Shown one piece after another: positions 1-64,000 of a DNA stretch of 64,000 nt. The stretch is from Halomonas denitrificans (lineage in GTDB: Bacteria; Pseudomonadota; Gammaproteobacteria; Xanthomonadales; Wenzhouxiangellaceae): assembly GCA_019800895.1 (NCBI GenBank), contig JAHVKF010000003.1, forward strand, positions 186,001-250,000, read 5' to 3'. Within the stretch, counting starts at the first letter, position 1, and each line of letters begins with the position of its first letter. Under the pieces are notes generated by a model. The model did not search any database, was not told the origin of the DNA, and worked only from the letters and a program-made list of their open reading frames with translations. Both the position numbers and the translations under genes were made by a program.

Positions 1-204
1 CTCGCCCTCGAACAGGTCGGGGAGGTTGCCGGGCAGTGCGCCGTCGTCGTGTCCCTGAGCCCCGCCGGCCTTGCCGGGGCCGCCGAACAGCTCGCGCAGC
101 GCCGGGTTGCCGCCCAGCCAACGGCCGACGACGTCAATGCTGCCGATCCCCACGCTGGCGCGCAGGGTCACTCTCGACAAGGCATCGAGAAATTCGCTAC
201 TCAT
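1..204 (-). CDS. Hypothetical protein, cut by window edge (N-terminal 68 codons)
   Basis: An open frame begins at an ATG at 204 and runs off the left edge on a codon boundary. The first residues read MSSEFLDALSRV, followed by a small-residue stretch, a short 'GGNPALRELFGGPG' segment and a Gly/Asp-rich part. I recognise no domain and there is no clear signal peptide. It lies 120 bases upstream of nothing on its own strand: the next gene on this strand (the M28 peptidase) ends at 324, so the two could be co-transcribed with the peptidase first. Being truncated, it cannot be assigned. Confidence 0.55.
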   Translation of the reverse strand, partial: MSSEFLDALSRVTLRASVGIGSIDVVGRWLGGNPALRELFGGPGKAGGAQGHDDGALPGNLPDLFEGE

Positions 205-323
205 GGACGGAGCTCACGGCGTGTTTCAAGGGAACGCCGGCGCGGCATCGATCGGCCACACTCGACGGACTGCGGTTCCCGGGAGCGGGCCCGGGAACCG
301 ACGCGAGACGACGGGGCCGGCGG

Positions 324-2081
324 TCAGGGGCGCTGCCGATCGCGAATGGCGCGGAACTCGTTGCCGTCGTACCAGTTCGGCCAGACATCGTTTTCGGCCA
401 GGTAGCGGCCGACGCGGTACAGCACGGTGGCGTCCTCGGCCACGCCGCGGAAGTCCCAGTCGGGGTCGAACACGTCGCCGACCTTGTGATAGCGGTTGTC
501 GCGGTACTCGCGCTCGATCGCCAGCACGTAGTCCTCACCTTCCTCGACATGGGTGAAGCCGCTCTTGGCGTACAGGGCGGGGATGCCGGCGCGGGCGAAG
601 TTGAAATGATCGGAGCGGTAGTAGTACCCGGCTTCCGGGGTGGGCTCGGGGACGATCACGCGGCCGTCCTCGTCGAGGGCGGCCTCCAGGATCGGCTCCA
701 GCTCGGAGGAATCGATGCCGACCACGACCATGTCCTCGGTCGGCCCGGCCATGAAGTTGACCGCGTCGAGGTTGATCGCCGCGACGTGCTCGGAAGGCGG
801 CACGATCGGGTCGTTGACGTAGTGGCGGGAACCGAGCAGGCCGTATTCCTCCAGCGTCACGGCCAGGAACAGCACGCTGCGCTCGGGCGCACCGGCCGCG
901 GCGTGCATGCGGGCCAGTTCCAGCACGGCGGCGGTGCCGGAGGCGTTGTCGATCGCGCCGTTGAAGATGCCGGCCGAGCCGGGCAGGGCCATGTTTCGGC
1001 CGAGGTGGTCCCAGTGCGCCATGTAGACGACGGTCTCCTCCGGACGCTCGGTGCCTTCGAGCCTGGCCAGCACGTTGTAGGACATGCCCTCGCGAACGGA
1101 GTTGCGGACCTCGGCGGTCGCCGTCGCGCCGAGCGGTACGGCCTCGAACCCGGGCTCGGCGGCGCGCGCCTTCTGTTCCTCGTAGTCCAGGCCCGCGTTG
1201 GCGAAGAGTTCGCGGGCGGCCTCGACGTTGATCCAGCCTTCCAGGGCCATGATCGGGTCGTCGCCGCGCTCGGCCAGCTCGAACTGCGGCCCGGACCAGG
1301 AGTTGGTCACGACTTCCCAGGGGTAGGAGGCCGGCTCGGTCTCGTGGACGATCAGCGCCGCGGCCGCACCCTGGCGGGCGGCTTCCTCGTACTTGTAGGT
1401 CCAGCGGCCGTAGTAGGTCATCGCGCGGCCGTTGAAGCGCTCGCCGTCCGGATTCGCGAAACCCGGGTCGTTGACCAGGATCACGACCGTCTTGCCGGCC
1501 ACGTCCAGGCCCTCGTAGTCGTTCCAGTCGTACTCGGGAGCGACCACGCCGTAGCCGACGAAGACCAGTTCCGAATCGGTCACGCCGTGCGGATCGGTAC
1601 CGAGGCGGCGGCTGCCGACGATCATGTTCTCGGGGAAGGTCAGTTCCCGCGCTTCGCCGTCGCGTTCGATCAACAGCGCCGAACGCGCCTGGTTGGTCAG
1701 CTCGACCATCGGCACCGGCTGCAGGTAGCTGTCGCCGTAGCCCGGCGCCAGGCCGGCCTCGGCGAACTGGTCGACCAGGTAGTCGACGGTCAGGCGCTCG
1801 CCGCGCGACCCGGGCGCCCGACCCTCGAACTCGTCGGAAGACAGGGTCTCGAGGTCCTCGACGAAGCGGTCGGTGACGAAGCCGGATTCCGGCGGCTCGG
1901 GCAGATCGATGGCGATGTCGCCGCTCGCTTCGCCATCGGCTCCGGCAGCGTCTTCGCTGGTCGCAGCGACGGTGCCGGCCGCGTCGGCAGCCGGTGCCGG
2001 CTCGTCGGGCGGGGTCCGGTCGCAGGCGGTCAACAGCAGCATCAGCGCGGCCAGGGCGGCCGGGATCGTGAATCGGTTCAT
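324..2081 (-). CDS. M28 family zinc aminopeptidase, predicted lipoprotein, with PA domain
   Basis: A 585-residue exported peptidase expected to remove N-terminal residues from peptides in the periplasm or at the outer membrane. The start at 2081 gives a signal peptide ending in the lipobox LLTAC, so Cys20 is probably lipidated; longer upstream starts run into repeat DNA. A low-complexity Ala/Asp/Glu linker follows, then an N-terminal M28 segment, a protease-associated (PA) insert at about residues 170-300, and the catalytic part. Metal ligands typical of M28 are visible: HWDH near residue 357, the Asp in GAIDNASG near 372, the EE pair in TLEEYGLLGS near 408 and the His in SDHFNF near 492. All expected catalytic positions look intact. 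Substrate is not predictable from sequence. Confidence 0.9.
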   Translation of the reverse strand: MNRFTIPAALAALMLLLTACDRTPPDEPAPAADAAGTVAATSEDAAGADGEASGDIAIDLPEPPESGFVTDRFVEDLETLSSDEFEGRAPGSRGERLTVDYLVDQFAEAGLAPGYGDSYLQPVPMVELTNQARSALLIERDGEARELTFPENMIVGSRRLGTDPHGVTDSELVFVGYGVVAPEYDWNDYEGLDVAGKTVVILVNDPGFANPDGERFNGRAMTYYGRWTYKYEEAARQGAAAALIVHETEPASYPWEVVTNSWSGPQFELAERGDDPIMALEGWINVEAARELFANAGLDYEEQKARAAEPGFEAVPLGATATAEVRNSVREGMSYNVLARLEGTERPEETVVYMAHWDHLGRNMALPGSAGIFNGAIDNASGTAAVLELARMHAAAGAPERSVLFLAVTLEEYGLLGSRHYVNDPIVPPSEHVAAINLDAVNFMAGPTEDMVVVGIDSSELEPILEAALDEDGRVIVPEPTPEAGYYYRSDHFNFARAGIPALYAKSGFTHVEEGEDYVLAIEREYRDNRYHKVGDVFDPDWDFRGVAEDATVLYRVGRYLAENDVWPNWYDGNEFRAIRDRQRP

Positions 2082-2198
2082 CGGGGTTCTCCGCGTGCGA
2101 AGGCAATAGTGACAAGTCTCCGATTCTAACGCGGCGCGGGTCGGCCGCCGGCACCGCCGGTCGAGGTCGGAATCGGGCGATGGTGCCGGCCATGTTGG

Positions 2199-2226
2199 CG
2201 TTCGCGAGCAGGCTCGCTCCCACAGG
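2199..2226. repeat. REP-like palindrome (GTGGGAG family)
   Basis: The segment reads TTCGCGAGCAGGCTCGCTCCC then ACAGG, a copy of a REP-like element found repeatedly in this window (core: CTCCCACAGG next to a Gly/Cys-rich hairpin GCGAGCnnGCTCGC). It abuts the first unit of the 106 bp array. Confidence 0.7.
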
Positions 2227-2235
2227 CTCCCTGCT

Positions 2236-2970
2236 GTCGTCCCGTACCTGATGCGGGATTCAGTGTCTATGATCAAATCCTGAAACGTCGCTGGGCCCCG
2301 GCTCGTCGGCCGGGGCGACGGAGTGGGAGGACTGCTGTCCCCCGTCGTCCCGCACTCGATGCGGGACCCAGTGTCTTTGATCCGAACCTGAAACGTCGCT
2401 GGCCCCCGGCTCGGGGGCCGGAGCGACGGAGCAGGAAGCTTCTCCCTGTCGTCCCGCACTCGATGCGGGACCCAGTGTCTTCGATCGAAACCTGCAACGT
2501 CGCTGGGCCCCGGTTCGGGGGCCGGGGCGACGCGGACCCGCGAAGACACTGGGCCCTGAGTCAAGCTCAGGGCGACGAATGCAGGGGGCCGTTGCTGGAT
2601 GCTGGTCCACTGCCCGACAGGCGGGGGAGACTCGTGTGGGAGCGGGCCTTGCCCGCGATGGCTGGTCCGGATTCCCCGTTCGCCTGCAGGCAGGCTCCCA
2701 CAGGTGCTCTGCTGTCGTCCCGCACTCGATGCGGGACCCAGTGTCTTTGATTGAATCCTGAAACGTCGCTGGGCCCCGGCTCGGGGGCCGGGGCGACGGA
2801 GTAGGGGGTGGCTTTACTCTGTCGTCCCGCGCTCGATGCGGGGCAGTGTCTTTGATCGAAACCGAAAGGAAAGCGTCGCTGGGACCGGCTCGGGGGCCGG
2901 GGAGATAGAGCAGGATGCTTCTCCCGGTCGTCCCGCACTTGATGCGGGATCCAGCGACTTCGGGTGTCGC
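2236..2970. repeat. Tandem array of ~106 bp units, two hairpins per unit (six copies)
   Basis: Copies begin at 2236, 2344, 2448, 2714, 2821 and 2927, so the period is 104-108 bp except where other repeats interrupt after the third copy. Each unit opens with a hairpin of the type CCCGCACTCGATGCGGG, continues with a conserved CAGTGTCTTTGATC stretch and AACGTCGCTGG, and closes with a second G+C hairpin (CCCCGGCTCGGGGGCCGGGG) and CGACGGAG. Copies diverge slightly (the first has CCCGTACCTGATGCGGG, the fifth lacks a few bases), and the last lacks its second hairpin. Confidence 0.85.
2636..2702. repeat. REP-like inverted pair (GTGGGAG family) inside the 106 bp array
   Basis: A left half TGTGGGAGCGGGCCTTGCCC with GCGATGG and a right half TTCGCCTGCAGGCAGGCTCC ending CACAGG face each other. 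This splits the 106 bp array between its third and fourth copies. Confidence 0.75.
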
Positions 2971-2982
2971 TCACTCGCCAGC

Positions 2983-3009
2983 ATTCGCTCGCAAACTCAC
3001 TCCCACAGG
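2983..3009. repeat. REP-like element (GTGGGAG family)
   Basis: A single half-element, ATTCGCTCGCAAACTCACTC then CCACAGG, sits 43 bases beyond the pncB stop and downstream of the array. Confidence 0.65.
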
Positions 3010-3052
3010 CCGCCATGGTCTGCGGGATTCGAGCGTCCGCCCGGTTGTCGAC

Positions 3053-4219
3053 CTATTCCGGGACGTCGAAGGCCTGGCGCACCCAGGCCAGGTAGTGCTG
3101 GTCCGTCGAGACCACCTTGCCCGGCGAGTCGGACAGCTTGACGACGGGCTGGCCGTTGCAGCGGGTCATCTTGATCACGATGTTGATCGGCGCGGTGCCC
3201 GTGTCGTGGGTCAGGTTGGTGCCGATGCCGAAGGACACGTTGATCCGGTCGCGGAAGCGGTGCCAGATCTCGGCCGCCTTCGGGATGTCGAGCGAGTCGG
3301 AGAAGATCAGGTTGCGGGTATTCGGGTCGACGCGGTTGTTCCGGTAGTGCTCGATCATGGCCTCGCCCCATTCGAACGGGTCGCCCGAGTCCTGCCGGGC
3401 GCCGTCGAACAGCTTGCAGAAGTACATGTCGAAGTCCCTCAGGAAGGCCGAGAGGCTGTAGGTGTCCGACAGCGCGACGCCGAGGTCGCCGCGGTACTCG
3501 CGCGCCCAGACCTCGAAGGCGAAGCGCTGGGTCTCGGCCAGGCGCGGGCCCAGCGCCTGGGCGGCCTGGATGAACTCGTGGGCCATGGTGCCGATCGGCA
3601 CCAGGCCGAGTTCGCGCGCCAGGCGGACGTTGCTGGTGCCGCGCAGGCTGTTCGGGATCGAGTCGGCCAGGGTCTCGACGACCTCGTCGTGCCATTCGCG
3701 GGAAAACCGCCTGCGCGTGCCGAAGTCCGCAAACACGAAGTCGTCCGGGCGATCCAGCGCGCGGACCTGTTCGATCTTCGTCTTCAGGCGTTCGCGTGCG
3801 TCCGCGAAGTCGAGGTCCGGGTGGCTGTGCCGGGTGTACAGCTCGCTGACGATGGCGAGCAGCGGGACTTCGAACAGGATCGTGTGAAGCCATGGACCGC
3901 GGATGGCGATCGTCAGCTGCCCGTCCGCTTCGCCGACCTCGACGAAACGCGACTGGAGGTGGAACAGGCGCAGGAACTCGATGAAGTCGCGCTTGAAGTA
4001 GCGCTGCGAGGCGAGGAAGTTCAGCTCGTCGGGATCGAGCGTCAGGGAGCAGAGGTGTTCGATCTCGCGCTCCAGGTCCTTCTTCAACGGCCGCAGGTCG
4101 ACACCTTCGCTGCGGCACTTGAAGGTGTATTCGACCTCCGCCCCCGGGAACTGGTGCAGCACCGCCTGCATCATCGAGTACTTGTAGATGTCCGTATCGA
4201 GCAGCGATTCGATGATCAT
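3053..4219 (-). CDS. pncB: Nicotinate phosphoribosyltransferase
   Basis: A cytoplasmic enzyme of 388 residues that joins nicotinate to PRPP, using ATP, to make nicotinate mononucleotide for NAD salvage. The N-terminus MIIESLLDTDIYKYSM is typical of PncB, as are YTFKCR, FGTRRRFS near residue 165, the GTSNV and GTMAHEF motifs near 190-210, and the C-terminal GIGTNLTHD segment that belongs to the phosphate-binding part. Length matches the family (about 400 aa). The ATG at 4219 overlaps the pncA stop by four bases (ATGA), so the two genes are translationally coupled and pncB is second in the operon. Confidence 0.96.
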   Translation of the reverse strand: MIIESLLDTDIYKYSMMQAVLHQFPGAEVEYTFKCRSEGVDLRPLKKDLEREIEHLCSLTLDPDELNFLASQRYFKRDFIEFLRLFHLQSRFVEVGEADGQLTIAIRGPWLHTILFEVPLLAIVSELYTRHSHPDLDFADARERLKTKIEQVRALDRPDDFVFADFGTRRRFSREWHDEVVETLADSIPNSLRGTSNVRLARELGLVPIGTMAHEFIQAAQALGPRLAETQRFAFEVWAREYRGDLGVALSDTYSLSAFLRDFDMYFCKLFDGARQDSGDPFEWGEAMIEHYRNNRVDPNTRNLIFSDSLDIPKAAEIWHRFRDRINVSFGIGTNLTHDTGTAPINIVIKMTRCNGQPVVKLSDSPGKVVSTDQHYLAWVRQAFDVPE

Positions 4220-4890
4220 GTCGAAGGTTCCAGGTGGTCGCTGGACTCGACGATCTCCACGCCGGCGGCGCGCAGCTCGGCGAGGGCGGCTTCGGTCGTC
4301 TCCGGCGCGATGCCGCGGCAGGCGGCCCGGTTCAGGATCGTTCGAAAGCCGGCCCCGGCAAGCTGGCGCGCGGTGGCATTCACGCAGTAATCGGTGGCCA
4401 GCCCGCCGACCAGCACGTGGGTGACGCCCCTGGCCTTCAGCCACTCGATCACGCCGGTGCTCATCGTTTCGGCCAGGTCGTGATAGCAGGCGCCGTAGGG
4501 GTGCATGTCGAGCTCCACGCCTTTCCAGACGAAGAAGTCGTAGTCGGCGGGGCGGGGCAGGCCCGGCAGGAGCTCGAATCCCTCGGTGCCGGGCACGGCG
4601 TGAACCGGCCAGTGCTCCTCGACGTTGTCGCCCTCGACGCCGGGTTGTCCGATCTTTGTCGCGTCGTCGGTCACCCAGGCGGCCTTCGGGCTGTGCGCGT
4701 CCTTCGAGCCGACGCGGACGCGGGCGAGTTCGGCCTGCCGGTTCAGCTCCCAGGTGATCGCATCCCCATCGGGCACGGGAAGCTCGTCCGGGCACAGCGG
4801 CGTGAAGGTCCGCTGGGCGTCGACGTCGAAACTCGCGATGCGGTCCTTCGGGGGTAGCTGCATGGGACTTGACTCGAAGAATGCGCTCAT
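4216..4890 (-). CDS. pncA: Nicotinamidase
   Basis: A 224-residue cysteine hydrolase of the isochorismatase-like fold that deamidates nicotinamide to nicotinate, the substrate of the next gene's product. The expected Asp-Lys-Cys triad is present: Asp24 in VDAQRTF, a Lys in FVWKGVE, and Cys in ATDYCVNATA. Metal-binding Asp/His candidates occur in SKDAH and in the HWPVHAVPG segment. It precedes pncB with a four-base overlap, giving a complete two-step NAD-salvage operon. The start at 4890 is the first ATG; one slightly downstream (MQLPPKD) is possible. Confidence 0.93.
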   Translation of the reverse strand: MSAFFESSPMQLPPKDRIASFDVDAQRTFTPLCPDELPVPDGDAITWELNRQAELARVRVGSKDAHSPKAAWVTDDATKIGQPGVEGDNVEEHWPVHAVPGTEGFELLPGLPRPADYDFFVWKGVELDMHPYGACYHDLAETMSTGVIEWLKARGVTHVLVGGLATDYCVNATARQLAGAGFRTILNRAACRGIAPETTEAALAELRAAGVEIVESSDHLEPST

Positions 4891-4992
4891 GGTCTTCGAG
4901 TCATTCGAGTGAATGGTCGTGAAATGTACACCAGAACGCCGACGGCGCAGTGAGCGCAGAGTCTGAAAGTCGCCGTTCGGCCGATGCCTCGG

Positions 4993-6810
4993 CTACAGCG
5001 TATTGAATCGTCGCAGAGCGCCCACCGCGAGCAGTCCAAGCAAGGCGGCCAGCATCAGCAATCCGAGGCTGTTCAGCGAGGGAACGCCCCTTGCGCCCCC
5101 GCGGCCGTAGAGAATCACTACCCTGCCGGCATTGGATCGTCCGCCCGGATCGGACAAAGGCCCGCCGATCGCAACGTCGTCGATGCCGTCGTCGTTGAAG
5201 TCTCCGTGCGCCAGCCCAACGCCAAGGCCCTCCTCGTCCGGAAAATCCCGGACGAACAACCCGCCTTGACCATCACCGCCGTTATGCGCCAGCAAGCTGT
5301 CGACGACGAACTCCTGCGGCGGCGACGGCTGGCCGAACACGATCCAGGCGCCCGTGTTTTCCAAGTCAATTCCGAATTCGCCGGTCATGGCCACATCATC
5401 GAAGTCATCGTGGTTCACGTCGCCGATCCCCTGGATGGCAGTGCCGAAGTGAAGCAGCGAGCTTGGGGCCTCTTGGTCAGAGCGAAAGCGAGTCAGCCGA
5501 ATCTGGCCGGCCACAGCATCGAAACCGTCGCGAAAATCGATTTCGGCCGGAAAGGGTTGACCGCCGAAGATCAGGTAGGCCTCGCTCTGAACATTGACGC
5601 CCGGCGCGTTGATAACCAGATCCGGGAAACCGTCACCGTCGAAATCGCCGGCATTGCCAACATCAAATCCACCACGCTCTTTACTCAAACTGTTCGAGCC
5701 AAGCGCGGCCCGATTCGCGCCGGTCAGCACCATGCCGGAAGCCCCATCGCCGCCGTTCTGAGTTAGAAGCATGCCAAGGTCCACAACGCTGGGAAACGGT
5801 TGCGATCCGGTCCGTCCGAATAACAAGAAGCAGCTGCCGTTGAAATCCGTTCCCGGGTACTGCGAGATTGATCGACACAAGACAATCTCGCCAATGCCGT
5901 CTTGATTCAGATCGTCGACAAATCGGGCGTCGTAAAAACCATCGTCACTCGCCGGGATGTGTTCGAGAACTGGCGGCACGATTGCGAACCCGCGTTCCGG
6001 AGGTAGAGTGCTCAGGGCCGCTTGGTCGATCTGTGCCGGCCAGGTTCGGTCGCCATAGCCGTAAATCACCCACGCCATCCCCATTCCCCGATTTGTTTCG
6101 AATTCGCGGTTGCTCAGCACGATCAAATCGTCCAACCCGTCGCCATTGATGTCCTCGCCGCCGAAAAAGTCGCGGCCGAGGAACTCGGCGTCGCTACCGC
6201 TCAGGACGAAGCCGCGCGTGCCGTCGCCGCCGTTCTCGGGCAGCAGGGCTTCATAGTCGGCAAAGTCCTGCGCCACGGTCGGGCCCCCATAGACGACGAA
6301 CACCTGTCCGTCCTGGAATCCACCGCCGACAACCGGCGTGCGCTTGTTGAAGCCCAGGTCGTCGATGCCGTCGTTGTCGAGATCACCGAGGTTGCGAACG
6401 CGATAGCCGGTCTGCTCCGGATGCAGCGCAAGTGCGATCTGCTCCGGGCCGATGGTTCCCTGGAATGCGTTCAGCAGCTCGACACCGTCCGGGCCCATGG
6501 ACAAATCCGAACCGCCAAAAATCAGCGCCGCCCCGCCGGGCGGTTGGCCCGGGTTCGGGGAATTCGGCGCGAAACCAGCGAGCAGGTCGTCGACGCCGTC
6601 GGCGTTGAAATCGCCAGCGGCCAGGCCCCAACCAAACTCCTGCACGCCGAAGGCACCGTTGATGACGAGCCCGGTGCTCCCGCCGGGGTTCTGCGCTGGC
6701 AGAAAATCGGTTCCGCCTAGGGATGGCGGAAACGTATGAACTTGCGTTCGGTTTACTGCGGCGCTACTCTCAAAAATGGGGCTTGCAGCGATAACCATGG
6801 CAATGGTCAT
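4993..6810 (-). CDS. Exported FG-GAP repeat protein with IPTL-CTERM-like sorting tail
   Basis: A protein of about 605 residues built of repeated calcium-binding FG-GAP (integrin-alpha type) blades: DFNADGVDDL, DLDNDGIDDL, DINGDGLDDL, DLNQDGIGEI, DFDGDGFPDL, DVNHDDFDDV and DFNDDGIDDV, about seven units that should form a beta-propeller. The C-terminus reads VPSLNSLGLLML, a hydrophobic helix and then ALRR, which resembles the IPTL-CTERM signal handled by an exosortase. The start is uncertain: 6810 gives a short hydrophobic leader without charge, whereas an in-frame ATG at 6900 gives a long Arg-rich leader but overlaps the divergent S8 gene. Base composition is lower in G+C than in flanking genes. 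Probably a surface or outer-membrane protein; ligand unknown. Confidence 0.8.
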   Translation of the reverse strand: MTIAMVIAASPIFESSAAVNRTQVHTFPPSLGGTDFLPAQNPGGSTGLVINGAFGVQEFGWGLAAGDFNADGVDDLLAGFAPNSPNPGQPPGGAALIFGGSDLSMGPDGVELLNAFQGTIGPEQIALALHPEQTGYRVRNLGDLDNDGIDDLGFNKRTPVVGGGFQDGQVFVVYGGPTVAQDFADYEALLPENGGDGTRGFVLSGSDAEFLGRDFFGGEDINGDGLDDLIVLSNREFETNRGMGMAWVIYGYGDRTWPAQIDQAALSTLPPERGFAIVPPVLEHIPASDDGFYDARFVDDLNQDGIGEIVLCRSISQYPGTDFNGSCFLLFGRTGSQPFPSVVDLGMLLTQNGGDGASGMVLTGANRAALGSNSLSKERGGFDVGNAGDFDGDGFPDLVINAPGVNVQSEAYLIFGGQPFPAEIDFRDGFDAVAGQIRLTRFRSDQEAPSSLLHFGTAIQGIGDVNHDDFDDVAMTGEFGIDLENTGAWIVFGQPSPPQEFVVDSLLAHNGGDGQGGLFVRDFPDEEGLGVGLAHGDFNDDGIDDVAIGGPLSDPGGRSNAGRVVILYGRGGARGVPSLNSLGLLMLAALLGLLAVGALRRFNTL

Positions 6811-6885
6811 CGATATCGTTTTCTTGTTGAATACACATCTTGCGACAGTTCCGCAGGCCCGCTGCCGCCTTCGGAGGATTTTCGC

Positions 6886-8850
6886 ATGAATCTCAGGCAT
6901 CCAACGCTTCGCAACGCTTCGCAACGCTTCGCAACGCTTAGACATTACTGCCTCCTCTCGACCCTGCTAATCACGATTGGGCTCGCGCACGCTTCTTCGC
7001 CGCGCCAGCCAATCCCTCAGGTCCCGATCCCCTCGCAACTCGTCAACGATATCACGCCGCTTTCGGCGGTCAATGGTGAATACGAGCTCCTGGTCAAATT
7101 CGACGATTCGGTCGAGGCTCGGGTGCAGCAAGGGGCGTTGGTTTCCTTGACTTCGAAAGCCCCAATGGCAGAACTGCAAAGTATCGCGGCCAATTACGGG
7201 GCTAGTTTTGAACAGCTCCTCAATGGCGGTGCTTGCCCGAATATCAACGCGCTGTTGGGTCAGGCAGAGACTCGTTCCGGTCGGGCTCAGCCGGACCTTG
7301 AAGGCTTGCACCAGGTCGAGTTTCCGCCAACCCTCAGTGGGCAGCAGCTGCTGGACTTATATGATGATCTTGTCTTCCATAGCGATGTCGAATTTGTTGA
7401 ACTTCGTGAGGCCTCGCCTGGGCCGCCACCCAGTGGCGGCACAACTCCAGATTTCTCCAGCGGACCGCCGCCGAGTCAAACCTTGTATCGCGGTCCGAAC
7501 CCGGGCGGCGACTTCGACTTTGCTAACAATCTCGGCTTAATCGGAACTGGGGTTCGGCTTTCAGAGGTGTCAATTGCCTATAACTTTCAGCATGAGGATA
7601 TTGGGGGAAATTTGATCAGCCATCCAGCGACCGGTCTTGATCGGTACGTGGGGAACTCATTGTGGGATGGCTGGGTCGATCACGGAACTGCGACGCTAAG
7701 CCAAAACCTGGCCCCGGGCAACGGGTTCGGTGTTACTGGGATGACGCGAGGTGCCGATGGGCAATTCTATCGCGCGGGTGTCTGGACGGGCACGGATATT
7801 GACTTCCAGATTGAGGAGGCGTTCTGCAATGCCCTTGGTGATTCGATAGTTGCCGGAGATGGGCAAGTGGTTTATCTCGAGTTTCAGGTAGGCACGCCGG
7901 GGTCATGGTTGGCGCCACTGGAAGTGCTTTCGAGCATCTACATGATCACTGTGGTTGGCACAGATGCTGGCGTTGTTGTTCTCGCTCCCGCGGGCAACGG
8001 GGCAACCAATCTGGATACAAGCAACGAGTCCCTGATCCAAAGCTGGAGAGCACGGCCGGATTCCGGGGCAATTATCGTCGGAGCAGGGAGTGCCGATACC
8101 AATCACGATCGACTCTCTTTCTCCACTTTCGGTAGTCGAGTCAACCTGCAGGGGTGGGGAGAGAGTGTAGTCGCCGCCGGCTACGGGGAGCTCGCGCAGG
8201 TTGGCGGAGACATCAACCGAGCGTATACCGGGATTTTCAACGGGACCAGTTCGGCGACGCCCATGGTGGCCGGTGCCGCAGTTCTGGCTCAGGAATCCGC
8301 GCTTTCTTTGGGCATTCCGGCGCTAGATTCACGGCAGATGAGGTCGTTCTTGGCAGCCACCGGGATTCCGCAGGGCACCTCAATTACAGGAAACGTCGGG
8401 CCATTTGTGGATGTGCGCCGAGCGGTGACGGAAGTCGCGGATGCCGATGTATCGATCGCCAATGCTCAGTCCGGAGTGACTATAACGACGACGGTAATAA
8501 ATCATGGCCCGCGCGAAGCGGAAACCATCGACGTGGACATCGTATTCGGCGGGGTCACAGCCTATACGCTTTCGCCGGTTACCGTCCCGGCAGGGTGTCA
8601 GTGGAATCCGAACCCGCCGATTCCTCCGGGTCATTCCTGTCTCGGCCAATGCCCCAGCTTGCTTGAGTGCACCTTCGATAATGCCGCCCGTGGCCAGCAG
8701 TTCATCATTCAGCATGAGGTTCAATGCGGCCCGAACGAGTCGTTCCAGCTCGATTCCGACGCAGCGTTGCTGGGTCTGCTGAACGATCCTGTGAGTGCGA
8801 ATGATGGTGACCAAATCACAGTGCTTTGTTCCGGTCAATCGTCGAGCTGA
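6886..8850 (+). CDS. Exported subtilase-like S8 family peptidase
   Basis: A 654-residue protein with ribosome site GGAGGA seven bases before the ATG at 6886. The N-terminal leader (about residues 20-37, HYCLLSTLLITIGLAHA) is a signal peptide, followed by a propeptide-like region and the S8 domain from about residue 205. His is in VDHGTATL, the oxyanion Asn in APAGNG, and the nucleophile Ser in NGTSSATPMVAG. The position where the catalytic Asp normally sits reads LSEVSIAYNFQHEDI, with Glu instead of Asp. A C-terminal region with several Cys residues resembles a CARDB-type beta domain. Codon use is less G+C-rich than neighbours. It diverges from the FG-GAP gene. A 10 bp tandem repeat lies in codons 6-18. 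Confidence 0.85.
   Translation: MNLRHPTLRNASQRFATLRHYCLLSTLLITIGLAHASSPRQPIPQVPIPSQLVNDITPLSAVNGEYELLVKFDDSVEARVQQGALVSLTSKAPMAELQSIAANYGASFEQLLNGGACPNINALLGQAETRSGRAQPDLEGLHQVEFPPTLSGQQLLDLYDDLVFHSDVEFVELREASPGPPPSGGTTPDFSSGPPPSQTLYRGPNPGGDFDFANNLGLIGTGVRLSEVSIAYNFQHEDIGGNLISHPATGLDRYVGNSLWDGWVDHGTATLSQNLAPGNGFGVTGMTRGADGQFYRAGVWTGTDIDFQIEEAFCNALGDSIVAGDGQVVYLEFQVGTPGSWLAPLEVLSSIYMITVVGTDAGVVVLAPAGNGATNLDTSNESLIQSWRARPDSGAIIVGAGSADTNHDRLSFSTFGSRVNLQGWGESVVAAGYGELAQVGGDINRAYTGIFNGTSSATPMVAGAAVLAQESALSLGIPALDSRQMRSFLAATGIPQGTSITGNVGPFVDVRRAVTEVADADVSIANAQSGVTITTTVINHGPREAETIDVDIVFGGVTAYTLSPVTVPAGCQWNPNPPIPPGHSCLGQCPSLLECTFDNAARGQQFIIQHEVQCGPNESFQLDSDAALLGLLNDPVSANDGDQITVLCSGQSSS
6903..6939. 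repeat. 10 bp tandem repeat (3.7 copies) in the S8 leader
   Basis: AACGCTTCGC is repeated three times perfectly, followed by AACGCTT. It lies between the ATG at 6886 and the hydrophobic core of the signal peptide, so gain or loss of one unit would shift the reading frame of the S8 gene. Confidence 0.9.
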
Positions 8851-8863
8851 CCTCGGTTCTAAG

Positions 8864-8891
8864 GCGATGCGCAGCTCAAACTGCGCATCGC
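8864..8891. terminator. Terminator-like hairpin between convergent genes
   Basis: A perfect 11 bp stem GCGATGCGCAG / CTGCGCATCGC with loop CTCAAA lies 14 bases after the S8 stop and 55 bases beyond the stop of the ThDP enzyme gene that converges on it. There is no strong T-run, so it could act as a weak bidirectional terminator. Confidence 0.55.
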
Positions 8892-8945
8892 TGTTGAGCC
8901 TCCCCCACAAAAAGCAATCGACTTTGTTTGTCGCAAGATCGTCGA

Positions 8946-10604
8946 TTATGGACTGAGTTTCTCGCTGCGCTCGGGCAGCGCCTCGAACAGTTCGTGCTGG
9001 CTGTCGGCGTAGTCGATCGGGCAGTCGATGACGTGGACGCCGGAGCCGCCCAGCGCGTCGGCGAGCAGCCGCTCGAGATGCTCGACGCTCTCGGCGCGGT
9101 GGCCGTGGGCGCCGTAACTTTCCGCGTAGCGCACGAAGTCCGGGTTGCCGAACTGGAGGCCGAAGTCGGGCAGGTCCATGTCGGCCTGCTTCCAGCGGAT
9201 CATGCCGTAGGCGTCGTCCCTGAGGATCAGCACGACCAGGTCCAGCCCGAGCCGGACGGCGGTCTCGAGCTCCTGCGAGTTCATCATGAAGCCGCCGTCG
9301 CCGCAGACCGCCAGCACCTTGCGGTCGGGAAGGGCCATCTTTGCGCTCATCGCGACCGGCAGTCCGGCGCCCATGGTGGCCAGCGCGTTGTCGAGGAGCA
9401 GCGTGTTCGGCCGGATCGTGCGGAAGTTGCGGGCGAACCAGACCTTGTACAGGCCGTTGTCCAGCGACACGATGCCGTCTTCCGGCAGCGCGTCGCGCAC
9501 CGCGTGCACCAGGCGGCGCGGGTGGATCGGAAAATCGTCCATCGATCGGCCGGCTTCCAGGTCTTCGAGCAGCGCCTTTCGAACCTGTTTCGCGAAGCCG
9601 AAGTCCCAGTGGTCCTGGACCTCGATGCGCTCGGTGATCTGCCAGATGGCGTTGGCGATGTCGCCGGTGACCTCGAGCTGGGGAAAGTACACCGGGTCGA
9701 CCTCGGCGGTGAAGAAGTTGACGTGGATGACCGTGCGCGTCTCGTCTTCGTGCATGAAGAAGGGCGGCTTCTCGATCACGTCGTGGCCGACGTTGACGAT
9801 GCAGTCGGACTGGTCGATCAGGCGGTGGACGTAGTCGCCGTCCGACAGCGCGGCGGTGCCCATCCAGGACTCGGTCTCGCCGACCACGCCCTTGCCCATC
9901 TGGGTCGAGAAGAAGGGGATGCCGGTCTTTTCGACGAAGGCGCGGAGCATCCGCGAGGGTCGCTTGCGATTGGCGCCGGCGCCGACCATCAGCAGCGGAC
10001 GCTCGGCCTTCTCGATCGCCTCGACCGCAGCGGCGACGGCCTTCTCCTCGGCCACGGGCCGGCGCGTCAGGCTGGTCCGGATGACCGGCGCGTCGGTCGC
10101 TTCGCGGGCGATGTCCTCGGGCAGTTCGAGGTGCGCGGCGCCCGGCCGCTCTTCCGACGCCTTGCGGAAGGCTTCGCGGACGTGGGACGGGATCAGCTCC
10201 GAGGATGGAATCTGGCGGGTGTAGTGGGACACGGGCTGCATCAAGTCGACCACGTCGAGGATCTGGAAGTGGCCCTGCTTGGAGGTGCGGACCGGCTTCT
10301 GGCCGGTGATCATCACCATCGGCATGGCGCCGAGCTGGGCGTAGGCGGCCGCGGTGAGGAGGTTGGTCGCGCCCGGTCCGAGCGTGGACAGGCAGACGCC
10401 GGGTCGGCCGGTCAGGCGGCCTTCGGCGGCGGCCATGAAGCCCGCGGCCTGCTCGTGGCGGGTGACCACCACGTCGATCGACGACTCGCGCAGGGCGTCG
10501 AGCAGGTCCAGGTTCTCTTCGCCCGGCACGCCGTAGATGCGCGTGACCCCCTCCGCCTCCAGGCATTCGACCAGGCGCTTCGCGCCGCTGACGGACTGGG
10601 ACAT
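8946..10604 (-). CDS. Thiamine-diphosphate enzyme, acetolactate synthase large-subunit family
   Basis: A 552-residue cytoplasmic ThDP enzyme. The N-terminal PYR domain has the catalytic Glu in TRHEQAAGFMA, the middle domain spans about residues 190-330, and the C-terminal PP domain has the ThDP/Mg signature beginning GDGGFMMN with the second half LRDDAYGM. Members of this group are usually annotated as acetolactate synthase (two pyruvate to acetolactate), but no ilvH-like small subunit or other branched-chain gene is nearby. The usual Asn-rich metal segment (NNNAYGM in biosynthetic enzymes) reads RDDAYGM here. A catabolic AlsS-like or another 2-oxoacid decarboxylase role is possible. The start at 10604 (MSQSVSGAKRLVE) fits the fold. 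Confidence 0.82.
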   Translation of the reverse strand: MSQSVSGAKRLVECLEAEGVTRIYGVPGEENLDLLDALRESSIDVVVTRHEQAAGFMAAAEGRLTGRPGVCLSTLGPGATNLLTAAAYAQLGAMPMVMITGQKPVRTSKQGHFQILDVVDLMQPVSHYTRQIPSSELIPSHVREAFRKASEERPGAAHLELPEDIAREATDAPVIRTSLTRRPVAEEKAVAAAVEAIEKAERPLLMVGAGANRKRPSRMLRAFVEKTGIPFFSTQMGKGVVGETESWMGTAALSDGDYVHRLIDQSDCIVNVGHDVIEKPPFFMHEDETRTVIHVNFFTAEVDPVYFPQLEVTGDIANAIWQITERIEVQDHWDFGFAKQVRKALLEDLEAGRSMDDFPIHPRRLVHAVRDALPEDGIVSLDNGLYKVWFARNFRTIRPNTLLLDNALATMGAGLPVAMSAKMALPDRKVLAVCGDGGFMMNSQELETAVRLGLDLVVLILRDDAYGMIRWKQADMDLPDFGLQFGNPDFVRYAESYGAHGHRAESVEHLERLLADALGGSGVHVIDCPIDYADSQHELFEALPERSEKLSP

Positions 10605-10815
10605 GGTCGACTCCGTTGCGATGATGGGCCCAGTGTAGCGGGCGACCGTGGGTGGCGCGCCTCGGCCTTCGCCGGTCGGCGCGCGTTCACCGAGTGCCGG
10701 CAAGCGAAGCTTCGGGCCGGATGGACGCTGCCGGGGCGCGCCGCTCACGGCACGGCTTGCCCGGCGGGGTCGGCCGTGGCAGCATCGCCGGGGGATTCAA
10801 CGCAACGAGCGTCCG

Positions 10816-11460
10816 ATGGCCACTGGCCGCGCCTATCGACCGGAGTACTGCGCGCGTTATCTGCCGCCCGGCTACTCGGGGCTGCGCCACATGCTGTTCA
10901 TCGCCGTGTTCTGCATCGGCGGCATGACGGCCGGCATCGTGATGCTCGACGCCGTCGAGCCCCGGGAATGGCTGGCCGTTCCCCTGACCTTCCTCTACGC
11001 CAACCTCGCCGAATACCTCGGCCACCGCTTCGTGATGCACCGGCGTCGCCGGGGCCTGGGGCTGATCCACGAACGGCACACGGTGCAGCACCACCGCTAT
11101 TTCACCGCCGAGGAGATGGACATGGACGGGCTGACGGACCTGCGCGCGATCCTGTTTCCGCCGTCGCTGCTGGTGTTCTTCTTCGGCGCCTTCGCGCTGC
11201 CGGCCGGGCTGCTGTTGACCTGGCTGTTGTCGGCCAACGTCGCCTGGCTGTTCGTGGTCACCGCGCTGGGCTACTACTTCAGCTACGAAGTGCTGCACCT
11301 GGCCTACCACCTGCCGGGCGACTCGCGGGTGTTCCGTGTTCCCGGCCTGCGACGCCTGCAGCGGCTGCACCGCACGCACCATGATCCGACGGTGATGGCA
11401 CACGGCAACTTCAACATCACCTGGCCGATCTGTGACTGGGTATTTCGGACGCGACGCTGA
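10816..11460 (+). CDS. Fatty acid hydroxylase / sterol desaturase superfamily membrane protein
   Basis: A 214-residue integral membrane di-iron enzyme candidate. His clusters typical of the superfamily are present: HRFVMH near residue 74, HERHTVQHH near 90, HLAYH near 163 and HRTHHD near 185. At least four hydrophobic segments are visible (for example LLVFFFGAFALPAGLLL). Such enzymes hydroxylate or desaturate lipid acyl chains or related lipids with O2; the substrate cannot be told from sequence. It is divergent from the ThDP enzyme gene with about 210 bases between them. The ATG at 10816 was chosen because upstream frame extension is Arg/Pro-rich and looks non-coding. Confidence 0.85.
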   Translation: MATGRAYRPEYCARYLPPGYSGLRHMLFIAVFCIGGMTAGIVMLDAVEPREWLAVPLTFLYANLAEYLGHRFVMHRRRRGLGLIHERHTVQHHRYFTAEEMDMDGLTDLRAILFPPSLLVFFFGAFALPAGLLLTWLLSANVAWLFVVTALGYYFSYEVLHLAYHLPGDSRVFRVPGLRRLQRLHRTHHDPTVMAHGNFNITWPICDWVFRTRR

Positions 11461-11495
11461 GCGCCCGATTCCGCAAGCCTCGAGTAGGCCCAGGC

Positions 11496-11602
11496 TGTGG
11501 GAGTGAGCTTGCGAGCGAAGGCCTGCGGCTTGGCGGTTCGCTCGCAAGCTCACTCCCACAGGGCTGCGGTCTGGCGGTTCGCCCGCAAGCGGCCTCCCAC
11601 AG
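11496..11602. repeat. REP-like cluster, inverted pair plus a third half-element
   Basis: TGTGGGAGTGAGCTTGCGAG-CGAA is followed 20 bases on by its complement TTCGCTCGCAAGCTCACTCC-CACAG, giving a long hairpin, then a diverged third copy (TTCGCCCGCAAGCGGCCTCC). It lies between convergent genes and may also help terminate transcription. Confidence 0.85.
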
Positions 11603-11623
11603 TCCGGCGGCTCCGGTGAGCGC

Positions 11624-12283
11624 CTAGTTTCGATGGATCCCTAGCTTGTCCAGCGACCTCGCCAGCCTCGCATGCATCGGGGCGGGGTTGACGGGGCGGT
11701 GGGTGATGGTCGCCCGATCGAAATCGACCATCCACAGTCGGTCGTCCGGGGTGACGAGAAGGTTGGTGGCGTTCAGGTCGGGGTGCCGCAGGCCGGCACG
11801 GGCGAAGCGTTCGACCAGGGCATCGACGTCGGCCCAGCGCGCTGCATCGAAGTCCGATGCGACCTCGCTCAGTGGGCGGGCCCCCTCGATCCTGGCGGTC
11901 AGCAGGGCGGCCTCGTAGACCGGGCCGACGCGCCGGACGTGGGCGGCGAGCGGCTCGGGCACCGGCAGGTCGGCGTCGAACAGGGCGCGCAGGACGCGCA
12001 GCTCGCGCACGCTTCGCGCTCGCTCCAGGCCGGCCCAGGCGTAGCGCCGCCGGACGACGTGACGAACCAGGCCTCCCCGATGGTAGCGCTTCAGGACGGC
12101 CTTACCGAACGGGCCGTCGATCGCCACGGTTTCGCCGCGGCCGCCGAATCGCTCGACCACGGCGCCCTGCGCCTGCCAGTGGGCGGGATCGAACCAGTCG
12201 ATGGCCGGCGCGTCCAGGCGCTCGGAATCGAACAGCACCGTGTCGGGGCCGGTACGTAGAATGCGTTCCATGATGTATCGCAT
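11624..12283 (-). CDS. kdkA: 3-deoxy-D-manno-octulosonic acid (Kdo) kinase
   Basis: A 219-residue member of the lipopolysaccharide kinase (Kdo/WaaP) family, expected to phosphorylate the Kdo residue of lipid A-Kdo at the inner membrane. Visible features are LKRYHRGGL (ATP-binding Lys), RSVRELRVLRAL, the catalytic loop RHPDLNATNLLV (Asp and Asn) and MVDFDRA in place of the kinase DFG. Length fits KdkA (about 235 aa). The start at 12283 has GGAG just upstream; an in-frame ATG at 12271 is an alternative. It is divergent from a heptosyltransferase gene only 27 bases away, consistent with a shared role in the LPS inner core. Confidence 0.87.
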   Translation of the reverse strand: MRYIMERILRTGPDTVLFDSERLDAPAIDWFDPAHWQAQGAVVERFGGRGETVAIDGPFGKAVLKRYHRGGLVRHVVRRRYAWAGLERARSVRELRVLRALFDADLPVPEPLAAHVRRVGPVYEAALLTARIEGARPLSEVASDFDAARWADVDALVERFARAGLRHPDLNATNLLVTPDDRLWMVDFDRATITHRPVNPAPMHARLARSLDKLGIHRN

Positions 12284-12310
12284 TGTCTCCGCTGCCCGTC
12301 GGGCTGTCCA

Positions 12311-13360
12311 TTGAGCGAACCGGCGCCCGGTGACCCGCCGCGTTCGATCGCGCTGCTCCGCCTTTCGGCGCTCGGCGATGTCTGCCATTGCATCGCGCTG
12401 GTCCGAACGCTCGGTCGCGCCTTCCCGGACGCGTCCATCACCTGGATCATCGGCAAGGCCGAGCACCGGCTCGTCGACGGCCTGGACGGCGTCGACTTCG
12501 TCGTCCTCGACAAGACGGCCGGCCGCGCCGGTCGCAAGGCGCTGCGACGCGCGCTTCGCGGCCGGCGCTTCGACGTGCTGCTGCTGGCCCAGGTGTCGGC
12601 GCGCGCCAACTGGTTGTCGCTGTCCGTTCGGGCGAAGCGCAGGGTCGGCTTCGATCGGGCGCGTTCCCGGGAGGGCCACGGGTTGGTGATCAACGAGCGA
12701 ATCCGGGCCGTCCCGTTCCAGCACCAGGCCCTGGCGATGCTGGAGTTCGCCCGCGTGCTCGGTGCGGACCCGGAAGGCATCGACCGTGCGCCGCCGATCG
12801 ACGATACGGACCGGGAATTCGCCCGCACCCACCAACCCGATCCGGGCCGGGCGGTGCTGATCAGTCCCTGCTCGAGTCATCCGCAGCGGAACTGGTCGGC
12901 CGATCGCTACGCGGCGATCGCCGACCACGTGATCGAGCGGCACGGCCGGCCGGTCATCCTGGTCGGTGGACCGTCGGCGATCGAGCGGACGATGGCCGAC
13001 GGGATCAAGGCCTGGGCGAAGCGTCCCCTGGTCGACCTGGTCGGCCAGGACACCCTGGGCCAGGCGCTGGCGATGATGGAGCGGGCCGCCTGCCTCGTCG
13101 CACCGGACTCCGGCCCGGCCCACTTCGCCGCCGCTCTGGGCACGCCGGTGGTGGGGCTGTACGCGGCGACCTGGTCGAAGCGCACGGGTCCGCTCGGCAG
13201 CCTCGAGCACTGCGTCGATCGCTTTCCCGAGGCGGCGCGGCAGTTCCTCGGCAAGGCGCCCGAGGACGTCAGGTGGGGCAAGCGCATCGAACGGGACGGG
13301 GTGATGGACCTGGTCACGGTGGACGACGTCGTTGAACGGATCGATGCGCTGCTGGCGTAG
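12311..13360 (+). CDS. Glycosyltransferase family 9, ADP-heptose:LPS heptosyltransferase
   Basis: A 349-residue GT9 enzyme that would add heptose from ADP-heptose to the Kdo/inner-core region of LPS. The N-terminal RSIALLRLSALGDVCH loop, the central SPCSSHPQRNW segment and the donor-site motif APDSGPAHFAAALGTPVVGLY are typical of the family. The likely start is TTG at 12311, as the GT9 core begins only 12 codons later and no ATG or GTG is suitably placed. WaaC and WaaF cannot be separated with confidence from sequence alone. The divergent neighbour is the Kdo kinase. Confidence 0.88.
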   Translation: MSEPAPGDPPRSIALLRLSALGDVCHCIALVRTLGRAFPDASITWIIGKAEHRLVDGLDGVDFVVLDKTAGRAGRKALRRALRGRRFDVLLLAQVSARANWLSLSVRAKRRVGFDRARSREGHGLVINERIRAVPFQHQALAMLEFARVLGADPEGIDRAPPIDDTDREFARTHQPDPGRAVLISPCSSHPQRNWSADRYAAIADHVIERHGRPVILVGGPSAIERTMADGIKAWAKRPLVDLVGQDTLGQALAMMERAACLVAPDSGPAHFAAALGTPVVGLYAATWSKRTGPLGSLEHCVDRFPEAARQFLGKAPEDVRWGKRIERDGVMDLVTVDDVVERIDALLA

Positions 13361-13496
13361 TCCGAGCGTTCATCGAGTCCGCTTTTCCGGTCTCGACCCG
13401 GTTGTTCAGCACCGGACCGCGGTAAAGGAAACCGGCAGAGTCGTCCGTGGGCGGGGTTGTCGGTAAGTTAGCGGGCGCTTGTCTGCGGGAGCCCGG

Positions 13497-16400
13497 CTAG
13501 CCGGATTCGGCCCGGACGGCCTCCCACGCCTCCTCCAGCCGCTTCTTCGACACCTTCTCCGCCGTCCCCAGCTGCTGGGCGAAGACCTGCACGCGGTATT
13601 CCTCGACCAGCCAGCGGTAGCGATCCAGCGCCTCGGTCCACGCGTGGCCTCCGGCGAGGTGGTCGAGGTAGCGCTGCCACCAGGGGTCGATCTCGGCCTG
13701 GCGCTGGACGTCTCGCCGCGGATCCAGTTCCAGCGCGTCGAGCCGGGCGTCGACGGCGTCGAGGTAACGGGGGTAGTGGGGCAGGCGGTCGCTGGCCACG
13801 TCGGTCACGAAACTCGGGTAGACCAGGTCGTCGAGCTGCGACTGGATGTCCTCGTGGGCCGACGGCTGGGCGGGGCCGATCGCGTCGAGCCTGCGACGGA
13901 CCTCGTGCCAGCGAAGGACGGTCCGGTCCAGGGCGTCGATCGCCGTTCGGCAGCGATCGACGATCTCCGGCCGGAGCCTGGCCTCCAGCGCGTCGAGATC
14001 GGTGTCGGACCGGATCGACCAGGCGTCGTCGATCGCGTCGCCGACGACCCGTTCGTTCGATGCCCGCTCCAGCACGGAAACGTCCTCGATGCGCGTCCAG
14101 GCCAGCGCGGCCTGCTGCGAAAGCCGATGGCTCTTCGCGATGTACTTGAGCTTGTCGCCCAGTCGGCCCAGAAGCAGCCGGTGGATGCCGCCGTGGTGCG
14201 CCGTGCGGGCCTCGCCCTCGTCGTCGAACAGGCGCAGGCCGACCGCAGGCCGTTGACCCCTCGTCCCCTGGTCGATCAGCGCCGGCCAGGCGGGGTCGCC
14301 GGCGCGGGTCCGGACATGCGTCGGGAGTTCGAGATCGTCGAAGCCCGCGAGGCCGTCGCGCTGCCACTCGTCGGCCTGGCGGGCCATGAACTCGCGCCGG
14401 GCCCGTTCGCCCAGGTCGTCCTGGAGCGCCTCGAGGTCGCGCGATTCGGTCAGCACCTTTCCGCCCTCGCCGAGGACCCGGACGTTGAAGCGCAGGTGGT
14501 CGTCGAGGCGGTCGAGCTGGAAGTCCCCGGGCGCGATCTCGAGCCCGCCGATCCGGGTCAGTTCGGCGGCCAGGCGCTCGTGCAGGCTGCCGGCGGGTTC
14601 GCCGAGGGCCTCCAGGGCAGCCTGCGCGTAGTCGGCGAGGGGCACGAAGGCGCGCCGCTTCGACTTGGGCAGCGTGCCGATCAGCCCCTTGACCGCGTCG
14701 GCACGCAGGCCGGGCACGAGCCACTGCAGCCGATCGCCGTCGAGGCGGTTCAGGCGGTGGAGCGGGCAGACGACGGTGACGCCGTCGGCGGGGTGGGCCG
14801 GCTCGAAGCGATAGTCCAGGGCGAACACTTCGCCGTCGAGCTCGAGCCGGTCCGGGTACTCCTCGCCGGAGGTCTCGGCATCTTCGCGCAGCAGCGTGGC
14901 ATGGTCGTAGAGCAGCCGGTTCTTCTCCTTCTCGTCCAGGCCCTCGTACCAGCGGCCGAAGGCCTTGACGGTGAAGATCTGCGGCGGGACGCGCCGGTCG
15001 AAGAACGCGACCCGCGCCGACTCGTCGGCCAGCACGTCCCGGGCCCGGCGCTTGTGCTCGTGGGTGGCGAGCTCCTCGACCAGCCGTCGATTGCGCTTCA
15101 GGAAACCGGCCTGCAGGTTCATCTCGCCGCGCACCAGCGCATGGAGGATCATCAACTCGCGCGCCGTTGCCGGATCGTGCGGCCCGTAGTGCACGCGGCG
15201 CTTCTCGACCAGGGTCAGGCCGTAGAGCGTGACCTGCTGGTAGCCCATGACCCGACCGGAGCGCCGGTCCCAGTGCGGGTCGAACACGCGCGAGCGGGTC
15301 AGGTGCTTCGCCTGCTGCTCCAGCCACTCGGGCCGGATCGCCGCCACCGTGCGGGCCCAGGTCCGGCTGGTCTCGACGAGTTCGGCGGACATGATCCAGC
15401 CCGGGCGGGAGCGGCCGAGGGTGGATCCGGGAAAGATCCGCATGCGGTGGCCCCGCGCGCCCACGTACTCGCCGTCCTCGTCGTGACGGCCGACCTGCGC
15501 CAGCAGGCCCGAGAGCAGGGCGCGGTGAACCGACTCGGCCACCGCGTCATCGAGGTTCTGCACACGGCCGGTCGTCCAGCCGTTGCTGCGGCACAGTTCC
15601 TTGAGCTGGGCGACCAGCTGGCCCCACTCGTGCAGCCGCAGCGGCGACAGGAAGGTCCGCTTCGCCAGCTTGTCGGCCTGGTTGCGCGATTTCTCGCTGC
15701 GCTGCTGCTGCCACCAGGACCAGAGCTTCAGCAGGCCGAGGAAGTCCGAGCCGGCGACCCGGAACTGCGCGTGCGCTTCGTCGGCGGCCTGTTGCTGGTC
15801 GGGCGGGCGTTCGCGCGGGTCCTGCACGCCGAGCGCCGCGACCAGCACCAGCGCCTCGGCCAGCGCGCCGCGCTCGGCGGCCTCGATCAGCATCCGGCCG
15901 TGACGGGCGTCGACGGGCAGTGCGGCGAGTTGCCGGCCCAGCGGCGTCAGCGACCGTGCATCGTCGACAGCTTCGAGTTCGACCAGCGTCGACCAGGCCT
16001 CGTTGACCAGCTTGCGCGGCGGCGGGTCGATGAAGGGGAAGTCCTCCGGGTCGCCGAGGCCCAGGGCCAGCATCTCCAGCACCACGCCGACGAGCCCGGC
16101 GCGCTGGATCTCCGGTTCCGTGTACTCGGGCCGCGCGTCGAAGTCGGCCTCGTCGTAGAGCCGGATGCAGGTGCCGGGCCCGACCCGGCCGCAGCGGCCC
16201 GCGCGCTGGTTGCAGGACGCCTGCGAGACCGGTTCCACGGGCAGGCGAAGCACCTTCGAGTGGCTGGCGTAGCGGGAGATGCGCGCCAGGCCCGAGTCGA
16301 TCACGAAGCGGATGCCGGGCACGGTCAGCGAGGTCTCGGCGACATTGGTCGCCAGCACGATGCGGCGGCCGGCGCCGGGCTTGAAAATGGCGTCCTGGCG

Positions 16401-17357
16401 GCCGGCGGGCAGGCGCGCGTAGAGCGGCAGGATCTCCGTGTCGGCCAGGCCCGCCTTCGACAGGGCGCGCGAGGCCTGGAAGATCTCGCGCTCGCCGGGC
16501 AGGAACACCAGGATGTCGCCGCGCGGATCGATCTTCGTGGCCCGGGCCACCGCGCGCCGGACCTGCTGCTCGAGCGCCTCGCCCTCGTTCGGCGGCTGGT
16601 ATTCGACCGTCACGGGGTAGCTGCGGCCCTCGACGTCGATCACCGGCGCGTCGCCGAAGTGCTCGGCGAAGCGCGCCGTGTCGATCGTCGCCGAGGTGAT
16701 GACGATCTTCAGGTCGGGCCGGCGGTCGAGCAGCTGCCTGAGGTAGCCGAGCAGGAAGTCGATGTTCAGGCTGCGCTCGTGCGCCTCGTCGATGATCAGC
16801 GTGTCGTAGCGGTCGAGCCGCCGGTCGCCGTGGACCTCGGCGAGCAGGATGCCGTCGGTCATGAACTTGACGAAGGTGGCGTCCGACACCCGGTCCGTGA
16901 ACCGGACCTGGAAGCCGACCGCGTCGCCGAGCTCGGTGCCGAGTTCTTCGGCGACCCGGCGCGCCACGCTGCGCGCCGCGATCCGCCGCGGCTGGGTGCA
17001 ACCGATCAGCCCGCGCCGGCCGCGCCCGGCCTCGAGCACCATCTTCGGCAGCTGGGTCGACTTGCCCGACCCGGTCGCCCCGGCGACGACGACCACGCGG
17101 TGCTCGCGGATCGCCTCGACGATGTCGGCGCGGCGCGCGGTGATCGGCAGGTCGGGGTCGTAGGCGGGCGTCGGCGCTGCCTGGTCCCTCGCCGCCACGC
17201 GCGCCTTCGAGGAAGCGACCTTCGCCTCGAAGTCGGCCAGCGACTTCGCGCGCTTCGGGTCGTCGGCGGCCATCTTCCGCAGGCGCTTGCGCTGGCCGAC
17301 CAGGCGGCCCACGTCGCGCTGCAGGAGCTCGTCGGGGTTGAGTTCGGGGAGGGTCAT
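13497..17357 (-). CDS. hrpA: ATP-dependent RNA helicase HrpA
   Basis: A 1286-residue DEAH-box helicase close in length to E. coli HrpA (1300 aa). Motif I GATGSGKSTQ is near residue 94, motif II DEAHERS near 190, motif III SATID near 220 and motif VI QRAGRCGRVG near 384; the helicase-associated HA2/OB region and the long HrpA-specific C-terminal DUF3418 region follow. HrpA works on RNA in the cytoplasm and has been linked to rescue of stalled ribosomes in E. coli. The ATG at 17357 gives a normal N-terminus (MTLPELNPDELL). The gene converges with the heptosyltransferase gene across 136 bases with no clear terminator. Confidence 0.96.
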   Translation of the reverse strand: MTLPELNPDELLQRDVGRLVGQRKRLRKMAADDPKRAKSLADFEAKVASSKARVAARDQAAPTPAYDPDLPITARRADIVEAIREHRVVVVAGATGSGKSTQLPKMVLEAGRGRRGLIGCTQPRRIAARSVARRVAEELGTELGDAVGFQVRFTDRVSDATFVKFMTDGILLAEVHGDRRLDRYDTLIIDEAHERSLNIDFLLGYLRQLLDRRPDLKIVITSATIDTARFAEHFGDAPVIDVEGRSYPVTVEYQPPNEGEALEQQVRRAVARATKIDPRGDILVFLPGEREIFQASRALSKAGLADTEILPLYARLPAGRQDAIFKPGAGRRIVLATNVAETSLTVPGIRFVIDSGLARISRYASHSKVLRLPVEPVSQASCNQRAGRCGRVGPGTCIRLYDEADFDARPEYTEPEIQRAGLVGVVLEMLALGLGDPEDFPFIDPPPRKLVNEAWSTLVELEAVDDARSLTPLGRQLAALPVDARHGRMLIEAAERGALAEALVLVAALGVQDPRERPPDQQQAADEAHAQFRVAGSDFLGLLKLWSWWQQQRSEKSRNQADKLAKRTFLSPLRLHEWGQLVAQLKELCRSNGWTTGRVQNLDDAVAESVHRALLSGLLAQVGRHDEDGEYVGARGHRMRIFPGSTLGRSRPGWIMSAELVETSRTWARTVAAIRPEWLEQQAKHLTRSRVFDPHWDRRSGRVMGYQQVTLYGLTLVEKRRVHYGPHDPATARELMILHALVRGEMNLQAGFLKRNRRLVEELATHEHKRRARDVLADESARVAFFDRRVPPQIFTVKAFGRWYEGLDEKEKNRLLYDHATLLREDAETSGEEYPDRLELDGEVFALDYRFEPAHPADGVTVVCPLHRLNRLDGDRLQWLVPGLRADAVKGLIGTLPKSKRRAFVPLADYAQAALEALGEPAGSLHERLAAELTRIGGLEIAPGDFQLDRLDDHLRFNVRVLGEGGKVLTESRDLEALQDDLGERARREFMARQADEWQRDGLAGFDDLELPTHVRTRAGDPAWPALIDQGTRGQRPAVGLRLFDDEGEARTAHHGGIHRLLLGRLGDKLKYIAKSHRLSQQAALAWTRIEDVSVLERASNERVVGDAIDDAWSIRSDTDLDALEARLRPEIVDRCRTAIDALDRTVLRWHEVRRRLDAIGPAQPSAHEDIQSQLDDLVYPSFVTDVASDRLPHYPRYLDAVDARLDALELDPRRDVQRQAEIDPWWQRYLDHLAGGHAWTEALDRYRWLVEEYRVQVFAQQLGTAEKVSKKRLEEAWEAVRAESG

Positions 17358-17877
17358 GGCCGGCGTATTCTTGCAGATGGATCGGGAGTTTTCTCGAGGT
17401 GGGCAAAGTCGTCGCCGATCGATCTGACGCTGTCTCCAGCTTCGGCTCTGAGTGTCAAAGGCCTTTCGCACGCCTGCTTCGCTGGCTTCTGCGAGTTACT
17501 TTTGTGGCGCCAAAAGTAACCAAAATCGCTGCGCGAACATCGCCGCCCGCTGCGCGGGTCCCCTGCGATGCTCGGTGCGAGCGGGGCAAAAAGAACTCGC
17601 TTCGCTCAGACACCTTTTTGCCTCCGTCCGCTCGCCCCTCCGCTTCTCGGCGGCGCTGACGGCGGGACAAGTCAAAGGCAAAGTCGCACCGCCTCGGCCG
17701 GTTCGCCAGCCTCTCGCACCGAACCGGGATCAGGCCTCGGGGTCGGGCCCCGGGGCGACGGGATGGAAAGGGCGCCTGTAGGAAAGAGCGTGCGAGCGCC
17801 CCTCGTCTTGCCCTGGAGGGTCGATTACCTCGGGCGAGTCCAGGACCGGGGGATCCGTGTCGGGAAGCCCGGGAGGC
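17358..17877. other. Gene-free region with an AAAAGTAACC-type repeat element
   Basis: About 520 bases between the ubiI stop and the hrpA start. It contains the palindrome at 17495-17520 followed by a C/G-rich stretch (CCAAAATCGCTGCGCGAACA..., GGGGCAAAAAGAACTCGCTT) of a kind often seen as an interspersed repeat in xanthomonad-like genomes, and a further G+C palindrome around 17725-17762 (CCTCGGGGTCGGGCCCCGGGG). No protein-like frame. Confidence 0.6.
17495..17520. repeat. Perfect palindrome GTTACTTTTG...CAAAAGTAAC
   Basis: A 10 bp perfect stem (GTTACTTTTG / CAAAAGTAAC) around TGGCGC. Its right side continues into CAAAATCGCTGCGC, the beginning of a longer repeat-like sequence. Confidence 0.8.
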
Positions 17878-19110
17878 TCAGCGGCCCTGCAACGCCCGCA
17901 CGCCGCCTTCGATCTCGGCCATGCCGCAGGCCCGCTGGACGAACAGGCCGCGCGCGAAGCGAGAGCGCTTCATGACCGAAAACCCCGCACCGAGGCCTTC
18001 GAGGGCCATCGGCCCGAAGCCGCGCAGTTCGGTCAGCACATGGATGCCGCCGGCGACGAGGGCGGCGTCGGAACCGCGCCGCAGCGCGTAGCTGCGCAGC
18101 GCCTGCACGGGATCGCTGCGGTGGCGGCCGAAGGTCTCGGCGAGGACCGCGACGTCGGCCAGGCCCAGGTTCAGCCCCTGTCCGGCCAGCGGATGAACGG
18201 TGCGGGCGGCGTCGCCGACCAGGCCGATGCAGCCGACCGCAAGGGTCTCGGCCCGGCGGCGGATCAGCGGAAGGGCGTGGCGCGGCTCGGCGGCGATGAC
18301 CTCGCCGAAGGGCGCGCCCTGGGCGTGGCCGTTCAATTGCTCGAGGAACGCATCATCGTCCAGTGACATCAGGCGATCGGCGTCGATTCGCGGCACCGAC
18401 CAGACCAGCGAGGATCGCCCGTCCGGCAGGGGAAGCTGGGCCATCGGGCCGAGCGCGGTGAAGCGTTGCCACGCGGTGCCCGGGTTGGCCCGTTGCGTCG
18501 TCAGGTGGGTGACCAGGGCGCGCTGGTTGTAGTCGTCGACGGTCGCCGGAATGTCCGCCGCCGCGCGGACCCGGCTGCGCGCGCCGTCGGCACCGATCAG
18601 CACGTCGGCCTCGATCCGGGTCCGGCCGGCGAGCCGGACCCGGGCGCCGCCGCGGGCGCCTCGCGAATCCGTTGCGCCGGTCGAGTCGTCGAGAAGCGAG
18701 ATCGACTCGAGCTCGGCCGGCGCATGGATCCGGATGCGCCGGTGACCGCGCAGGCCGGCCCACAGGGCATCGACCAGGGCCGGGATCTCGACGATCCAGC
18801 CCAGCGCGTCGAACCCGTGGTCGCCGGCCTGGAAGGTGACTTCGCCGCGCCCGGCCGCGACCTGCATGCGGTGATAGGACGCGATCCGCTCGGTGTCGAG
18901 ACGGTCCCACGCGCCGAGCGTCTCGAGCAGCGCGCGCGAGCCCGGACTGATCGCGACCACTCGGGGGTCGAGCGGTGCATCGCGTCCGATGCCGGCCGGT
19001 TCGCGCCGGTCGACGAGGGCAACGTCGCGGCCGAGCTCGGCAAGCGCCAGGGCGGCCGCGGCCCCGGCGGTTCCGCCGCCGACCACCAGGACGTCGCAGC
19101 GGTCGGTCAC
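17878..19110 (-). CDS. ubiI: UbiI/VisC-type FAD-dependent ubiquinone hydroxylase
   Basis: A 410-residue FAD monooxygenase of the UbiH/UbiF/VisC family, expected to hydroxylate the aromatic ring during ubiquinone synthesis at the inner membrane. The dinucleotide-binding site VVGGGTAGAAAALAL is at residues 9-23, GADGARSRVR (DG motif) is near 173, and GDAARTVHPLAGQGLNLGL near 285 is the FAD ribityl site. Position last in the ygfB-pepP-ubiH-visC arrangement, with a four-base overlap with ubiH (GTGA at 19107-19110 region), supports UbiI rather than UbiF. Length fits (400 aa in E. coli). Confidence 0.9.
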   Translation of the reverse strand: MTDRCDVLVVGGGTAGAAAALALAELGRDVALVDRREPAGIGRDAPLDPRVVAISPGSRALLETLGAWDRLDTERIASYHRMQVAAGRGEVTFQAGDHGFDALGWIVEIPALVDALWAGLRGHRRIRIHAPAELESISLLDDSTGATDSRGARGGARVRLAGRTRIEADVLIGADGARSRVRAAADIPATVDDYNQRALVTHLTTQRANPGTAWQRFTALGPMAQLPLPDGRSSLVWSVPRIDADRLMSLDDDAFLEQLNGHAQGAPFGEVIAAEPRHALPLIRRRAETLAVGCIGLVGDAARTVHPLAGQGLNLGLADVAVLAETFGRHRSDPVQALRSYALRRGSDAALVAGGIHVLTELRGFGPMALEGLGAGFSVMKRSRFARGLFVQRACGMAEIEGGVRALQGR

Positions 19111-20306
19111 GCGCGCTCCCGGGCCAGCGTCGGGACCGGTTCGCGGAAGCCCATCGCCGCCCGCACCAAGCGGCGCTGCAGGCCGGGCAGCACGCCGTGG
19201 GCGGCAAGTCCCAGGCCGGCGCCGAGACGGAACGGCAGGCTGGGGTTGGTGAAGGTCCGCGCCAGCGTGTCGGTGTAGCGCACGGTCTCGGCCTGGTCGT
19301 CGGCCCGCAGCTTTACGTAGCGGGCGAGCCAGGCCGGCGCGCCGGGGTCGCGGGCGTCGGCCAGCGCATCGAGGAGGCCGGCGACGTCGCGCAGGCCCAG
19401 ATTGAACCCCTGGGCCGAGACCGGGTGGACCGTGTTCGCCGCGTTGCCGATCGCGACCGTGCGCGCGCCGATCGGGGTCGGCGTGCGCAGCAGGACGAGC
19501 GGATAGCGGGCGCGCTTGCCGGGCCGCTCGAAGCCCTGGAAGGCGGAGCCGGCGCGTTCGACCAGGCGGGCGATCAGCTCGTCGTCGGACCAGCCCATCG
19601 CCTCGTCGATCCGCTCGTTCGCGTCGATCCAGACCACGCCAAGCCGCCCTTCGGGTTGCGGCAGGAAGGCCAGGGGCCCGGCCGGCGTGAAGCGCTCGTG
19701 GGCGGTCGCTTCGGCCGCGGAACGGGGTCGAACGTTGAAGATCATCGCGGACTGCCGGTAGTCGTGCAGGTCCGAGGCCATGCCCGCGGCCTGGCGGATC
19801 GACGAGCGTGTACCGTCCGCGGCGACCAGCAGGCGCCCCCGCAGCTGGGTCCCGGAGGCCAGCCGCACGTCGACGCCGTCGTCGTCGGCGGCAAAGGTCT
19901 CGAGCCGTTCGGGGCAGTATTCGGTGATTTCCGCGCAGGCCTTCATCGCGGCGAGCAGCCGGTTGCCGAGTTCGCGCGCGACCACCACCTCGCCGAAGCG
20001 ATCGACGCCGTGCCGCTCGGCCTCGAGCCGGACGCGACCGAAGCCGCCGGCGCGGGTGATCTCGATCGTGCGGATCGGGCAGCGCGCGAGGTCGTCGTCG
20101 ATGATCTCGAGGGCGCCGAGAATGTTCAGCGACGCGCGATTGATGACCAGGGTGCGGTCGTCATAGCTCGGTTGGTGATCGGCTTCGCGGTCGACGGCCT
20201 CGATCACGGCCACGTCGAAGCCCTGCCGGGCCAGCCCCACGGCCAGCGATGCGCCGGCCAGGCCGCCGCCGGCGATGACCACGTCGTGTTCGATGCGGGC
20301 GCTCAC
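19107..20306 (-). CDS. ubiH: 2-octaprenyl-6-methoxyphenol hydroxylase
   Basis: A 399-residue FAD monooxygenase for one ring hydroxylation in ubiquinone biosynthesis. It has the FAD-binding VIAGGGLAGASLAVGLA at residues 10-26, VAADGTRSSIR near 161 and GNAANTVHPVSAQGFNLGL near 275, where the UbiH-type NAANT replaces the usual DAAH. It overlaps pepP upstream and ubiI downstream by four bases each, so the three genes are translationally coupled. Confidence 0.93.
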   Translation of the reverse strand: MSARIEHDVVIAGGGLAGASLAVGLARQGFDVAVIEAVDREADHQPSYDDRTLVINRASLNILGALEIIDDDLARCPIRTIEITRAGGFGRVRLEAERHGVDRFGEVVVARELGNRLLAAMKACAEITEYCPERLETFAADDDGVDVRLASGTQLRGRLLVAADGTRSSIRQAAGMASDLHDYRQSAMIFNVRPRSAAEATAHERFTPAGPLAFLPQPEGRLGVVWIDANERIDEAMGWSDDELIARLVERAGSAFQGFERPGKRARYPLVLLRTPTPIGARTVAIGNAANTVHPVSAQGFNLGLRDVAGLLDALADARDPGAPAWLARYVKLRADDQAETVRYTDTLARTFTNPSLPFRLGAGLGLAAHGVLPGLQRRLVRAAMGFREPVPTLARERA

Positions 20307-21676
20307 CGACCGCCTCCGCGACCGTCCGCGCGGTTGCTGGACGCCATCAGCGTCTCGATCGCCGCGGCATCGGCGGGGACCGATCCGGTCAGGTTTTCCG
20401 GGTCGTCGTCGGTCACGCGGATGTCGTCCTCGATGCGCACGCCGATGCCGCGGAATTCCTCGGGGATGTCGTCGTCGAAGCCGATGTAGAGCGCCGGCTC
20501 GACGGTGGTGACCATGTTCTTCTCGAGCTGGCGCGATTGGCCGTCGATCCGGTAGTCGCCGACGTCGTGAACGTCGAGTCCGATCCAGTGCCCGGTCTTG
20601 TGCATGTAGAAGCGGCGGTAGGCCTGCTGCTCGAGGTTGGCGTCGAGCGAGCCGGTCAGCAGGCCCAGGTCGATCAGGCCCTCGGTCAGTACCCGGCAGG
20701 CAGCGTCGTGGATGTCGTCGAAGGCCCGGCCCGGACGGGCCTGGTCGATGGCCTGCAGCTGCGCGGCCCGGACAAGGTCGTGGATCGCGCGCTGGGCCGG
20801 GGTGAACCGCCCCGAGACGGGAAAGGTCCGCGAGATGTCGGCAGCGTACCCGTCGACCTCGCAGCCGGCGTCGATCAGGACCAGGCCGTCGTCGGGCAGC
20901 GGCTGGTCGTTCTTCACGTAATGGAGGATGAGTGCGTTCGCCCCGCTGGCGACGATCGGCAGGTACGAGGGCGGGCAGCCGTTGCGGGCGAACTCGTGAA
21001 GCAGTTCGGCGGTGAGCTCCGCTTCGCTCAGGCCCGGCCGGCAGGCCTGCATCGCCCGGGCGTGCGCATCGGCCGAGATGCGGGCGGCACGACGCATCGA
21101 GCGCAGCTCGTCCGGCGACTTGATCAGGCGCAGCTCATGCAGCAGGTGGTCGAGGCCGATGAACTCCTCGGGGGCCCGGACGTTGCGCTTCTGGTTGCGC
21201 AGTTCGTTTCGCCACTCGATGACCTGCCGATCGAAGGCGGGGTTGCGTCCGACCGCGTGGTAGATGCGCTCCCGCCCTTCCATCAGGCCGGGGAGGATCT
21301 CGTCGAGATCGTCGATCGGGAAGCAGTCGTCGACGGCCAGCCGCTCGCGGGCGGCGTCCAGCCCCAGGCGTGGACCGTCCCAACGCTCCCGATCGGGATC
21401 GGACTCGCGGCAGAACAGCAGCTGTTCGCCCGCCTCCCGACCCGGCACCAGGACCAGCACCGCATCGGGTTCGTCGAAGCCCGTCAGGTAGAGGAAGTCG
21501 CTGTCCTGGCGGAACGCGAAGTGACTGTCGCCGTTGCGCAGCACCTCGTGCGCGCCGGGCACGATCACGACCGACCCGGGCTCCGCCAGCGACATCAGGT
21601 CGCGGCGGCGTCGAATGTGCGGTTCGGCGCTCTTCGGCGCCGTCGCGGCAGGCACGTGACGGGGCCGAGCGCTCAT
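20303..21676 (-). CDS. pepP: Xaa-Pro aminopeptidase P
   Basis: A 457-residue M24 family metalloenzyme that releases an N-terminal residue preceding proline. The N-terminal creatinase-like domain (HEVLRNGDSHFAFRQDSDF) is followed by the pita-bread domain with the five metal ligands: Asp in LIDAGCEVDGY, Asp in AADISRTFPV, His in MHKTGHWIGL, Glu in TVEPALYI and Glu in GVRIEDDI. Length matches E. coli PepP (441 aa). It begins at the base where ygfB ends and overlaps ubiH by four bases. Confidence 0.96.
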   Translation of the reverse strand: MSARPRHVPAATAPKSAEPHIRRRRDLMSLAEPGSVVIVPGAHEVLRNGDSHFAFRQDSDFLYLTGFDEPDAVLVLVPGREAGEQLLFCRESDPDRERWDGPRLGLDAARERLAVDDCFPIDDLDEILPGLMEGRERIYHAVGRNPAFDRQVIEWRNELRNQKRNVRAPEEFIGLDHLLHELRLIKSPDELRSMRRAARISADAHARAMQACRPGLSEAELTAELLHEFARNGCPPSYLPIVASGANALILHYVKNDQPLPDDGLVLIDAGCEVDGYAADISRTFPVSGRFTPAQRAIHDLVRAAQLQAIDQARPGRAFDDIHDAACRVLTEGLIDLGLLTGSLDANLEQQAYRRFYMHKTGHWIGLDVHDVGDYRIDGQSRQLEKNMVTTVEPALYIGFDDDIPEEFRGIGVRIEDDIRVTDDDPENLTGSVPADAAAIETLMASSNRADGRGGGR

Positions 21677-22206
21677 CAGGCGGACTGCCGCAGGCTCTCC
21701 TCGCGAAGCAGCAGCGTGGCGATTCGGACGAATTCGCTGAGTTCCGCGAAGGCTTCTTCCTGGGCCTCGTCGTCGGCCTCCGGGTCGAGGCCGGCGCGGG
21801 CGATCTGCTCCAGCATCCGCAGCGCTTCGGCGGCATCTCCGCCATCGATGCGGCGACCCGAGGTCCCGAAGCCGGCGAGGAAGCCGGTGACCCAGGTGGC
21901 GAGGCAGCGGGTGCGCTCCTCCAGGGGACGGTCGTCGGTCGGCAGCAGCGGCTTGAAGTCCATGTCGGGCGAACCGAGTTCGCTGCGCAGCGTCGAGATC
22001 GCGGGTCCGAGCTGCTGCTGGATCTTCTCCGAGTCCCAGTCGCCCACCTGCAGCGCCGCGAGCTGGTCGGCGAGTTCCTGGTCGGATTGCTTCGGACCGG
22101 CGACCAGCAGGCCGATGACCACGCCGTGGGTCTCGGCCACGCGCGCCGGGTCGGCGTCGGCGGACAGGGCGAGCAGCCAGGCCAGTTTGGATTCGTTGTC
22201 GTTCAT
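21676..22206 (-). CDS. ygfB: YgfB/UPF0149 family protein
   Basis: A 176-residue protein of the UPF0149 family, first gene of the ygfB-pepP-ubiH-ubiI operon, exactly as in E. coli. Family traits visible are the early GVVIGLLVAG segment, TWVTGFLAGFG near residue 110, and the acidic C-terminal part ending RIATLLLREE. Function is not established for the family at large. It shares one base with the pepP start. Confidence 0.9.
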   Translation of the reverse strand: MNDNESKLAWLLALSADADPARVAETHGVVIGLLVAGPKQSDQELADQLAALQVGDWDSEKIQQQLGPAISTLRSELGSPDMDFKPLLPTDDRPLEERTRCLATWVTGFLAGFGTSGRRIDGGDAAEALRMLEQIARAGLDPEADDEAQEEAFAELSEFVRIATLLLREESLRQSA

Positions 22207-22324
22207 GCCAGAAGGAGTTGCGAGCAGCGCGTCATGGTAGCACCGGGGGGTGCGGTCGAGCGTCGCGGGGTGCGGCGTCCAGCGCGGCCCGTGAGCCGGT
22301 TTTCGACCGCCCGCGACGTGCCAC

Positions 22325-22354
22325 TTGGCAATTCGCCTGATGAAGTTCTATCAT
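22325..22354 (+). promoter_or_regulatory. Candidate sigma-70 promoter for the zapB-like/zapA genes
   Basis: TTGGCA at 22325-22330 and TATCAT at 22349-22354 are separated by 18 bases, about 38 bases before the first start codon. The region between the divergent ygfB and zapB-like genes is otherwise featureless. Confidence 0.5.
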
Positions 22355-22391
22355 TGCGTTGTATTTCCAGTGAAATTCGGGGGATCTTCCG

Positions 22392-22613
22392 ATGAGCATG
22401 CAACGGACCCGGGCGGCGCTCGACACGATCGAGTCGCGGCTGTCGAGCCTGATCGATCGCGTGGATGCCCTCGAGCGCGAGAACCGTTCCCTGCTGGCCC
22501 GGCAGGAGTCGCTGGTCGCCGAACGCGCCGGGCTGGTCAAGCGCAACGAGGAGGCGCGGACCCGGGTCGAAGCCATGATCGAACGGCTGAAATCGCTGGA
22601 GAATGCAACCTGA
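22392..22613 (+). CDS. ZapB-like small coiled-coil protein (TIGR02449 type)
   Basis: A 73-residue protein that is nearly all coiled coil (LDTIESRLSSLIDRVDALERENRSLL...). Small proteins of this kind, encoded just upstream of zapA in many gammaproteobacteria, are assigned to a TIGR02449/ZapB-like family and are thought to act at the division site. Its TGA overlaps the zapA start (TGATG), so translation is coupled. Cell-division involvement is inferred from family and neighbour. Confidence 0.82.
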   Translation: MSMQRTRAALDTIESRLSSLIDRVDALERENRSLLARQESLVAERAGLVKRNEEARTRVEAMIERLKSLENAT

Positions 22614-22924
22614 TGGCCGACTCGGAGCCGGTATCGGTCCGCATCCTGGACCGCGAATTCAAGGTCATGTGCCAGCCGGGGGAGCGGCGTGCACTGATGG
22701 AGGCGGCGCTGTTTCTCGATGGCCAGATGCGGGAAATCCGCGACAGCGGCAAGCTGACCTCGATGGAGAAGGTCGCGGTGATGTGCGCCCTGAACCTGGC
22801 CGACGAGTTGTTGAAGATCCGCCAGGAGAACGAAGCCCGGGACGAGCAGATCGACCAGCGCCTCCTGGACCTCGCCACACGCCTCGAGCAGGCCGCGCCC
22901 CGGGCCGACGGCACGGGCGATTGA
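22613..22924 (+). CDS. zapA: Cell division protein ZapA
   Basis: A 103-residue FtsZ-ring-associated protein. Family features are VSVRILDREFKVMCQPGE at the N-terminus, the LMEAALFLDGQMREIR helix and a C-terminal coiled coil (ADELLKIRQENE). It stabilises FtsZ protofilament bundles at midcell. It follows the ZapB-like gene with a one-base overlap and precedes the 6S RNA gene, the conserved gammaproteobacterial order. Confidence 0.94.
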   Translation: MADSEPVSVRILDREFKVMCQPGERRALMEAALFLDGQMREIRDSGKLTSMEKVAVMCALNLADELLKIRQENEARDEQIDQRLLDLATRLEQAAPRADGTGD

Positions 22925-23000
22925 CCGCCTCGGGGCCTGCGGTTCCCCGCCCTCGCGATCCGATTCCAACCGGGAAGTCACGCCGGAGTGAAGGGATTTT

Positions 23001-23030
23001 CCCGAGCCTTGCCGTCGCGGTGGTATAGTT
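23001..23030 (+). promoter_or_regulatory. Candidate promoter of 6S RNA (clear -10, weak -35)
   Basis: TATAGT at 23024-23029 sits about 10-12 bases before the predicted 5' end of the 6S RNA. At the correct 17-base spacing the -35 reads CCCGAG, far from consensus; a TTGCCG at 23009 is too close to the -10 to serve. Confidence 0.45.
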
Positions 23031-23038
23031 TCTCCCGT

Positions 23039-23228
23039 GGTGCTCTCTGCGGTGTTCGCCAGCGGAATCGCATTATGCCTTGTCCCTACTTATCGACCTC
23101 GGGACGGTGCCTTTCGATGCTGGTGTGCGAATCGCTGAATGCGAATCGCCTGAAGGCGCGAAGAGCTGTCCCACCTGAACCTCTGGTTCAAGGTCCCCGG
23201 TTTCGCAGCGGCATCTGCGGAGAGCACC
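23039..23228 (+). ncRNA. ssrS: 6S RNA
   Basis: The RNA binds sigma-70 RNA polymerase holoenzyme and represses many promoters in stationary phase. Ends pair: GGTGCTCTC at 23039 with GAGAGCACC at 23220-23228, followed by CTGCGGTGTTCGCCAGCGG on the 5' side and CGCAGCGGCATCTGCGG on the 3' side, as in known 6S RNAs. The 3' arm has the hallmark ACCTGAACCTCTGGTTCAAGG-type hairpin. Its place between zapA and fau (ygfA) is the classic context, and ygfA is often read through from ssrS. Length about 190 nt fits (E. coli 184). Exact ends are predicted, not measured. Confidence 0.9.
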
Positions 23229-23268
23229 CCCTTTCCCTGCACCTTGCAGCCGGCCCCGGCACGAGCCC

Positions 23269-23859
23269 GTGACCGAGACGCCCGACGCCCGCAAACAGGC
23301 TCTGCGCACCCGGGTCCTCGAAACGAGGACCGCACTCCATCCGCACCAGCGACGCCGCGCCGACCGTCAGATCGCCAGCCACCTGCTGCGCGTGCTCGGC
23401 GAGCGCGATTGCGTGGACCTCGCCGCGTTCCAGCCCTTTCGCGGCGAGCCCGACCTCACCCCCGCCCTGGACGTGCTGGCCGAGGCGGGCCGGCGCATCT
23501 GGTTGCCGGTCGTCGACGGCCGCGACATGCGCTTCCGGCGCTGGCAGCCCGGGAGTGCGATGACGAAGAACCGCTTCGGCATCCCCGAGCCCGCCGAGGG
23601 CCCGTTCCGGGACCCGAAACGCCTGGAGATCGTACTGACGCCGCTGGTCGCGTTCTCCGCCACCGGCATGCGCCTCGGCATGGGGGCCGGGTACTACGAC
23701 CGTGCCTTCGACTTCCTGCGTCGCGATCCAGAAGCCGGCCCCTGGCTGGTCGGCGTGGCCTACGCCCTGCAGCAGGTCGACAGCCTCCCCGCCGACCCGT
23801 GGGACGTCCCGCTCGCCGCCGTGCTGACCGAGCGCGGCCTGCAGGTCTTCCGCGAGTAG
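23269..23859 (+). CDS. fau: 5-formyltetrahydrofolate cyclo-ligase
   Basis: A 196-residue enzyme that converts 5-formyl-THF to 5,10-methenyl-THF with ATP. The family signature GMGAGYYDRAFDF is near residue 138, with KNRFGIPEP near 103 and the early basic helix KQALRTRVLETR. The start appears to be GTG at 23269, since no ATG is in frame near the conserved N-terminus and the 6S RNA ends 40 bases upstream. In E. coli the homologous ygfA is co-transcribed with 6S RNA, which is likely here too. Confidence 0.93.
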   Translation: MTETPDARKQALRTRVLETRTALHPHQRRRADRQIASHLLRVLGERDCVDLAAFQPFRGEPDLTPALDVLAEAGRRIWLPVVDGRDMRFRRWQPGSAMTKNRFGIPEPAEGPFRDPKRLEIVLTPLVAFSATGMRLGMGAGYYDRAFDFLRRDPEAGPWLVGVAYALQQVDSLPADPWDVPLAAVLTERGLQVFRE

Positions 23860-23960
23860 AGCTCTGCGTTCTTTGCTGGCCTCGTGCCCGGTCCTCCAGA
23901 TGATGGGCGCGAAGACGCGAAGACGCGAAGGGCCATGACTGAACGCGGATCGAACCGACT

Positions 23961-24021
23961 TTGGGGGTGAGCTTGCGAGCGAATTCGATTCGCTCGTTCG
24001 CTCGCAAGCCCACTCCCACAG
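23961..24021. repeat. REP-like inverted pair (GTGGGAG family)
   Basis: GGGGGTGAGCTTGCGAGCGA on the left faces CGCTCGCAAGCCCACTCCCA-CAG on the right, with a short AT-richer loop. Confidence 0.75.
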
Positions 24022-24098
24022 ATGGGCCCGTGATCGGGGGCTCGAGTCTGTTGGAGGGCGCTTGCGCGCGAAGGCTTTATCCGAACCGCCAACGAGAG

Positions 24099-24270
24099 CC
24101 AGCCTTGCAGGCGAGAAGAAATCGGGCGCGTTCGCGGGCAAGGCCCGCTCCTACAGGATCGCCGTTGCCTTCTGACCCCGGTCTGTAGGAGCCTGCCTCG
24201 CAGGCGAACGATTCAGCCCCCGGTCGCGAGCCGGCCGCTCCACCCTTCGCTCGCAAGCTCACTCCCACAG
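24099..24270. repeat. Cluster of REP-like elements of two subtypes
   Basis: Four half-elements: GCCAGCCTTGCAGGCGAGAA at 24098, TTCGCGGGCAAGGCCCGCTC-CTACAGG at 24131, CTGTAGGAGCCTGCCTCGCA-GGCGAA at 24183 and TTCGCTCGCAAGCTCACTCC-CACAGG at 24245. Some have CTACAG and others CACAG, so two subfamilies are mixed. Confidence 0.7.
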
Positions 24271-24445
24271 GGCCTTCTGATTCGGTTCGGGCGTTCGGTC
24301 CGGTACGTTCCTCGCGTTCTTCGCTCCTTGCTCCTCTTCGTGCCGATCATTCAAGGGAATCTGGCCAGGGTTCGGAACGAAGCCACTGCCCGTCCACCGG
24401 ACACGCGTTACCATCGTGGACCGTTGTCGATGGAGTCCGCCCCGC

Positions 24446-24922
24446 ATGAACTACTGGTTGATGAAGTCCGAGCCGGACGTGTTCGGCATCGAGCACCTCA
24501 AGGCCTGCAAGGACAAGACCGAGCCCTGGGACGGAATCCGCAACTACCAGGCCCGGAACTTCATCCGGGACGACATGAAGAAGGGTGACAAGGTCTTCTT
24601 CTACCACTCGAACTGCACGACGCCGGGCATCGTCGGCATCGCGAAGGTGGCCTCGCAGCCGTATCCCGACCCGACCCAGTTCGATGCCGGCTCGAACTAT
24701 TTCGACCCGAAATCCGACCCGGACGATCCGCGCTGGGTGCTGGTCGACATCCAGCACGTGCGTGACCTGAAGCGAACCGTGACGCTCAAGGAAATGAAGG
24801 CGCGCGCCGATGAGTTCGGCGATTTCCAGTTGCTCGCCCGAGGCAACCGCCTGTCGATCCTTCCGGTGTCGAAAGACCAGTGGGACCAGGTCCTGAAAAT
24901 GGAAAAGGAGAACCCTGCATGA
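24446..24922 (+). CDS. EVE domain-containing protein
   Basis: A 158-residue single-domain protein of the EVE/thymocyte nuclear protein 1 family, related to PUA folds and thought to bind modified bases in nucleic acid. Conserved features are the start [24 protein letters not shown] near residue 28, DKVFFYHSN near 48, GIVGIAKV near 61 and the late [14 protein letters not shown]. Function in bacteria is unknown. It overlaps rpiA by four bases (ATGA at 24919-24922), which indicates co-transcription. Confidence 0.92.
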
Positions 24923-25572
24923 GCCAGCAACGCCTGAAGATCGAAGTGGCCCGTGCCGCGCTGAAGCACGTCGAGGACGGCATGCTGCTCGGCGTCGGTA
25001 CCGGATCCACCGTCAATGCGTTCATCGACGAACTCGGTGCCAGCGGTATCCGCCTCGAGGGTGCCGTGTCCTCGTCCGAAGCGACGACCGGGAAGCTGAA
25101 GTCGATCGGCGTCGACGTGCTGGAACTGAATCGCACCGGCGACCTGGCGCTGTACATCGACGGCGCCGACGAGTTCGACGGCCATCGCCGACTGATCAAG
25201 GGCGGCGGCGGCGCGCTGACCCGCGAGAAGATCATCGCCGGCGCCAGCAAGCGCTTCGTGTGCATCGTCGATGCGAGCAAGAAGGTCGACGTGCTCGGCG
25301 AGTTTCCCCTGCCGGTGGAAGTCCTGCCGATGGCCCGGTCCTTCGTGGCCCGGCAGCTGATCAAGCTCGGCGGCCAGCCCGAGCTGCGCGAGGACTTCAC
25401 CACCGACAACGGCAACGTCATCCTCGACGTGCGCAACCTCGACCTCGTCGACCCGGTGCAGATGGAAACGAAGATCAACCAGGTCCCCGGCGTCGTCACC
25501 TGCGGCCTCTTCGCCCACCGCCCGGCCGATCTCGTCCTCATGGCCACCGAAAGCGGCATCGAGACGATCTGA
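24919..25572 (+). CDS. rpiA: Ribose-5-phosphate isomerase A
   Basis: A 217-residue enzyme interconverting ribose 5-phosphate and ribulose 5-phosphate in the pentose phosphate pathway. Conserved loops are [12 protein letters not shown] near residue 26, SSSEATT near 50, IDGADEFD near 83 with the catalytic Asp residues, [12 protein letters not shown] near 96 and the C-terminal [13 protein letters not shown]. Length equals E. coli RpiA (219 aa). It is coupled to the upstream EVE gene. Confidence 0.96.
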
Positions 25573-25966
25573 GGCTCGGGCTTCGTTCGGCTTCGGTGCC
25601 TCGACCCTTTAGAGGATGGACGCAAAGGCGCGAAGGGGCGAAGGACGCAACGAGGATTCTGAATCTTTAAAACTGCGGAAAAGCGTTTTCTCGCGGAGAC
25701 GCAGAGACGCAGAGAACTTCAAAAAAATTGGAAGATATTCCAAACCCGTCGCCCCGGATCAAGTCCGGGGCAATGGGTTTGAGGCTCTCAACCATGCTTG
25801 CCGTTCTCTGCGCCTCCGCGTCTCTGCGCGAGAACGCCTTTTCCACGTTCTTTGCTTTACCGCTTTTCAACCATTTCTTGTTTTTTCTTCGCGCCCTTTG
25901 CTCCTTCGCGCCTTCGCGTCCATCCTCTAAAGGAACTTGCCGCAATAACCGCTATGAGCAAGGGCG
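25573..25966. other. Gene-free region, mostly one long palindrome
   Basis: The region between the rpiA stop and a small lipoprotein gene on the other strand consists almost entirely of the inverted-repeat element at 25608-25931. Its left flank (GGGCTTCGTTCGGCTTCGGT) resembles the sequence following ettA at 38222, suggesting a remnant there. No gene seen. Confidence 0.7.
25608..25931. repeat. Long nested palindromic element A1
   Basis: The left end TTTAGAGGATGGACGCAAAG-GCGCGAAGG is inverted at the right end (CTTCGCGCCTTCGCGTCCAT-CCTCTAAAG). A second, inner pair follows: CGTTTTCTCGCGGAGACGCA-GAGACGCAGAG on the left and CTCTGCGCCTCCGCGTCTCT-GCGCGAGAACG on the right. At the centre is a third palindrome, CCCCGGATCAAGTCCGGGG. 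No coding frame. Confidence 0.85.
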
Positions 25967-26185
25967 CTAGCCGCCGATGCGGGGGTGGTTGCATTCGGCG
26001 AGGCGCTGGGCTTCGTCGGGGCGGTTCTGGGCCCGCTGCTGGCACTCGATCATCTCGAGGCTTCGCGCGCTGTCCTCGTCGAGCGGGGGCGGGCCCTGGG
26101 TGTCGGTGGCGGCACAGGCGGTCAGCAGCAGGACCAGTGCCGCCAGGGCGGCGGCACCGGAAAGGGTGCGGGTCGGGTCAGTCAC
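25967..26185 (-). CDS. Small predicted lipoprotein
   Basis: A 72-residue protein with a signal peptide ending in the lipobox LLLTAC, so Cys24 should be lipid-modified. The mature part is short, polar and has two Cys residues (IECQQRA and AECNHPR). I recognise no family. The start at 26185 overlaps the end of the coiled-coil gene upstream by eight bases, so the two form a small operon. Confidence 0.7.
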   Translation of the reverse strand: MTDPTRTLSGAAALAALVLLLTACAATDTQGPPPLDEDSARSLEMIECQQRAQNRPDEAQRLAECNHPRIGG

Positions 26186-26468
26186 GAAAGCGGTCCCTGG
26201 CTCGCTTCAGGCCCTCGGAGAGATGGTCCCAGGCCGATTCGGCGCCGTGCTTCACTTCGTCCCAGGCGTCGTCGCTGGCATCTCGAAGTTCGCGCAGCTT
26301 GCTCTTCAGGCCGTCGCGCCGCTGGCGCAGTTCGTCGACCTGGTCCTCGTAGTTCATCCGCGCATCGGCGTGGGCACGCCGGGCCCTGGCCTCGTACTTG
26401 TCGATCTCGGCATTGGCCTCGTCGAGCCGGGCCTTGATCTTGTCGATCCATGCGTCGCGTTTGGACAT
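26178..26468 (-). CDS. Small coiled-coil protein
   Basis: A 96-residue, highly charged, almost fully helical protein (KIKARLDEANAEIDKYEARA... DQVDELRQRR). The C-terminal part has amphipathic 11-residue-like periodicity (AWDEVKHGAESAWDHLSEGL). Small proteins of this type occur widely in proteobacteria as uncharacterised coiled-coil proteins. Its ATG at 26468 is preceded by GGAGGCAGGAG, a strong ribosome site. It is followed with overlap by the lipoprotein gene. Confidence 0.75.
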   Translation of the reverse strand: MSKRDAWIDKIKARLDEANAEIDKYEARARRAHADARMNYEDQVDELRQRRDGLKSKLRELRDASDDAWDEVKHGAESAWDHLSEGLKRARDRFRD

Positions 26469-26513
26469 CTCCTGCCTCCAGCGAAGGGACGGACTCCGAG
26501 TCTAGCGTGGCCT

Positions 26514-27680
26514 TCAGACCGCGGCCAGTGCCGTCTTTAGGTCGCCGATCAGGTCGTCGATGTCCTCGATGCCCACCGACAGGCGGATCAGCGAATCGGT
26601 AATGCCCAGCTCCTCGCGCCGATCCTTCGGCACGGTGCCGTGGGTCATGATCGCCGGGTGGTTGACCAGGCTCTCGACGCCGCCGAGCGATTCGGCCAGG
26701 GCGAACAGGCGGGTGTTCTCGAGAAACCGTCGAGCGGTCGGCAGGTCGCTTTGCAGATCGAAGCTGACCATGCCGCCGAAGCCGGCCATCTGGCGCTCTG
26801 CGAGCTTCTTCTGCGGGTGGCTGTCGAGGCCGGGGTAGATCACCTTGCCGACCTTGGGCTGTTCGACCAGCCACTCGGCGATCCGCTGGGCGTTCTCGCA
26901 GTGCGCCTTCATGCGCAGCGCCAGCGTCTTTGCCCCGCGCATGGCCAGCCAGGCGTCGAACGCGCCCTGGACGCCGCCGGCGGAATTCTGCAGGAAGCCG
27001 ATCTGCTCGGCGAGGTCGTCGTCCTTGACCACCAGCGCGCCCCCGACCATGTCCGAGTGGCCGTTGAGGTACTTGGTGACCGAGTGCAGCACGATATCGG
27101 CACCCAATGCGATCGGACGTTGCAGCATCGGCGTGGCGAAGGTGTTGTCGACCACCAGCTTGCAGTCGTGGCGGTGGGCCAGCTCGGCCATCCTGGCGAT
27201 GTCCACCAGCTGCAGCATCGGGTTGGTCGGGGTCTCGACCCAGATCATCTTCGTCCGGTCGGTGATCGCGGCTGCGGCAGCGTCGGGATCGCCCAGGTCG
27301 GCGAAGGTGAAGTCCAGCCCCGAGGAGCGCCGGCGGACACGCTCGAACAGGCGCCATGTGCCGCCGTAGAGGTCGTGCATGGCGACCACGTGGTCGCCCG
27401 GCTCGAGCAGGTGCATCAGCGTATCGACCGCGGCCATGCCGGAAGCGAACGCGAAGCCGGCCGCGCCGCCTTCGAGATCGGCGATGCAGGCTTCCCAGGC
27501 CTTGCGGGTCGGGTTATGGGTCCGCGAGTACTCGTAGCCCTGGTGGTCACCGGGAGAGGACTGCACGTAGGTGCTGGTGGTGTAGATCGGCGTCATGATC
27601 GCGCCGGTCGACGGGTCCGGCGTCTGGCCGGCGTGGATCACGCGGGTCGCGAGCTTGTCGTGCGTGCTGTTCTGGGACAT
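26514..27680 (-). CDS. PLP-dependent trans-sulfuration enzyme (cystathionine gamma-synthase/lyase type)
   Basis: A 388-residue Cys/Met metabolism PLP enzyme. YSRTHNPTR near residue 50 and SGMAAVDTL near 79 form the cofactor pocket, VDNTFATP near 178 includes the PLP-binding Asp, and SVTKYLNGHSD near 203 contains the Schiff-base Lys. The enzyme either makes cystathionine from an activated homoserine and cysteine (MetB) or cleaves cystathionine (gamma-lyase); the two are hard to separate by sequence. No met neighbour helps. The start at 27680 gives a standard N-terminus (TRVIHAGQTPDPSTGA). Confidence 0.9.
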   Translation of the reverse strand: MSQNSTHDKLATRVIHAGQTPDPSTGAIMTPIYTTSTYVQSSPGDHQGYEYSRTHNPTRKAWEACIADLEGGAAGFAFASGMAAVDTLMHLLEPGDHVVAMHDLYGGTWRLFERVRRRSSGLDFTFADLGDPDAAAAAITDRTKMIWVETPTNPMLQLVDIARMAELAHRHDCKLVVDNTFATPMLQRPIALGADIVLHSVTKYLNGHSDMVGGALVVKDDDLAEQIGFLQNSAGGVQGAFDAWLAMRGAKTLALRMKAHCENAQRIAEWLVEQPKVGKVIYPGLDSHPQKKLAERQMAGFGGMVSFDLQSDLPTARRFLENTRLFALAESLGGVESLVNHPAIMTHGTVPKDRREELGITDSLIRLSVGIEDIDDLIGDLKTALAAV

Positions 27681-27789
27681 GGAAAACTCGGCGTTGAGAG
27701 GCAGCCGAGTATCGTACTGGATCGGCGTCGAACGGGCGACGCCGATCCTTTACCGGACCTCGAGGGCCGGTGCGCCGGGCAGGAGTTGC

Positions 27790-28605
27790 CTAGCGGCAGA
27801 ACGGAGGCGGGTTGGGCCGCTGGCACGCAGGGTGATTGCTACCGCCACCCGAGCCACCCGAGCCACCCGAGCCACCCGAGCCACCCGAGCCACCCGAGCC
27901 ACCCGAGCCACCCGAGCCACCCGAGCCACCCGAGCCACCCGAGCCACCCGAGCCACCCGAGCCACCCGAGCCACCCGAGCCACCCGAGCCACCCGAGCCA
28001 CCCGAGCCGCCCGAGCCGCCCGAGCCGCCCGAGCCGCCCGAGCCGCCCGAGCCGCCCGCGCCGCCCGCGCCGCCCGAGCCACCCGGGCCACCCGAGCCAC
28101 CCGAGCCACCCGAGCCACCCGAGCCACCCGAGCCACCCGAACCGCCCGAACCGCCCGGTGCGGCGGTTCCCTGTTCACGGCATCCGCCCGGCACGTGCGC
28201 CGGGTCACCCGAGACCAGCTGGCAGTTCCAGTCGATCCCGGAAAAGGCATTCTCGAAGTTCAGTCGGAACTGGACGACGGGGTCGATGGTCGCCCCGGTG
28301 TTCTGCGTTTCGATCACGACCGAGCCGTCGCCGGCAACGCGGACATCCGCGCAGTTCTCGGTGGCGGTAAAGGAAAAACCCGCCTCGTCGGACCCGGTCG
28401 GTGCGCGGCCCCGGCGCGTTGCCACATCGGCCACCGCGGCCTGCGCGGGGCCGGCCAGGCCCAGGCATTCCGAGACCTTGGCGCGGATCGAGTAGTTGGT
28501 GTAGCTCGGCACCGCGATGCCGAGCAGGATCGCGATCACGCCGACCACGACCATGAGTTCGATCAGGGTGAACCCCCGAACGGACGAAGACGATGGATGC
28601 TGCAT
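27790..28605 (-). CDS. Type IV pilin-like protein with long Gly-Gly-Ser C-terminal tail
   Basis: A 271-residue prepilin. A short basic leader is cut at G/FTLIELMVVVGVIA by prepilin peptidase, with the essential Glu5 present. The globular part (about residues 35-145) has Cys residues in SECLG, ENCAD, WNCQL and GGCRE that can form disulfides as in PilA/PilE proteins. From about residue 150 a tail of some 105 residues consists of (Gly-Gly-Ser) units with a few Pro or Ala replacements, ending in NHPACQRPNPPPFCR with two more Cys. A pilin normally ends near residue 150. AAGGGG lies eight bases before the ATG. No other pilus genes are nearby. Confidence 0.85.
   Translation of the reverse strand: MQHPSSSSVRGFTLIELMVVVGVIAILLGIAVPSYTNYSIRAKVSECLGLAGPAQAAVADVATRRGRAPTGSDEAGFSFTATENCADVRVAGDGSVVIETQNTGATIDPVVQFRLNFENAFSGIDWNCQLVSGDPAHVPGGCREQGTAAPGGSGGSGGSGGSGGSGGSGGSGGPGGSGGAGGAGGSGGSGGSGGSGGSGGSGGSGGSGGSGGSGGSGGSGGSGGSGGSGGSGGSGGSGGSGGSGGSGGSGGSGGGSNHPACQRPNPPPFCR
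27844..28158. repeat. 9 bp tandem repeat, 35 units, coding for (Gly-Gly-Ser)n
   Basis: Unit GCCACCCGA on the + strand (TCGGGTGGC, Ser-Gly-Gly, on the coding strand). The first 18 units (27844-28005) are identical; units after that vary at third positions and a few at the Ser codon (GCCGCCCGC giving Ala, GCCACCCGG giving Pro). All 35 are in frame with the pilin gene. Confidence 0.95.
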
Positions 28606-28657
28606 GCTGGAACCCCTTGGCGGATCGAACCGCAGATTGAATCTCTGCGGCGATCAA

Positions 28658-28673
28658 TGCAAGTTGCGTTCCA
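28658..28673 (-). promoter_or_regulatory. Sigma-54-type promoter of the pilin gene
   Basis: Read on the minus strand the site is TGGAACGCAACTTGCA, matching TGGCAC-N5-TTGCA with the invariant GG and GC exactly ten bases apart. Transcription would begin near 28648, leaving an untranslated leader of about 42 nt that starts with a hairpin (CCGCAGA / TCTGCGG, 28630-28650). Pilin genes are classic RpoN/PilR targets. Confidence 0.75.
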
Positions 28674-28763
28674 GCGCATCCCTGCCGGGCACGAAAGCGC
28701 TGCACGGGCCGTGGTTTCCAGCGGACGTGCGCGCGCGGAGCGCGCCCCGACCGACGCTGAGCG

Positions 28764-29363
28764 TCAGCGTTTGACGCCGTGGCGCTCCCCGGTCCACCCG
28801 CCCCGGTCGAGGAGTCGCTCGCCGAGCTCGCGCGGCGCATCCTCGAGGTCCGTGGCCATGGAATCGTTCCAGCGGTTCAGGAAGCCGTACAGGCAGATCG
28901 CACCGAGCATCTCGACGATCTGGTCCTCGCTCCAGTGCTTCCGCAGCCGTTCCATCAGTTCGGCGTCGACGCCGTTCGGCACGCTGCCGGCCGCGAGCGC
29001 GAAGTCCAGTGCGGCGCGCTCGGCATCGCTGTAGAGCTCGCTGCTCTGGTAGTCCCAGATCGCGTCGAGCTTTTCCTGCGACAGGCCGCTGATGCCGGCG
29101 GCGATCAGGGAATGCGCCTCGCAGTACTGGCAGCCGGCCGCGCGGCTGGCGAAGTGCGCAAGAAGGCGTTTGGTGGCCGGGTCGACCGCGCCCTCCGGGT
29201 CCATGACGGCCGAGGTCAATACGCCGAAGGCCTTCACGATTTCGGGCCGGCGCTGCATCGTCAGCAGGCTGTTCGGCACGAAACCCAGGATGTCGGCGAA
29301 GTGGTCGAAGGTCTCGGCCAGCTCGGGGGTGGTCTCGGGGGGCAGCGGTTCCATGAAAGCCAT
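28764..29363 (-). CDS. Carboxymuconolactone decarboxylase/AhpD-like peroxidase-related protein
   Basis: A 199-residue protein of the CMD/AhpD fold. The redox motif Cys-x-x-Cys followed by His appears as GCQYCEAHSLIAA near residue 79, as in alkylhydroperoxidase-like members. The N-terminal part (LGFVPNSLLTMQRRPEIV) is also typical of peroxidase-related CMD proteins. It may reduce peroxides with a partner thiol system; the natural substrate is unknown. It stands alone, between the pilin promoter and a divergent DUF456 gene. Confidence 0.85.
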   Translation of the reverse strand: MAFMEPLPPETTPELAETFDHFADILGFVPNSLLTMQRRPEIVKAFGVLTSAVMDPEGAVDPATKRLLAHFASRAAGCQYCEAHSLIAAGISGLSQEKLDAIWDYQSSELYSDAERAALDFALAAGSVPNGVDAELMERLRKHWSEDQIVEMLGAICLYGFLNRWNDSMATDLEDAPRELGERLLDRGGWTGERHGVKR

Positions 29364-29443
29364 GCGTGGTCTCCGTCGGCGTGATTCGATTCGGGTCGGT
29401 CAGGATGCGAGAATGGACCCGGGTTTGCAATGGAAGCGGTCCA

Positions 29444-29959
29444 ATGATCGACGCACTGGTTGAATGGCTGGCGCAGGGCGGTGTCTGGTTCGGCTGGCTG
29501 GTCGCCGTCGTGCTGGTGCTGGTCGGGGTGGCCGGGGCCATCCTGCCGGCGCTTCCGGGCACGCCGCTGGTGCTCGGCGGACTGGTGTTGATGGCCTGGC
29601 TGGACGACTTCGCCCACGTCGGCGCCGGCACGCTGCTGTGGCTGACCCTGCTCACGATCCTCTCGATACTGGTCGACTTCATCGCCACCGCGGAGGGGGC
29701 ACGCCGCTTCGGCGCCGGCCGCGGCGCGATCCTCGGCGCCACCCTGGGCGTACTGGTCGGGATCTTCTTCGGTCTGCCCGGCCTGCTGCTCGGCCCGTTC
29801 GTCGGCGCCGTCCTCGGTCACCTGGCGGGCCGCGCGCGGGTCGACGACTCCCTCCGCGCCGGCGTCGGCGCCAGCGTCGGCGTCCTCGTCGGCACCCTGG
29901 CCAAGGTCGTCATCAGCGTGGTCATGATCCTCTGGTTCGCCCTCGCCTGGTGGTTCTAG
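29444..29959 (+). CDS. DUF456 domain-containing membrane protein
   Basis: A 171-residue inner-membrane protein with four or five hydrophobic segments and the glycine-rich loops of DUF456 (GVAGAILPALPGTPLVLGG near residue 26, GAILGATLGVLVGIFFGLPG near 96, GPFVGAVLGHL near 118). Function of the family is unknown. The ATG at 29444 removes a non-hydrophobic upstream extension. Confidence 0.9.
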   Translation: MIDALVEWLAQGGVWFGWLVAVVLVLVGVAGAILPALPGTPLVLGGLVLMAWLDDFAHVGAGTLLWLTLLTILSILVDFIATAEGARRFGAGRGAILGATLGVLVGIFFGLPGLLLGPFVGAVLGHLAGRARVDDSLRAGVGASVGVLVGTLAKVVISVVMILWFALAWWF

Positions 29960-30467
29960 CTCTCGCGACGTACCGGACGTCGTGCCATGTTCCTAGAGGA
30001 TGGACGCGAAGGCGCGAAGGAGCGAAGAAACGCGAAGGAAAAGCCTTAAAGTGGATTAGAAAAGCGATCTCGCGCAGTGAAACAAAGGCGCAGAGAGAAA
30101 GAACGGAAAACAGGGTTCGGGTTTCAGGTTTCAGGAAAAGCCAGAACCTACAACCAACAACCAACAACAAGCGTTCTGTTTTCTCGCAGAGGCGCGGAGA
30201 CGCAGGGAAAGACAGTGCGGGTATCGAGGCGCTGGAGTTTCGTCACGAGGTCCCGGGTTCCGGCTTCGCCGGCCCCGGGATGACGGAGTCATTGATGAAT
30301 CGGGAGCCTGTCCGAGTCTGTACCGATTTCCGCGTCCCTGCGAGAAATCGCTTCTGACCCTCTTCGGTTCCTGCTTTTCTCTGGCCCCTGATTTTTTCGC
30401 TTCTCGTTTCTTTGCGTTCCTTCGCTCCTTCGCGCCGTTGCGTCCATCCTCCAAACGACACCAGCCG
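29960..30467. other. Gene-free region, mostly one long palindrome
   Basis: About 500 bases between the DUF456 gene and the hydrolase gene that converges on it. It is filled by inverted-repeat element A2 (29993-30455). No gene is seen. Confidence 0.7.
29993..30455. repeat. Long nested palindromic element A2
   Basis: Outer arms CTAGAGGATGGACGCGAAGG-CGCGAAGG and CCTTCGCTCCTTCGCGCCGT-TGCGTCCATCCTCC are inverted copies of each other and match A1. Inner arms include TCGCGCAGTGAAACAAAGGC-GCAGAG and TTTCTCGCAGAGGCGCGGAG-ACGCAG. A further G+C palindrome (CCCGGGTTCCGGCTTCGCCG-GCCCCGGGATGACGGAG) lies inside. Longer than A1 by about 140 bases. Confidence 0.8.
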
Positions 30468-31112
30468 TTAACCTCGTTCGAAGAACCCGTGCTCGAGGAA
30501 GTGGGCGACGGCGTCGGCGACGGTGGGGGAGAGGACGAGGCCGGTGTGGGAGACGGGCAGAAGGAGCCGGTCGGTTTCGCCCTCCAGTCGGGTTTCCGCC
30601 TCGGCCACGGTGCCGTCGTGGGGGCACGGCAAGGAGGCGATGAGGCGGCCGGCGCCCAGCCCCTGCTTACCGGCCACGATGCCGACCTCCCAGCCGGCCG
30701 GGGCACGTCGCCCTCCCGTCTCCAGCGGGCCGGCGGCGCGACCGACCAGCCGCTTCAGCGGACCGAGTCGCCCGAGCCGGTGCGCGACCGATGAGCCGTT
30801 GACCGGGCTGCCCAGCAGCACGAGGCGAGCCGGGCGGATGTCGAATCGCTCGATCGCGTGCAAGGCAACCAGGCCACCCAGGCTGTGTCCGACCAGGTGG
30901 ACGGGCCCGTCATGAGCCCGGTCGTCGGCCAGCAGCCGTTTCAGGTACGACGCCAGCGCCTCGGCATTGGCGTCGATCGAACGGCGGACGGTGGGGTAGC
31001 CGAATCGGTGAATGCACCGACCCCGGGACTGCAGACGCGAGGCCATCGGCTTCAGGCTGATTCGCCCGTACCAGAGGCCGTGGATCAGGACGACGTGAGC
31101 GGTTCCGGGCAT
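30468..31112 (-). CDS. Alpha/beta hydrolase, lipase-like
   Basis: A 214-residue alpha/beta hydrolase starting directly with the HVVLIHGLWYG oxyanion-hole strand. The nucleophile Ser is in HLVGHSLGGLVAL near residue 75. The acid is probably the Asp of PCPHDGTV near 163 and the His that of VSHTGLVLS near 189. Proteins of this short PGAP1/triacylglycerol lipase-like type act on ester bonds of lipids; there is no signal peptide. Substrate unknown. Confidence 0.85.
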   Translation of the reverse strand: MPGTAHVVLIHGLWYGRISLKPMASRLQSRGRCIHRFGYPTVRRSIDANAEALASYLKRLLADDRAHDGPVHLVGHSLGGLVALHAIERFDIRPARLVLLGSPVNGSSVAHRLGRLGPLKRLVGRAAGPLETGGRRAPAGWEVGIVAGKQGLGAGRLIASLPCPHDGTVAEAETRLEGETDRLLLPVSHTGLVLSPTVADAVAHFLEHGFFERG

Positions 31113-31198
31113 CGATCGGGCGCGCGTTCAGGGAAGACGGTGGCTCCAGCCTAGCAGGCCGATGGCAGTCTGCCGGAACGCAGTCTTCCGGAACGAAG

Positions 31199-31226
31199 AA
31201 GGCCGCGCGGGGCGCGGCCGTTTTCA
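31199..31226 (-). terminator. Rho-independent terminator downstream of the DUF4397 gene
   Basis: The stem GGCCGCGC/GCGCGGCC, followed on the minus strand by TTCTTCG and flanked on the other side by AAAACG, lies 28 bases beyond the stop at 31254. The T-rich run on each strand suggests it can work in both directions. Confidence 0.65.
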
Positions 31227-31253
31227 GATGCAATGGCGTTGCCCGTCGGGCGA

Positions 31254-32072
31254 TCAGGCCAGGCGACGCACTGCCAGACCGGCGAGCACGAGGATCAGCA
31301 GCGCCAGGCCCCAGGGGTCGAGCACCGGGATGGGTTCGTAGGGAAAATCGAGCGGCAGTGCGGCCGAGGTGCCGTCGGCGAAGACCGCGGTCACGCCCAG
31401 CGGCTGGTTCGAGCCGTCGCCGACCGCGAAGACGGAAATCACATCGCCGTCGTTCAGGCGCACGGGCTCCGGGTCGATCAACTCGGTCGATCCGTCCGGC
31501 GTGGCGATCACCAGGTCGTACACGCCGGCCGGCAACTCCAGATAGCCGGAGTCGGCACCGTAGGGCACGTTGGTCAGGCCGGCGACGACGGTTCCGTCCT
31601 GCAGACGGATCGAGACTTCGGTCGCCGCCGAGGTGTCGGCGAACGGTGCGGTGTGGACGATGCGCAGCTTCGCGTTGCCGGCCGCCGGTGCGGACAGGTC
31701 GTCGACGAGCGGCAGCAGCGCCAGCGGCTGGTTGGCCCCGTCGCCGATCGCGGCGACGGTGTAGTCGGTGTCGGCCGCCAGGTCCGGCGAGGCGGTGATC
31801 GCGACGGGACCGCCCGGCGGCGTGCGCACGTCGACCTGGGTCACGCCGGGCGCCGTGCCGGCGGGCGTCAGGGTCAGGTAGCCGGAGGTCTGGTTGAACT
31901 CGACACCGGTCAGGACTTCGGTGCCGTCGACATCGACCGAGACTGCGGTGTCGGACAGGTCGGGCGCGAACGGGGCGAGATGCGCCACGTTGACACGGGT
32001 CTGGGCCTGGGCGCCGGCGGCGAGCATCAGAGCCGCTCCGGCGGCGGCGATCGAACGGGCAAATGGCTTCAT
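31254..32072 (-). CDS. Exported DUF4397 repeat protein with IPTL-CTERM sorting signal
   Basis: A 272-residue protein with signal peptide MKPFARSIAAAGAALMLAAG-AQAQ, then two DUF4397-like repeats, each beginning with a conserved VAHLAPFAPD or IVHTAPFADT and containing V.G...V.YG..SGY.EL and a IGDGxNQPL end motif. The C-terminus has PIPVLDPWGLALLILVLAGL-AVRRLA, matching the IPTLxxWG-CTERM sorting domain (motif, hydrophobic helix, basic end) recognised by exosortase H in other species. The mature protein would therefore be processed and anchored or released at the cell surface. Function unknown. The ATG at 32072 is chosen because it begins the signal peptide. Confidence 0.87.
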   Translation of the reverse strand: MKPFARSIAAAGAALMLAAGAQAQTRVNVAHLAPFAPDLSDTAVSVDVDGTEVLTGVEFNQTSGYLTLTPAGTAPGVTQVDVRTPPGGPVAITASPDLAADTDYTVAAIGDGANQPLALLPLVDDLSAPAAGNAKLRIVHTAPFADTSAATEVSIRLQDGTVVAGLTNVPYGADSGYLELPAGVYDLVIATPDGSTELIDPEPVRLNDGDVISVFAVGDGSNQPLGVTAVFADGTSAALPLDFPYEPIPVLDPWGLALLILVLAGLAVRRLA

Positions 32073-32147
32073 CGGGGTCTCCACGCAAGCTTGAGTTCGT
32101 TGGGAACGCGAGCATGGAGAATCGCCGCCGAGCGTGAATCCCGCGGC

Positions 32148-32193
32148 AAAAAAACGTGAAATTACCTTCACTTGCGTCGATGGCCGACGCAAG
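32148..32193 (-). terminator. Rho-independent terminator of aspS
   Basis: On the minus strand, a stem CTTGCGTCG/CGACGCAAG (32171-32193) is followed by a small hairpin GTGAAGGTAATTTCAC (32156-32171) and then G and seven T (32148-32155). It begins 14 bases after the aspS stop codon. Confidence 0.75.
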
Positions 32194-32206
32194 CGATGGG
32201 CGGCGC

Positions 32207-33970
<1,764 letters not shown>

Positions 33971-34055
33971 GGAAAACTCCTGGTTCGTCGGGCGCGGAGC
34001 CGCGCCCTCGAGAAAGCGCGCGAGCCGGCGGTCCGGCTCGCGATGAAGGGTGGAA

Positions 34056-34379
34056 TCAGGCGGCGGCCGTGGACGTGCTGCTCGAGGCCGCGTCGGACTT
34101 CGAGGGCTTGGCCGGGGCGTCCGAGCCGGACGACTTGCCGTCGCCGGAGTCGGCCGGCTTGCCCGCCTTGTCGTCGCCGGCCAGGTTCTTCTTGCCGTCC
34201 TTCTTGAAGTCGGTCTCGTACCAGCCGCCGCCCTTCAGCCGGAAACCGGCGGCCGAGACCAGCTTGGCCAGGGCGTCGGCCTCGCAGTCGGGGCAGGTGG
34301 TCAGCGGGGCGTCCGAGATCTTCTGGAGCTTCTCGAGGCGGTGGCCGCAGTTCTTGCATTCGTATTCGTAGATCGGCAT
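34056..34379 (-). CDS. FmdB family zinc-ribbon protein
   Basis: A 107-residue protein whose first 60 residues form the FmdB-type zinc ribbon: [13 protein letters not shown] with the first Cys pair and [11 protein letters not shown] with the second, then [18 protein letters not shown]. The remaining 45 residues are a low-complexity Lys/Ser/Asp/Ala tail. FmdB-family proteins are thought to be regulatory, but the function in this context is unknown. It precedes aspS, a conserved arrangement. Confidence 0.92.
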
Positions 34380-34474
34380 GGCGGTCGGTTCCTCCTGACA
34401 GGTGGCGCCAATCTGGGGTCCCGGCGCACCGTTTTCGAGTCCGGCGCGACGCGGAAATCCGTCAACCCGCTATT

Positions 34475-35209
34475 ATGACGGCTTTTCCACGCCTCCGGAG
34501 CCTGCCGCCCGTGGACGATGCCCCCGCCGACCGGTCGTCCCGCGATGCCGTCGCCTCGGCCAACGCGCATGCCGACGGCGACCGGCTCGATCCGGAACGG
34601 GTCCGGAACGCCTTGCGCGCCGGCGCGATGGAATCGGCGCGGCCGCTCGCGCGCGGCAACCAGGGGTGGGTGTTCGGGCTGTCGATCGACGGCCGGCGCC
34701 TGATCGTCAAGACCCCGGCGGGCGGTGTGGCCTCGGCCGTGCATCGACGCGCGCTGGCCCGCGAGGCGCGTGCCTACGCGCGGCTGCAGGGGCTGTCCGG
34801 CTTCGCGACCTGTCACGGCCTGTTCGACGGTCGGTGGCTGGTGCTCGACGAACTCGTCGCTCGCCCCTACCGCGAGGTCGAGCCCGACGACGGCTTCTTC
34901 GACGGCCTGTTGCAGACGATCCGCGCGATGCACGCCCGCGGCGTGGCCCACGGCGACCTCAAGCGGAAGTCCAACCTGCTGGTCGGCGACGACGGCCGGC
35001 CCCGCATCGTCGACCTCGGCACCGCCGTGCTGCGCCGGGATCGCTTCGCGCCGCTCAACCACGCGCTGTTCCGGACCCTGGCCCAGACCGACCTCAACGC
35101 CTGGGTCAAGCTCAAGTACGGAGGCTACGAGGGAATCGACGAGGCCGATCGACACCTCTTCCGGCCGACCTGGCCCGAACGGATCGCGCGTCGCTTCCGA
35201 CGGAGATGA
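34475..35209 (+). CDS. Protein kinase-like (RIO/LPS-kinase type) protein
   Basis: A 244-residue soluble protein with a kinase-like fold: the ATP-loop region GNQGWVFGL near residue 61, Lys in LIVKTPAGG near 77, catalytic loop VAHGDLKRKSNLLVG near 159 with Asp and Asn, and VDLGTAV near 181 where DLG replaces DFG. This layout is closest to small bacterial RIO1/lipopolysaccharide kinase-like proteins, and the substrate could be a lipid, a sugar or a protein. The start at 34475 is tentative: it lies inside a TATTATG that looks like a -10 element, and a GTG at 34511 would also precede the conserved part. It is divergent from fmdB. Confidence 0.72.
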   Translation: MTAFPRLRSLPPVDDAPADRSSRDAVASANAHADGDRLDPERVRNALRAGAMESARPLARGNQGWVFGLSIDGRRLIVKTPAGGVASAVHRRALAREARAYARLQGLSGFATCHGLFDGRWLVLDELVARPYREVEPDDGFFDGLLQTIRAMHARGVAHGDLKRKSNLLVGDDGRPRIVDLGTAVLRRDRFAPLNHALFRTLAQTDLNAWVKLKYGGYEGIDEADRHLFRPTWPERIARRFRRR

Positions 35210-35223
35210 AAACTGGGCAACGC

Positions 35224-35396
35224 TGGATTACCGCAGATGAACGCGGATGAACGCAGATGAAAAACGATTCTTTGATGGGGTCGATCCACTAGCCCCTGGC
35301 CCCATCTCCCTCGTCTCTCGAACGCCGGGCCGCATTCTCGCTCTTCCGTTTCTCGCACTGATCTGCGTCCATCCGCGATCATCCGCGGTAAATCAT
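35224..35396. repeat. Palindromic element B (ACGCAGATGAACGC type)
   Basis: The left arm GGATTACCGCAGATGAACGC-GGATGAACGCAGATGA is inverted on the right (CTGATCTGCGTCCATCCGCG-ATCATCCGCGGTAAATC). In the centre GATGGGG faces CCCCATC. This family, recognisable by repeated ACGCAGATGA/ATCCGCG, recurs in many proteobacterial genomes. It separates convergent genes. Confidence 0.8.
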
Positions 35397-35402
35397 CGGC
35401 TT

Positions 35403-36383
35403 TCATTCGAATGATCGACGCAGGCGTTCCAGGCCCTCGTCGATGGAGACGGTCGGGGTCCAGCCCAGGTCCCGCTTCGCCGCGTCGATCGAGAACCAGT
35501 GGGCGGTGGCGAGGTGTTCGACGACGAAGCGCGAGATCGGCGGGTCGCGCCTGAGGCGCAGCGCGCGCCAGACGCCTTCGACCGCGTAGGCCGCGGCGGT
35601 CGCGACCTTCGGGCTGACGGTCCCGATCCGGGGTGGTTCGCCGGCGGCGTCGAGCAGGCCGCGCAGGATGTCGGCCACGGGCCGGGGTTCGCCGTTGGTG
35701 ATGAAGTAGGCGCGCCCGGCCGAGCGGCCCGGGCCGGCGAGGTCGTCGAGGGCGGCGACGTGGGCCGCGGCGGCGTTCTCGATGTAGACCGTGTCGATCT
35801 TCTTCCCGGGCGCAGGCAGGCGCAGCCGTCCGCTGCGGTTGCGCTCGATCAGGCGGGGCAGCAGGTGGTTGTCGCCCGGCCCCCAGATCAGGTGCGGCCG
35901 GAGTGCGGCGACCCGCAGGTCGTCGTCGTTCGCGCCCAGCGCGATCCGCTCGGCTTCGGCCTTGGTCGCCGGGTAGGGCGCCGGGTGGTGGTCGGCCAGC
36001 GGCAGCGATTCGTCGCCCCCCTCGATGTCGCCGCCGGCGTGGACCACGCTGGGCGAGGACGTGTGGACGAGCACGCCGATGCCGTGCCGGCGGCAGGCGT
36101 CGACCACGTTGCGGGTGCCGTCGACGTTGGCGCGAACGAAGTCCGGGGCGTGCAGGCCGGGTCCGGCCTTGGCCGCGACGTGGATCACTGCCTGGCACCC
36201 GCGGCAGGCGACATCCACGGCGTCGGCATCGCCGATGTCGCCGCGATGCTGGGCCACACCCAGCGCCTCCAGCGCGGGGTAGGCCGAGCGATTCAGCGTG
36301 GCGACCTCGTGACCGCGGTCGAGCAGCGCTCGGACCACGGCCTGGCCGAGAAAGCCGCCGCCTCCGGTGATCAGGATCTTCAT
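35403..36383 (-). CDS. NAD(P)-dependent extended SDR, OleD-like
   Basis: A 326-residue extended short-chain dehydrogenase. The Rossmann motif ITGGGGFLGQAVV is at residues 5-17, the Asp of HRGDIGDAD near 48 may read the cofactor, and the Tyr-x-x-x-Lys pair is YPATKAEAE near 138. The upstream SSPSVVHAGGDIEGGDESLP stretch resembles 2-alkyl-3-oxoalkanoate reductases (OleD) of the long-chain olefin pathway and 3-beta-hydroxysteroid dehydrogenases. No oleA, oleB or oleC gene occurs in the window, so OleD is only a possibility. A short gap of 167 bases separates it from the divergent ettA. Confidence 0.8.
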   Translation of the reverse strand: MKILITGGGGFLGQAVVRALLDRGHEVATLNRSAYPALEALGVAQHRGDIGDADAVDVACRGCQAVIHVAAKAGPGLHAPDFVRANVDGTRNVVDACRRHGIGVLVHTSSPSVVHAGGDIEGGDESLPLADHHPAPYPATKAEAERIALGANDDDLRVAALRPHLIWGPGDNHLLPRLIERNRSGRLRLPAPGKKIDTVYIENAAAAHVAALDDLAGPGRSAGRAYFITNGEPRPVADILRGLLDAAGEPPRIGTVSPKVATAAAYAVEGVWRALRLRRDPPISRFVVEHLATAHWFSIDAAKRDLGWTPTVSIDEGLERLRRSFE

Positions 36384-36550
36384 TCGATGCCTCTCCGTTG
36401 TCGATGGCTGTCAACGGCTGGCCGGGAACGATCTTTCCGCCGATCGCCCCGCCGCGCGCCGGGATTTCGTATGCTACGCGGTTTGCCCGGTCGGCAAGTC
36501 CGCTCGACACGATGCCGGCCCCTCCCGTTGCAACTCCGAAGGTTTACCCA

Positions 36551-38221
<1,671 letters not shown>

Positions 38222-38285
38222 GGCTTCGTTTCGGCTTTGTGGCCGATTTCCTTAGAGGACTCTGGCGCCGAGCTCGAGCGAGGCC

Positions 38286-38948
38286 TCAGTCGTCGAGCTT
38301 CGATTCGAGGTCGGCGACGCGGGCTTCGAGGGCTTCGAGGCGGGCGATGAGGTCGGCGTCGGCAGACGGCGCACCCGACGCCTCCGCGGGGCGGCTGTCG
38401 GCGCCCGGCGCCGCGCGACCCGCATCGGCGGCCACCGGGCCGCAGAGGCGGTGCATGTAGCGGTCCTCGCGCTGGCCCGGGCCCTTCGGAATGCGGACGG
38501 CCATCGGCGCTTCGCCGGAGCACAGGCGCTCCAGCGCGTAGTCCACGTCCTCGAGCTCGTCGAAGCGGTGCAGCCTGGACGACCGGCTGAACAGCTCGGC
38601 CAGGGTCTGCGGCCCGCGCAGCAGCATCAGGCCAAGCAGCGCCTTCTGTTCACGCGTCAGCTTCAGGCCCGATTCCACGCGGTGGGCGTAGCGGGAGGCC
38701 CGCGCGCCGTACTCGCTCTTGACCAGGCCGCGGGTTTCCAGCCTGCGCAGCGCCTGACCCACCTCGCCTTCGCTCAGGTTCATCTGCGGGTGCCGACTGG
38801 TCTTCTGGTTCGCGGCCGTACGCGCCGCGTTCTCGGTCAACGGATACGTCTCCGGCGTCGTCGCCTCCTTCTCGATCAGGCAACCCAGCACCCGGGCTTC
38901 TTGCTGCGAAAGCGGCTCGTCCAGCGGCAGCGGCGCATCGTCGATCAT
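38286..38948 (-). CDS. yceH: YceH family (DUF480) winged-helix protein
   Basis: A 220-residue protein of the UPF0502/YceH family: EARVLGCLIEKEATTPETYP near residue 18, NQKTSRHPQMNLSEGEV near 47, RRLETRGLV near 67, and LGLMLLRGPQTLAEL near 107. Structure studies of the family show tandem winged helices. The C-terminal 50 residues contain an Ala/Pro/Ser linker and a short coiled coil (ARLEALEARVADLESKL). Function unknown. The ATG at 38948 was chosen because the conserved region begins 10 codons later. Confidence 0.9.
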   Translation of the reverse strand: MIDDAPLPLDEPLSQQEARVLGCLIEKEATTPETYPLTENAARTAANQKTSRHPQMNLSEGEVGQALRRLETRGLVKSEYGARASRYAHRVESGLKLTREQKALLGLMLLRGPQTLAELFSRSSRLHRFDELEDVDYALERLCSGEAPMAVRIPKGPGQREDRYMHRLCGPVAADAGRAAPGADSRPAEASGAPSADADLIARLEALEARVADLESKLDD

Positions 38949-38980
38949 GGTCGGAGCTCCGTTCGGTTCAAGGGGCAGCG

Positions 38981-39307
38981 TCCTGTAGATGATAGACGCC
39001 AGGAGAAAAAGGAGCGAAGGGCGCGAAGCATCGTATGGAAAGATCGGAAGGCGATGTCTCGCATAGGCTGTCGGGCCGGTAGACAAGACCGTAGAGCGAA
39101 CGTCTGTGGGAGTGAGCTTGCGAGCGAAGAGTTCGGGTAGAGAACAAGATCGCTCGCAAGCTCACTCCCACAGGCGTCCTGGCTTCGGGACCCTCGTGCT
39201 GTTCCTCTGCGGCTCCGCGTCTCTGCGAGAAAACGCTGTCCGGATTCTTTCAATCTCTTTCGTCGCGTCCTTTGCTCCTTCGCGCATTCGCGCCCATCCT
39301 CTACAGG
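38981..39307. repeat. Long nested palindromic element A3
   Basis: The outer arms (CCTGTAGATGATAGACGCC with GGAGCGAAGGGCGCGAAGC on the left; CTTTGCTCCTTCGCGCATTC-GCGCCCATCCTCTACAGG on the right) are diverged inverted copies. An inner arm CTCCGCGTCTCTGCGAGAAA-ACGC on the right has only a weak partner on the left. The centre is the REP-like palindrome at 39104-39175, in the place where A1 has a CCCCGGATCAAGTCCGGGG palindrome. Confidence 0.75.
39104..39175. repeat. REP-like palindrome (GTGGGAG family) inside element A3
   Basis: CTGTGGGAGTGAGCTTGCGA-GCGAA faces CGCTCGCAAGCTCACTCCCA-CAG across about 22 bases. Confidence 0.85.
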
Positions 39308-39338
39308 TCGCTGGCGATTCCGTTCGACCGAAGCCGTA

Positions 39339-40205
39339 TCAGTCCGACGAAAAGGATGGCCGGAACGGGCGGGGGTTCCAGGCGAGGTGTTCGCGCGCGG
39401 GGGTGTCGTCGACGACGAGGTCCATGCGCTGGCGGCGGATCATGGTCGGGGTCACGGACCGGAATCGGCCGAAGGCCCGGCCGGTGCGCACGAGCGCCGT
39501 CAGCAAGGGACCGGGCACCTGGACGATGTTCGGGTCGGCGCCGGCCGCGGATGCGATGCGGCGGACGAAGTCGGGGTAGGGGAGGGTCTCGCCGCCGCCG
39601 AGGTCGAAGGGCTCGAAGCCGTGCCCGCGGCGCGCGACCAGCCGGGTCATCAGCCGCGCCAGGTCCTCGGCGTGGACCGGCTGGCGCAGTCCGCGGCCGG
39701 CGATCGGAAGCACCCGTCGCGACCGGGCCGCCTCGGCGATCACCGAAACGTTGCGGTCGTGGTCGCCGCCGTAGATCAGGGTCGGCCGGAGCAGGGTGAC
39801 GTCGATACCGCGGCGCTCCGCGCACTCGGCCAGCCGCAGTTCGGCGTCGGCCAGTTCGCGCATCATCGCGCGCTCGGCCGGGTCCGGGGAGTCCTGCTTG
39901 AAGCGCACGCTGGCCGAGCCCAGCACCACGACCCGGCGGACCGACGGCAGGCGCTCGAGCTGGCGGCGCGCCAGCGTCAGGGGGCCGGCGCTGAGCATCA
40001 CCTGCGACTCGGCGCGCAGGGGTTCCCGGGCGAGATCGTGCTGCAACCACAGCACGCCGGGCCAATCGGCATCCGGCACCCGGCGCGAAACGGCCATCAC
40101 GGGCACCGCGGCCTCGGCCAGGCGAGCGAGCAGGCACCGGCCGACCGCGCCGGTGGCGCCGAGCACCAGGACCGGGGCCGGTCCGCTTGCCAGGCCGGGG
40201 ATCAC
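39339..40205 (-). CDS. NAD(P)-binding SDR, NDUFA9/atypical epimerase-like
   Basis: A 288-residue Rossmann-fold protein. VLVLGATGAVGRCLLARL near residue 11 is the dinucleotide site, VVVLGSASVR near 95 and RPTLIYGG near 145 are typical of NAD-dependent epimerase-like proteins, and IAGRGLRQPVHAEDLA near 175 follows the pattern in NDUFA9-like members. The Tyr-x-x-x-Lys pair is not evident, so it may be a non-catalytic or atypical member. The start is GTG at 40205, overlapping the preceding glycosyltransferase stop by four bases (GTGA), so it is last in the LPS operon. Function unknown. Confidence 0.82.
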   Translation of the reverse strand: MIPGLASGPAPVLVLGATGAVGRCLLARLAEAAVPVMAVSRRVPDADWPGVLWLQHDLAREPLRAESQVMLSAGPLTLARRQLERLPSVRRVVVLGSASVRFKQDSPDPAERAMMRELADAELRLAECAERRGIDVTLLRPTLIYGGDHDRNVSVIAEAARSRRVLPIAGRGLRQPVHAEDLARLMTRLVARRGHGFEPFDLGGGETLPYPDFVRRIASAAGADPNIVQVPGPLLTALVRTGRAFGRFRSVTPTMIRRQRMDLVVDDTPAREHLAWNPRPFRPSFSSD

Positions 40206-41095
40206 GCGGCCTCCGGCCGGAAGCGGCGATCCCGGAGAGCGGCGAACGGCGTACGGAGGAGCCGGCTGCCGGTCAGGGCCAGCCACCAGAAGGGGCGCTG
40301 CCAGGCGCTTGCGCCGGTCGCGATGTGCTGCCGGATGTAGCGCATGAGGCCGCGATGCTTGGAGCGCATGACGTGCAGTGATCGGCCGCGGGACGAGACG
40401 CCGCCGACGTGGCGGATCGTCACGTCGGGGACCCAGCGCAGGCGGCCGCCTGCAGCGCGCAAGCGGGCGAACAGGTCCAGGTCCTCGAAGTGCAGCGGAT
40501 AGCCCTCGTCGAAGCCGCCGACCGCGCGGAAGGCGGCGGCGCGAACCAGCATGCAGGCCCCGGACACGGCGTCGAGTTCGGTCGGCCGGTCCGGCGCCGG
40601 TGTGCCGGTCAGGTCGATACCGCGCCCGGAGGCGCCGGGCAGCAGCTCGGCGAGGACTCGGCCCGCTGTCGGCGCTCGGCGTCGGCTGCCGCGCTGCTCG
40701 CGGCCCGCGTCGTCGATCACCCGTCCGGAGACCAGCACGGACTCCGGGTGGGCATCGAGCTCCCGGACCAGCCGGCCCAGGTCGTCGTGCGAGATCGCGG
40801 CGTCGGGATTGAGCAGCAGCAACAGTTCGCGTTCGGTCAGGCGCGCGGCGCGATTCATGCCCGGGCCGAACCCCAGGTTCGCCTTGGCCCGGTCGATGCG
40901 GAGGTTCGGACCGGAAAGGCCGGCAAGGCTGTCGTCGGTCGAACCGTTGTCGACGATGACGATTTCGAGCGCGGCGCCGTGGCCCTCGGCGAGTCGTCGG
41001 GCTCCGCGCTCGAGCCACGGTCCGGCGTTGTAGTTGACGATCAGCACGCCGACCCGTCGGAGCGCGTCGCGCAGGCTCAGCGCTTCGTCAGCCAC
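40202..41095 (-). CDS. Glycosyltransferase family 2
   Basis: A 297-residue cytoplasmic or membrane-associated GT-A enzyme. LIVNYNAGPWLERGARRL near residue 18 starts the fold, VIVDNGSTDDSL near 47, NLGFGPGMNRAA near 72 and LLLNPDAAIS near 94 (DxA/DxD-type metal site) follow, with GGFDEGYPLHFEDLDL near 214 as the acceptor and catalytic region. Such enzymes add rhamnose or other sugars to O-antigen or other surface glycans. It overlaps the methyltransferase gene by 19 bases and the SDR by four. Confidence 0.9.
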   Translation of the reverse strand: MADEALSLRDALRRVGVLIVNYNAGPWLERGARRLAEGHGAALEIVIVDNGSTDDSLAGLSGPNLRIDRAKANLGFGPGMNRAARLTERELLLLLNPDAAISHDDLGRLVRELDAHPESVLVSGRVIDDAGREQRGSRRRAPTAGRVLAELLPGASGRGIDLTGTPAPDRPTELDAVSGACMLVRAAAFRAVGGFDEGYPLHFEDLDLFARLRAAGGRLRWVPDVTIRHVGGVSSRGRSLHVMRSKHRGLMRYIRQHIATGASAWQRPFWWLALTGSRLLRTPFAALRDRRFRPEAA

Positions 41096-42021
41096 CGGCG
41101 GAGCCGCGTCCAGGTGGAGGAGGTGTCCGTAGAAGCGTCCGGGGCGTCGGAGTTCGATCGAGCGAGCTCGAGCGCCGCGCGCAGCCGCTCGATCTCGCGT
41201 TCGCGCTCGGCCAGCAGGTGACCGGCAGCGATGTGCTTGCGCACTTCCTCGTTGTAGTGGGCGTACACGCTCTCGGCTTCGTCGGTGAACAGCGACAGCG
41301 CCGGCGGTTCCGGCAGGTCCACGCCGTCGGCGGCAGCGATGGCCAGGAAGTACAGCGGCTCGGCGGCCGGGCGCCGATCCTTGGTCACCGTACCGTCGTC
41401 GGACAAGGTCAGGTGTTCGGTGCCCGAGTCGTCGTCCAGGGACCAGAGCAGCGAATGGAACATCAGCTTCTGGCCGTGCAGGCGATGGTTCGGAAAATGG
41501 CGACCGAGCAGGGCTTCGAGCTCGTCGCGGTAGAGTTCGCGGACGTGGAACTCGTTGTCGTAGCCGGTCAGGTCGGAGTAGGTGCGCTTGTCCGGCGAGG
41601 ACAGCAGCAGCACGCCGCCGGGCCTGAGCACGCGCCGGAAGCCGGCCAGCAGCTCGTCGTGTCCGGCGAGGTGCTCGAGGGTCTCGAAGGAGACCACCAC
41701 GTCGAAGCGATCGTCCTCGAACGGAAGGTCGAGCGCGTCGGCTTCGAGGAATTCGAGCCCGTCGGCCGAATACCGCCGGCGGGCATGGGCGATCGCCTCC
41801 GGGTCAACGTCCACGCCGACGACCGAGCGCGCGCGGCCGGCGAGCAAGCGGCTGCCGTAGCCTTCGCCGCAAGCGCAGTCGAGCACGTCCTTGCCGGCCA
41901 CCAGGCCACGCGCCCAGGCGTAGCGGTGCCAGTGCTCGTAGACGATCTCGCGGACGCACTCGGGGGTGAACCGTTCGCCGGTGAACTCCAGCGCGTCGTC
42001 GTGTTCTGGCTCGGCGGACAT
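41077..42021 (-). CDS. Class I SAM-dependent methyltransferase
   Basis: A 314-residue methyltransferase: VLDCACGEGYGSRLLAG near residue 45 is the SAM site, GVDVDPEAIAHAR near 72, DRFDVVVSFETLEHL near 107 and RVLRPGGVLLLSSPDK near 127. The last 70 residues are helical and coiled-coil-like (AEREREIERLRAALELARS), a layout often found in surface-polysaccharide methyltransferases. It lies 11 bases after lptB and overlaps the glycosyltransferase gene, suggesting methylation of a surface glycan. Confidence 0.88.
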   Translation of the reverse strand: MSAEPEHDDALEFTGERFTPECVREIVYEHWHRYAWARGLVAGKDVLDCACGEGYGSRLLAGRARSVVGVDVDPEAIAHARRRYSADGLEFLEADALDLPFEDDRFDVVVSFETLEHLAGHDELLAGFRRVLRPGGVLLLSSPDKRTYSDLTGYDNEFHVRELYRDELEALLGRHFPNHRLHGQKLMFHSLLWSLDDDSGTEHLTLSDDGTVTKDRRPAAEPLYFLAIAAADGVDLPEPPALSLFTDEAESVYAHYNEEVRKHIAAGHLLAEREREIERLRAALELARSNSDAPDASTDTSSTWTRLRRWLTKR

Positions 42022-42032
42022 CGAGACGGCCC

Positions 42033-42752
42033 CTAGAGGCGGAATTCCTTGCCGAGGTAGACGTTGCGCACGTCCTCGTCGGCGAGCACCGCGTCGGGCG
42101 GCCCCTGGGTCAGGACGCGGCCCTCGGAGATGATGTAGGCACGATCGCAGATGCCCAGCGTCTCGCGCACGTTGTGATCGGTGATCAGGATGCCGATGTC
42201 CCGGTCGCGGAGATGCGCGACGATGCGCTGGATCTCGCCGACGGAAATCGGGTCGACGCCGGCGAAGGGCTCGTCGAGCAGGATGAAGCGCGGGTCCGCG
42301 GCCAGGGCGCGGGCGATCTCGACCCGGCGCCGTTCGCCGCCGGACAGGCTCACGCCCAGCTGGTCGGTGAGGTGCCCGATGCTGAACTCGTCCATCAGCC
42401 GGCTCAGTTCGGCTTCGCGACCGTCGCGGTCGAGGTCCTTGCGCAGTTCGAGGATGGCGACGATGTTGTCGCGCACGGTCATCCTGCGGAAGATCGAGGC
42501 TTCCTGGGGCAGGTAGCCCAGGCCCAGCCTCGCGCGCCGGTGCATGTTGGCCCGGGTGATGTCGGTGTCGTCGAGCCGGATCGTGCCGCCGTCGGCGGGC
42601 ACCAGGCCGACGACCATGTAGAAGCAGGTGGTCTTGCCGGCGCCGTTCGGTCCGAGCAGGCCGACGACTTCACCGCGCCGGACCTCGAGCGACACGCCGT
42701 GGACGACGGCGCGGCCGCGGTAGCGCTTGACCAGGTTCTCCGCGACCAGCAT
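42033..42752 (-). CDS. lptB: LPS export ABC transporter ATP-binding protein LptB
   Basis: A 239-residue ABC ATPase powering LPS extraction from the inner membrane together with LptF/LptG (not in this window). Walker [11 protein letters not shown] near residue 36, Q-loop [12 protein letters not shown] near 80, signature SLSGGERRR near 135 and Walker [15 protein letters not shown] near 155 are all present. Its ATG overlaps the lptA stop by one base (TGATG). Confidence 0.97.
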
Positions 42753-43618
42753 CAGCGGCCGTCCGAGTCCGGTTCGTTGCCGCCGCCTTCGCCGTCGGAG
42801 TCGTCCTCGACGTCGTCATCGGTCGCGTCCGGCGATTCCGAATCGGACGGTTCGGAGTCGATCGATTGCGGGTCCGTCGACGCCGGGTCCGACGAATCCG
42901 GGGCCGCGGACTCGACCCCGCTGGCCTCGGGATCGGTCGATCCGGTGCCGGGGGGCTCGGCGGTCTCTTCCCCGGTGTCCGCATTGCTTGCTGCCGGCCC
43001 TTCGGCTCCACCTTCGGCATCCTGTTCGCTTTCGGGCTCGCCGCCGTTCGGGGCGGGCGCCGGGCGCGGATCGGACATGGCGTCGGGTTCGATGACCACG
43101 CGGACGCGCTCGTTGCCGGTGCTGCGCCCCGCCAGGCTTTCAGCGGTCAGGTCGTAGACCAGTTCGTCACCGGTGAACTCGCCCTGCTCGTGGCGGATGA
43201 TCGCGTTGCCGGTCAGGGTGACGATGTTGGCGATGACGTCGAAATGGATCATCCGGGCCTCCCCGGTGACCACCGAGCCGTCCTCCAGCCGGTCCCGCCA
43301 CGTGCTGGGCTGCCCTTCGAGCTCGACCTCCGTGATCTGCCCCTCGGCCTGGCGGATGATGCCTCGATCGGCCTGCACCTCCATCGCGCCGCGCGTGATG
43401 GACACGTTGTCCTCGAAGCGGGTCACGCCGGAGCGGAGGTCGTAGAAATTTCGCTCGGCGTCGATGACGATCGCCGGACGGATGGTCGGACCGGTCGCCG
43501 GACCGGTTGCCTGGCGAGCCGGGGTCGATTCAGCGGTCGTCCGTTCCTGCGCCAGGAGCGGGGTCGCGGTCGCCCAGAGACTCATCATCAGAAGCGTCGC
43601 GATAGATCGCGTGCACAT
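42752..43618 (-). CDS. lptA: LPS transport periplasmic protein LptA with long acidic C-terminal tail
   Basis: A 288-residue protein. Signal peptide [23 protein letters not shown], then the LptA/OstA domain (about residues 55-180) with [54 protein letters not shown] and [16 protein letters not shown], which builds the periplasmic LPS bridge. LptA usually ends here at about 180 residues; this one has a further tail of about 107 residues rich in Asp, Glu, Ser, Pro and Gly. The tail is in frame up to the TGATG junction with lptB. The start at 43618 has GGAG upstream and lies 89 bases inside lptC; 43642 is an alternative. Confidence 0.92.
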
Positions 43619-44147
43619 CGTTTTCAAGCTCCACCCGGTCATCGTTCATGAAGTAGACAAGAGTACCACCGGTCAGTTCGTCGCCTGCCTGTCGTACACG
43701 CACGGGGCGGTCGGACCGCAGCTCCCCGGCACGCCGGTCGTGGTCGAGACGCTCGGCGTCGATCCTCACCGTCCCGCGCGGGTGCGGCCGCTCGGCGACG
43801 ACGTTGCCGATCAGGGCCAGCGTCTCGTCGTCGCGGTACAGCACGCCGCGGTCGGCCCGGCCCGTCCAGGCCGCATCGTCTGTCGGCAGTTCGAAACGCG
43901 GTTGCTCGAGCCGGGCCTCGCGCGTGGCCGGGTCGTGCTCCAGGCGCGGACCGGCTACTCGCAGCGAGACCCGGCCCTCGGCATCGAACAGGGTGGCCCG
44001 GTAGTCGCTGAGCGCGTAGTCGAAGGTAGCCTCGGGTCGATCGGTCGCGTCGGCGTCGCGGTCGCCGCGCTGGTTCAGCCACCAGTTGCCCAGCACCGCA
44101 AGCAGCAGCGCCACGCTTGCCAGCAGCCAGGTGCGCTTGCGCTTCAC
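43530..44147 (-). CDS. lptC: LPS export system protein LptC
   Basis: A 205-residue single-pass inner-membrane protein: KRTWLLASVALLLAVLGNWW-L near the N-terminus is the anchor, followed by the periplasmic OstA-like domain ([60 protein letters not shown]). It passes LPS from LptBFG to LptA. The start is GTG at 44147, overlapping the kdsC stop by four bases. Its C-terminal end overlaps lptA by 89 bases in another frame. Confidence 0.93.
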   Translation of the reverse strand: MKRKRTWLLASVALLLAVLGNWWLNQRGDRDADATDRPEATFDYALSDYRATLFDAEGRVSLRVAGPRLEHDPATREARLEQPRFELPTDDAAWTGRADRGVLYRDDETLALIGNVVAERPHPRGTVRIDAERLDHDRRAGELRSDRPVRVRQAGDELTGGTLVYFMNDDRVELENDVHAIYRDASDDESLGDRDPAPGAGTDDR

Positions 44148-44698
44148 CCGAACGAGGTCCGCCACTCCGACAGCTTGCCGCGGGCGGCGAGCAGCAGTTC
44201 GCAGAGGTCGCGAACCGCGCCGCGGCCGCCGGCGTGCGCCGCGACGAAGTCGCACTGCCCGGCGATCCAGGCGTCCGCGTCCAGCGGGCAGCACTTGAGG
44301 TGGACGGTCTTCATGGCGGGCCAGTCGACCAGGTCGTCGCCCATGTAGGCGGTGTGTTCGGCGGCAACGCCGGTGGCTTCGAGCAGTTCTCCGAGGGCCA
44401 CGCCCTTGTCGTGCCGGCCCTGGATCAGGTGCTCGATGCCGAGTTCCGACATCCGCTTGCGCACGAGCCTCGAGTCGCGCGCGGTCAGCGCGGCCACCTT
44501 GACGTCGTAGCGCATGATCGCCTTCAGGCCGAGGCCGTCGCGGGAATAGAAGGCCTTGATCTCCTGGCCGGCGTCGTCGCGGTACAGGCGACCGTCGGTC
44601 ATCACGCCGTCGATGTCGAACACGGCAAGACGGACCGGCTTCGCACGCTCGAGCAGGGCCTCGTCGACCGGGGTGGGCGTCGGCGTTCCCCCGTTCAT
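44144..44698 (-). CDS. kdsC: 3-deoxy-D-manno-octulosonate-8-phosphate phosphatase
   Basis: A 184-residue HAD phosphatase producing free Kdo. Motif I is VFDIDGVMTDG near residue 26, motif II TARDSR near 70, the Lys of RHDKGVAL near 94 and motif III YMGDDLVDWPAM near 118. Lacking a cap domain, it should be tetrameric, like known KdsC. It starts within a four-base ATGA overlap with kdsD and ends in a GTGA overlap with lptC. Confidence 0.95.
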   Translation of the reverse strand: MNGGTPTPTPVDEALLERAKPVRLAVFDIDGVMTDGRLYRDDAGQEIKAFYSRDGLGLKAIMRYDVKVAALTARDSRLVRKRMSELGIEHLIQGRHDKGVALGELLEATGVAAEHTAYMGDDLVDWPAMKTVHLKCCPLDADAWIAGQCDFVAAHAGGRGAVRDLCELLLAARGKLSEWRTSFG

Positions 44699-45717
44699 AC
44701 GACGCCGGCCTGGAGCAGGTCCTGGAAGTTCAGGGCGCCGACCAGCCGGCCCTCCTCGTCGACCACCAGCAAGCCCTGGATGCGGCGGGCCTGCATCTGC
44801 TCGACCGCCTCGGCCGCCAGCGCGTCGGCATCGATCGTCTGCGGCTCGGCGGTCATCAGGTCGCGCACCGGCGTGGTGCGGATATCGCCGACGCCGTCGA
44901 GGCCGCGCCGGAGGTCGCCGTCGGTCAGGATGCCCAGCACCCGTCGCGCGTCGTCGATCACGGCGCACAGGCCGAGCCGGGCCCGGGTGATCTCGACGAT
45001 CGCGTCGGAAACGGTGCGGTCGGGGCCGATCGCCGGCAGGTCGTCGCCGGAATGCATCACGTCGGCGATGTGGAGCAGCAGCCGCTTGCCGAGGGAGCCG
45101 CCGGGATGGGAGCGGGCGAAGTCCTCGGCGGTGAAGCCGCGCGCGTCGAGGACGCCCATGGCCAGCGCGTCGCCCATCGCCAGCTGGGCCGACGTCGATG
45201 CGGTCGGCGCCAGGCCCAGCGGGCAGGCTTCGCGGTCGACGCCGGTGTCGAGGTGGACGTCGGCGTGCCGGGCCAGGGTCGAGTCGGCGTTGCCGGTCAT
45301 CGCGATCAGCCGGACCCCGAGCCGCTTGATGACCGGCAGCAGGGCCAGCAGTTCGGCGGTCTCGCCAGAGTTCGACAGGGCGACGATCAGGTCGCCGCTG
45401 CGGATCATGCCCAGGTCGCCGTGGCTGGCCTCGGCCGGGTGGACGAAGAAGGCCGGCGTGCCGGTCGACGCGAGCGTGGCCGCCAGCTTGTGGCCGATAT
45501 GGCCGGACTTGCCCATGCCGGTAACGATCAGGTGGCCGTCGCAGGCCAGCACCAGGCGGCAGGCGTCGACGAACGCGTCGTCGAGCCGCCCGGCCAGCGC
45601 GGTGATCGCCCGGGCCTCCGTGGCCAGGACTTCACGCCCGCGCTCGATCAGCGCGGCGCCGTCGAGTTCGTCGCCGTCGGTCTTCGTACGGGTGCGGTTC
45701 GGTGCGGAATCGCTCAT
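44695..45717 (-). CDS. kdsD: D-arabinose-5-phosphate isomerase
   Basis: A 340-residue enzyme converting ribulose 5-phosphate to arabinose 5-phosphate, the first step to Kdo. SIS domain: VTGMGKSGHIGHKLAATLAS near residue 65, ASHGDLGM near 97, LSNSGETAELL near 114 and the His of SHPGGSLGKRLL near 200. Two CBS domains occupy the C-terminal third (VMHSGDDLPAI and LMTAEPQTIDADA). Its substrate can come from the pentose phosphate pathway, in which RpiA (in this window) acts. It begins 17 bases after the yrbG stop. Confidence 0.96.
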   Translation of the reverse strand: MSDSAPNRTRTKTDGDELDGAALIERGREVLATEARAITALAGRLDDAFVDACRLVLACDGHLIVTGMGKSGHIGHKLAATLASTGTPAFFVHPAEASHGDLGMIRSGDLIVALSNSGETAELLALLPVIKRLGVRLIAMTGNADSTLARHADVHLDTGVDREACPLGLAPTASTSAQLAMGDALAMGVLDARGFTAEDFARSHPGGSLGKRLLLHIADVMHSGDDLPAIGPDRTVSDAIVEITRARLGLCAVIDDARRVLGILTDGDLRRGLDGVGDIRTTPVRDLMTAEPQTIDADALAAEAVEQMQARRIQGLLVVDEEGRLVGALNFQDLLQAGVV

Positions 45718-45734
45718 GCGCCAAGTGTAGCCGC

Positions 45735-46694
45735 TCAGCCCAGTGCCTCGTGGAATACCACCACTTGGTAGACGAGGTAGGCGAGCAGCAGCACGCCCGC
45801 TTCGCCGCGGCCGACGCGCCGTCCGGTGTAGGCGGCGATCGCCAGCGCCACGAAAATGCCCGCCATGACCGGCAGGTCGCGCCAGATCAGGATCGGTTCG
45901 ATCGTCATCGGGTGGATCAGGGCGGCGATGCCGAGGACGCCCAGGAGGTTGAACAGGTTGGAGCCGAGGATGTTGCCGATCGCCAGGTCGTCTTCCTTCT
46001 TCACCGCGCTGGCGATCGCCGCGGCGAGCTCGGGCAGGCTGGTGCCCAGGGCGACCACGGTCAGGCCGATCACCGCCTCGGAAACGCCGATCATCACCGC
46101 CAGCGAGACTGCGCCGTCGACCAGCATCTGGGCCGAGACGGGCAGCACGACCAGGCCGATCAGGGTCCAGATCACCGCGGTCTTCGTCGGCATGCCTTCC
46201 GGAATCTCCGACAGCAGCGCGTCGGTGGTCGGGTCGGACTTGGCCTGCACCAGCGTGCGTACGGCCATCGAAGCGATGAACAGGAACAGGCCGCCGATCA
46301 GGATGAATCCATCGGCGCGGCTAAGGGAGCCGTTCACCATCAGGACGGCGGTCAGGATCGTCACGAGGCCGAGAATCGGGAACTCGCGGCGGCGTGCGGA
46401 GGCCTCGACGTCCATCGGGTAGATCAGCCCGGTCAGGCCGAGGATCAGGCCGACGTTGGCGATGTTGGAGCCCAGCGCGTTGCCGATGGCCAGCGAGGGA
46501 TTGCCTTCCAGCGAGGCCAGCGCCGAGACGACCATTTCCGGCGCCGAGGTGCCGAAACCGACGATGGTGAGGCCGACGACCATCGGCGAGACGCCGAAAT
46601 TCCGTGCCAGTGCCGAGGCGCCGGCCACGAGACGGTCGGCGGACCAGATCAGCAGCACGAAGCCGGCAGCAAGCTGCAGCAGCGGGATCAGCAT
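45735..46694 (-). CDS. yrbG: Calcium/sodium antiporter of the CaCA family
   Basis: A 319-residue membrane transporter with about ten hydrophobic helices and the two inverted alpha repeats typical of the family: VGFGTSAPEMVVSALASLEG near residue 46 with GNALGSNIANVGLILG, and VALGTSLPELAAAIASAV near 215 with GNILGSNLFNLLGVLG. Expected to exchange calcium for sodium or protons at the inner membrane. It heads the yrbG-kdsD-kdsC-lptC-lptA-lptB operon, as in E. coli. The ATG at 46694 starts just before the first helix. Confidence 0.94.
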   Translation of the reverse strand: MLIPLLQLAAGFVLLIWSADRLVAGASALARNFGVSPMVVGLTIVGFGTSAPEMVVSALASLEGNPSLAIGNALGSNIANVGLILGLTGLIYPMDVEASARRREFPILGLVTILTAVLMVNGSLSRADGFILIGGLFLFIASMAVRTLVQAKSDPTTDALLSEIPEGMPTKTAVIWTLIGLVVLPVSAQMLVDGAVSLAVMIGVSEAVIGLTVVALGTSLPELAAAIASAVKKEDDLAIGNILGSNLFNLLGVLGIAALIHPMTIEPILIWRDLPVMAGIFVALAIAAYTGRRVGRGEAGVLLLAYLVYQVVVFHEALG

Positions 46695-46923
46695 CCGGCG
46701 ATCACTGTCGCTTGGGTCGTTGCCCCGGTACCGGCGGTTGATCCAGATGAAACCATCGATTCGTTTACCATGTCGGATTCTTGACGAAAGAAGCTGCGGA
46801 GCCCGCGTCCGCGCCACCGCGCGGACCGCGAGCCGGCCGCGGAAACTGCACTTCACCGCCCCGTCGGCGAACGAGTCGCCGGACCGAACGTGAAATCATG
46901 CCGGGAAACCCAACAGAGTATCC

Positions 46924-48431
<1,508 letters not shown>

Positions 48432-48449
48432 CGCTGCCGGAGCTGTGCC

Positions 48450-48669
48450 TGTGGGAGTGAGCTTGCGAGCGAATGGTGAAGTTTTTCGGTTCGCTCGCAA
48501 GCTCACTCCCACAGGCCTGCATTCTTCCGGAAAGGTTCGGTTCGCTCGCAAGCTCGCCCCGACAGGCCTGCATTCTTCCGGAAGTGTTCGGTTCGCTCGC
48601 AAGCTCACTCCCACAGGCCTGCATTCTTCCGGAAAGGTTCGGTTCGCTCGCAAGCTCACTCCTACCGGC
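48450..48669. repeat. REP-like cluster with 51 bp tandem copies
   Basis: One copy in forward orientation (CTGTGGGAGTGAGCTTGCGA-GCGAA, 48450) is followed by four direct copies of a 51 bp unit starting at 48488, 48539, 48590 and 48641. Each unit has GGTTCGCTCGCAAGCTCACT-CCCACAGG plus GCCTGCATTCTTCCGGAAAG; the last is truncated. It lies 19 bases beyond murA and may also terminate its transcript through the inverted first pair. Confidence 0.9.
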
Positions 48670-48730
48670 CTTCAATCTTGAGGAGGGGTGGGCGGGTCCG
48701 GGTCCAGGAGTGATTCGAACCGTCGATCGA

Positions 48731-49168
48731 CTACTTCGATCCCGGATCGCGGCGTCTCACGCTGTACGCCATCCCGATCGACCTGGGCGTGGTGGGCTCG
48801 AAGCCGAACTTCGAGTACAGCTTCGGCGAGTGGTGATCGGCGATCAGGGAAACGTAGGCCGTCTCCGGCGCGTTGTCGTCGAGCCATTCCCGGATCGCTC
48901 GCATGATTCTCGTTCCCAGGCCGCGGCGCTGGTGGTCGGGGTGCACGGCCACGTCGACGACCTCGAAGTTGCAGCCGCCGTCGCCGACCACGCGGCCCAT
49001 CGCGACCAGCGCACCCTCCCGCCGGATGACGGTCGAGAACAGGCTGTTCGGGAGGCCTTTCGACGCGGCCCCGGCGCGCTTCGGCGAGAGCCCGCAGCGG
49101 GTGCGGAGGTCGCAGTACTCGGCGACGTCCGGGACCGCCGGCTCCTGGACGTAGGCCTCATCGATCAT
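48731..49168 (-). CDS. GNAT family N-acetyltransferase
   Basis: A 145-residue acetyltransferase with motif A VVDVAVHPDHQRRGLGTRIMRAI near residue 70 (acetyl-CoA binding Q/RxxGxG/A) and the end motif SPKLYSKFGFEPTT near 112. The N-terminal part (LRTRCGLSPKRAGAASKGLP) is typical of a subgroup of small uncharacterised GNAT proteins. Substrate unknown. It faces the murA repeat cluster. Confidence 0.9.
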   Translation of the reverse strand: MIDEAYVQEPAVPDVAEYCDLRTRCGLSPKRAGAASKGLPNSLFSTVIRREGALVAMGRVVGDGGCNFEVVDVAVHPDHQRRGLGTRIMRAIREWLDDNAPETAYVSLIADHHSPKLYSKFGFEPTTPRSIGMAYSVRRRDPGSK

Positions 49169-49206
49169 CGGGAAACGCGGGGTCCGATCGAGCGGGTGGC
49201 CTGCAC

Positions 49207-49521
49207 TCAGTCGACCTCGGCTTCGGCTTGCATCACCACGTTGATGATGATGTACGTGCCGTCCGACATCACCTCGACCCGGTCGGAGCGCGGCAGGTAA
49301 TCGTCGAGGCGCTCGACCGCCTCACCATCGACCAGGAACATCATCCGCTCCGGCTCGACGGGCGTGGTGGCTTCCGTGTCCTCGACGAACTGCGCGACGA
49401 TGGCATCGACATCGTTCTTGCCCGAGACCTGCAGTTCGGCGGTGGAATAGACGACCTTGTCGGCCGCGACGGCGACCATCGAGAGGACGAGCAGCACGAG
49501 TGGAGCGAAGAATCGGGTCAC
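49207..49521 (-). CDS. Small exported protein of unknown function
   Basis: A 104-residue protein with signal peptide MTRFFAPLVLLVLSMVAVAA. The mature part of about 84 residues is acidic, with AELQVSGKNDVDAIVAQFV and RVEVMSDGTYIIINVV suggesting a small beta-rich domain. I do not recognise the family. The start is GTG at 49521 with a strong ribosome site AAGGAGGG four bases upstream, which supports real translation despite the non-ATG start. Confidence 0.7.
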   Translation of the reverse strand: MTRFFAPLVLLVLSMVAVAADKVVYSTAELQVSGKNDVDAIVAQFVEDTEATTPVEPERMMFLVDGEAVERLDDYLPRSDRVEVMSDGTYIIINVVMQAEAEVD

Positions 49522-49838
49522 TGAACCCTCCTTGAGCGAACGGATCGATTGTTACGTATCCTACCGGCAGCTCCGTAGCAGCGATGTCTGCCTTGCTTCA
49601 GCGTCGCTTCAGAAGTCCGCCCGGGCTCCGAGCGCCTGCCGTGTGATCTCGATGCGGCGGATTTCGAGCATGGGGAGCGGACCGCGGACTTTTTTCCTAT
49701 CGGGTCATCGGTCGATCACGGTGGACCTGCCGGTGCCTGCTGTGGGAGACGGAACGCGCGCTCGGGCGTGCTGGATTCGCTCGATTCAGCGCTCTATACT
49801 GCGCAAGAGCCCACGATCAGGATCGGGGTCTGGTGCCT
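49522..49838. other. Intergenic region carrying the promoter of the large exported-protein genes
   Basis: About 316 bases between divergent genes. Apart from the candidate promoter at 49772-49800, I see a C-rich/CAGCGTCGCTTCAGAAG stretch and a GACTTTTTTCC run around 49687 but no gene or repeat family. Confidence 0.55.
49772..49800 (+). promoter_or_regulatory. Candidate sigma-70 promoter of the two-gene exported unit
   Basis: TGGATT at 49772-49777 and TATACT at 49795-49800 with 17 bases between them. The -10 is near consensus and the -35 weak. Transcription would begin near 49807, about 30 bases before the first gene. Confidence 0.5.
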
Positions 49839-52289
49839 ATGGCCACGCGAGTGCCGAGCCCAGGGGTCCGATCGTCCGTTCGCCGGGTGTCCTGCGGGCG
49901 GGTCGTCTGGCTTGCGGTTCTCCTGATTCTCTCGTGCGCCCCTGGTGAAGCGCTGCGCGCGCAGGCTGTCCGCTTCACGAAAGCGATCTTTTCCAGCAGC
50001 GAGATGCTGGTCGCCGACTACCGCTTAAGCGACGGCGAATACCTGCGTCTGCGACTGGTCTCGCCAGGCTACAGCGACATCACTCGCTCCCTCGATCGGA
50101 ACCGGTCTCGCGTCGAGTTCCTGCCCTACCTCAACCGTGGCGAAGCCGTTCGCGATTTCACCGTTTTCCTCAACGACCGCCCGATCGGTCACGTCCGGCT
50201 CGTGCGGGACGCGCCACCGGCGCGGGGGGCGCTGGACGTCGACGGCGGATCGGTGCAGGACTTCGGCGCGATCGTGACGATCGAGCGGCGTCCGCCCGCG
50301 CGCGTCCGGCCGAACGGCGAACCGATTCCGATCGAGTTCCAGCTCGTGCGCCGGGGCCGGGCGTTGCGTGGTGGCGCCGACGCCGTCGACGACATCGTGG
50401 TGACGGAAATGCTGATCGACAGGAACGGCCAGCACCTCGCCGAATCGCAGCGGACCTTCGAGGATCTCGACCCCGGCCCCTACGAGGCACGCTTGTTGCA
50501 GAACGGCTTCATGATCGATCGACAGCCCTTCGACGTGATCGTGCCCGAGCGGCCGGGGGCCTTGCGCATCACCAGCGCCGACGAGGCCGGATATGCCGGC
50601 GTGATGATCGTCGAGTTTTCCGCGCCGGCCATGTCAGGATTCAACGCCGGGCCGGGCTACATGCTTCGCCTCGTCGAACTGCAGCCCAGCGGCCTACGCA
50701 CGCCGGAAACCTTCCAGTTCGTCCAGCACGCCGAGCCCGAGGTGCCCTACACCTTCGCGATGCCGCCGACGGGTGGGGAATTCGCGGTGCAGTTGCTGAT
50801 CGACGATATGGACAGCACCCGGTACCTCCTCGACGAGCGACCGTTTTTCCGGCGTGCTCCGCAGGTGATCGTCTCGCCCACGGTCGCATCGGACGGATCG
50901 CGTTCGGAGGTCACCCCGACGGTGCCCTTCTCCTTCACGATTGCCGGAAGGCCCCAGTTCGGCTACGACCGCATACGCATCCGCGAGGGCGATGACATCC
51001 CGGTGATGATCGATCTGTCGGGCATGCAGGGCGAACGTGCCGAACTCATGCTGTTTCGCGCCAGTGAACCGATGCGACCCGGCCCGCTCGCGATGCAGAC
51101 CCCGGTCGGAGAGGTACTCGAACGCTGGCCGATCGAAGGTCTCGAGAAAACGGGCTTCGATCTCGATGCGGACCTGGAGCCCGGTCACTACCGGCTCGCG
51201 CTGACCATGAGTTCCATGGGCCGGGCCATGCCCCTGCTCACGCATCCGTTCGAGGTCATGGCCAGCGGCGGCCGCTTCGGACTGCGCATGCCAGGGGGTG
51301 GCCGGGTCTTCCTGCTCGGCGAGGAGCCCGAAGCGACCTGGTCCGATCCCGGTGGCGCGCCCCTGGATCTCTCCGTGAAGCCCCTGGGGCATCGGGTGCC
51401 CGGCTGCGCCATCGAGTTCCGGCAACGGCCCTTCGCCTTGCCTGCGTTGCATCTGGCCTCCCTTTCGCGGGCGTCCGTCGACGGCACCGCGGACCTGGTT
51501 GCACAACGCGGCTTCGACCTCCTCGCCACACCCTTGACCGATGCGCTGGGCATGGCGCGACGGGCCTGGGTCGTCGGCGAAACCATCGCGGTCACTGCCA
51601 ACGTTCCGGACGACCACCCGTTGCGACAGGGCCGGGAGGGCCGGATCGAAGTCGTGCGCCTCGGTACGCGACTCGAAGGCGGGAGCGAGAGTGCCGTTGC
51701 CGTCGAACAGCGCAGCGAGTACCTCGATTTCTCGTCCGGACTCGCGCGGGCCGAGTTCGTGTTCGACAAGCCCGGTCACTACGAAGCCAGGCTCATCCAG
51801 TCGCACAACGGCTGCGGGCTGCTGGGTGGGCGCCATTACGACTGCGTGCTGCTCGATCGCAGCGAATTCGTCGTGCGGGAAGAGCTGTCGCCGTTCAACG
51901 ACAGCGACGGCGGGTTGTCGGCGTTCGGCGTGGCCAACGACCTGGGTGCAGCCGGCAGCGTTTGGCCGGCGGTGGGCGAGGCCATGAGCGAGGCCGAATG
52001 CGCGGTCGGTGAGCGCCTGATCGAGGACATGGAACTGAACCTGGTGGAGCGGATCGATGGGTCCTACAGGCCCATCGAAGGGCCCGTCGAATACGGCAGG
52101 GCCTTCGTGATCGAAGGCCGCTTGAAGGAGCCGGCCCGTCGGGCGTTCTACCCGGTCTCCTTCGACCTGCCGTTCGCAACCGCCGACGAGATCAACCTGT
52201 ACCGGGACGACAGCGATCCGACCATCGTCCGCAGCGAGCTGCTGTACGCCATCTGGCCCACCGAGGAGCAGGCCGGTGGTTCGCCGTAG
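49839..52289 (+). CDS. Large exported protein of unknown function, 816 aa
   Basis: The ATG at 49839 gives an Arg-rich leader and a hydrophobic core (VVWLAVLLILSCAPG), with likely cleavage after ALRAQA. A GTG at 49833 is an alternative. The mature protein reads as a string of beta-sandwich-like modules: similar phrases recur where a module closes, such as LDPGPYEARLLQNGFMIDRQ near residue 207, LEPGHYRLALTMSS near 447 and KPGHYEARLIQSHNGCG near 648, each followed by a strand like PFDVIV, PFEVMA or SEFVVR. I recognise no catalytic motif. The gene overlaps the next one by 14 bases and should be co-translated with it. Confidence 0.75.
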   Translation: MATRVPSPGVRSSVRRVSCGRVVWLAVLLILSCAPGEALRAQAVRFTKAIFSSSEMLVADYRLSDGEYLRLRLVSPGYSDITRSLDRNRSRVEFLPYLNRGEAVRDFTVFLNDRPIGHVRLVRDAPPARGALDVDGGSVQDFGAIVTIERRPPARVRPNGEPIPIEFQLVRRGRALRGGADAVDDIVVTEMLIDRNGQHLAESQRTFEDLDPGPYEARLLQNGFMIDRQPFDVIVPERPGALRITSADEAGYAGVMIVEFSAPAMSGFNAGPGYMLRLVELQPSGLRTPETFQFVQHAEPEVPYTFAMPPTGGEFAVQLLIDDMDSTRYLLDERPFFRRAPQVIVSPTVASDGSRSEVTPTVPFSFTIAGRPQFGYDRIRIREGDDIPVMIDLSGMQGERAELMLFRASEPMRPGPLAMQTPVGEVLERWPIEGLEKTGFDLDADLEPGHYRLALTMSSMGRAMPLLTHPFEVMASGGRFGLRMPGGGRVFLLGEEPEATWSDPGGAPLDLSVKPLGHRVPGCAIEFRQRPFALPALHLASLSRASVDGTADLVAQRGFDLLATPLTDALGMARRAWVVGETIAVTANVPDDHPLRQGREGRIEVVRLGTRLEGGSESAVAVEQRSEYLDFSSGLARAEFVFDKPGHYEARLIQSHNGCGLLGGRHYDCVLLDRSEFVVREELSPFNDSDGGLSAFGVANDLGAAGSVWPAVGEAMSEAECAVGERLIEDMELNLVERIDGSYRPIEGPVEYGRAFVIEGRLKEPARRAFYPVSFDLPFATADEINLYRDDSDPTIVRSELLYAIWPTEEQAGGSP

Positions 52290-55200
52290 CCTTGCGACAT
52301 TGCTCCTGGTCGGACTGGCGCTGCCGATGTCCGGGCTGGGCCAGCCCGCACCGGACGATCCGGGCCGGGACGATCGCTTCGACCCGGCCGTGGTCTCCCT
52401 GGATGGCCGCTGGCAGACCTACTACGAGGACCGGAACCTCGGAAGAGTCCCGGGGGTGGTGGAGGTGGACGAGGTTGCCGAAACCGTTCGCGCGATCTAT
52501 CGGCATCCGGTCGATGATCGCGAGTACACGCTCGTCTCGACCCGCTACGTGCGATCCGGCGCGACCTTGCGCGTGGACATGGAGGGCGAAAGCCCGGTGC
52601 TGTGGCTCAACGACGGCCATGGATACCCGCAGCACCACCTGATCGTGCCCGAATCGGCGCGCGAGCTGGAGGCCCGAAGCGGCGGGAACACGCTGCGCAT
52701 CGCCATCGCCGAGCGCAAGCCCTCGGATCGGCACCGCCTGTCGCTGGACATGGAACTGGTCGCGGCCGACACGCTGCTCGGCGCCTGGTCGTACGTGGCC
52801 GACCCGTTCACCGGGCGGGCGCGCGACGGTGGCGGCCGCGTCGGCGATTTCTCCATCGCCGACGACGGCACCGGCCTGCAGCAGGGCACGGAAGCCTGGA
52901 GTCGTCCCGAACCGATCATCGACCTGGCCTTCGTATTGCCCGATCAGCTGTCCTATGCCGGCGGATTCAGCGACCTGCCCAACTACCCGCACCGCTTCCA
53001 GGACAACGGCCATCGCCGGGACAACGACTATCGGACGCTGGTGGTCGTGGGTCGGAACCTGCCGCAGGGTCCGCGCCACGCAGCCCGGTTCGTCTCGGAA
53101 AGCGAGGGCGTTTCCTATAGCTTCGTGCGCTACGGCCGCCGGATGGCACGCGACGCGCACGGTAACGACGAATTGTCGCGAGCAGAAGAGAAACTCCTTG
53201 CCCTGCTGCCCGAGGGCACGTCCCGCGAAGCGCTGACCGATCTCGACTTCGTCGTGGTGCGGGCCGACCTCGTTCCGGGCGTGAAGCCGGGTATCCAGAG
53301 CTTCACGATGAACGGCCTGGCGGGCAGCTGGATGCTCGAGTTCGGAGACAACCGCGCCACCGTGCGCTTCGTTCGCGCGGTTCGGCCCACGAGCGCCGGA
53401 ATGGAGGGCCGCGCGTTCGAAGCCACCCGGGATGCGTTCATCCCCGAGGCGCTGCAGATCGAGATCGTCACGGCACTGGACCTGGACGAGGAAACCCTGT
53501 GGGTGATGCCCGGCCGCAATGGAGCACCGATGCGGTTGGGGCCCGACGGCGCCCGGGTTCCCGCCCATCGCACCGACCGGCCACGCACCTACCGCACCGA
53601 TCCGCTGCACCTGGTCGATATAGGCAGCGAGGCCGCGGCTTCCGTGGGCCAGGCGCCGGCGATCGCGCTGCCGCCGGCACCGACGTCCGCGGCCTACCAC
53701 GTGGTCCCGGTCGCGCCGGGCGACCTGCTGACCGCGGCTCTTGCGGACGAAACCGGCCTCGTGTCGATCGGACCGGCCGTCGCCCGCCTGCAGATGCATC
53801 GCAGCCCGGCGGACCCCGGCGTGGAAACGCAGTGGAAGGCCTACCTCTCCGAAGCCGCTCGCTGCAGCGGAATCGAGCTGGAGGACTTCGCCGCCGCGAA
53901 CCACCGGGACGTCCACCGGTTCAACGAGCGGCGGCTGTTCTTCTGGGACACCCTGTCCACCACCGTGCAGCTGGGCGACTACGCGGCGCTGATCCTGCTG
54001 CGAAAGAGCTTCCTTGACCTGATGCAGGACCGCTACGACCAGTACGCACAGGAACGCAGCGACGAGGAGATCGTGGCCTTCCGGCGCGGCATCGAGCCCG
54101 AGGTCCTCGCCCACGCACACGCGCTCGGCGACGTTCAAGTCACGGGAGAGGGCGGCGAGCAGATGCCGTTCTCGGAAACCTACGAAACGGACAATGCCGG
54201 GAACCGCTACCGCCACGGCCGGCTCGATGTGCCGCCCTGGGTGATCGCGGCGACGCGCGAGGCCCTGTCGACCTACGCCGAACGCATCGAATCCGCGCGC
54301 GACGTCGCGGTGGACATCGACCCCTGTGACACCGATGACATCGATGAGTTGCTGGAACTCACGGGAACGGGGTTCGATGCGATCCGGTTGCAGCTCTTCC
54401 CGCGTCTCGTGCTGCTGGGTGATTCGAGCCTGCCCGGCGAGCGAAATCCGACCTGGGAGCCCGACTACGACGCGCGCTTCCGCGTCTGGCGCATCGCCCA
54501 GCTCGCACAGCAGGTATCGACCTACGAGGCGCTGTCCGAAGAAGACACGGACCTGATCCTCATGGCCGTGGACATCGCCCTGGTTCCCGTCGCGGTCTGG
54601 GGCGGCTTCGCGGGCATGGTGGCCTCCCTGGTCATCGAGGCCGCGCAGATCGGAAGCGAGGCGTACGACATCGGCAGCGCCTACGCCTCGAGCGAACGGG
54701 AGCTGGCATTCGCCCTGGGCGCTGTCGAGGTGCTCGGTCATGGGCGCCTGCGGCGGGCCGAGGCAGAAGCCGTGACCCTGTTCCAGACGGTGACGGCATT
54801 CGGTTTCATGGTCTCCGCGGAACTGGTCATGGAGTTCGTTCCCCGCGGCGTCGGGGAGATCTTCTCGGACATCCGAAGCGTTCACCGCCGCGCGAGCTGG
54901 CTTCGCGGGCGAAGCCTGCTGCAGCGTTACGAGTTCGACCCCGGGCGCATCCCGACGGGCCTGAACCGCCGCGACTACACGGACATGCTGCGCTTCATGG
55001 GTGAGCGGCGCGGTCTGCGCAACGCCGCGGCAGCGCTCGACGACGACTCCCGACGGCTGCTCGACAACCTGCGCAACCTCGAAACCTCGGCGCCCGTTCC
55101 TGCCTGGACGCGCGGCATGTCCGTCCTGTTCGACGCCGCGCAGAGACCCATCTACTTCCGGCGCGACCTGCGCTCCATGACCGACGAGGGTCGCGAGGTC

Positions 55201-57591
55201 ATCCGGGCAGCGCTCGACAGCGGCGGCCGACGCGCATCGGAGGCGCGGGAGATGCTGCTGTACACCCCGTGGAACGGTGCCGCCGATTTCCGGCGGCGTC
55301 TCGAGCTGCGCATGAGCCGCAGGCGGGAGCCGCTGGGGGAAGAGGCCTACACCCAGGCGAGCATGGAGAATCCGCAAAGCCGCCGGGCGCTGAGCCGGAA
55401 GGGTTGGTTCATCAACTTCAAGCGCATGGAGACCGGTGCCGACATGATCACGATCCGTGCTCCGAACGGCACCCAGGACGAGCTGATCCGCCGCTACGAT
55501 CCCTCGACGGGCACCCTCAGCCTGCAGAAGGCCTATCGCGAGCACATCCCCGCCAACATCGACGCGGAGCTGCCCGTCCGGCTTTCCGAACGCGGCTTCC
55601 CCGCGTTCCTGTTCGCACAGTTGCGCTATCTGAATCGGGTGGGGGTCGGCTACGGCGGCGCCGGCAGGAATCCGCTACGCGAAGTGCACATGTCCTTCGT
55701 GATGAACTCGCGGACCAATGTCCAGATCACCTGGTTCAAGCAGACCCATTACCCGGAGTTGTCCTGGGACGAGTTCATCGAACAGGCCGGCGTTTCCGAG
55801 TTCCTGATGAACACGCGATCGCTGGACTATGCGCGCAGTCTGATCGATCTCGCCGGTTACCGCATCCGGAACGCCCGCCTGGATCTGACCGGCACCGGAT
55901 ACGCGCTCGGCGGTTTCCGCGAGTCGCACATCCCGGGCCCTGCCGAGGAGAGTTTCGACGACTACCTGCGTCGCCACGGACTTCGGGAAACCGACGAGGG
56001 TCCGCCGCCCTTCGACATCGTCCTCGAAGTGGAGCCGCACCCGGCCGCCCGGCGCGCTGCGACGAGCCGGAGCGACGGCGATTCGCCGACCGACCCGTCG
56101 GCACGGGACATCCGCCGCGACGAAGGCGCCGGGGCGCTCTCCGGCGGACACGAAGGGACCGGGACGCGCCGCACGGGGAACGACGCGATCGATCCGAGCG
56201 ACGCCGGTACGGAGCGCATGAGCGACGACGCATCGGCTCGAAGCCGGACGGAGCGCATGGACGGCGGTGGCGATGGCGGAGACCCTCCGGATGATGCGGC
56301 GCGGTCCGGCGGTGATTTCAACGGGCCGGACGACCTTGCCGAGTATCTCGAGCGGTTGCGGGAGACGGTCGAAGAGCAGGCCGAGCTGGCCGAGGAACTC
56401 TACCGCCGGCGTTCGCGCGACGACTTCCGCCTGACCGACAGCGAGCGCGCCGACCTGCGTCGGCGGGTGGAGGACGACCCGGCCAACGCCGGCAGGAGTG
56501 CACCGGAAGTCGAGGCGTTGGTCGAGCGTGCCGAACGGAGCGCGCGCGAGCGCACCAGGGAACGGATCGGTGGCGCCATCGCGCGACGGGACCGCATCGT
56601 GCCGGGGCTGATCGACGCCGTCGAAGAATCGCTGGATGCCGGGGTGCCCTTCGAGCAGATCGCCGCCGGCGTGCGACGCTTCCGTCGCGCTGGATCGGAG
56701 GGAGACATGATCGACTCGATCCGGGGCCTCGAGCGCCTGCATCTCGAAGCGCGCGGACTCCATGTCCTGAGTCCGGAGAACCCGGACGTCGTCGATCTCG
56801 AGATCCTCCTGGCCAACGCGTTGACCGAAGATCTCGGCGCGCGCGATCTCCGCCTCCTCGATGATTTCGTGGAAGGATCCTCGCGACAGGGGCGCGATTT
56901 CTTCGACGACCTGGAATCGACCGGCACCATGACCCGCGAAGAACCCTTCGAACGGCTGGCATCCCCCGACGAGATCGACCGCCTGCGCCGGATCCACGCG
57001 CGCCACCGCGAGGCCGGCGGCGCCGGCGCAGCTGATGCAGCCGGCGACGCCGGTGTGGCGGCACATGGGCGCGACCGTGATCTGCTCGAAGGTCCGGGTC
57101 CGAACGCGGGCGGACCAACGGGCACGGAACGGATGAACCGCCCGCTCGAACGGACCGAGCGCCTGGACCTGGTCCTGCCGGCCTCCGCCGGTCGGGAACT
57201 GGACGAACTGATCTCGCGCTACAACCGCAATGCGGGATCGGGGCGGCGGATCGGTACCGCGGAGCAACTGTTCCTCCATGATCTCGTTGCGAAGCAGGTT
57301 GCCCTCGGCGTGCCCCGGGAAGTTGCCTACGAGCTGGCACGGCGCGACTTCCTGCGCCTTTCGGGCGCCGGCGGCAGCCCGGACCTCCGGGTGCGCGCAG
57401 AGATGCTCGCCCGGTCCGTGATCAGCGACGGGAGTCGCCAGATGTCCCTCGACGAGTTCGTCCGGATCAGCGGCCTTCCCCGCGACGAGGCCGAACGCGC
57501 CCTCGGCAACGTGCTCGCCGACGCCGGACTCGCGCCCTTGCCCGACCATGTCAGCCCGGCCCGCTTCTACCCGGATGTCGGATTGCAGTAG
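52276..57591 (+). CDS. Giant exported protein of unknown function, 1771 aa
   Basis: A GTG start at 52276, inside the end of the preceding gene, gives signal peptide RRSLATLLLVGLALPMSG. The N-terminal third has two lipocalin-like beta segments (LDGRWQTYYEDR near residue 42, LLGAWSYVADP near 173). Two hydrophobic stretches lie near 760-790 (LVPVAVWGGFAGMVASLVI) and 834-856. A compact basic/aromatic region follows (about 1040-1220, with INFKRMETGADMITIRAPNG and VMNSRTNVQITWFKQ). From about 1255 a low-complexity Asp/Gly/Arg/Ser linker carries TERM motifs, then coiled coil (EYLERLRETVEEQAELAEEL) and a helical C-terminus. I recognise no family; the modular layout recalls large secreted toxins, but no toxin motif or immunity gene is evident. 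Confidence 0.75.
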   Translation: MVRRSLATLLLVGLALPMSGLGQPAPDDPGRDDRFDPAVVSLDGRWQTYYEDRNLGRVPGVVEVDEVAETVRAIYRHPVDDREYTLVSTRYVRSGATLRVDMEGESPVLWLNDGHGYPQHHLIVPESARELEARSGGNTLRIAIAERKPSDRHRLSLDMELVAADTLLGAWSYVADPFTGRARDGGGRVGDFSIADDGTGLQQGTEAWSRPEPIIDLAFVLPDQLSYAGGFSDLPNYPHRFQDNGHRRDNDYRTLVVVGRNLPQGPRHAARFVSESEGVSYSFVRYGRRMARDAHGNDELSRAEEKLLALLPEGTSREALTDLDFVVVRADLVPGVKPGIQSFTMNGLAGSWMLEFGDNRATVRFVRAVRPTSAGMEGRAFEATRDAFIPEALQIEIVTALDLDEETLWVMPGRNGAPMRLGPDGARVPAHRTDRPRTYRTDPLHLVDIGSEAAASVGQAPAIALPPAPTSAAYHVVPVAPGDLLTAALADETGLVSIGPAVARLQMHRSPADPGVETQWKAYLSEAARCSGIELEDFAAANHRDVHRFNERRLFFWDTLSTTVQLGDYAALILLRKSFLDLMQDRYDQYAQERSDEEIVAFRRGIEPEVLAHAHALGDVQVTGEGGEQMPFSETYETDNAGNRYRHGRLDVPPWVIAATREALSTYAERIESARDVAVDIDPCDTDDIDELLELTGTGFDAIRLQLFPRLVLLGDSSLPGERNPTWEPDYDARFRVWRIAQLAQQVSTYEALSEEDTDLILMAVDIALVPVAVWGGFAGMVASLVIEAAQIGSEAYDIGSAYASSERELAFALGAVEVLGHGRLRRAEAEAVTLFQTVTAFGFMVSAELVMEFVPRGVGEIFSDIRSVHRRASWLRGRSLLQRYEFDPGRIPTGLNRRDYTDMLRFMGERRGLRNAAAALDDDSRRLLDNLRNLETSAPVPAWTRGMSVLFDAAQRPIYFRRDLRSMTDEGREVIRAALDSGGRRASEAREMLLYTPWNGAADFRRRLELRMSRRREPLGEEAYTQASMENPQSRRALSRKGWFINFKRMETGADMITIRAPNGTQDELIRRYDPSTGTLSLQKAYREHIPANIDAELPVRLSERGFPAFLFAQLRYLNRVGVGYGGAGRNPLREVHMSFVMNSRTNVQITWFKQTHYPELSWDEFIEQAGVSEFLMNTRSLDYARSLIDLAGYRIRNARLDLTGTGYALGGFRESHIPGPAEESFDDYLRRHGLRETDEGPPPFDIVLEVEPHPAARRAATSRSDGDSPTDPSARDIRRDEGAGALSGGHEGTGTRRTGNDAIDPSDAGTERMSDDASARSRTERMDGGGDGGDPPDDAARSGGDFNGPDDLAEYLERLRETVEEQAELAEELYRRRSRDDFRLTDSERADLRRRVEDDPANAGRSAPEVEALVERAERSARERTRERIGGAIARRDRIVPGLIDAVEESLDAGVPFEQIAAGVRRFRRAGSEGDMIDSIRGLERLHLEARGLHVLSPENPDVVDLEILLANALTEDLGARDLRLLDDFVEGSSRQGRDFFDDLESTGTMTREEPFERLASPDEIDRLRRIHARHREAGGAGAADAAGDAGVAAHGRDRDLLEGPGPNAGGPTGTERMNRPLERTERLDLVLPASAGRELDELISRYNRNAGSGRRIGTAEQLFLHDLVAKQVALGVPREVAYELARRDFLRLSGAGGSPDLRVRAEMLARSVISDGSRQMSLDEFVRISGLPRDEAERALGNVLADAGLAPLPDHVSPARFYPDVGLQ

Positions 57592-57666
57592 CCACGCCCG
57601 CCGGCGGCGGCTCGCCCCGAACCGACCCTCGGCGGCCCGCCCCGGTGGGTAGGGACGGCATGCGGA

Positions 57667-58224
57667 CTACAGCTGGCCGACCAGTTCGGCGTGTCGTTCC
57701 TTGAGTCGGCGGAACGTCGCGAGGACTTCGGCGCCGAAGTCCTCGGGCCAGTTGACGCCCGAGTGCCAGGAATAGTCGACCTGCTCCTTCTCCCACCGCT
57801 GGTGCCGGATCTCCCACGAGCTGTGGTGCTCGAGGAACCGTGCGAAGCTGTCGGGCATCCGCGCGCCTTCGATCAGGTGAGTCTTCGACCGCAGGAGGTC
57901 TCGGATCTGCCGATTGCTCGGAAGGAAGGCATTCTCGAGCCAGAAGATCCAGGTCTTCAGTTCCTCGGGTGGAAGCGGTCGGTCGCCGTCGAACACGTGA
58001 CGGCGACCCAGCGAATCCAGCAGGTCACTGAAGATCTGCCGGCCTTCGATGATCAGGAATGCGAGAGGCCCGTACAGTTCCTGGAGCTGCTGGGTCGTGT
58101 AGTCGAGGCGGGCCTGTACATGGCGTCGTCGACGCTCGGCGCGCTCGCCGAGGATGTGGTTGACCAGCCAGCCGACGGCGGTGAGTCCGCCGGCGAACAG
58201 GGCAAGGCCGACTTCCTGGTTCAT
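57667..58224 (-). CDS. Hypothetical membrane-anchored protein
   Basis: A 185-residue protein with one N-terminal transmembrane segment (VGLALFAGGLTAVGWLVNHI) followed by a basic stop-transfer (RAERRRRHVQARLD) and a cytoplasmic helical domain rich in aromatic residues (PLAFLIIEGRQIFSDLL, TWIFWLENAFLPSNRQIRDL, HHSSWEIRHQRWEKEQ). Similar small anchored proteins are found scattered in bacteria without known function. It converges with the giant gene; their stops are 75 bases apart. Confidence 0.72.
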   Translation of the reverse strand: MNQEVGLALFAGGLTAVGWLVNHILGERAERRRRHVQARLDYTTQQLQELYGPLAFLIIEGRQIFSDLLDSLGRRHVFDGDRPLPPEELKTWIFWLENAFLPSNRQIRDLLRSKTHLIEGARMPDSFARFLEHHSSWEIRHQRWEKEQVDYSWHSGVNWPEDFGAEVLATFRRLKERHAELVGQL

Positions 58225-58373
58225 CGCGACGGCTCCCGATCATGCCGATGGCGCATTCGACCGACGGACAGGCGCGATGGCGGCGTGATCCCGTCGCCCG
58301 GCTTGCCGCGTGTTCGGTCTGCGTGTCGCACCATTTCCGGCGTCCCACGGTCGGTCGTTGCGCCCCAGCGAAA

Positions 58374-59138
58374 TCATCGTGCACGATCGCCAGGGTCCGC
58401 GCAAGCGCCCGGCCGTGGCGCGCTGGCCGCTGGTCCGGTCGCGGGAGAGCCCGGTCCCGGCTGCACTCGGCCCCGCGACGGTGCCGTGGAAGACGTCGAA
58501 CGGTTCGCCCGGGCCGCCGTGTCCAGGATTCGCGAGCAGGCCCGCGTGTGGAACAGGAACCAGGCCGTGATTCCGGTCAGCTTGAAGCCATCCTCCACCA
58601 GGTACTGCAGGCCTTCGTTGGGCACGAGCTGGTCGCACAGGATGGACGCGGCGAAGCAAGCGCAGGCCAGGAGCAGCAACGGCAGGCCGTGGTCGGCCAG
58701 CGGGCCCCGGAAGCGGAGGTAGTACAGCAGGAAGATCAGCACGTAGGTGCCGTAGACGATTTCCTCGAGCACCCCGATATGCAGCGGGAAGGCCCATTCA
58801 TGGAGCATGAACAGGTCGTCGACGAGCAGCGTCGCCGTCAGCGCTCCGGTGCAGAGCAGGAAGCGGACATCCTCGTCGGAACCCCCGCGTCGTGCCCGCG
58901 CGGCGCTGAACAGGCAGATCGACGCGGTCGCGGTCCACAGGAGAATGCCGATGGTCGAAACGATGCCGATGAACGGATGGACGCCCATCGTCGAGGCCGG
59001 ATCGCGGGTGAGGTCGGCGACGGGGATGCCGAGGCGCTCGGCCGCCAGGCCCGTGAGCGCGATGAACAGGATCGCGCAGCCGAGAGCGGCAAGCGGCGGC
59101 ACGGCGGAACGGTCAACGAGCCGCTGGCGTGCGGGCAT
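58374..59138 (-). CDS. Hypothetical multi-pass membrane protein
   Basis: A 254-residue protein with about six hydrophobic helices (for example LAALGCAILFIALTGLA, FIGIVSTIGILLWTATASIC, LLCTGALTATLLVDDLFMLH, VYGTYVLIFLLYYLRF, LLLLACACFAASIL). The conserved-looking ...LLVDDLFMLHE and ...DQLVPNEGLQYLVEDG loops carry acidic and His residues. The C-terminal 45 residues are Arg/Pro/Ser/Ala-rich low complexity. No known family recognised. It is followed at a distance of 150 bases by the single-pass protein gene on the same strand. Confidence 0.68.
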   Translation of the reverse strand: MPARQRLVDRSAVPPLAALGCAILFIALTGLAAERLGIPVADLTRDPASTMGVHPFIGIVSTIGILLWTATASICLFSAARARRGGSDEDVRFLLCTGALTATLLVDDLFMLHEWAFPLHIGVLEEIVYGTYVLIFLLYYLRFRGPLADHGLPLLLLACACFAASILCDQLVPNEGLQYLVEDGFKLTGITAWFLFHTRACSRILDTAARANRSTSSTAPSRGRVQPGPGSPATGPAASAPRPGACADPGDRAR

Positions 59139-59302
59139 CCTGAATCTCCTGAAGAGGGCGACCGGCGCCGATCGCCCACCGCCGGGGCGGCGGGGCTGGG
59201 GCGCGCCGAACGGCGGCTAGCCTAGCACCCGCGGCGATGTTCCGGAGAGGGGCAACGCCGTACCCCTCGCGCCGAGCGACGACGGGAGAGCGCGTGTCGC
59301 GG

Positions 59303-60595
59303 CTAGCCGCTGGGTGCCACACCCATCGATTGGAGGCGCTCGCGCGCTTGCTGGCCGACCGGCGTCTGCGCCTGCGCGGCCACGCGGTAGTGCTCGATGG
59401 CCTGGCTGCGGTTTCCGGCGCGCTGTTCGATGGTGCCGAGCAGGTAGTGGCTGATCGCGGTAGGCATGAGTTCGTTGGCCGCGTTCAGGTCGCCGCGGGC
59501 GGCGTCGTAGCGTTCGAGCTCGTTTCGCGCCATGCCGCGACGCAGGTGATGATAGAACCAGCTCGGGTCGCGCCGGACGGCCCGGTCGTAGGCCCGTTCG
59601 GCTTCACGATAGTCCTCGCGGGCAGCCAGGGCGTCGCCGCGCAGGGAGTGGAAGATCGCTGCTTCCGGCAGCATCCTGATGGCTTCGTCGGCCTTGGCCA
59701 GCGCCGTGTCCACATCCTCGTCGGCCAGCGCCTTGCGGCCTTCGTCGTAGGCCTCGTAGGCCGGTTGGTCGGCGCGCAGCTTCGCGGTCCGGCGCTGGTA
59801 GTCCTCGCGCCCGATCTCGCCTTCGCGGCCGAGTTCGGCGAGCAGTTCGCGGTTGTTCTCGACGCGTTCCTGGCTCGGCGGGTGCGAGGCGAACAGGGCG
59901 CCGAAGCCGCCGTGGTCCCGGCCTTCGGACAGGCGCACGAAGGTCTCCTGGAGCTCGACCGCGCCGACCGGGCTGTAGCCGGCGCGCTTCATGTAACGCA
60001 TGCCGTAGAGGTCGGCCTCGCGCTCGGCTTCGCGCGAGTAGCTCTGGTTGATCAACTGTGCACCGATGCTGCCGCCGAGCAATGCAACCTGGGTGTAGCG
60101 GTCGTCCTCGGTCGCGGCGCCCACGGCGATGCCGCCGGCGAGCACCGCGCCCTGCAGCAGCAGATTGCGGGTCTGGCCCAGCGCGCCGTGGCGTGCGGCG
60201 GCGTGGACGATCTCGTGGCTGAGCACGGCGGCGAGCTCGGACTCGGACTGCATCTCGACCAGGAGTCCGCGGTTGATCGCGATCTTGCCGCCGGGCAGCG
60301 CCCAGGCATTGGGAATCGACTCGTTGATGACTTCGAATTCGTAGGGCAGGTCCCGATCGGATTCCGCCGCGAGGCGCTGGCCGACCCGCTGCACGTAGTC
60401 GACCAGGCCCGGGTCGAGCTCGTAGTCGCCCCCCTGGGCCTGGATCAGCGGTGCGTACTGCTGGGCGCCGACCTGCAGCTCCCAGTCTTCGCCGACGGCG
60501 ACCAGTTCGCGGTCTCCGGTGACGGGGTTGACGGAGCAGCCGGCCAAAACGAGCGCGGCGAGGAGAAGGACTGAGGAAACGGCGGAACGGACCAT
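59303..60595 (-). CDS. M48 family metalloprotease lipoprotein with TPR repeats
   Basis: A 430-residue periplasmic zinc protease. Lipobox LVLAGC places the lipidated Cys at residue 20. The M48 core has HEIVH near residue 126 (zinc ligands and catalytic Glu) and a third ligand Glu in SREAEREADLYGM near 186. The C-terminal part (about 270-425) has TPR-like units (ALADEDVDTALAKADEAIRM, AREDYREAERAYDRAV, AGNRSQAIEHYRVA). This resembles BepA/YfgC, which degrades misassembled outer-membrane proteins such as LptD; the similarity of layout makes that role plausible but not certain. Confidence 0.9.
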   Translation of the reverse strand: MVRSAVSSVLLLAALVLAGCSVNPVTGDRELVAVGEDWELQVGAQQYAPLIQAQGGDYELDPGLVDYVQRVGQRLAAESDRDLPYEFEVINESIPNAWALPGGKIAINRGLLVEMQSESELAAVLSHEIVHAAARHGALGQTRNLLLQGAVLAGGIAVGAATEDDRYTQVALLGGSIGAQLINQSYSREAEREADLYGMRYMKRAGYSPVGAVELQETFVRLSEGRDHGGFGALFASHPPSQERVENNRELLAELGREGEIGREDYQRRTAKLRADQPAYEAYDEGRKALADEDVDTALAKADEAIRMLPEAAIFHSLRGDALAAREDYREAERAYDRAVRRDPSWFYHHLRRGMARNELERYDAARGDLNAANELMPTAISHYLLGTIEQRAGNRSQAIEHYRVAAQAQTPVGQQARERLQSMGVAPSG

Positions 60596-60655
60596 GGGAT
60601 GCCCTCGGAGTGCGTATCCAGAAGCAGGAGTCTACCGCTTGCCGGGCGGGGCTCC

Positions 60656-61450
60656 TTAACCTGTGTTGGCATCGGCCGGACAGGCACCGGGCTCCGGAAG
60701 CGCAGTGGCCGGCGACCAGTCGTCCAGTTCGATCACGATCGTGTCGCCGTCGTCGACGTAGACGATGCGCACCGGCAGGCCGCCGATCGCGGGCGCATGC
60801 CAGGCGATGTAGTTGCGGCTCGAGCCCTCCTTGCGGAAGCGCTCGTAGACCTGGGTGTCGAAGCAGCGACCGTCCACGATCAGCGACTCGCGGCGGAGGA
60901 AACGATACTGCTGGGTCTCCAGTTCGTCGCGCTCGACAACCAGGAACTCCAGGTCCTCACCGCCCCGGCCGGCGGCGATCTCGCCGGCCGCCGCGAGCCG
61001 GAGCGTCAGCGGATCGACGGCGCCGGCGGCCAGCGGCACGCGCGTTTCGCCGTTGTGGGTGGTGGTGTCCGTATGCAGCTCGGTCCAGTCGTAGCGGTGC
61101 TGCCAGAAGCGATCGCGACCCGGCCGCTCCGCGACATGGTGATAGGTCAGCGGCAGCACGGCCTCGTCGGTCCAGGCAAACCACGCGGCCTCTGTGGTCG
61201 ACAAGCCCAGGACCCGGACCAGGAATGCGGTGGCCTCGGACTCGACCCGGTAGTGCCAGAGGCCGTCCTCGCGCCGGGTCAGGCTGGACTGGAGGACGCC
61301 AAGCGCATCCCCGTTCCGGGTGACCGCGTAGCTCGCTTCGTGCTCGCTGAACGGCGGTGCTTCAGTTGCCGTTGCGGTCGATGCGACGGCCGTCAGCATC
61401 CAGATCGCGATCCAGCAGCAGTGGAGCGCGGAACCGGAGATCGTCTTCAT
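60656..61450 (-). CDS. DUF3108 domain-containing exported protein
   Basis: A 264-residue protein with a signal peptide (ALHCCWIAIWMLTAVASTAT) and a DUF3108 domain: FSEHEASYAVTRNGDALGVL near the mature start, GLWHYRVESEATAF near 66, and the Asp/Tyr-rich end part (RNYIAWHAPAIGGLPVRIVY). Often found next to purN in gammaproteobacteria, role unknown. The ATG at 61450 has AGGAAG upstream; 61471 is an alternative. It overlaps the 3' end of purN by 89 bases in another frame. Confidence 0.88.
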   Translation of the reverse strand: MKTISGSALHCCWIAIWMLTAVASTATATEAPPFSEHEASYAVTRNGDALGVLQSSLTRREDGLWHYRVESEATAFLVRVLGLSTTEAAWFAWTDEAVLPLTYHHVAERPGRDRFWQHRYDWTELHTDTTTHNGETRVPLAAGAVDPLTLRLAAAGEIAAGRGGEDLEFLVVERDELETQQYRFLRRESLIVDGRCFDTQVYERFRKEGSSRNYIAWHAPAIGGLPVRIVYVDDGDTIVIELDDWSPATALPEPGACPADANTG

Positions 61451-62057
61451 CGGAGTTGGCTTCCTGTCCATGAGGGGATAAGACCGCTTCGCGGGCCAGA
61501 AGTGCCAGCACGGCCGGGTACAGCCGGTGCTCCTGGACGAGTACCCGGCGGGCCAGGGCGTCGGGGTCGTCGCCGGGTTCGACCGCCACGCGCGCCTGGG
61601 CGATGACCGGGCCGCCGTCCAGCTCGGGCGTGACCCAGTGCACGCTGGCGCCGTGCTCGGCCACGCCGTCGGCGAGCGCGCGCGCGTGGGTATCCAGCCC
61701 GCGATACGCCGGCAGCAGCGAAGGATGGATGTTGACCAGCTGTCCGGCGTGCCGCTCGACGAAGTTCCCCGAAAGTACGCGCATGAAGCCCGCCATGGCC
61801 ACCAGGTCGGGCCCGTAACCGGACAGCGCGTCGTCGAGCGCCTGCTCGAACGATCGGCGATCGGGGAAGGCGTGGCGTGGAATCTCGGCGGTGTCGATGC
61901 CGCGCAAGGCAAGCGCGTCGAGACCCTCGGCCGGGCGGTCCGCGATCGCGCCCACCAGTGTCATCGGTAGCCGGCCCTGGTCGATCGTATCGGCGATCGC
62001 CAGCGCATTGCTGCCCCGACCGGACAGCATCACCACCAGTCGCCGGGGCTCCATCAT
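61362..62057 (-). CDS. purN: Phosphoribosylglycinamide formyltransferase
   Basis: A 231-residue enzyme transferring a formyl group from 10-formyl-THF to GAR in purine synthesis. VVMLSGRGSNALAIAD near residue 8 binds GAR, MAGFMRVLSGNF near 87, NIHPSLLPAYRGLDTH near 108 holds the catalytic Asn and His, and DGGPVIAQARVAV near 145 the catalytic Asp. The last 25-30 residues exceed the usual length (about 212 aa) and coincide with the beginning of the DUF3108 gene. It lies eight bases after purM. Confidence 0.95.
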   Translation of the reverse strand: MMEPRRLVVMLSGRGSNALAIADTIDQGRLPMTLVGAIADRPAEGLDALALRGIDTAEIPRHAFPDRRSFEQALDDALSGYGPDLVAMAGFMRVLSGNFVERHAGQLVNIHPSLLPAYRGLDTHARALADGVAEHGASVHWVTPELDGGPVIAQARVAVEPGDDPDALARRVLVQEHRLYPAVLALLAREAVLSPHGQEANSDEDDLRFRAPLLLDRDLDADGRRIDRNGN

Positions 62058-62064
62058 GCGGGCA

Positions 62065-63114
62065 TCACGCCTCGACGTAGCGCACGCGCTCGCCGTCGCC
62101 TGCGTCGATGACCCGGCCGATCACGCCGAGCGGGTCTGCGCCGCGCCGCTCGAGTGCTTCGATCACGGCCGCGGCATCGGCTTCGCGCACGATCAGGACG
62201 AAGCCGACGCCGAGGTTGAACGTGCGTCGCATCTCGGCCGTCTCGATGCGACCGACCTCGGCCAGCCAGCCGAAGAGGTCGGGTTCGGCCCAGCACGAGG
62301 CGTCGAGCTCGATGCCCAGCGACTCGGGGATCACCCGCACGATGTTTTCCGTGAGGCCGCCGCCGGTGATATGCGCCATGCCTCGTACCGCGTGGTCGGC
62401 GGTCAGCGCCAGCGCGTCGCGGACGTAGATCCGCGTCGGCGCCAGCAGCGCCTCGGCACGCTCGCGTTCGGCCTCGACGCCCCCGGCGCGCTCCAGCACC
62501 TTGCGAATCAGCGAGTAGCCGTTGCTGTGCGGGCCCGAACTCGGCAGGCCGATGATCGCGTCGCCGGCCCGGATCGTCGAGCCGTCGATCATCCGATCGC
62601 GTTCGACCGCTCCGACCGAAAACCCGGCCAGGTCGTACTCGCCGGGCGGATACATGCCGGGCATCTCGGCGGTTTCCCCGCCGATCAACGCGCAACCGGC
62701 CTGTTCGCAGCCGCGTGCGATGCCGGCCACGACGTCGGCCGCGGCGTCGACCTCGAGCTTGCCGCAGGCGAAGTAGTCGAGAAAGAACAGCGGTTCGGCG
62801 CCGGTGACGAGGATGTCGTTGACGCACATCGCGACCAGGTCGACGCCGATCGTGTCGTGGCGGTTCAGCGCACGGGCCAGCATCAGCTTGGTACCGACAC
62901 CGTCGGTGCCGGAGACGAGCACCGGATCCCGATAGCGATCGCCCAGCGCGAACAAGCCGCCGAAGCCGCCGAGGCCGCCCAGCACTTCGGGGCGCATCGT
63001 GCGCTTGACCAGGGGCTTGATGCGGTCGACGAGCGCATTGCCCGCGTCGATATCGACCCCCGCGTCGCGGTAGCTGAGGCGAGGGTCCGAAGGAGGGGGC
63101 GGCGGCTTGCTCAT
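62065..63114 (-). CDS. purM: Phosphoribosylformylglycinamidine cyclo-ligase
   Basis: A 349-residue AIR synthetase converting FGAM to AIR with [23 protein letters not shown] near residue 14, [14 protein letters not shown] near 67 (ATP site), [20 protein letters not shown] near 91, [11 protein letters not shown] near 145 and [13 protein letters not shown] near 240 are all family-typical. Length matches E. coli PurM (345 aa). It forms an operon with purN and is divergent from the DUF2066 gene, the normal gammaproteobacterial setting. Confidence 0.97.
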
Positions 63115-63214
63115 GGTCGATTCCGGGCGTCGGCAGGCGTGCCGCGCATTGTGCCTCAGCGGCCGCTGCGACGCACGGTCGCGGGGGGCGCGCTGTGCTA
63201 TCGTTCCGCGCATC

Positions 63215-64000
63215 ATGCGCCTCTCGACTCTCCCGCTCCTGCTGCTGGCCGCCGTGCTGCTCCAGGCCGTTCCTGTCCGGGCGCAGCCGACCGATGCCAC
63301 GCTCTACACCGGCGAGGTGCCGGTGGCGTCCGATGAAGCGGGAACGCCCCTATCGCGAGCCCTGAACCAGGTGCTGGTCCGGGTCACGGGACGGGTTGGC
63401 GAGGACCTGGTCGCCGAGCTGGGCCTGGACGATTCCCGGGCGCAGTCGCTGACCCTGGCCACGCAGTTTCGCGATATCGAAGTGCCGGCGCCTCCCGTGA
63501 CTTCGGCCCGCGTCCGGGACGCGGGGCGGCCGGCGGCAAGTGATCGCGCGACGAGGGCGGAAACGGTCATCGAGCGGCACCTGCGCGTGGAGTTCGATCC
63601 GATTTCGATCGATCGCGTCCTCGATGAGGCCTCGCTGCCGCGCTGGGGCCGGGAGCGGCCGGAAATGCTGCTGTGGATCGCCGGCGACGACAAGGACGGT
63701 GCGGCGTATCTCGACCCCGATCCGATCCTGCGCCACGCGCTGGAACGGGCAGAGTTCCGCTACGGACTGCCGCTGACCCGACCGATTCTCGACGCGCGCG
63801 ATCGCATCGAGGTCACGCCGTCGGACATTCGCGGCGGCTTCAGCGGCGCGGCCGACGCGGCCCGGGCCCGCTACGGGGCCGACGGCGTGGTGTTGCTCGA
63901 CCTGCGCCGCAACGAGGGCTACTGGACGGGCCGCTGGGTCTGGCGCCTGGGCGGCGAGGAACAGTCGTTCTCGCGCTCGGGTGCGTCGCCGGCCGAAGTG
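63215..64000 (+). CDS. DUF2066 domain-containing exported protein, partial
   Basis: The N-terminal 262 residues before the window ends, in frame to the last base. Signal peptide [21 protein letters not shown]. Family-like features are [14 protein letters not shown] near residue 49, a conserved ...[20 protein letters not shown] near 125 and MLLWIAGDD near 156, and [12 protein letters not shown] near 220. DUF2066 genes commonly sit divergent from purM and upstream of perM-like and hda genes. Function unknown. Confidence 0.85.

Follow-up and report, generated by a model that had tools for sequence, protein, structure and literature searches.

A 10-bp tandem repeat as a candidate frame-setting tract in two head-to-head genes of Halomonas denitrificans

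The stretch of DNA considered here (the window: 64,000 nucleotides of Halomonas denitrificans, contig JAHVKF010000003.1, positions 186,001 to 250,000, renumbered from 1) carries a short perfect tandem repeat just behind the start codon of a subtilase gene. A sequence-only reading of the locus proposed that the repeat is an on/off switch of the kind found in phase-variable surface genes. Does the repeat set the reading frame, of which genes, and could it instead be a by-product of a lineage that breeds such arrays? The features first needed are the following.

6886 to 8850, plus strand: S8 (subtilase) gene, 654 amino acids, N-terminal signal peptide (PF00082, 46.1 bits, cut-off 21.8).
6873 to 6877, plus strand: ribosome-binding site GGAGG, 8 nt before ATG 6886 (duplex energy -9.5).
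6902 to 6939, no strand: tandem array (Tandem Repeats Finder, TRF: period 10, 3.8 copies, 100% match, no indels).
6949 to 6987, plus strand: hydrophobic stretch (residues 22-34) forming the core of the S8 signal peptide, past the array (from the translation, core judged by eye).

The array is made up of three full CTTCGCAACG units with partial ends and occupies codons 6-18 of the S8 ORF, numbered from ATG 6886, so that its place ahead of the core and its period agree with the sequence-only reading. At the array, the run of positions matching the base 10 positions earlier is 28 long, and the longest such run in 100 simulated 64-kb windows (first-order Markov; periods 4, 5, 7, 8, 10 and 11) was 15, which rules out a chance repeat. 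Dispersed arrays of the same unit are also ruled out, since the double unit, searched with up to two mismatches, is confined in the organism's own 3.21-Mb genome to the array at 6902-6939 (three overlapping registers); a control with the reversed pattern, which itself fits this array, gave two matches. The 10-bp unit is free of stops in every frame on both strands. Because its length is not a multiple of three, gain or loss was expected in the earlier reading to shift the frame, and scripted variants with 0-8 units bear this out: at 1, 2, 4, 5, 7 or 8 units a stop follows within 62 codons. The same reading held that the core is intact solely at the present count, but the core is in frame whenever the number of full units is divisible by three, with the gene open at 0, 3 and 6. 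The assembled window has three full units, which places in frame both ATG 6886 and the SD-linked ATG of the opposite-strand gene described below. A tract of 3.8 copies is short for a fast switch.

The S8 N-terminus runs from MNLRHPTLRNASQRFATLRHY through the core CLLSTLLITIGLA to AHA (signal peptide read by eye). The sequence-only reading would be in difficulty if translation could begin beyond the repeat, but no ATG, GTG or TTG lies in the S8 frame between array and core in the window, and the lone CTG there (6964) has no ribosome-binding site. S8 secretion should therefore need translation through the array. A further ATG in the S8 frame at 6736 (energy -7.6) also precedes the array and leaves the conclusion unaltered: as far as can be predicted from the DNA, the array sets the S8 frame. 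The nature of the product is a separate matter. The catalytic His (DHGTAT) and Ser (GTSSATPM) are kept, with triad positions assigned by eye, but at the position of the catalytic Asp (residues ~225-245) there is Glu in the window (LSEVS) and at one homologous locus, G004:C37 (LSELS), compared with Asp in 12 of the 17 other relatives having that S8 column. It is possible that the protease is changed or inactive.

On the other strand lies a gene that the sequence-only reading overlooked, along with its likely start beyond the array.

4993 to 6945, minus strand: FG-GAP (beta-propeller) protein gene, 650 amino acids if the start is ATG 6945 (PF01839, 83.4 bits).
6951 to 6956, minus strand: ribosome-binding site AGGAGG before ATG 6945 (duplex energy -12.0).
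6886 to 6945, no strand: proposed head-to-head coding overlap, 60 bp, codon on codon, enclosing the array.
7046 to 7073, minus strand: sigma-70-like promoter match TTGACC-16-TATCGT, ~100 nt upstream of ATG 6945 (consensus match only).

Between 6945 and 6700 the FG-GAP frame contains five ATG, GTG or TTG codons, and a ribosome-binding site is found only at ATG 6945; the other four (TTG 6924, ATG 6900, 6810 and 6798) have energies from -0.7 to +0.3. The frame is closed by a stop 7 codons upstream of ATG 6945. Energies of -10 or below occur at 0.7% of 3698 internal in-frame ATGs (1.264-Mb sample) and at 1.3% of 75 unambiguous starts, so that a site as strong as that of ATG 6945 is rare even among real starts. 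FG-GAP thus probably starts at ATG 6945, which makes the 60-bp overlap likely. Other indications are less favorable to this start. Our own gene caller (dicodon scores plus an SD-motif bonus, trained on long ORFs of the same genome, with rough starts) sets it at 6645, contrary to 6945. Similarity to other FG-GAP proteins begins only within the signal peptide (query residue 8, ~6807), leaving the leader unsupported by homology, and an n-region as long as that read from 6945 is unusual. FG-GAP homologues at G004:C48 and in G006 likewise carry long open leaders. With regard to the fate of the product, the organism's own genome encodes an XrtH exosortase (TIGR04177; G000:C4:71167-71631, L162; 199.1 bits, cut-off 86), and a search with the exosortase model PF09721 gave no match. 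Sorting of the FG-GAP protein by XrtH remains a guess, because its C-terminus is only weakly like the XrtH-cleaved class (19.8 bits, cut-off 45).

The simplest alternative to a shared tract is that the array governs S8 only and that FG-GAP starts after it. Possible starts past the array can be named, namely TTG codons in the relatives G004 and G003 and ATG 6900, which lacks an SD sequence, in the window; moreover, FG-GAP at G004:C37 is open even with its SD-linked ATG out of frame. In the window, ATG 6945 has a very strong ribosome-binding site and the four later starts have none, so we regard this single-gene switch as unlikely. The two-gene reading, as judged from the sequence, is well grounded in the window and less so in the relatives. 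In this two-gene reading, a slippage-prone tract would lie in the 5' coding region shared by head-to-head subtilase and FG-GAP genes, both with exported products. A change of one or two units would frameshift translation from both SD-linked starts simultaneously, because the unit is stop-free in all frames and the ORFs lie codon on codon, and a change of three units would lengthen or shorten the N-terminal regions by ten residues. On this reading the genome as assembled would be in the ON state for both genes. Gain or loss of one repeat should disrupt one gene and probably both.

Another explanation is that the array influences how the divergent pair is transcribed, as helically phased binding sites or as a spacer. 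The unit is about one helical turn (10 bp), the array is located between divergent genes, and a promoter-like match is close by: one sigma-70-like match is found in 6550-7300, compared with a mean of 0.1 in 50 shuffles, and at 7073-7046 it is oriented to transcribe from the FG-GAP start at 6945. No plus-strand sigma-70-like promoter for S8 was found in the same interval. However, the array is downstream of the S8 start codon, and the unit sequence differs between the window and G004, which is not what is expected of a binding site, making an effect on transcription very improbable.

Relatives, compared as one genome per species, offer a view of what the array does over longer times. The S8 search, own genome included, gave matches in 9 of 61 genomes at 0.001 and in 16 of 299 genomes of the order at 1e-10; in both searches a whole-length match was limited to the own genome, and a separate contig search found five distant relatives. 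FG-GAP matches were obtained in 23 of 43 family genomes, and five FG-GAP loci besides that of the window were read (G004:C48, G004:C37, G006:C177, G013:C170 and G003:C223). Three of these retain traces of S8. At G004:C37 it is divergent (47% identity over query residues 7-288) and truncated thereafter; at G003:C223 the S8 start and last part (residues 557-647) remain and the rest is deleted; and G013:C170 shows by eye a remnant interrupted by stops and lacking the array. The S8 search had no match in G006, where no S8 gene was seen beside FG-GAP either. The closest FG-GAP homologue, at G004:C48 (68%), adjoins, by eye, a TPP-enzyme-like gene resembling the window's neighbor, with S8 absent between them, and its leader looks unrelated and is without the array.

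Two of the five loci, in genomes (G004 and G003) of the same genus as the window, carry a repeat at the same place. Five full CTTCGAGAAC units lie between the S8 start and core at G004:C37 and one at G003:C223, giving 3, 5 and 1 full units in the window, G004 and G003, three species-level genomes. In all three, the array sits between an SD-linked ATG and the core, and the GGAGG motif and its spacing at the two relatives' S8 starts are the same as in the window (duplex energies -10.2 at G004:C37 and -10.3 at G003:C223). Copies are identical within each multi-copy array (window and G004) and the unit differs between them, which indicates that the array has turned over since the loci parted. Dispersal of the G004 unit was rejected, the exact double unit being found only at G004:C37 among the 43 family genomes. 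The frame rule is also shared. In scripted variants with 0-8 units, counts of 0, 3 and 6 carry both SD-linked ATG frames into the region of the signal peptide at all three loci, and at the other six counts both stop within 62 codons; the exception is G003, where S8 is mostly deleted and its frame closes after 33-53 codons at counts of 0, 3 and 6 as well. At their actual counts, both SD-linked ATGs are off frame in G004 (5 units) and G003 (1 unit) and on in the window (3). Off-frame states at G004:C37 and G003 may reflect decay, since S8 is truncated in the former and mostly deleted in the latter. The G004 remnant is nevertheless stop-free for 301 codons after the array despite its off-frame ATG, suggesting that its off state is probably recent.

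For FG-GAP, the same loci are less informative. Energies of its SD-linked ATGs are moderate in the relatives (-6.5 in G004 and -7.8 in G003), a range to be read against the 13% of internal ATGs that reach -6, and a TTG beyond the array has a better SD-like sequence in each (-11.4 in G004 and -8.9 in G003), so FG-GAP need not be off in either genome. The FG-GAP-strand sequence by the S8 start is similar in G003 and G004 (LHDxVLLLRRRACTxAA), with 2, 2 and 4 differences at codon positions 1, 2 and 3 over 15 codons and 5, 2 and 7 over 22 codons. Comparison of the window with each relative (10, 13, 11 and 8, 12, 10) helps little, the differences being about equal across positions. Altogether, the comparison of relatives indicates that the array changes and decides the S8 frame, and a maintained switch goes beyond it.

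Neutral slippage followed by gene decay competes strongly with a selected switch as an explanation, because these genomes have many arrays of this kind outside genes. According to this explanation, the lineage breeds short arrays, one of which happened to fall in a tolerant n-region, where slippage sometimes breaks the frame and the genes are then lost. Arrays were counted as TRF rows having a period of 4-25 that is not a multiple of three, 2.8 or more copies, a match of 90% or better and no indels; L107 and L142 each contribute two rows that overlap one another. The own genome (1.264 Mb, 1028 called genes) has 21 such rows, 4 in called genes and 17 outside; G004 (394 kb) has 24, 3 in called genes and 21 outside. 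The array at 6902-6939 is the only one of the 21 within 100 nt of a called start, and G004 has none so near, that at G004:C37 being counted as intergenic through the caller's start placement. The lineage thus breeds such arrays, yet the place of this one is unusual. Around S8 genes in particular (period 4-14, at least 2.7 copies, 90% match; the 1500-base domain flanks may miss far starts), no array with a unit other than a multiple of three was found near the own genome's other S8 genes (L020-L029, 10 of 11 S8 hits; L030 is the window's gene), and among the homologues L003-L010, L031-L035 and L066-L077 such arrays occur anywhere in the stretch only in L003 (8 bp, 2.9 copies) and L031 (7 bp, 3.0 copies).

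Other repeats were seen along the way. The window contains a 9-bp array, GCCACCCGA, at 27844-28157 (34.9 copies, 97%) in a weakly scoring called ORF on the minus strand (27790-28605), its unit a multiple of three and hence in frame; short 8- and 10-bp arrays outside called genes at 23908-23930 (CGCGAAGA), 25692-25715 (CGCAGAGA), 30005-30027 (CGCGAAGG) and 35232-35261 (CGCAGATGAA); and longer tandem repeats at 48485-48679 (51 bp, 3.8 copies) and 2234-2532 (104 bp, 2.8 copies). Heptamer arrays are abundant outside called genes in the 394-kb G004 sample (L161:61-401, L149 and others), with CTGAACC x48.7, AACCCTT x9.9 and CGAGAAC x4.9 as examples. A 7-bp array (TCCGCCT x11.6) lies ~850 bases upstream of the G006:C177 FG-GAP homologue (L038:2701-2781), and a perfect one (CCCTGGT x5.7; L101:4608-4647) at the 3' end of a called gene would vary the C-terminus.

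Neutral slippage also accords with S8 being truncated, mostly deleted, stop-broken or unseen at the other five FG-GAP loci read, with one of three loci in frame, which is the expectation for random copy numbers, and with heptamer arrays in Xanthomonas, described in the available text as common and mostly intergenic (PMC4692102). Against it stand the 301 open codons of the G004 remnant, with its probably recent off state, and the retention of an array between SD-linked ATG and core in three of three loci despite the differing unit. We consider neutral slippage a real but doubtful possibility, and tentatively hold that a slippage-prone tract inside the head-to-head overlap of two genes with exported products best explains the array. 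That this tract amounts to a bidirectional translational phase switch, in which one slippage event would silence or restore an exported protease together with an FG-GAP surface protein, is a narrower proposal and itself an unlikely one. The array, the start sites, the register, the frame rule and the differences in copy number and unit at two homologous loci are read from the sequence; that FG-GAP truly starts at 6945, that cells of one population come to differ in copy number and that the bacterium uses the switching is what we infer. The likeness to phase-variable design seen in the earlier reading therefore stands for the frame logic, the SD-linked start before the array and the other copy numbers at two homologous loci, and switching itself lies outside what the comparison established.

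Among known systems, repeat-driven translational phase variation would seem the closest in mechanism, the repeat lying in the 5' coding region after the start codon, its unit length not being a multiple of three and a change by one or two units leading to an early stop; the arrangement also recalls the hif divergent promoter. NalP of Neisseria meningitidis is subtilisin-like. It is described as a protease cleaving surface proteins, phase-variable by a homopolymeric tract in the coding sequence (PMC3723659, in part); it differs from the present case in being one gene with a homopolymer and reported phase variation, which is a possibility for the array here. Among the long repeat units (7-9 bp) of Haemophilus influenzae, one such as AACAACC in an HI1369 homologue is similarly not a multiple of three, lies in an ORF with consequences for the frame and varies in copy number among strains, although 8 and 13 copies are given there, in one gene, compared with 3.8 here (PMC2651432, in the portion available). 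In the hifA/hifB pair of the same species, one (TA)n tract between divergent surface-structure genes affects both, as the array may do here, and is proposed to act via promoter spacing (PMC2651432, same portion); that unit is 2 bp as opposed to 10 bp, and the array at 6902-6939 would sit in both coding regions and act on frames. It lies within the S8 coding region and not between the -10 and -35 of a shared promoter, and an effect on both divergent genes holds if FG-GAP starts at 6945. Heptamer arrays of Xanthomonas, another gammaproteobacterial genus, are short and vary in length, 89-93% of them intergenic according to the text at hand, compared with coding starts here (PMC4692102). Decanucleotide repeats are defined in PMC5231331 (seen as an extract). 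Divergent overlaps are described in the accessible part of PMC2174442 as strongly under-represented in most surveyed prokaryotes, with codon-aligned ones (123:321, in our reading of its notation) making up 25-30% of them. Our own crude caller has 38 of 211 divergent pairs overlapping, a figure that we distrust. No paper on a repeat placed within such an overlap of divergent coding regions was found in the literature, as searched by title and start of abstract in open-licence papers and among the matches listed.

To our knowledge, known repeat switches set one reading frame, or promoters, and what is new here is the two-gene reading of the array. If it is true, a tract setting two opposite-strand frames would couple two gene products via a single mutation, and divergent coding overlaps, under-represented in prokaryotes, would gain a possible use. 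If only slippage and decay are at work, the locus would be a clear case of an array hastening gene loss.
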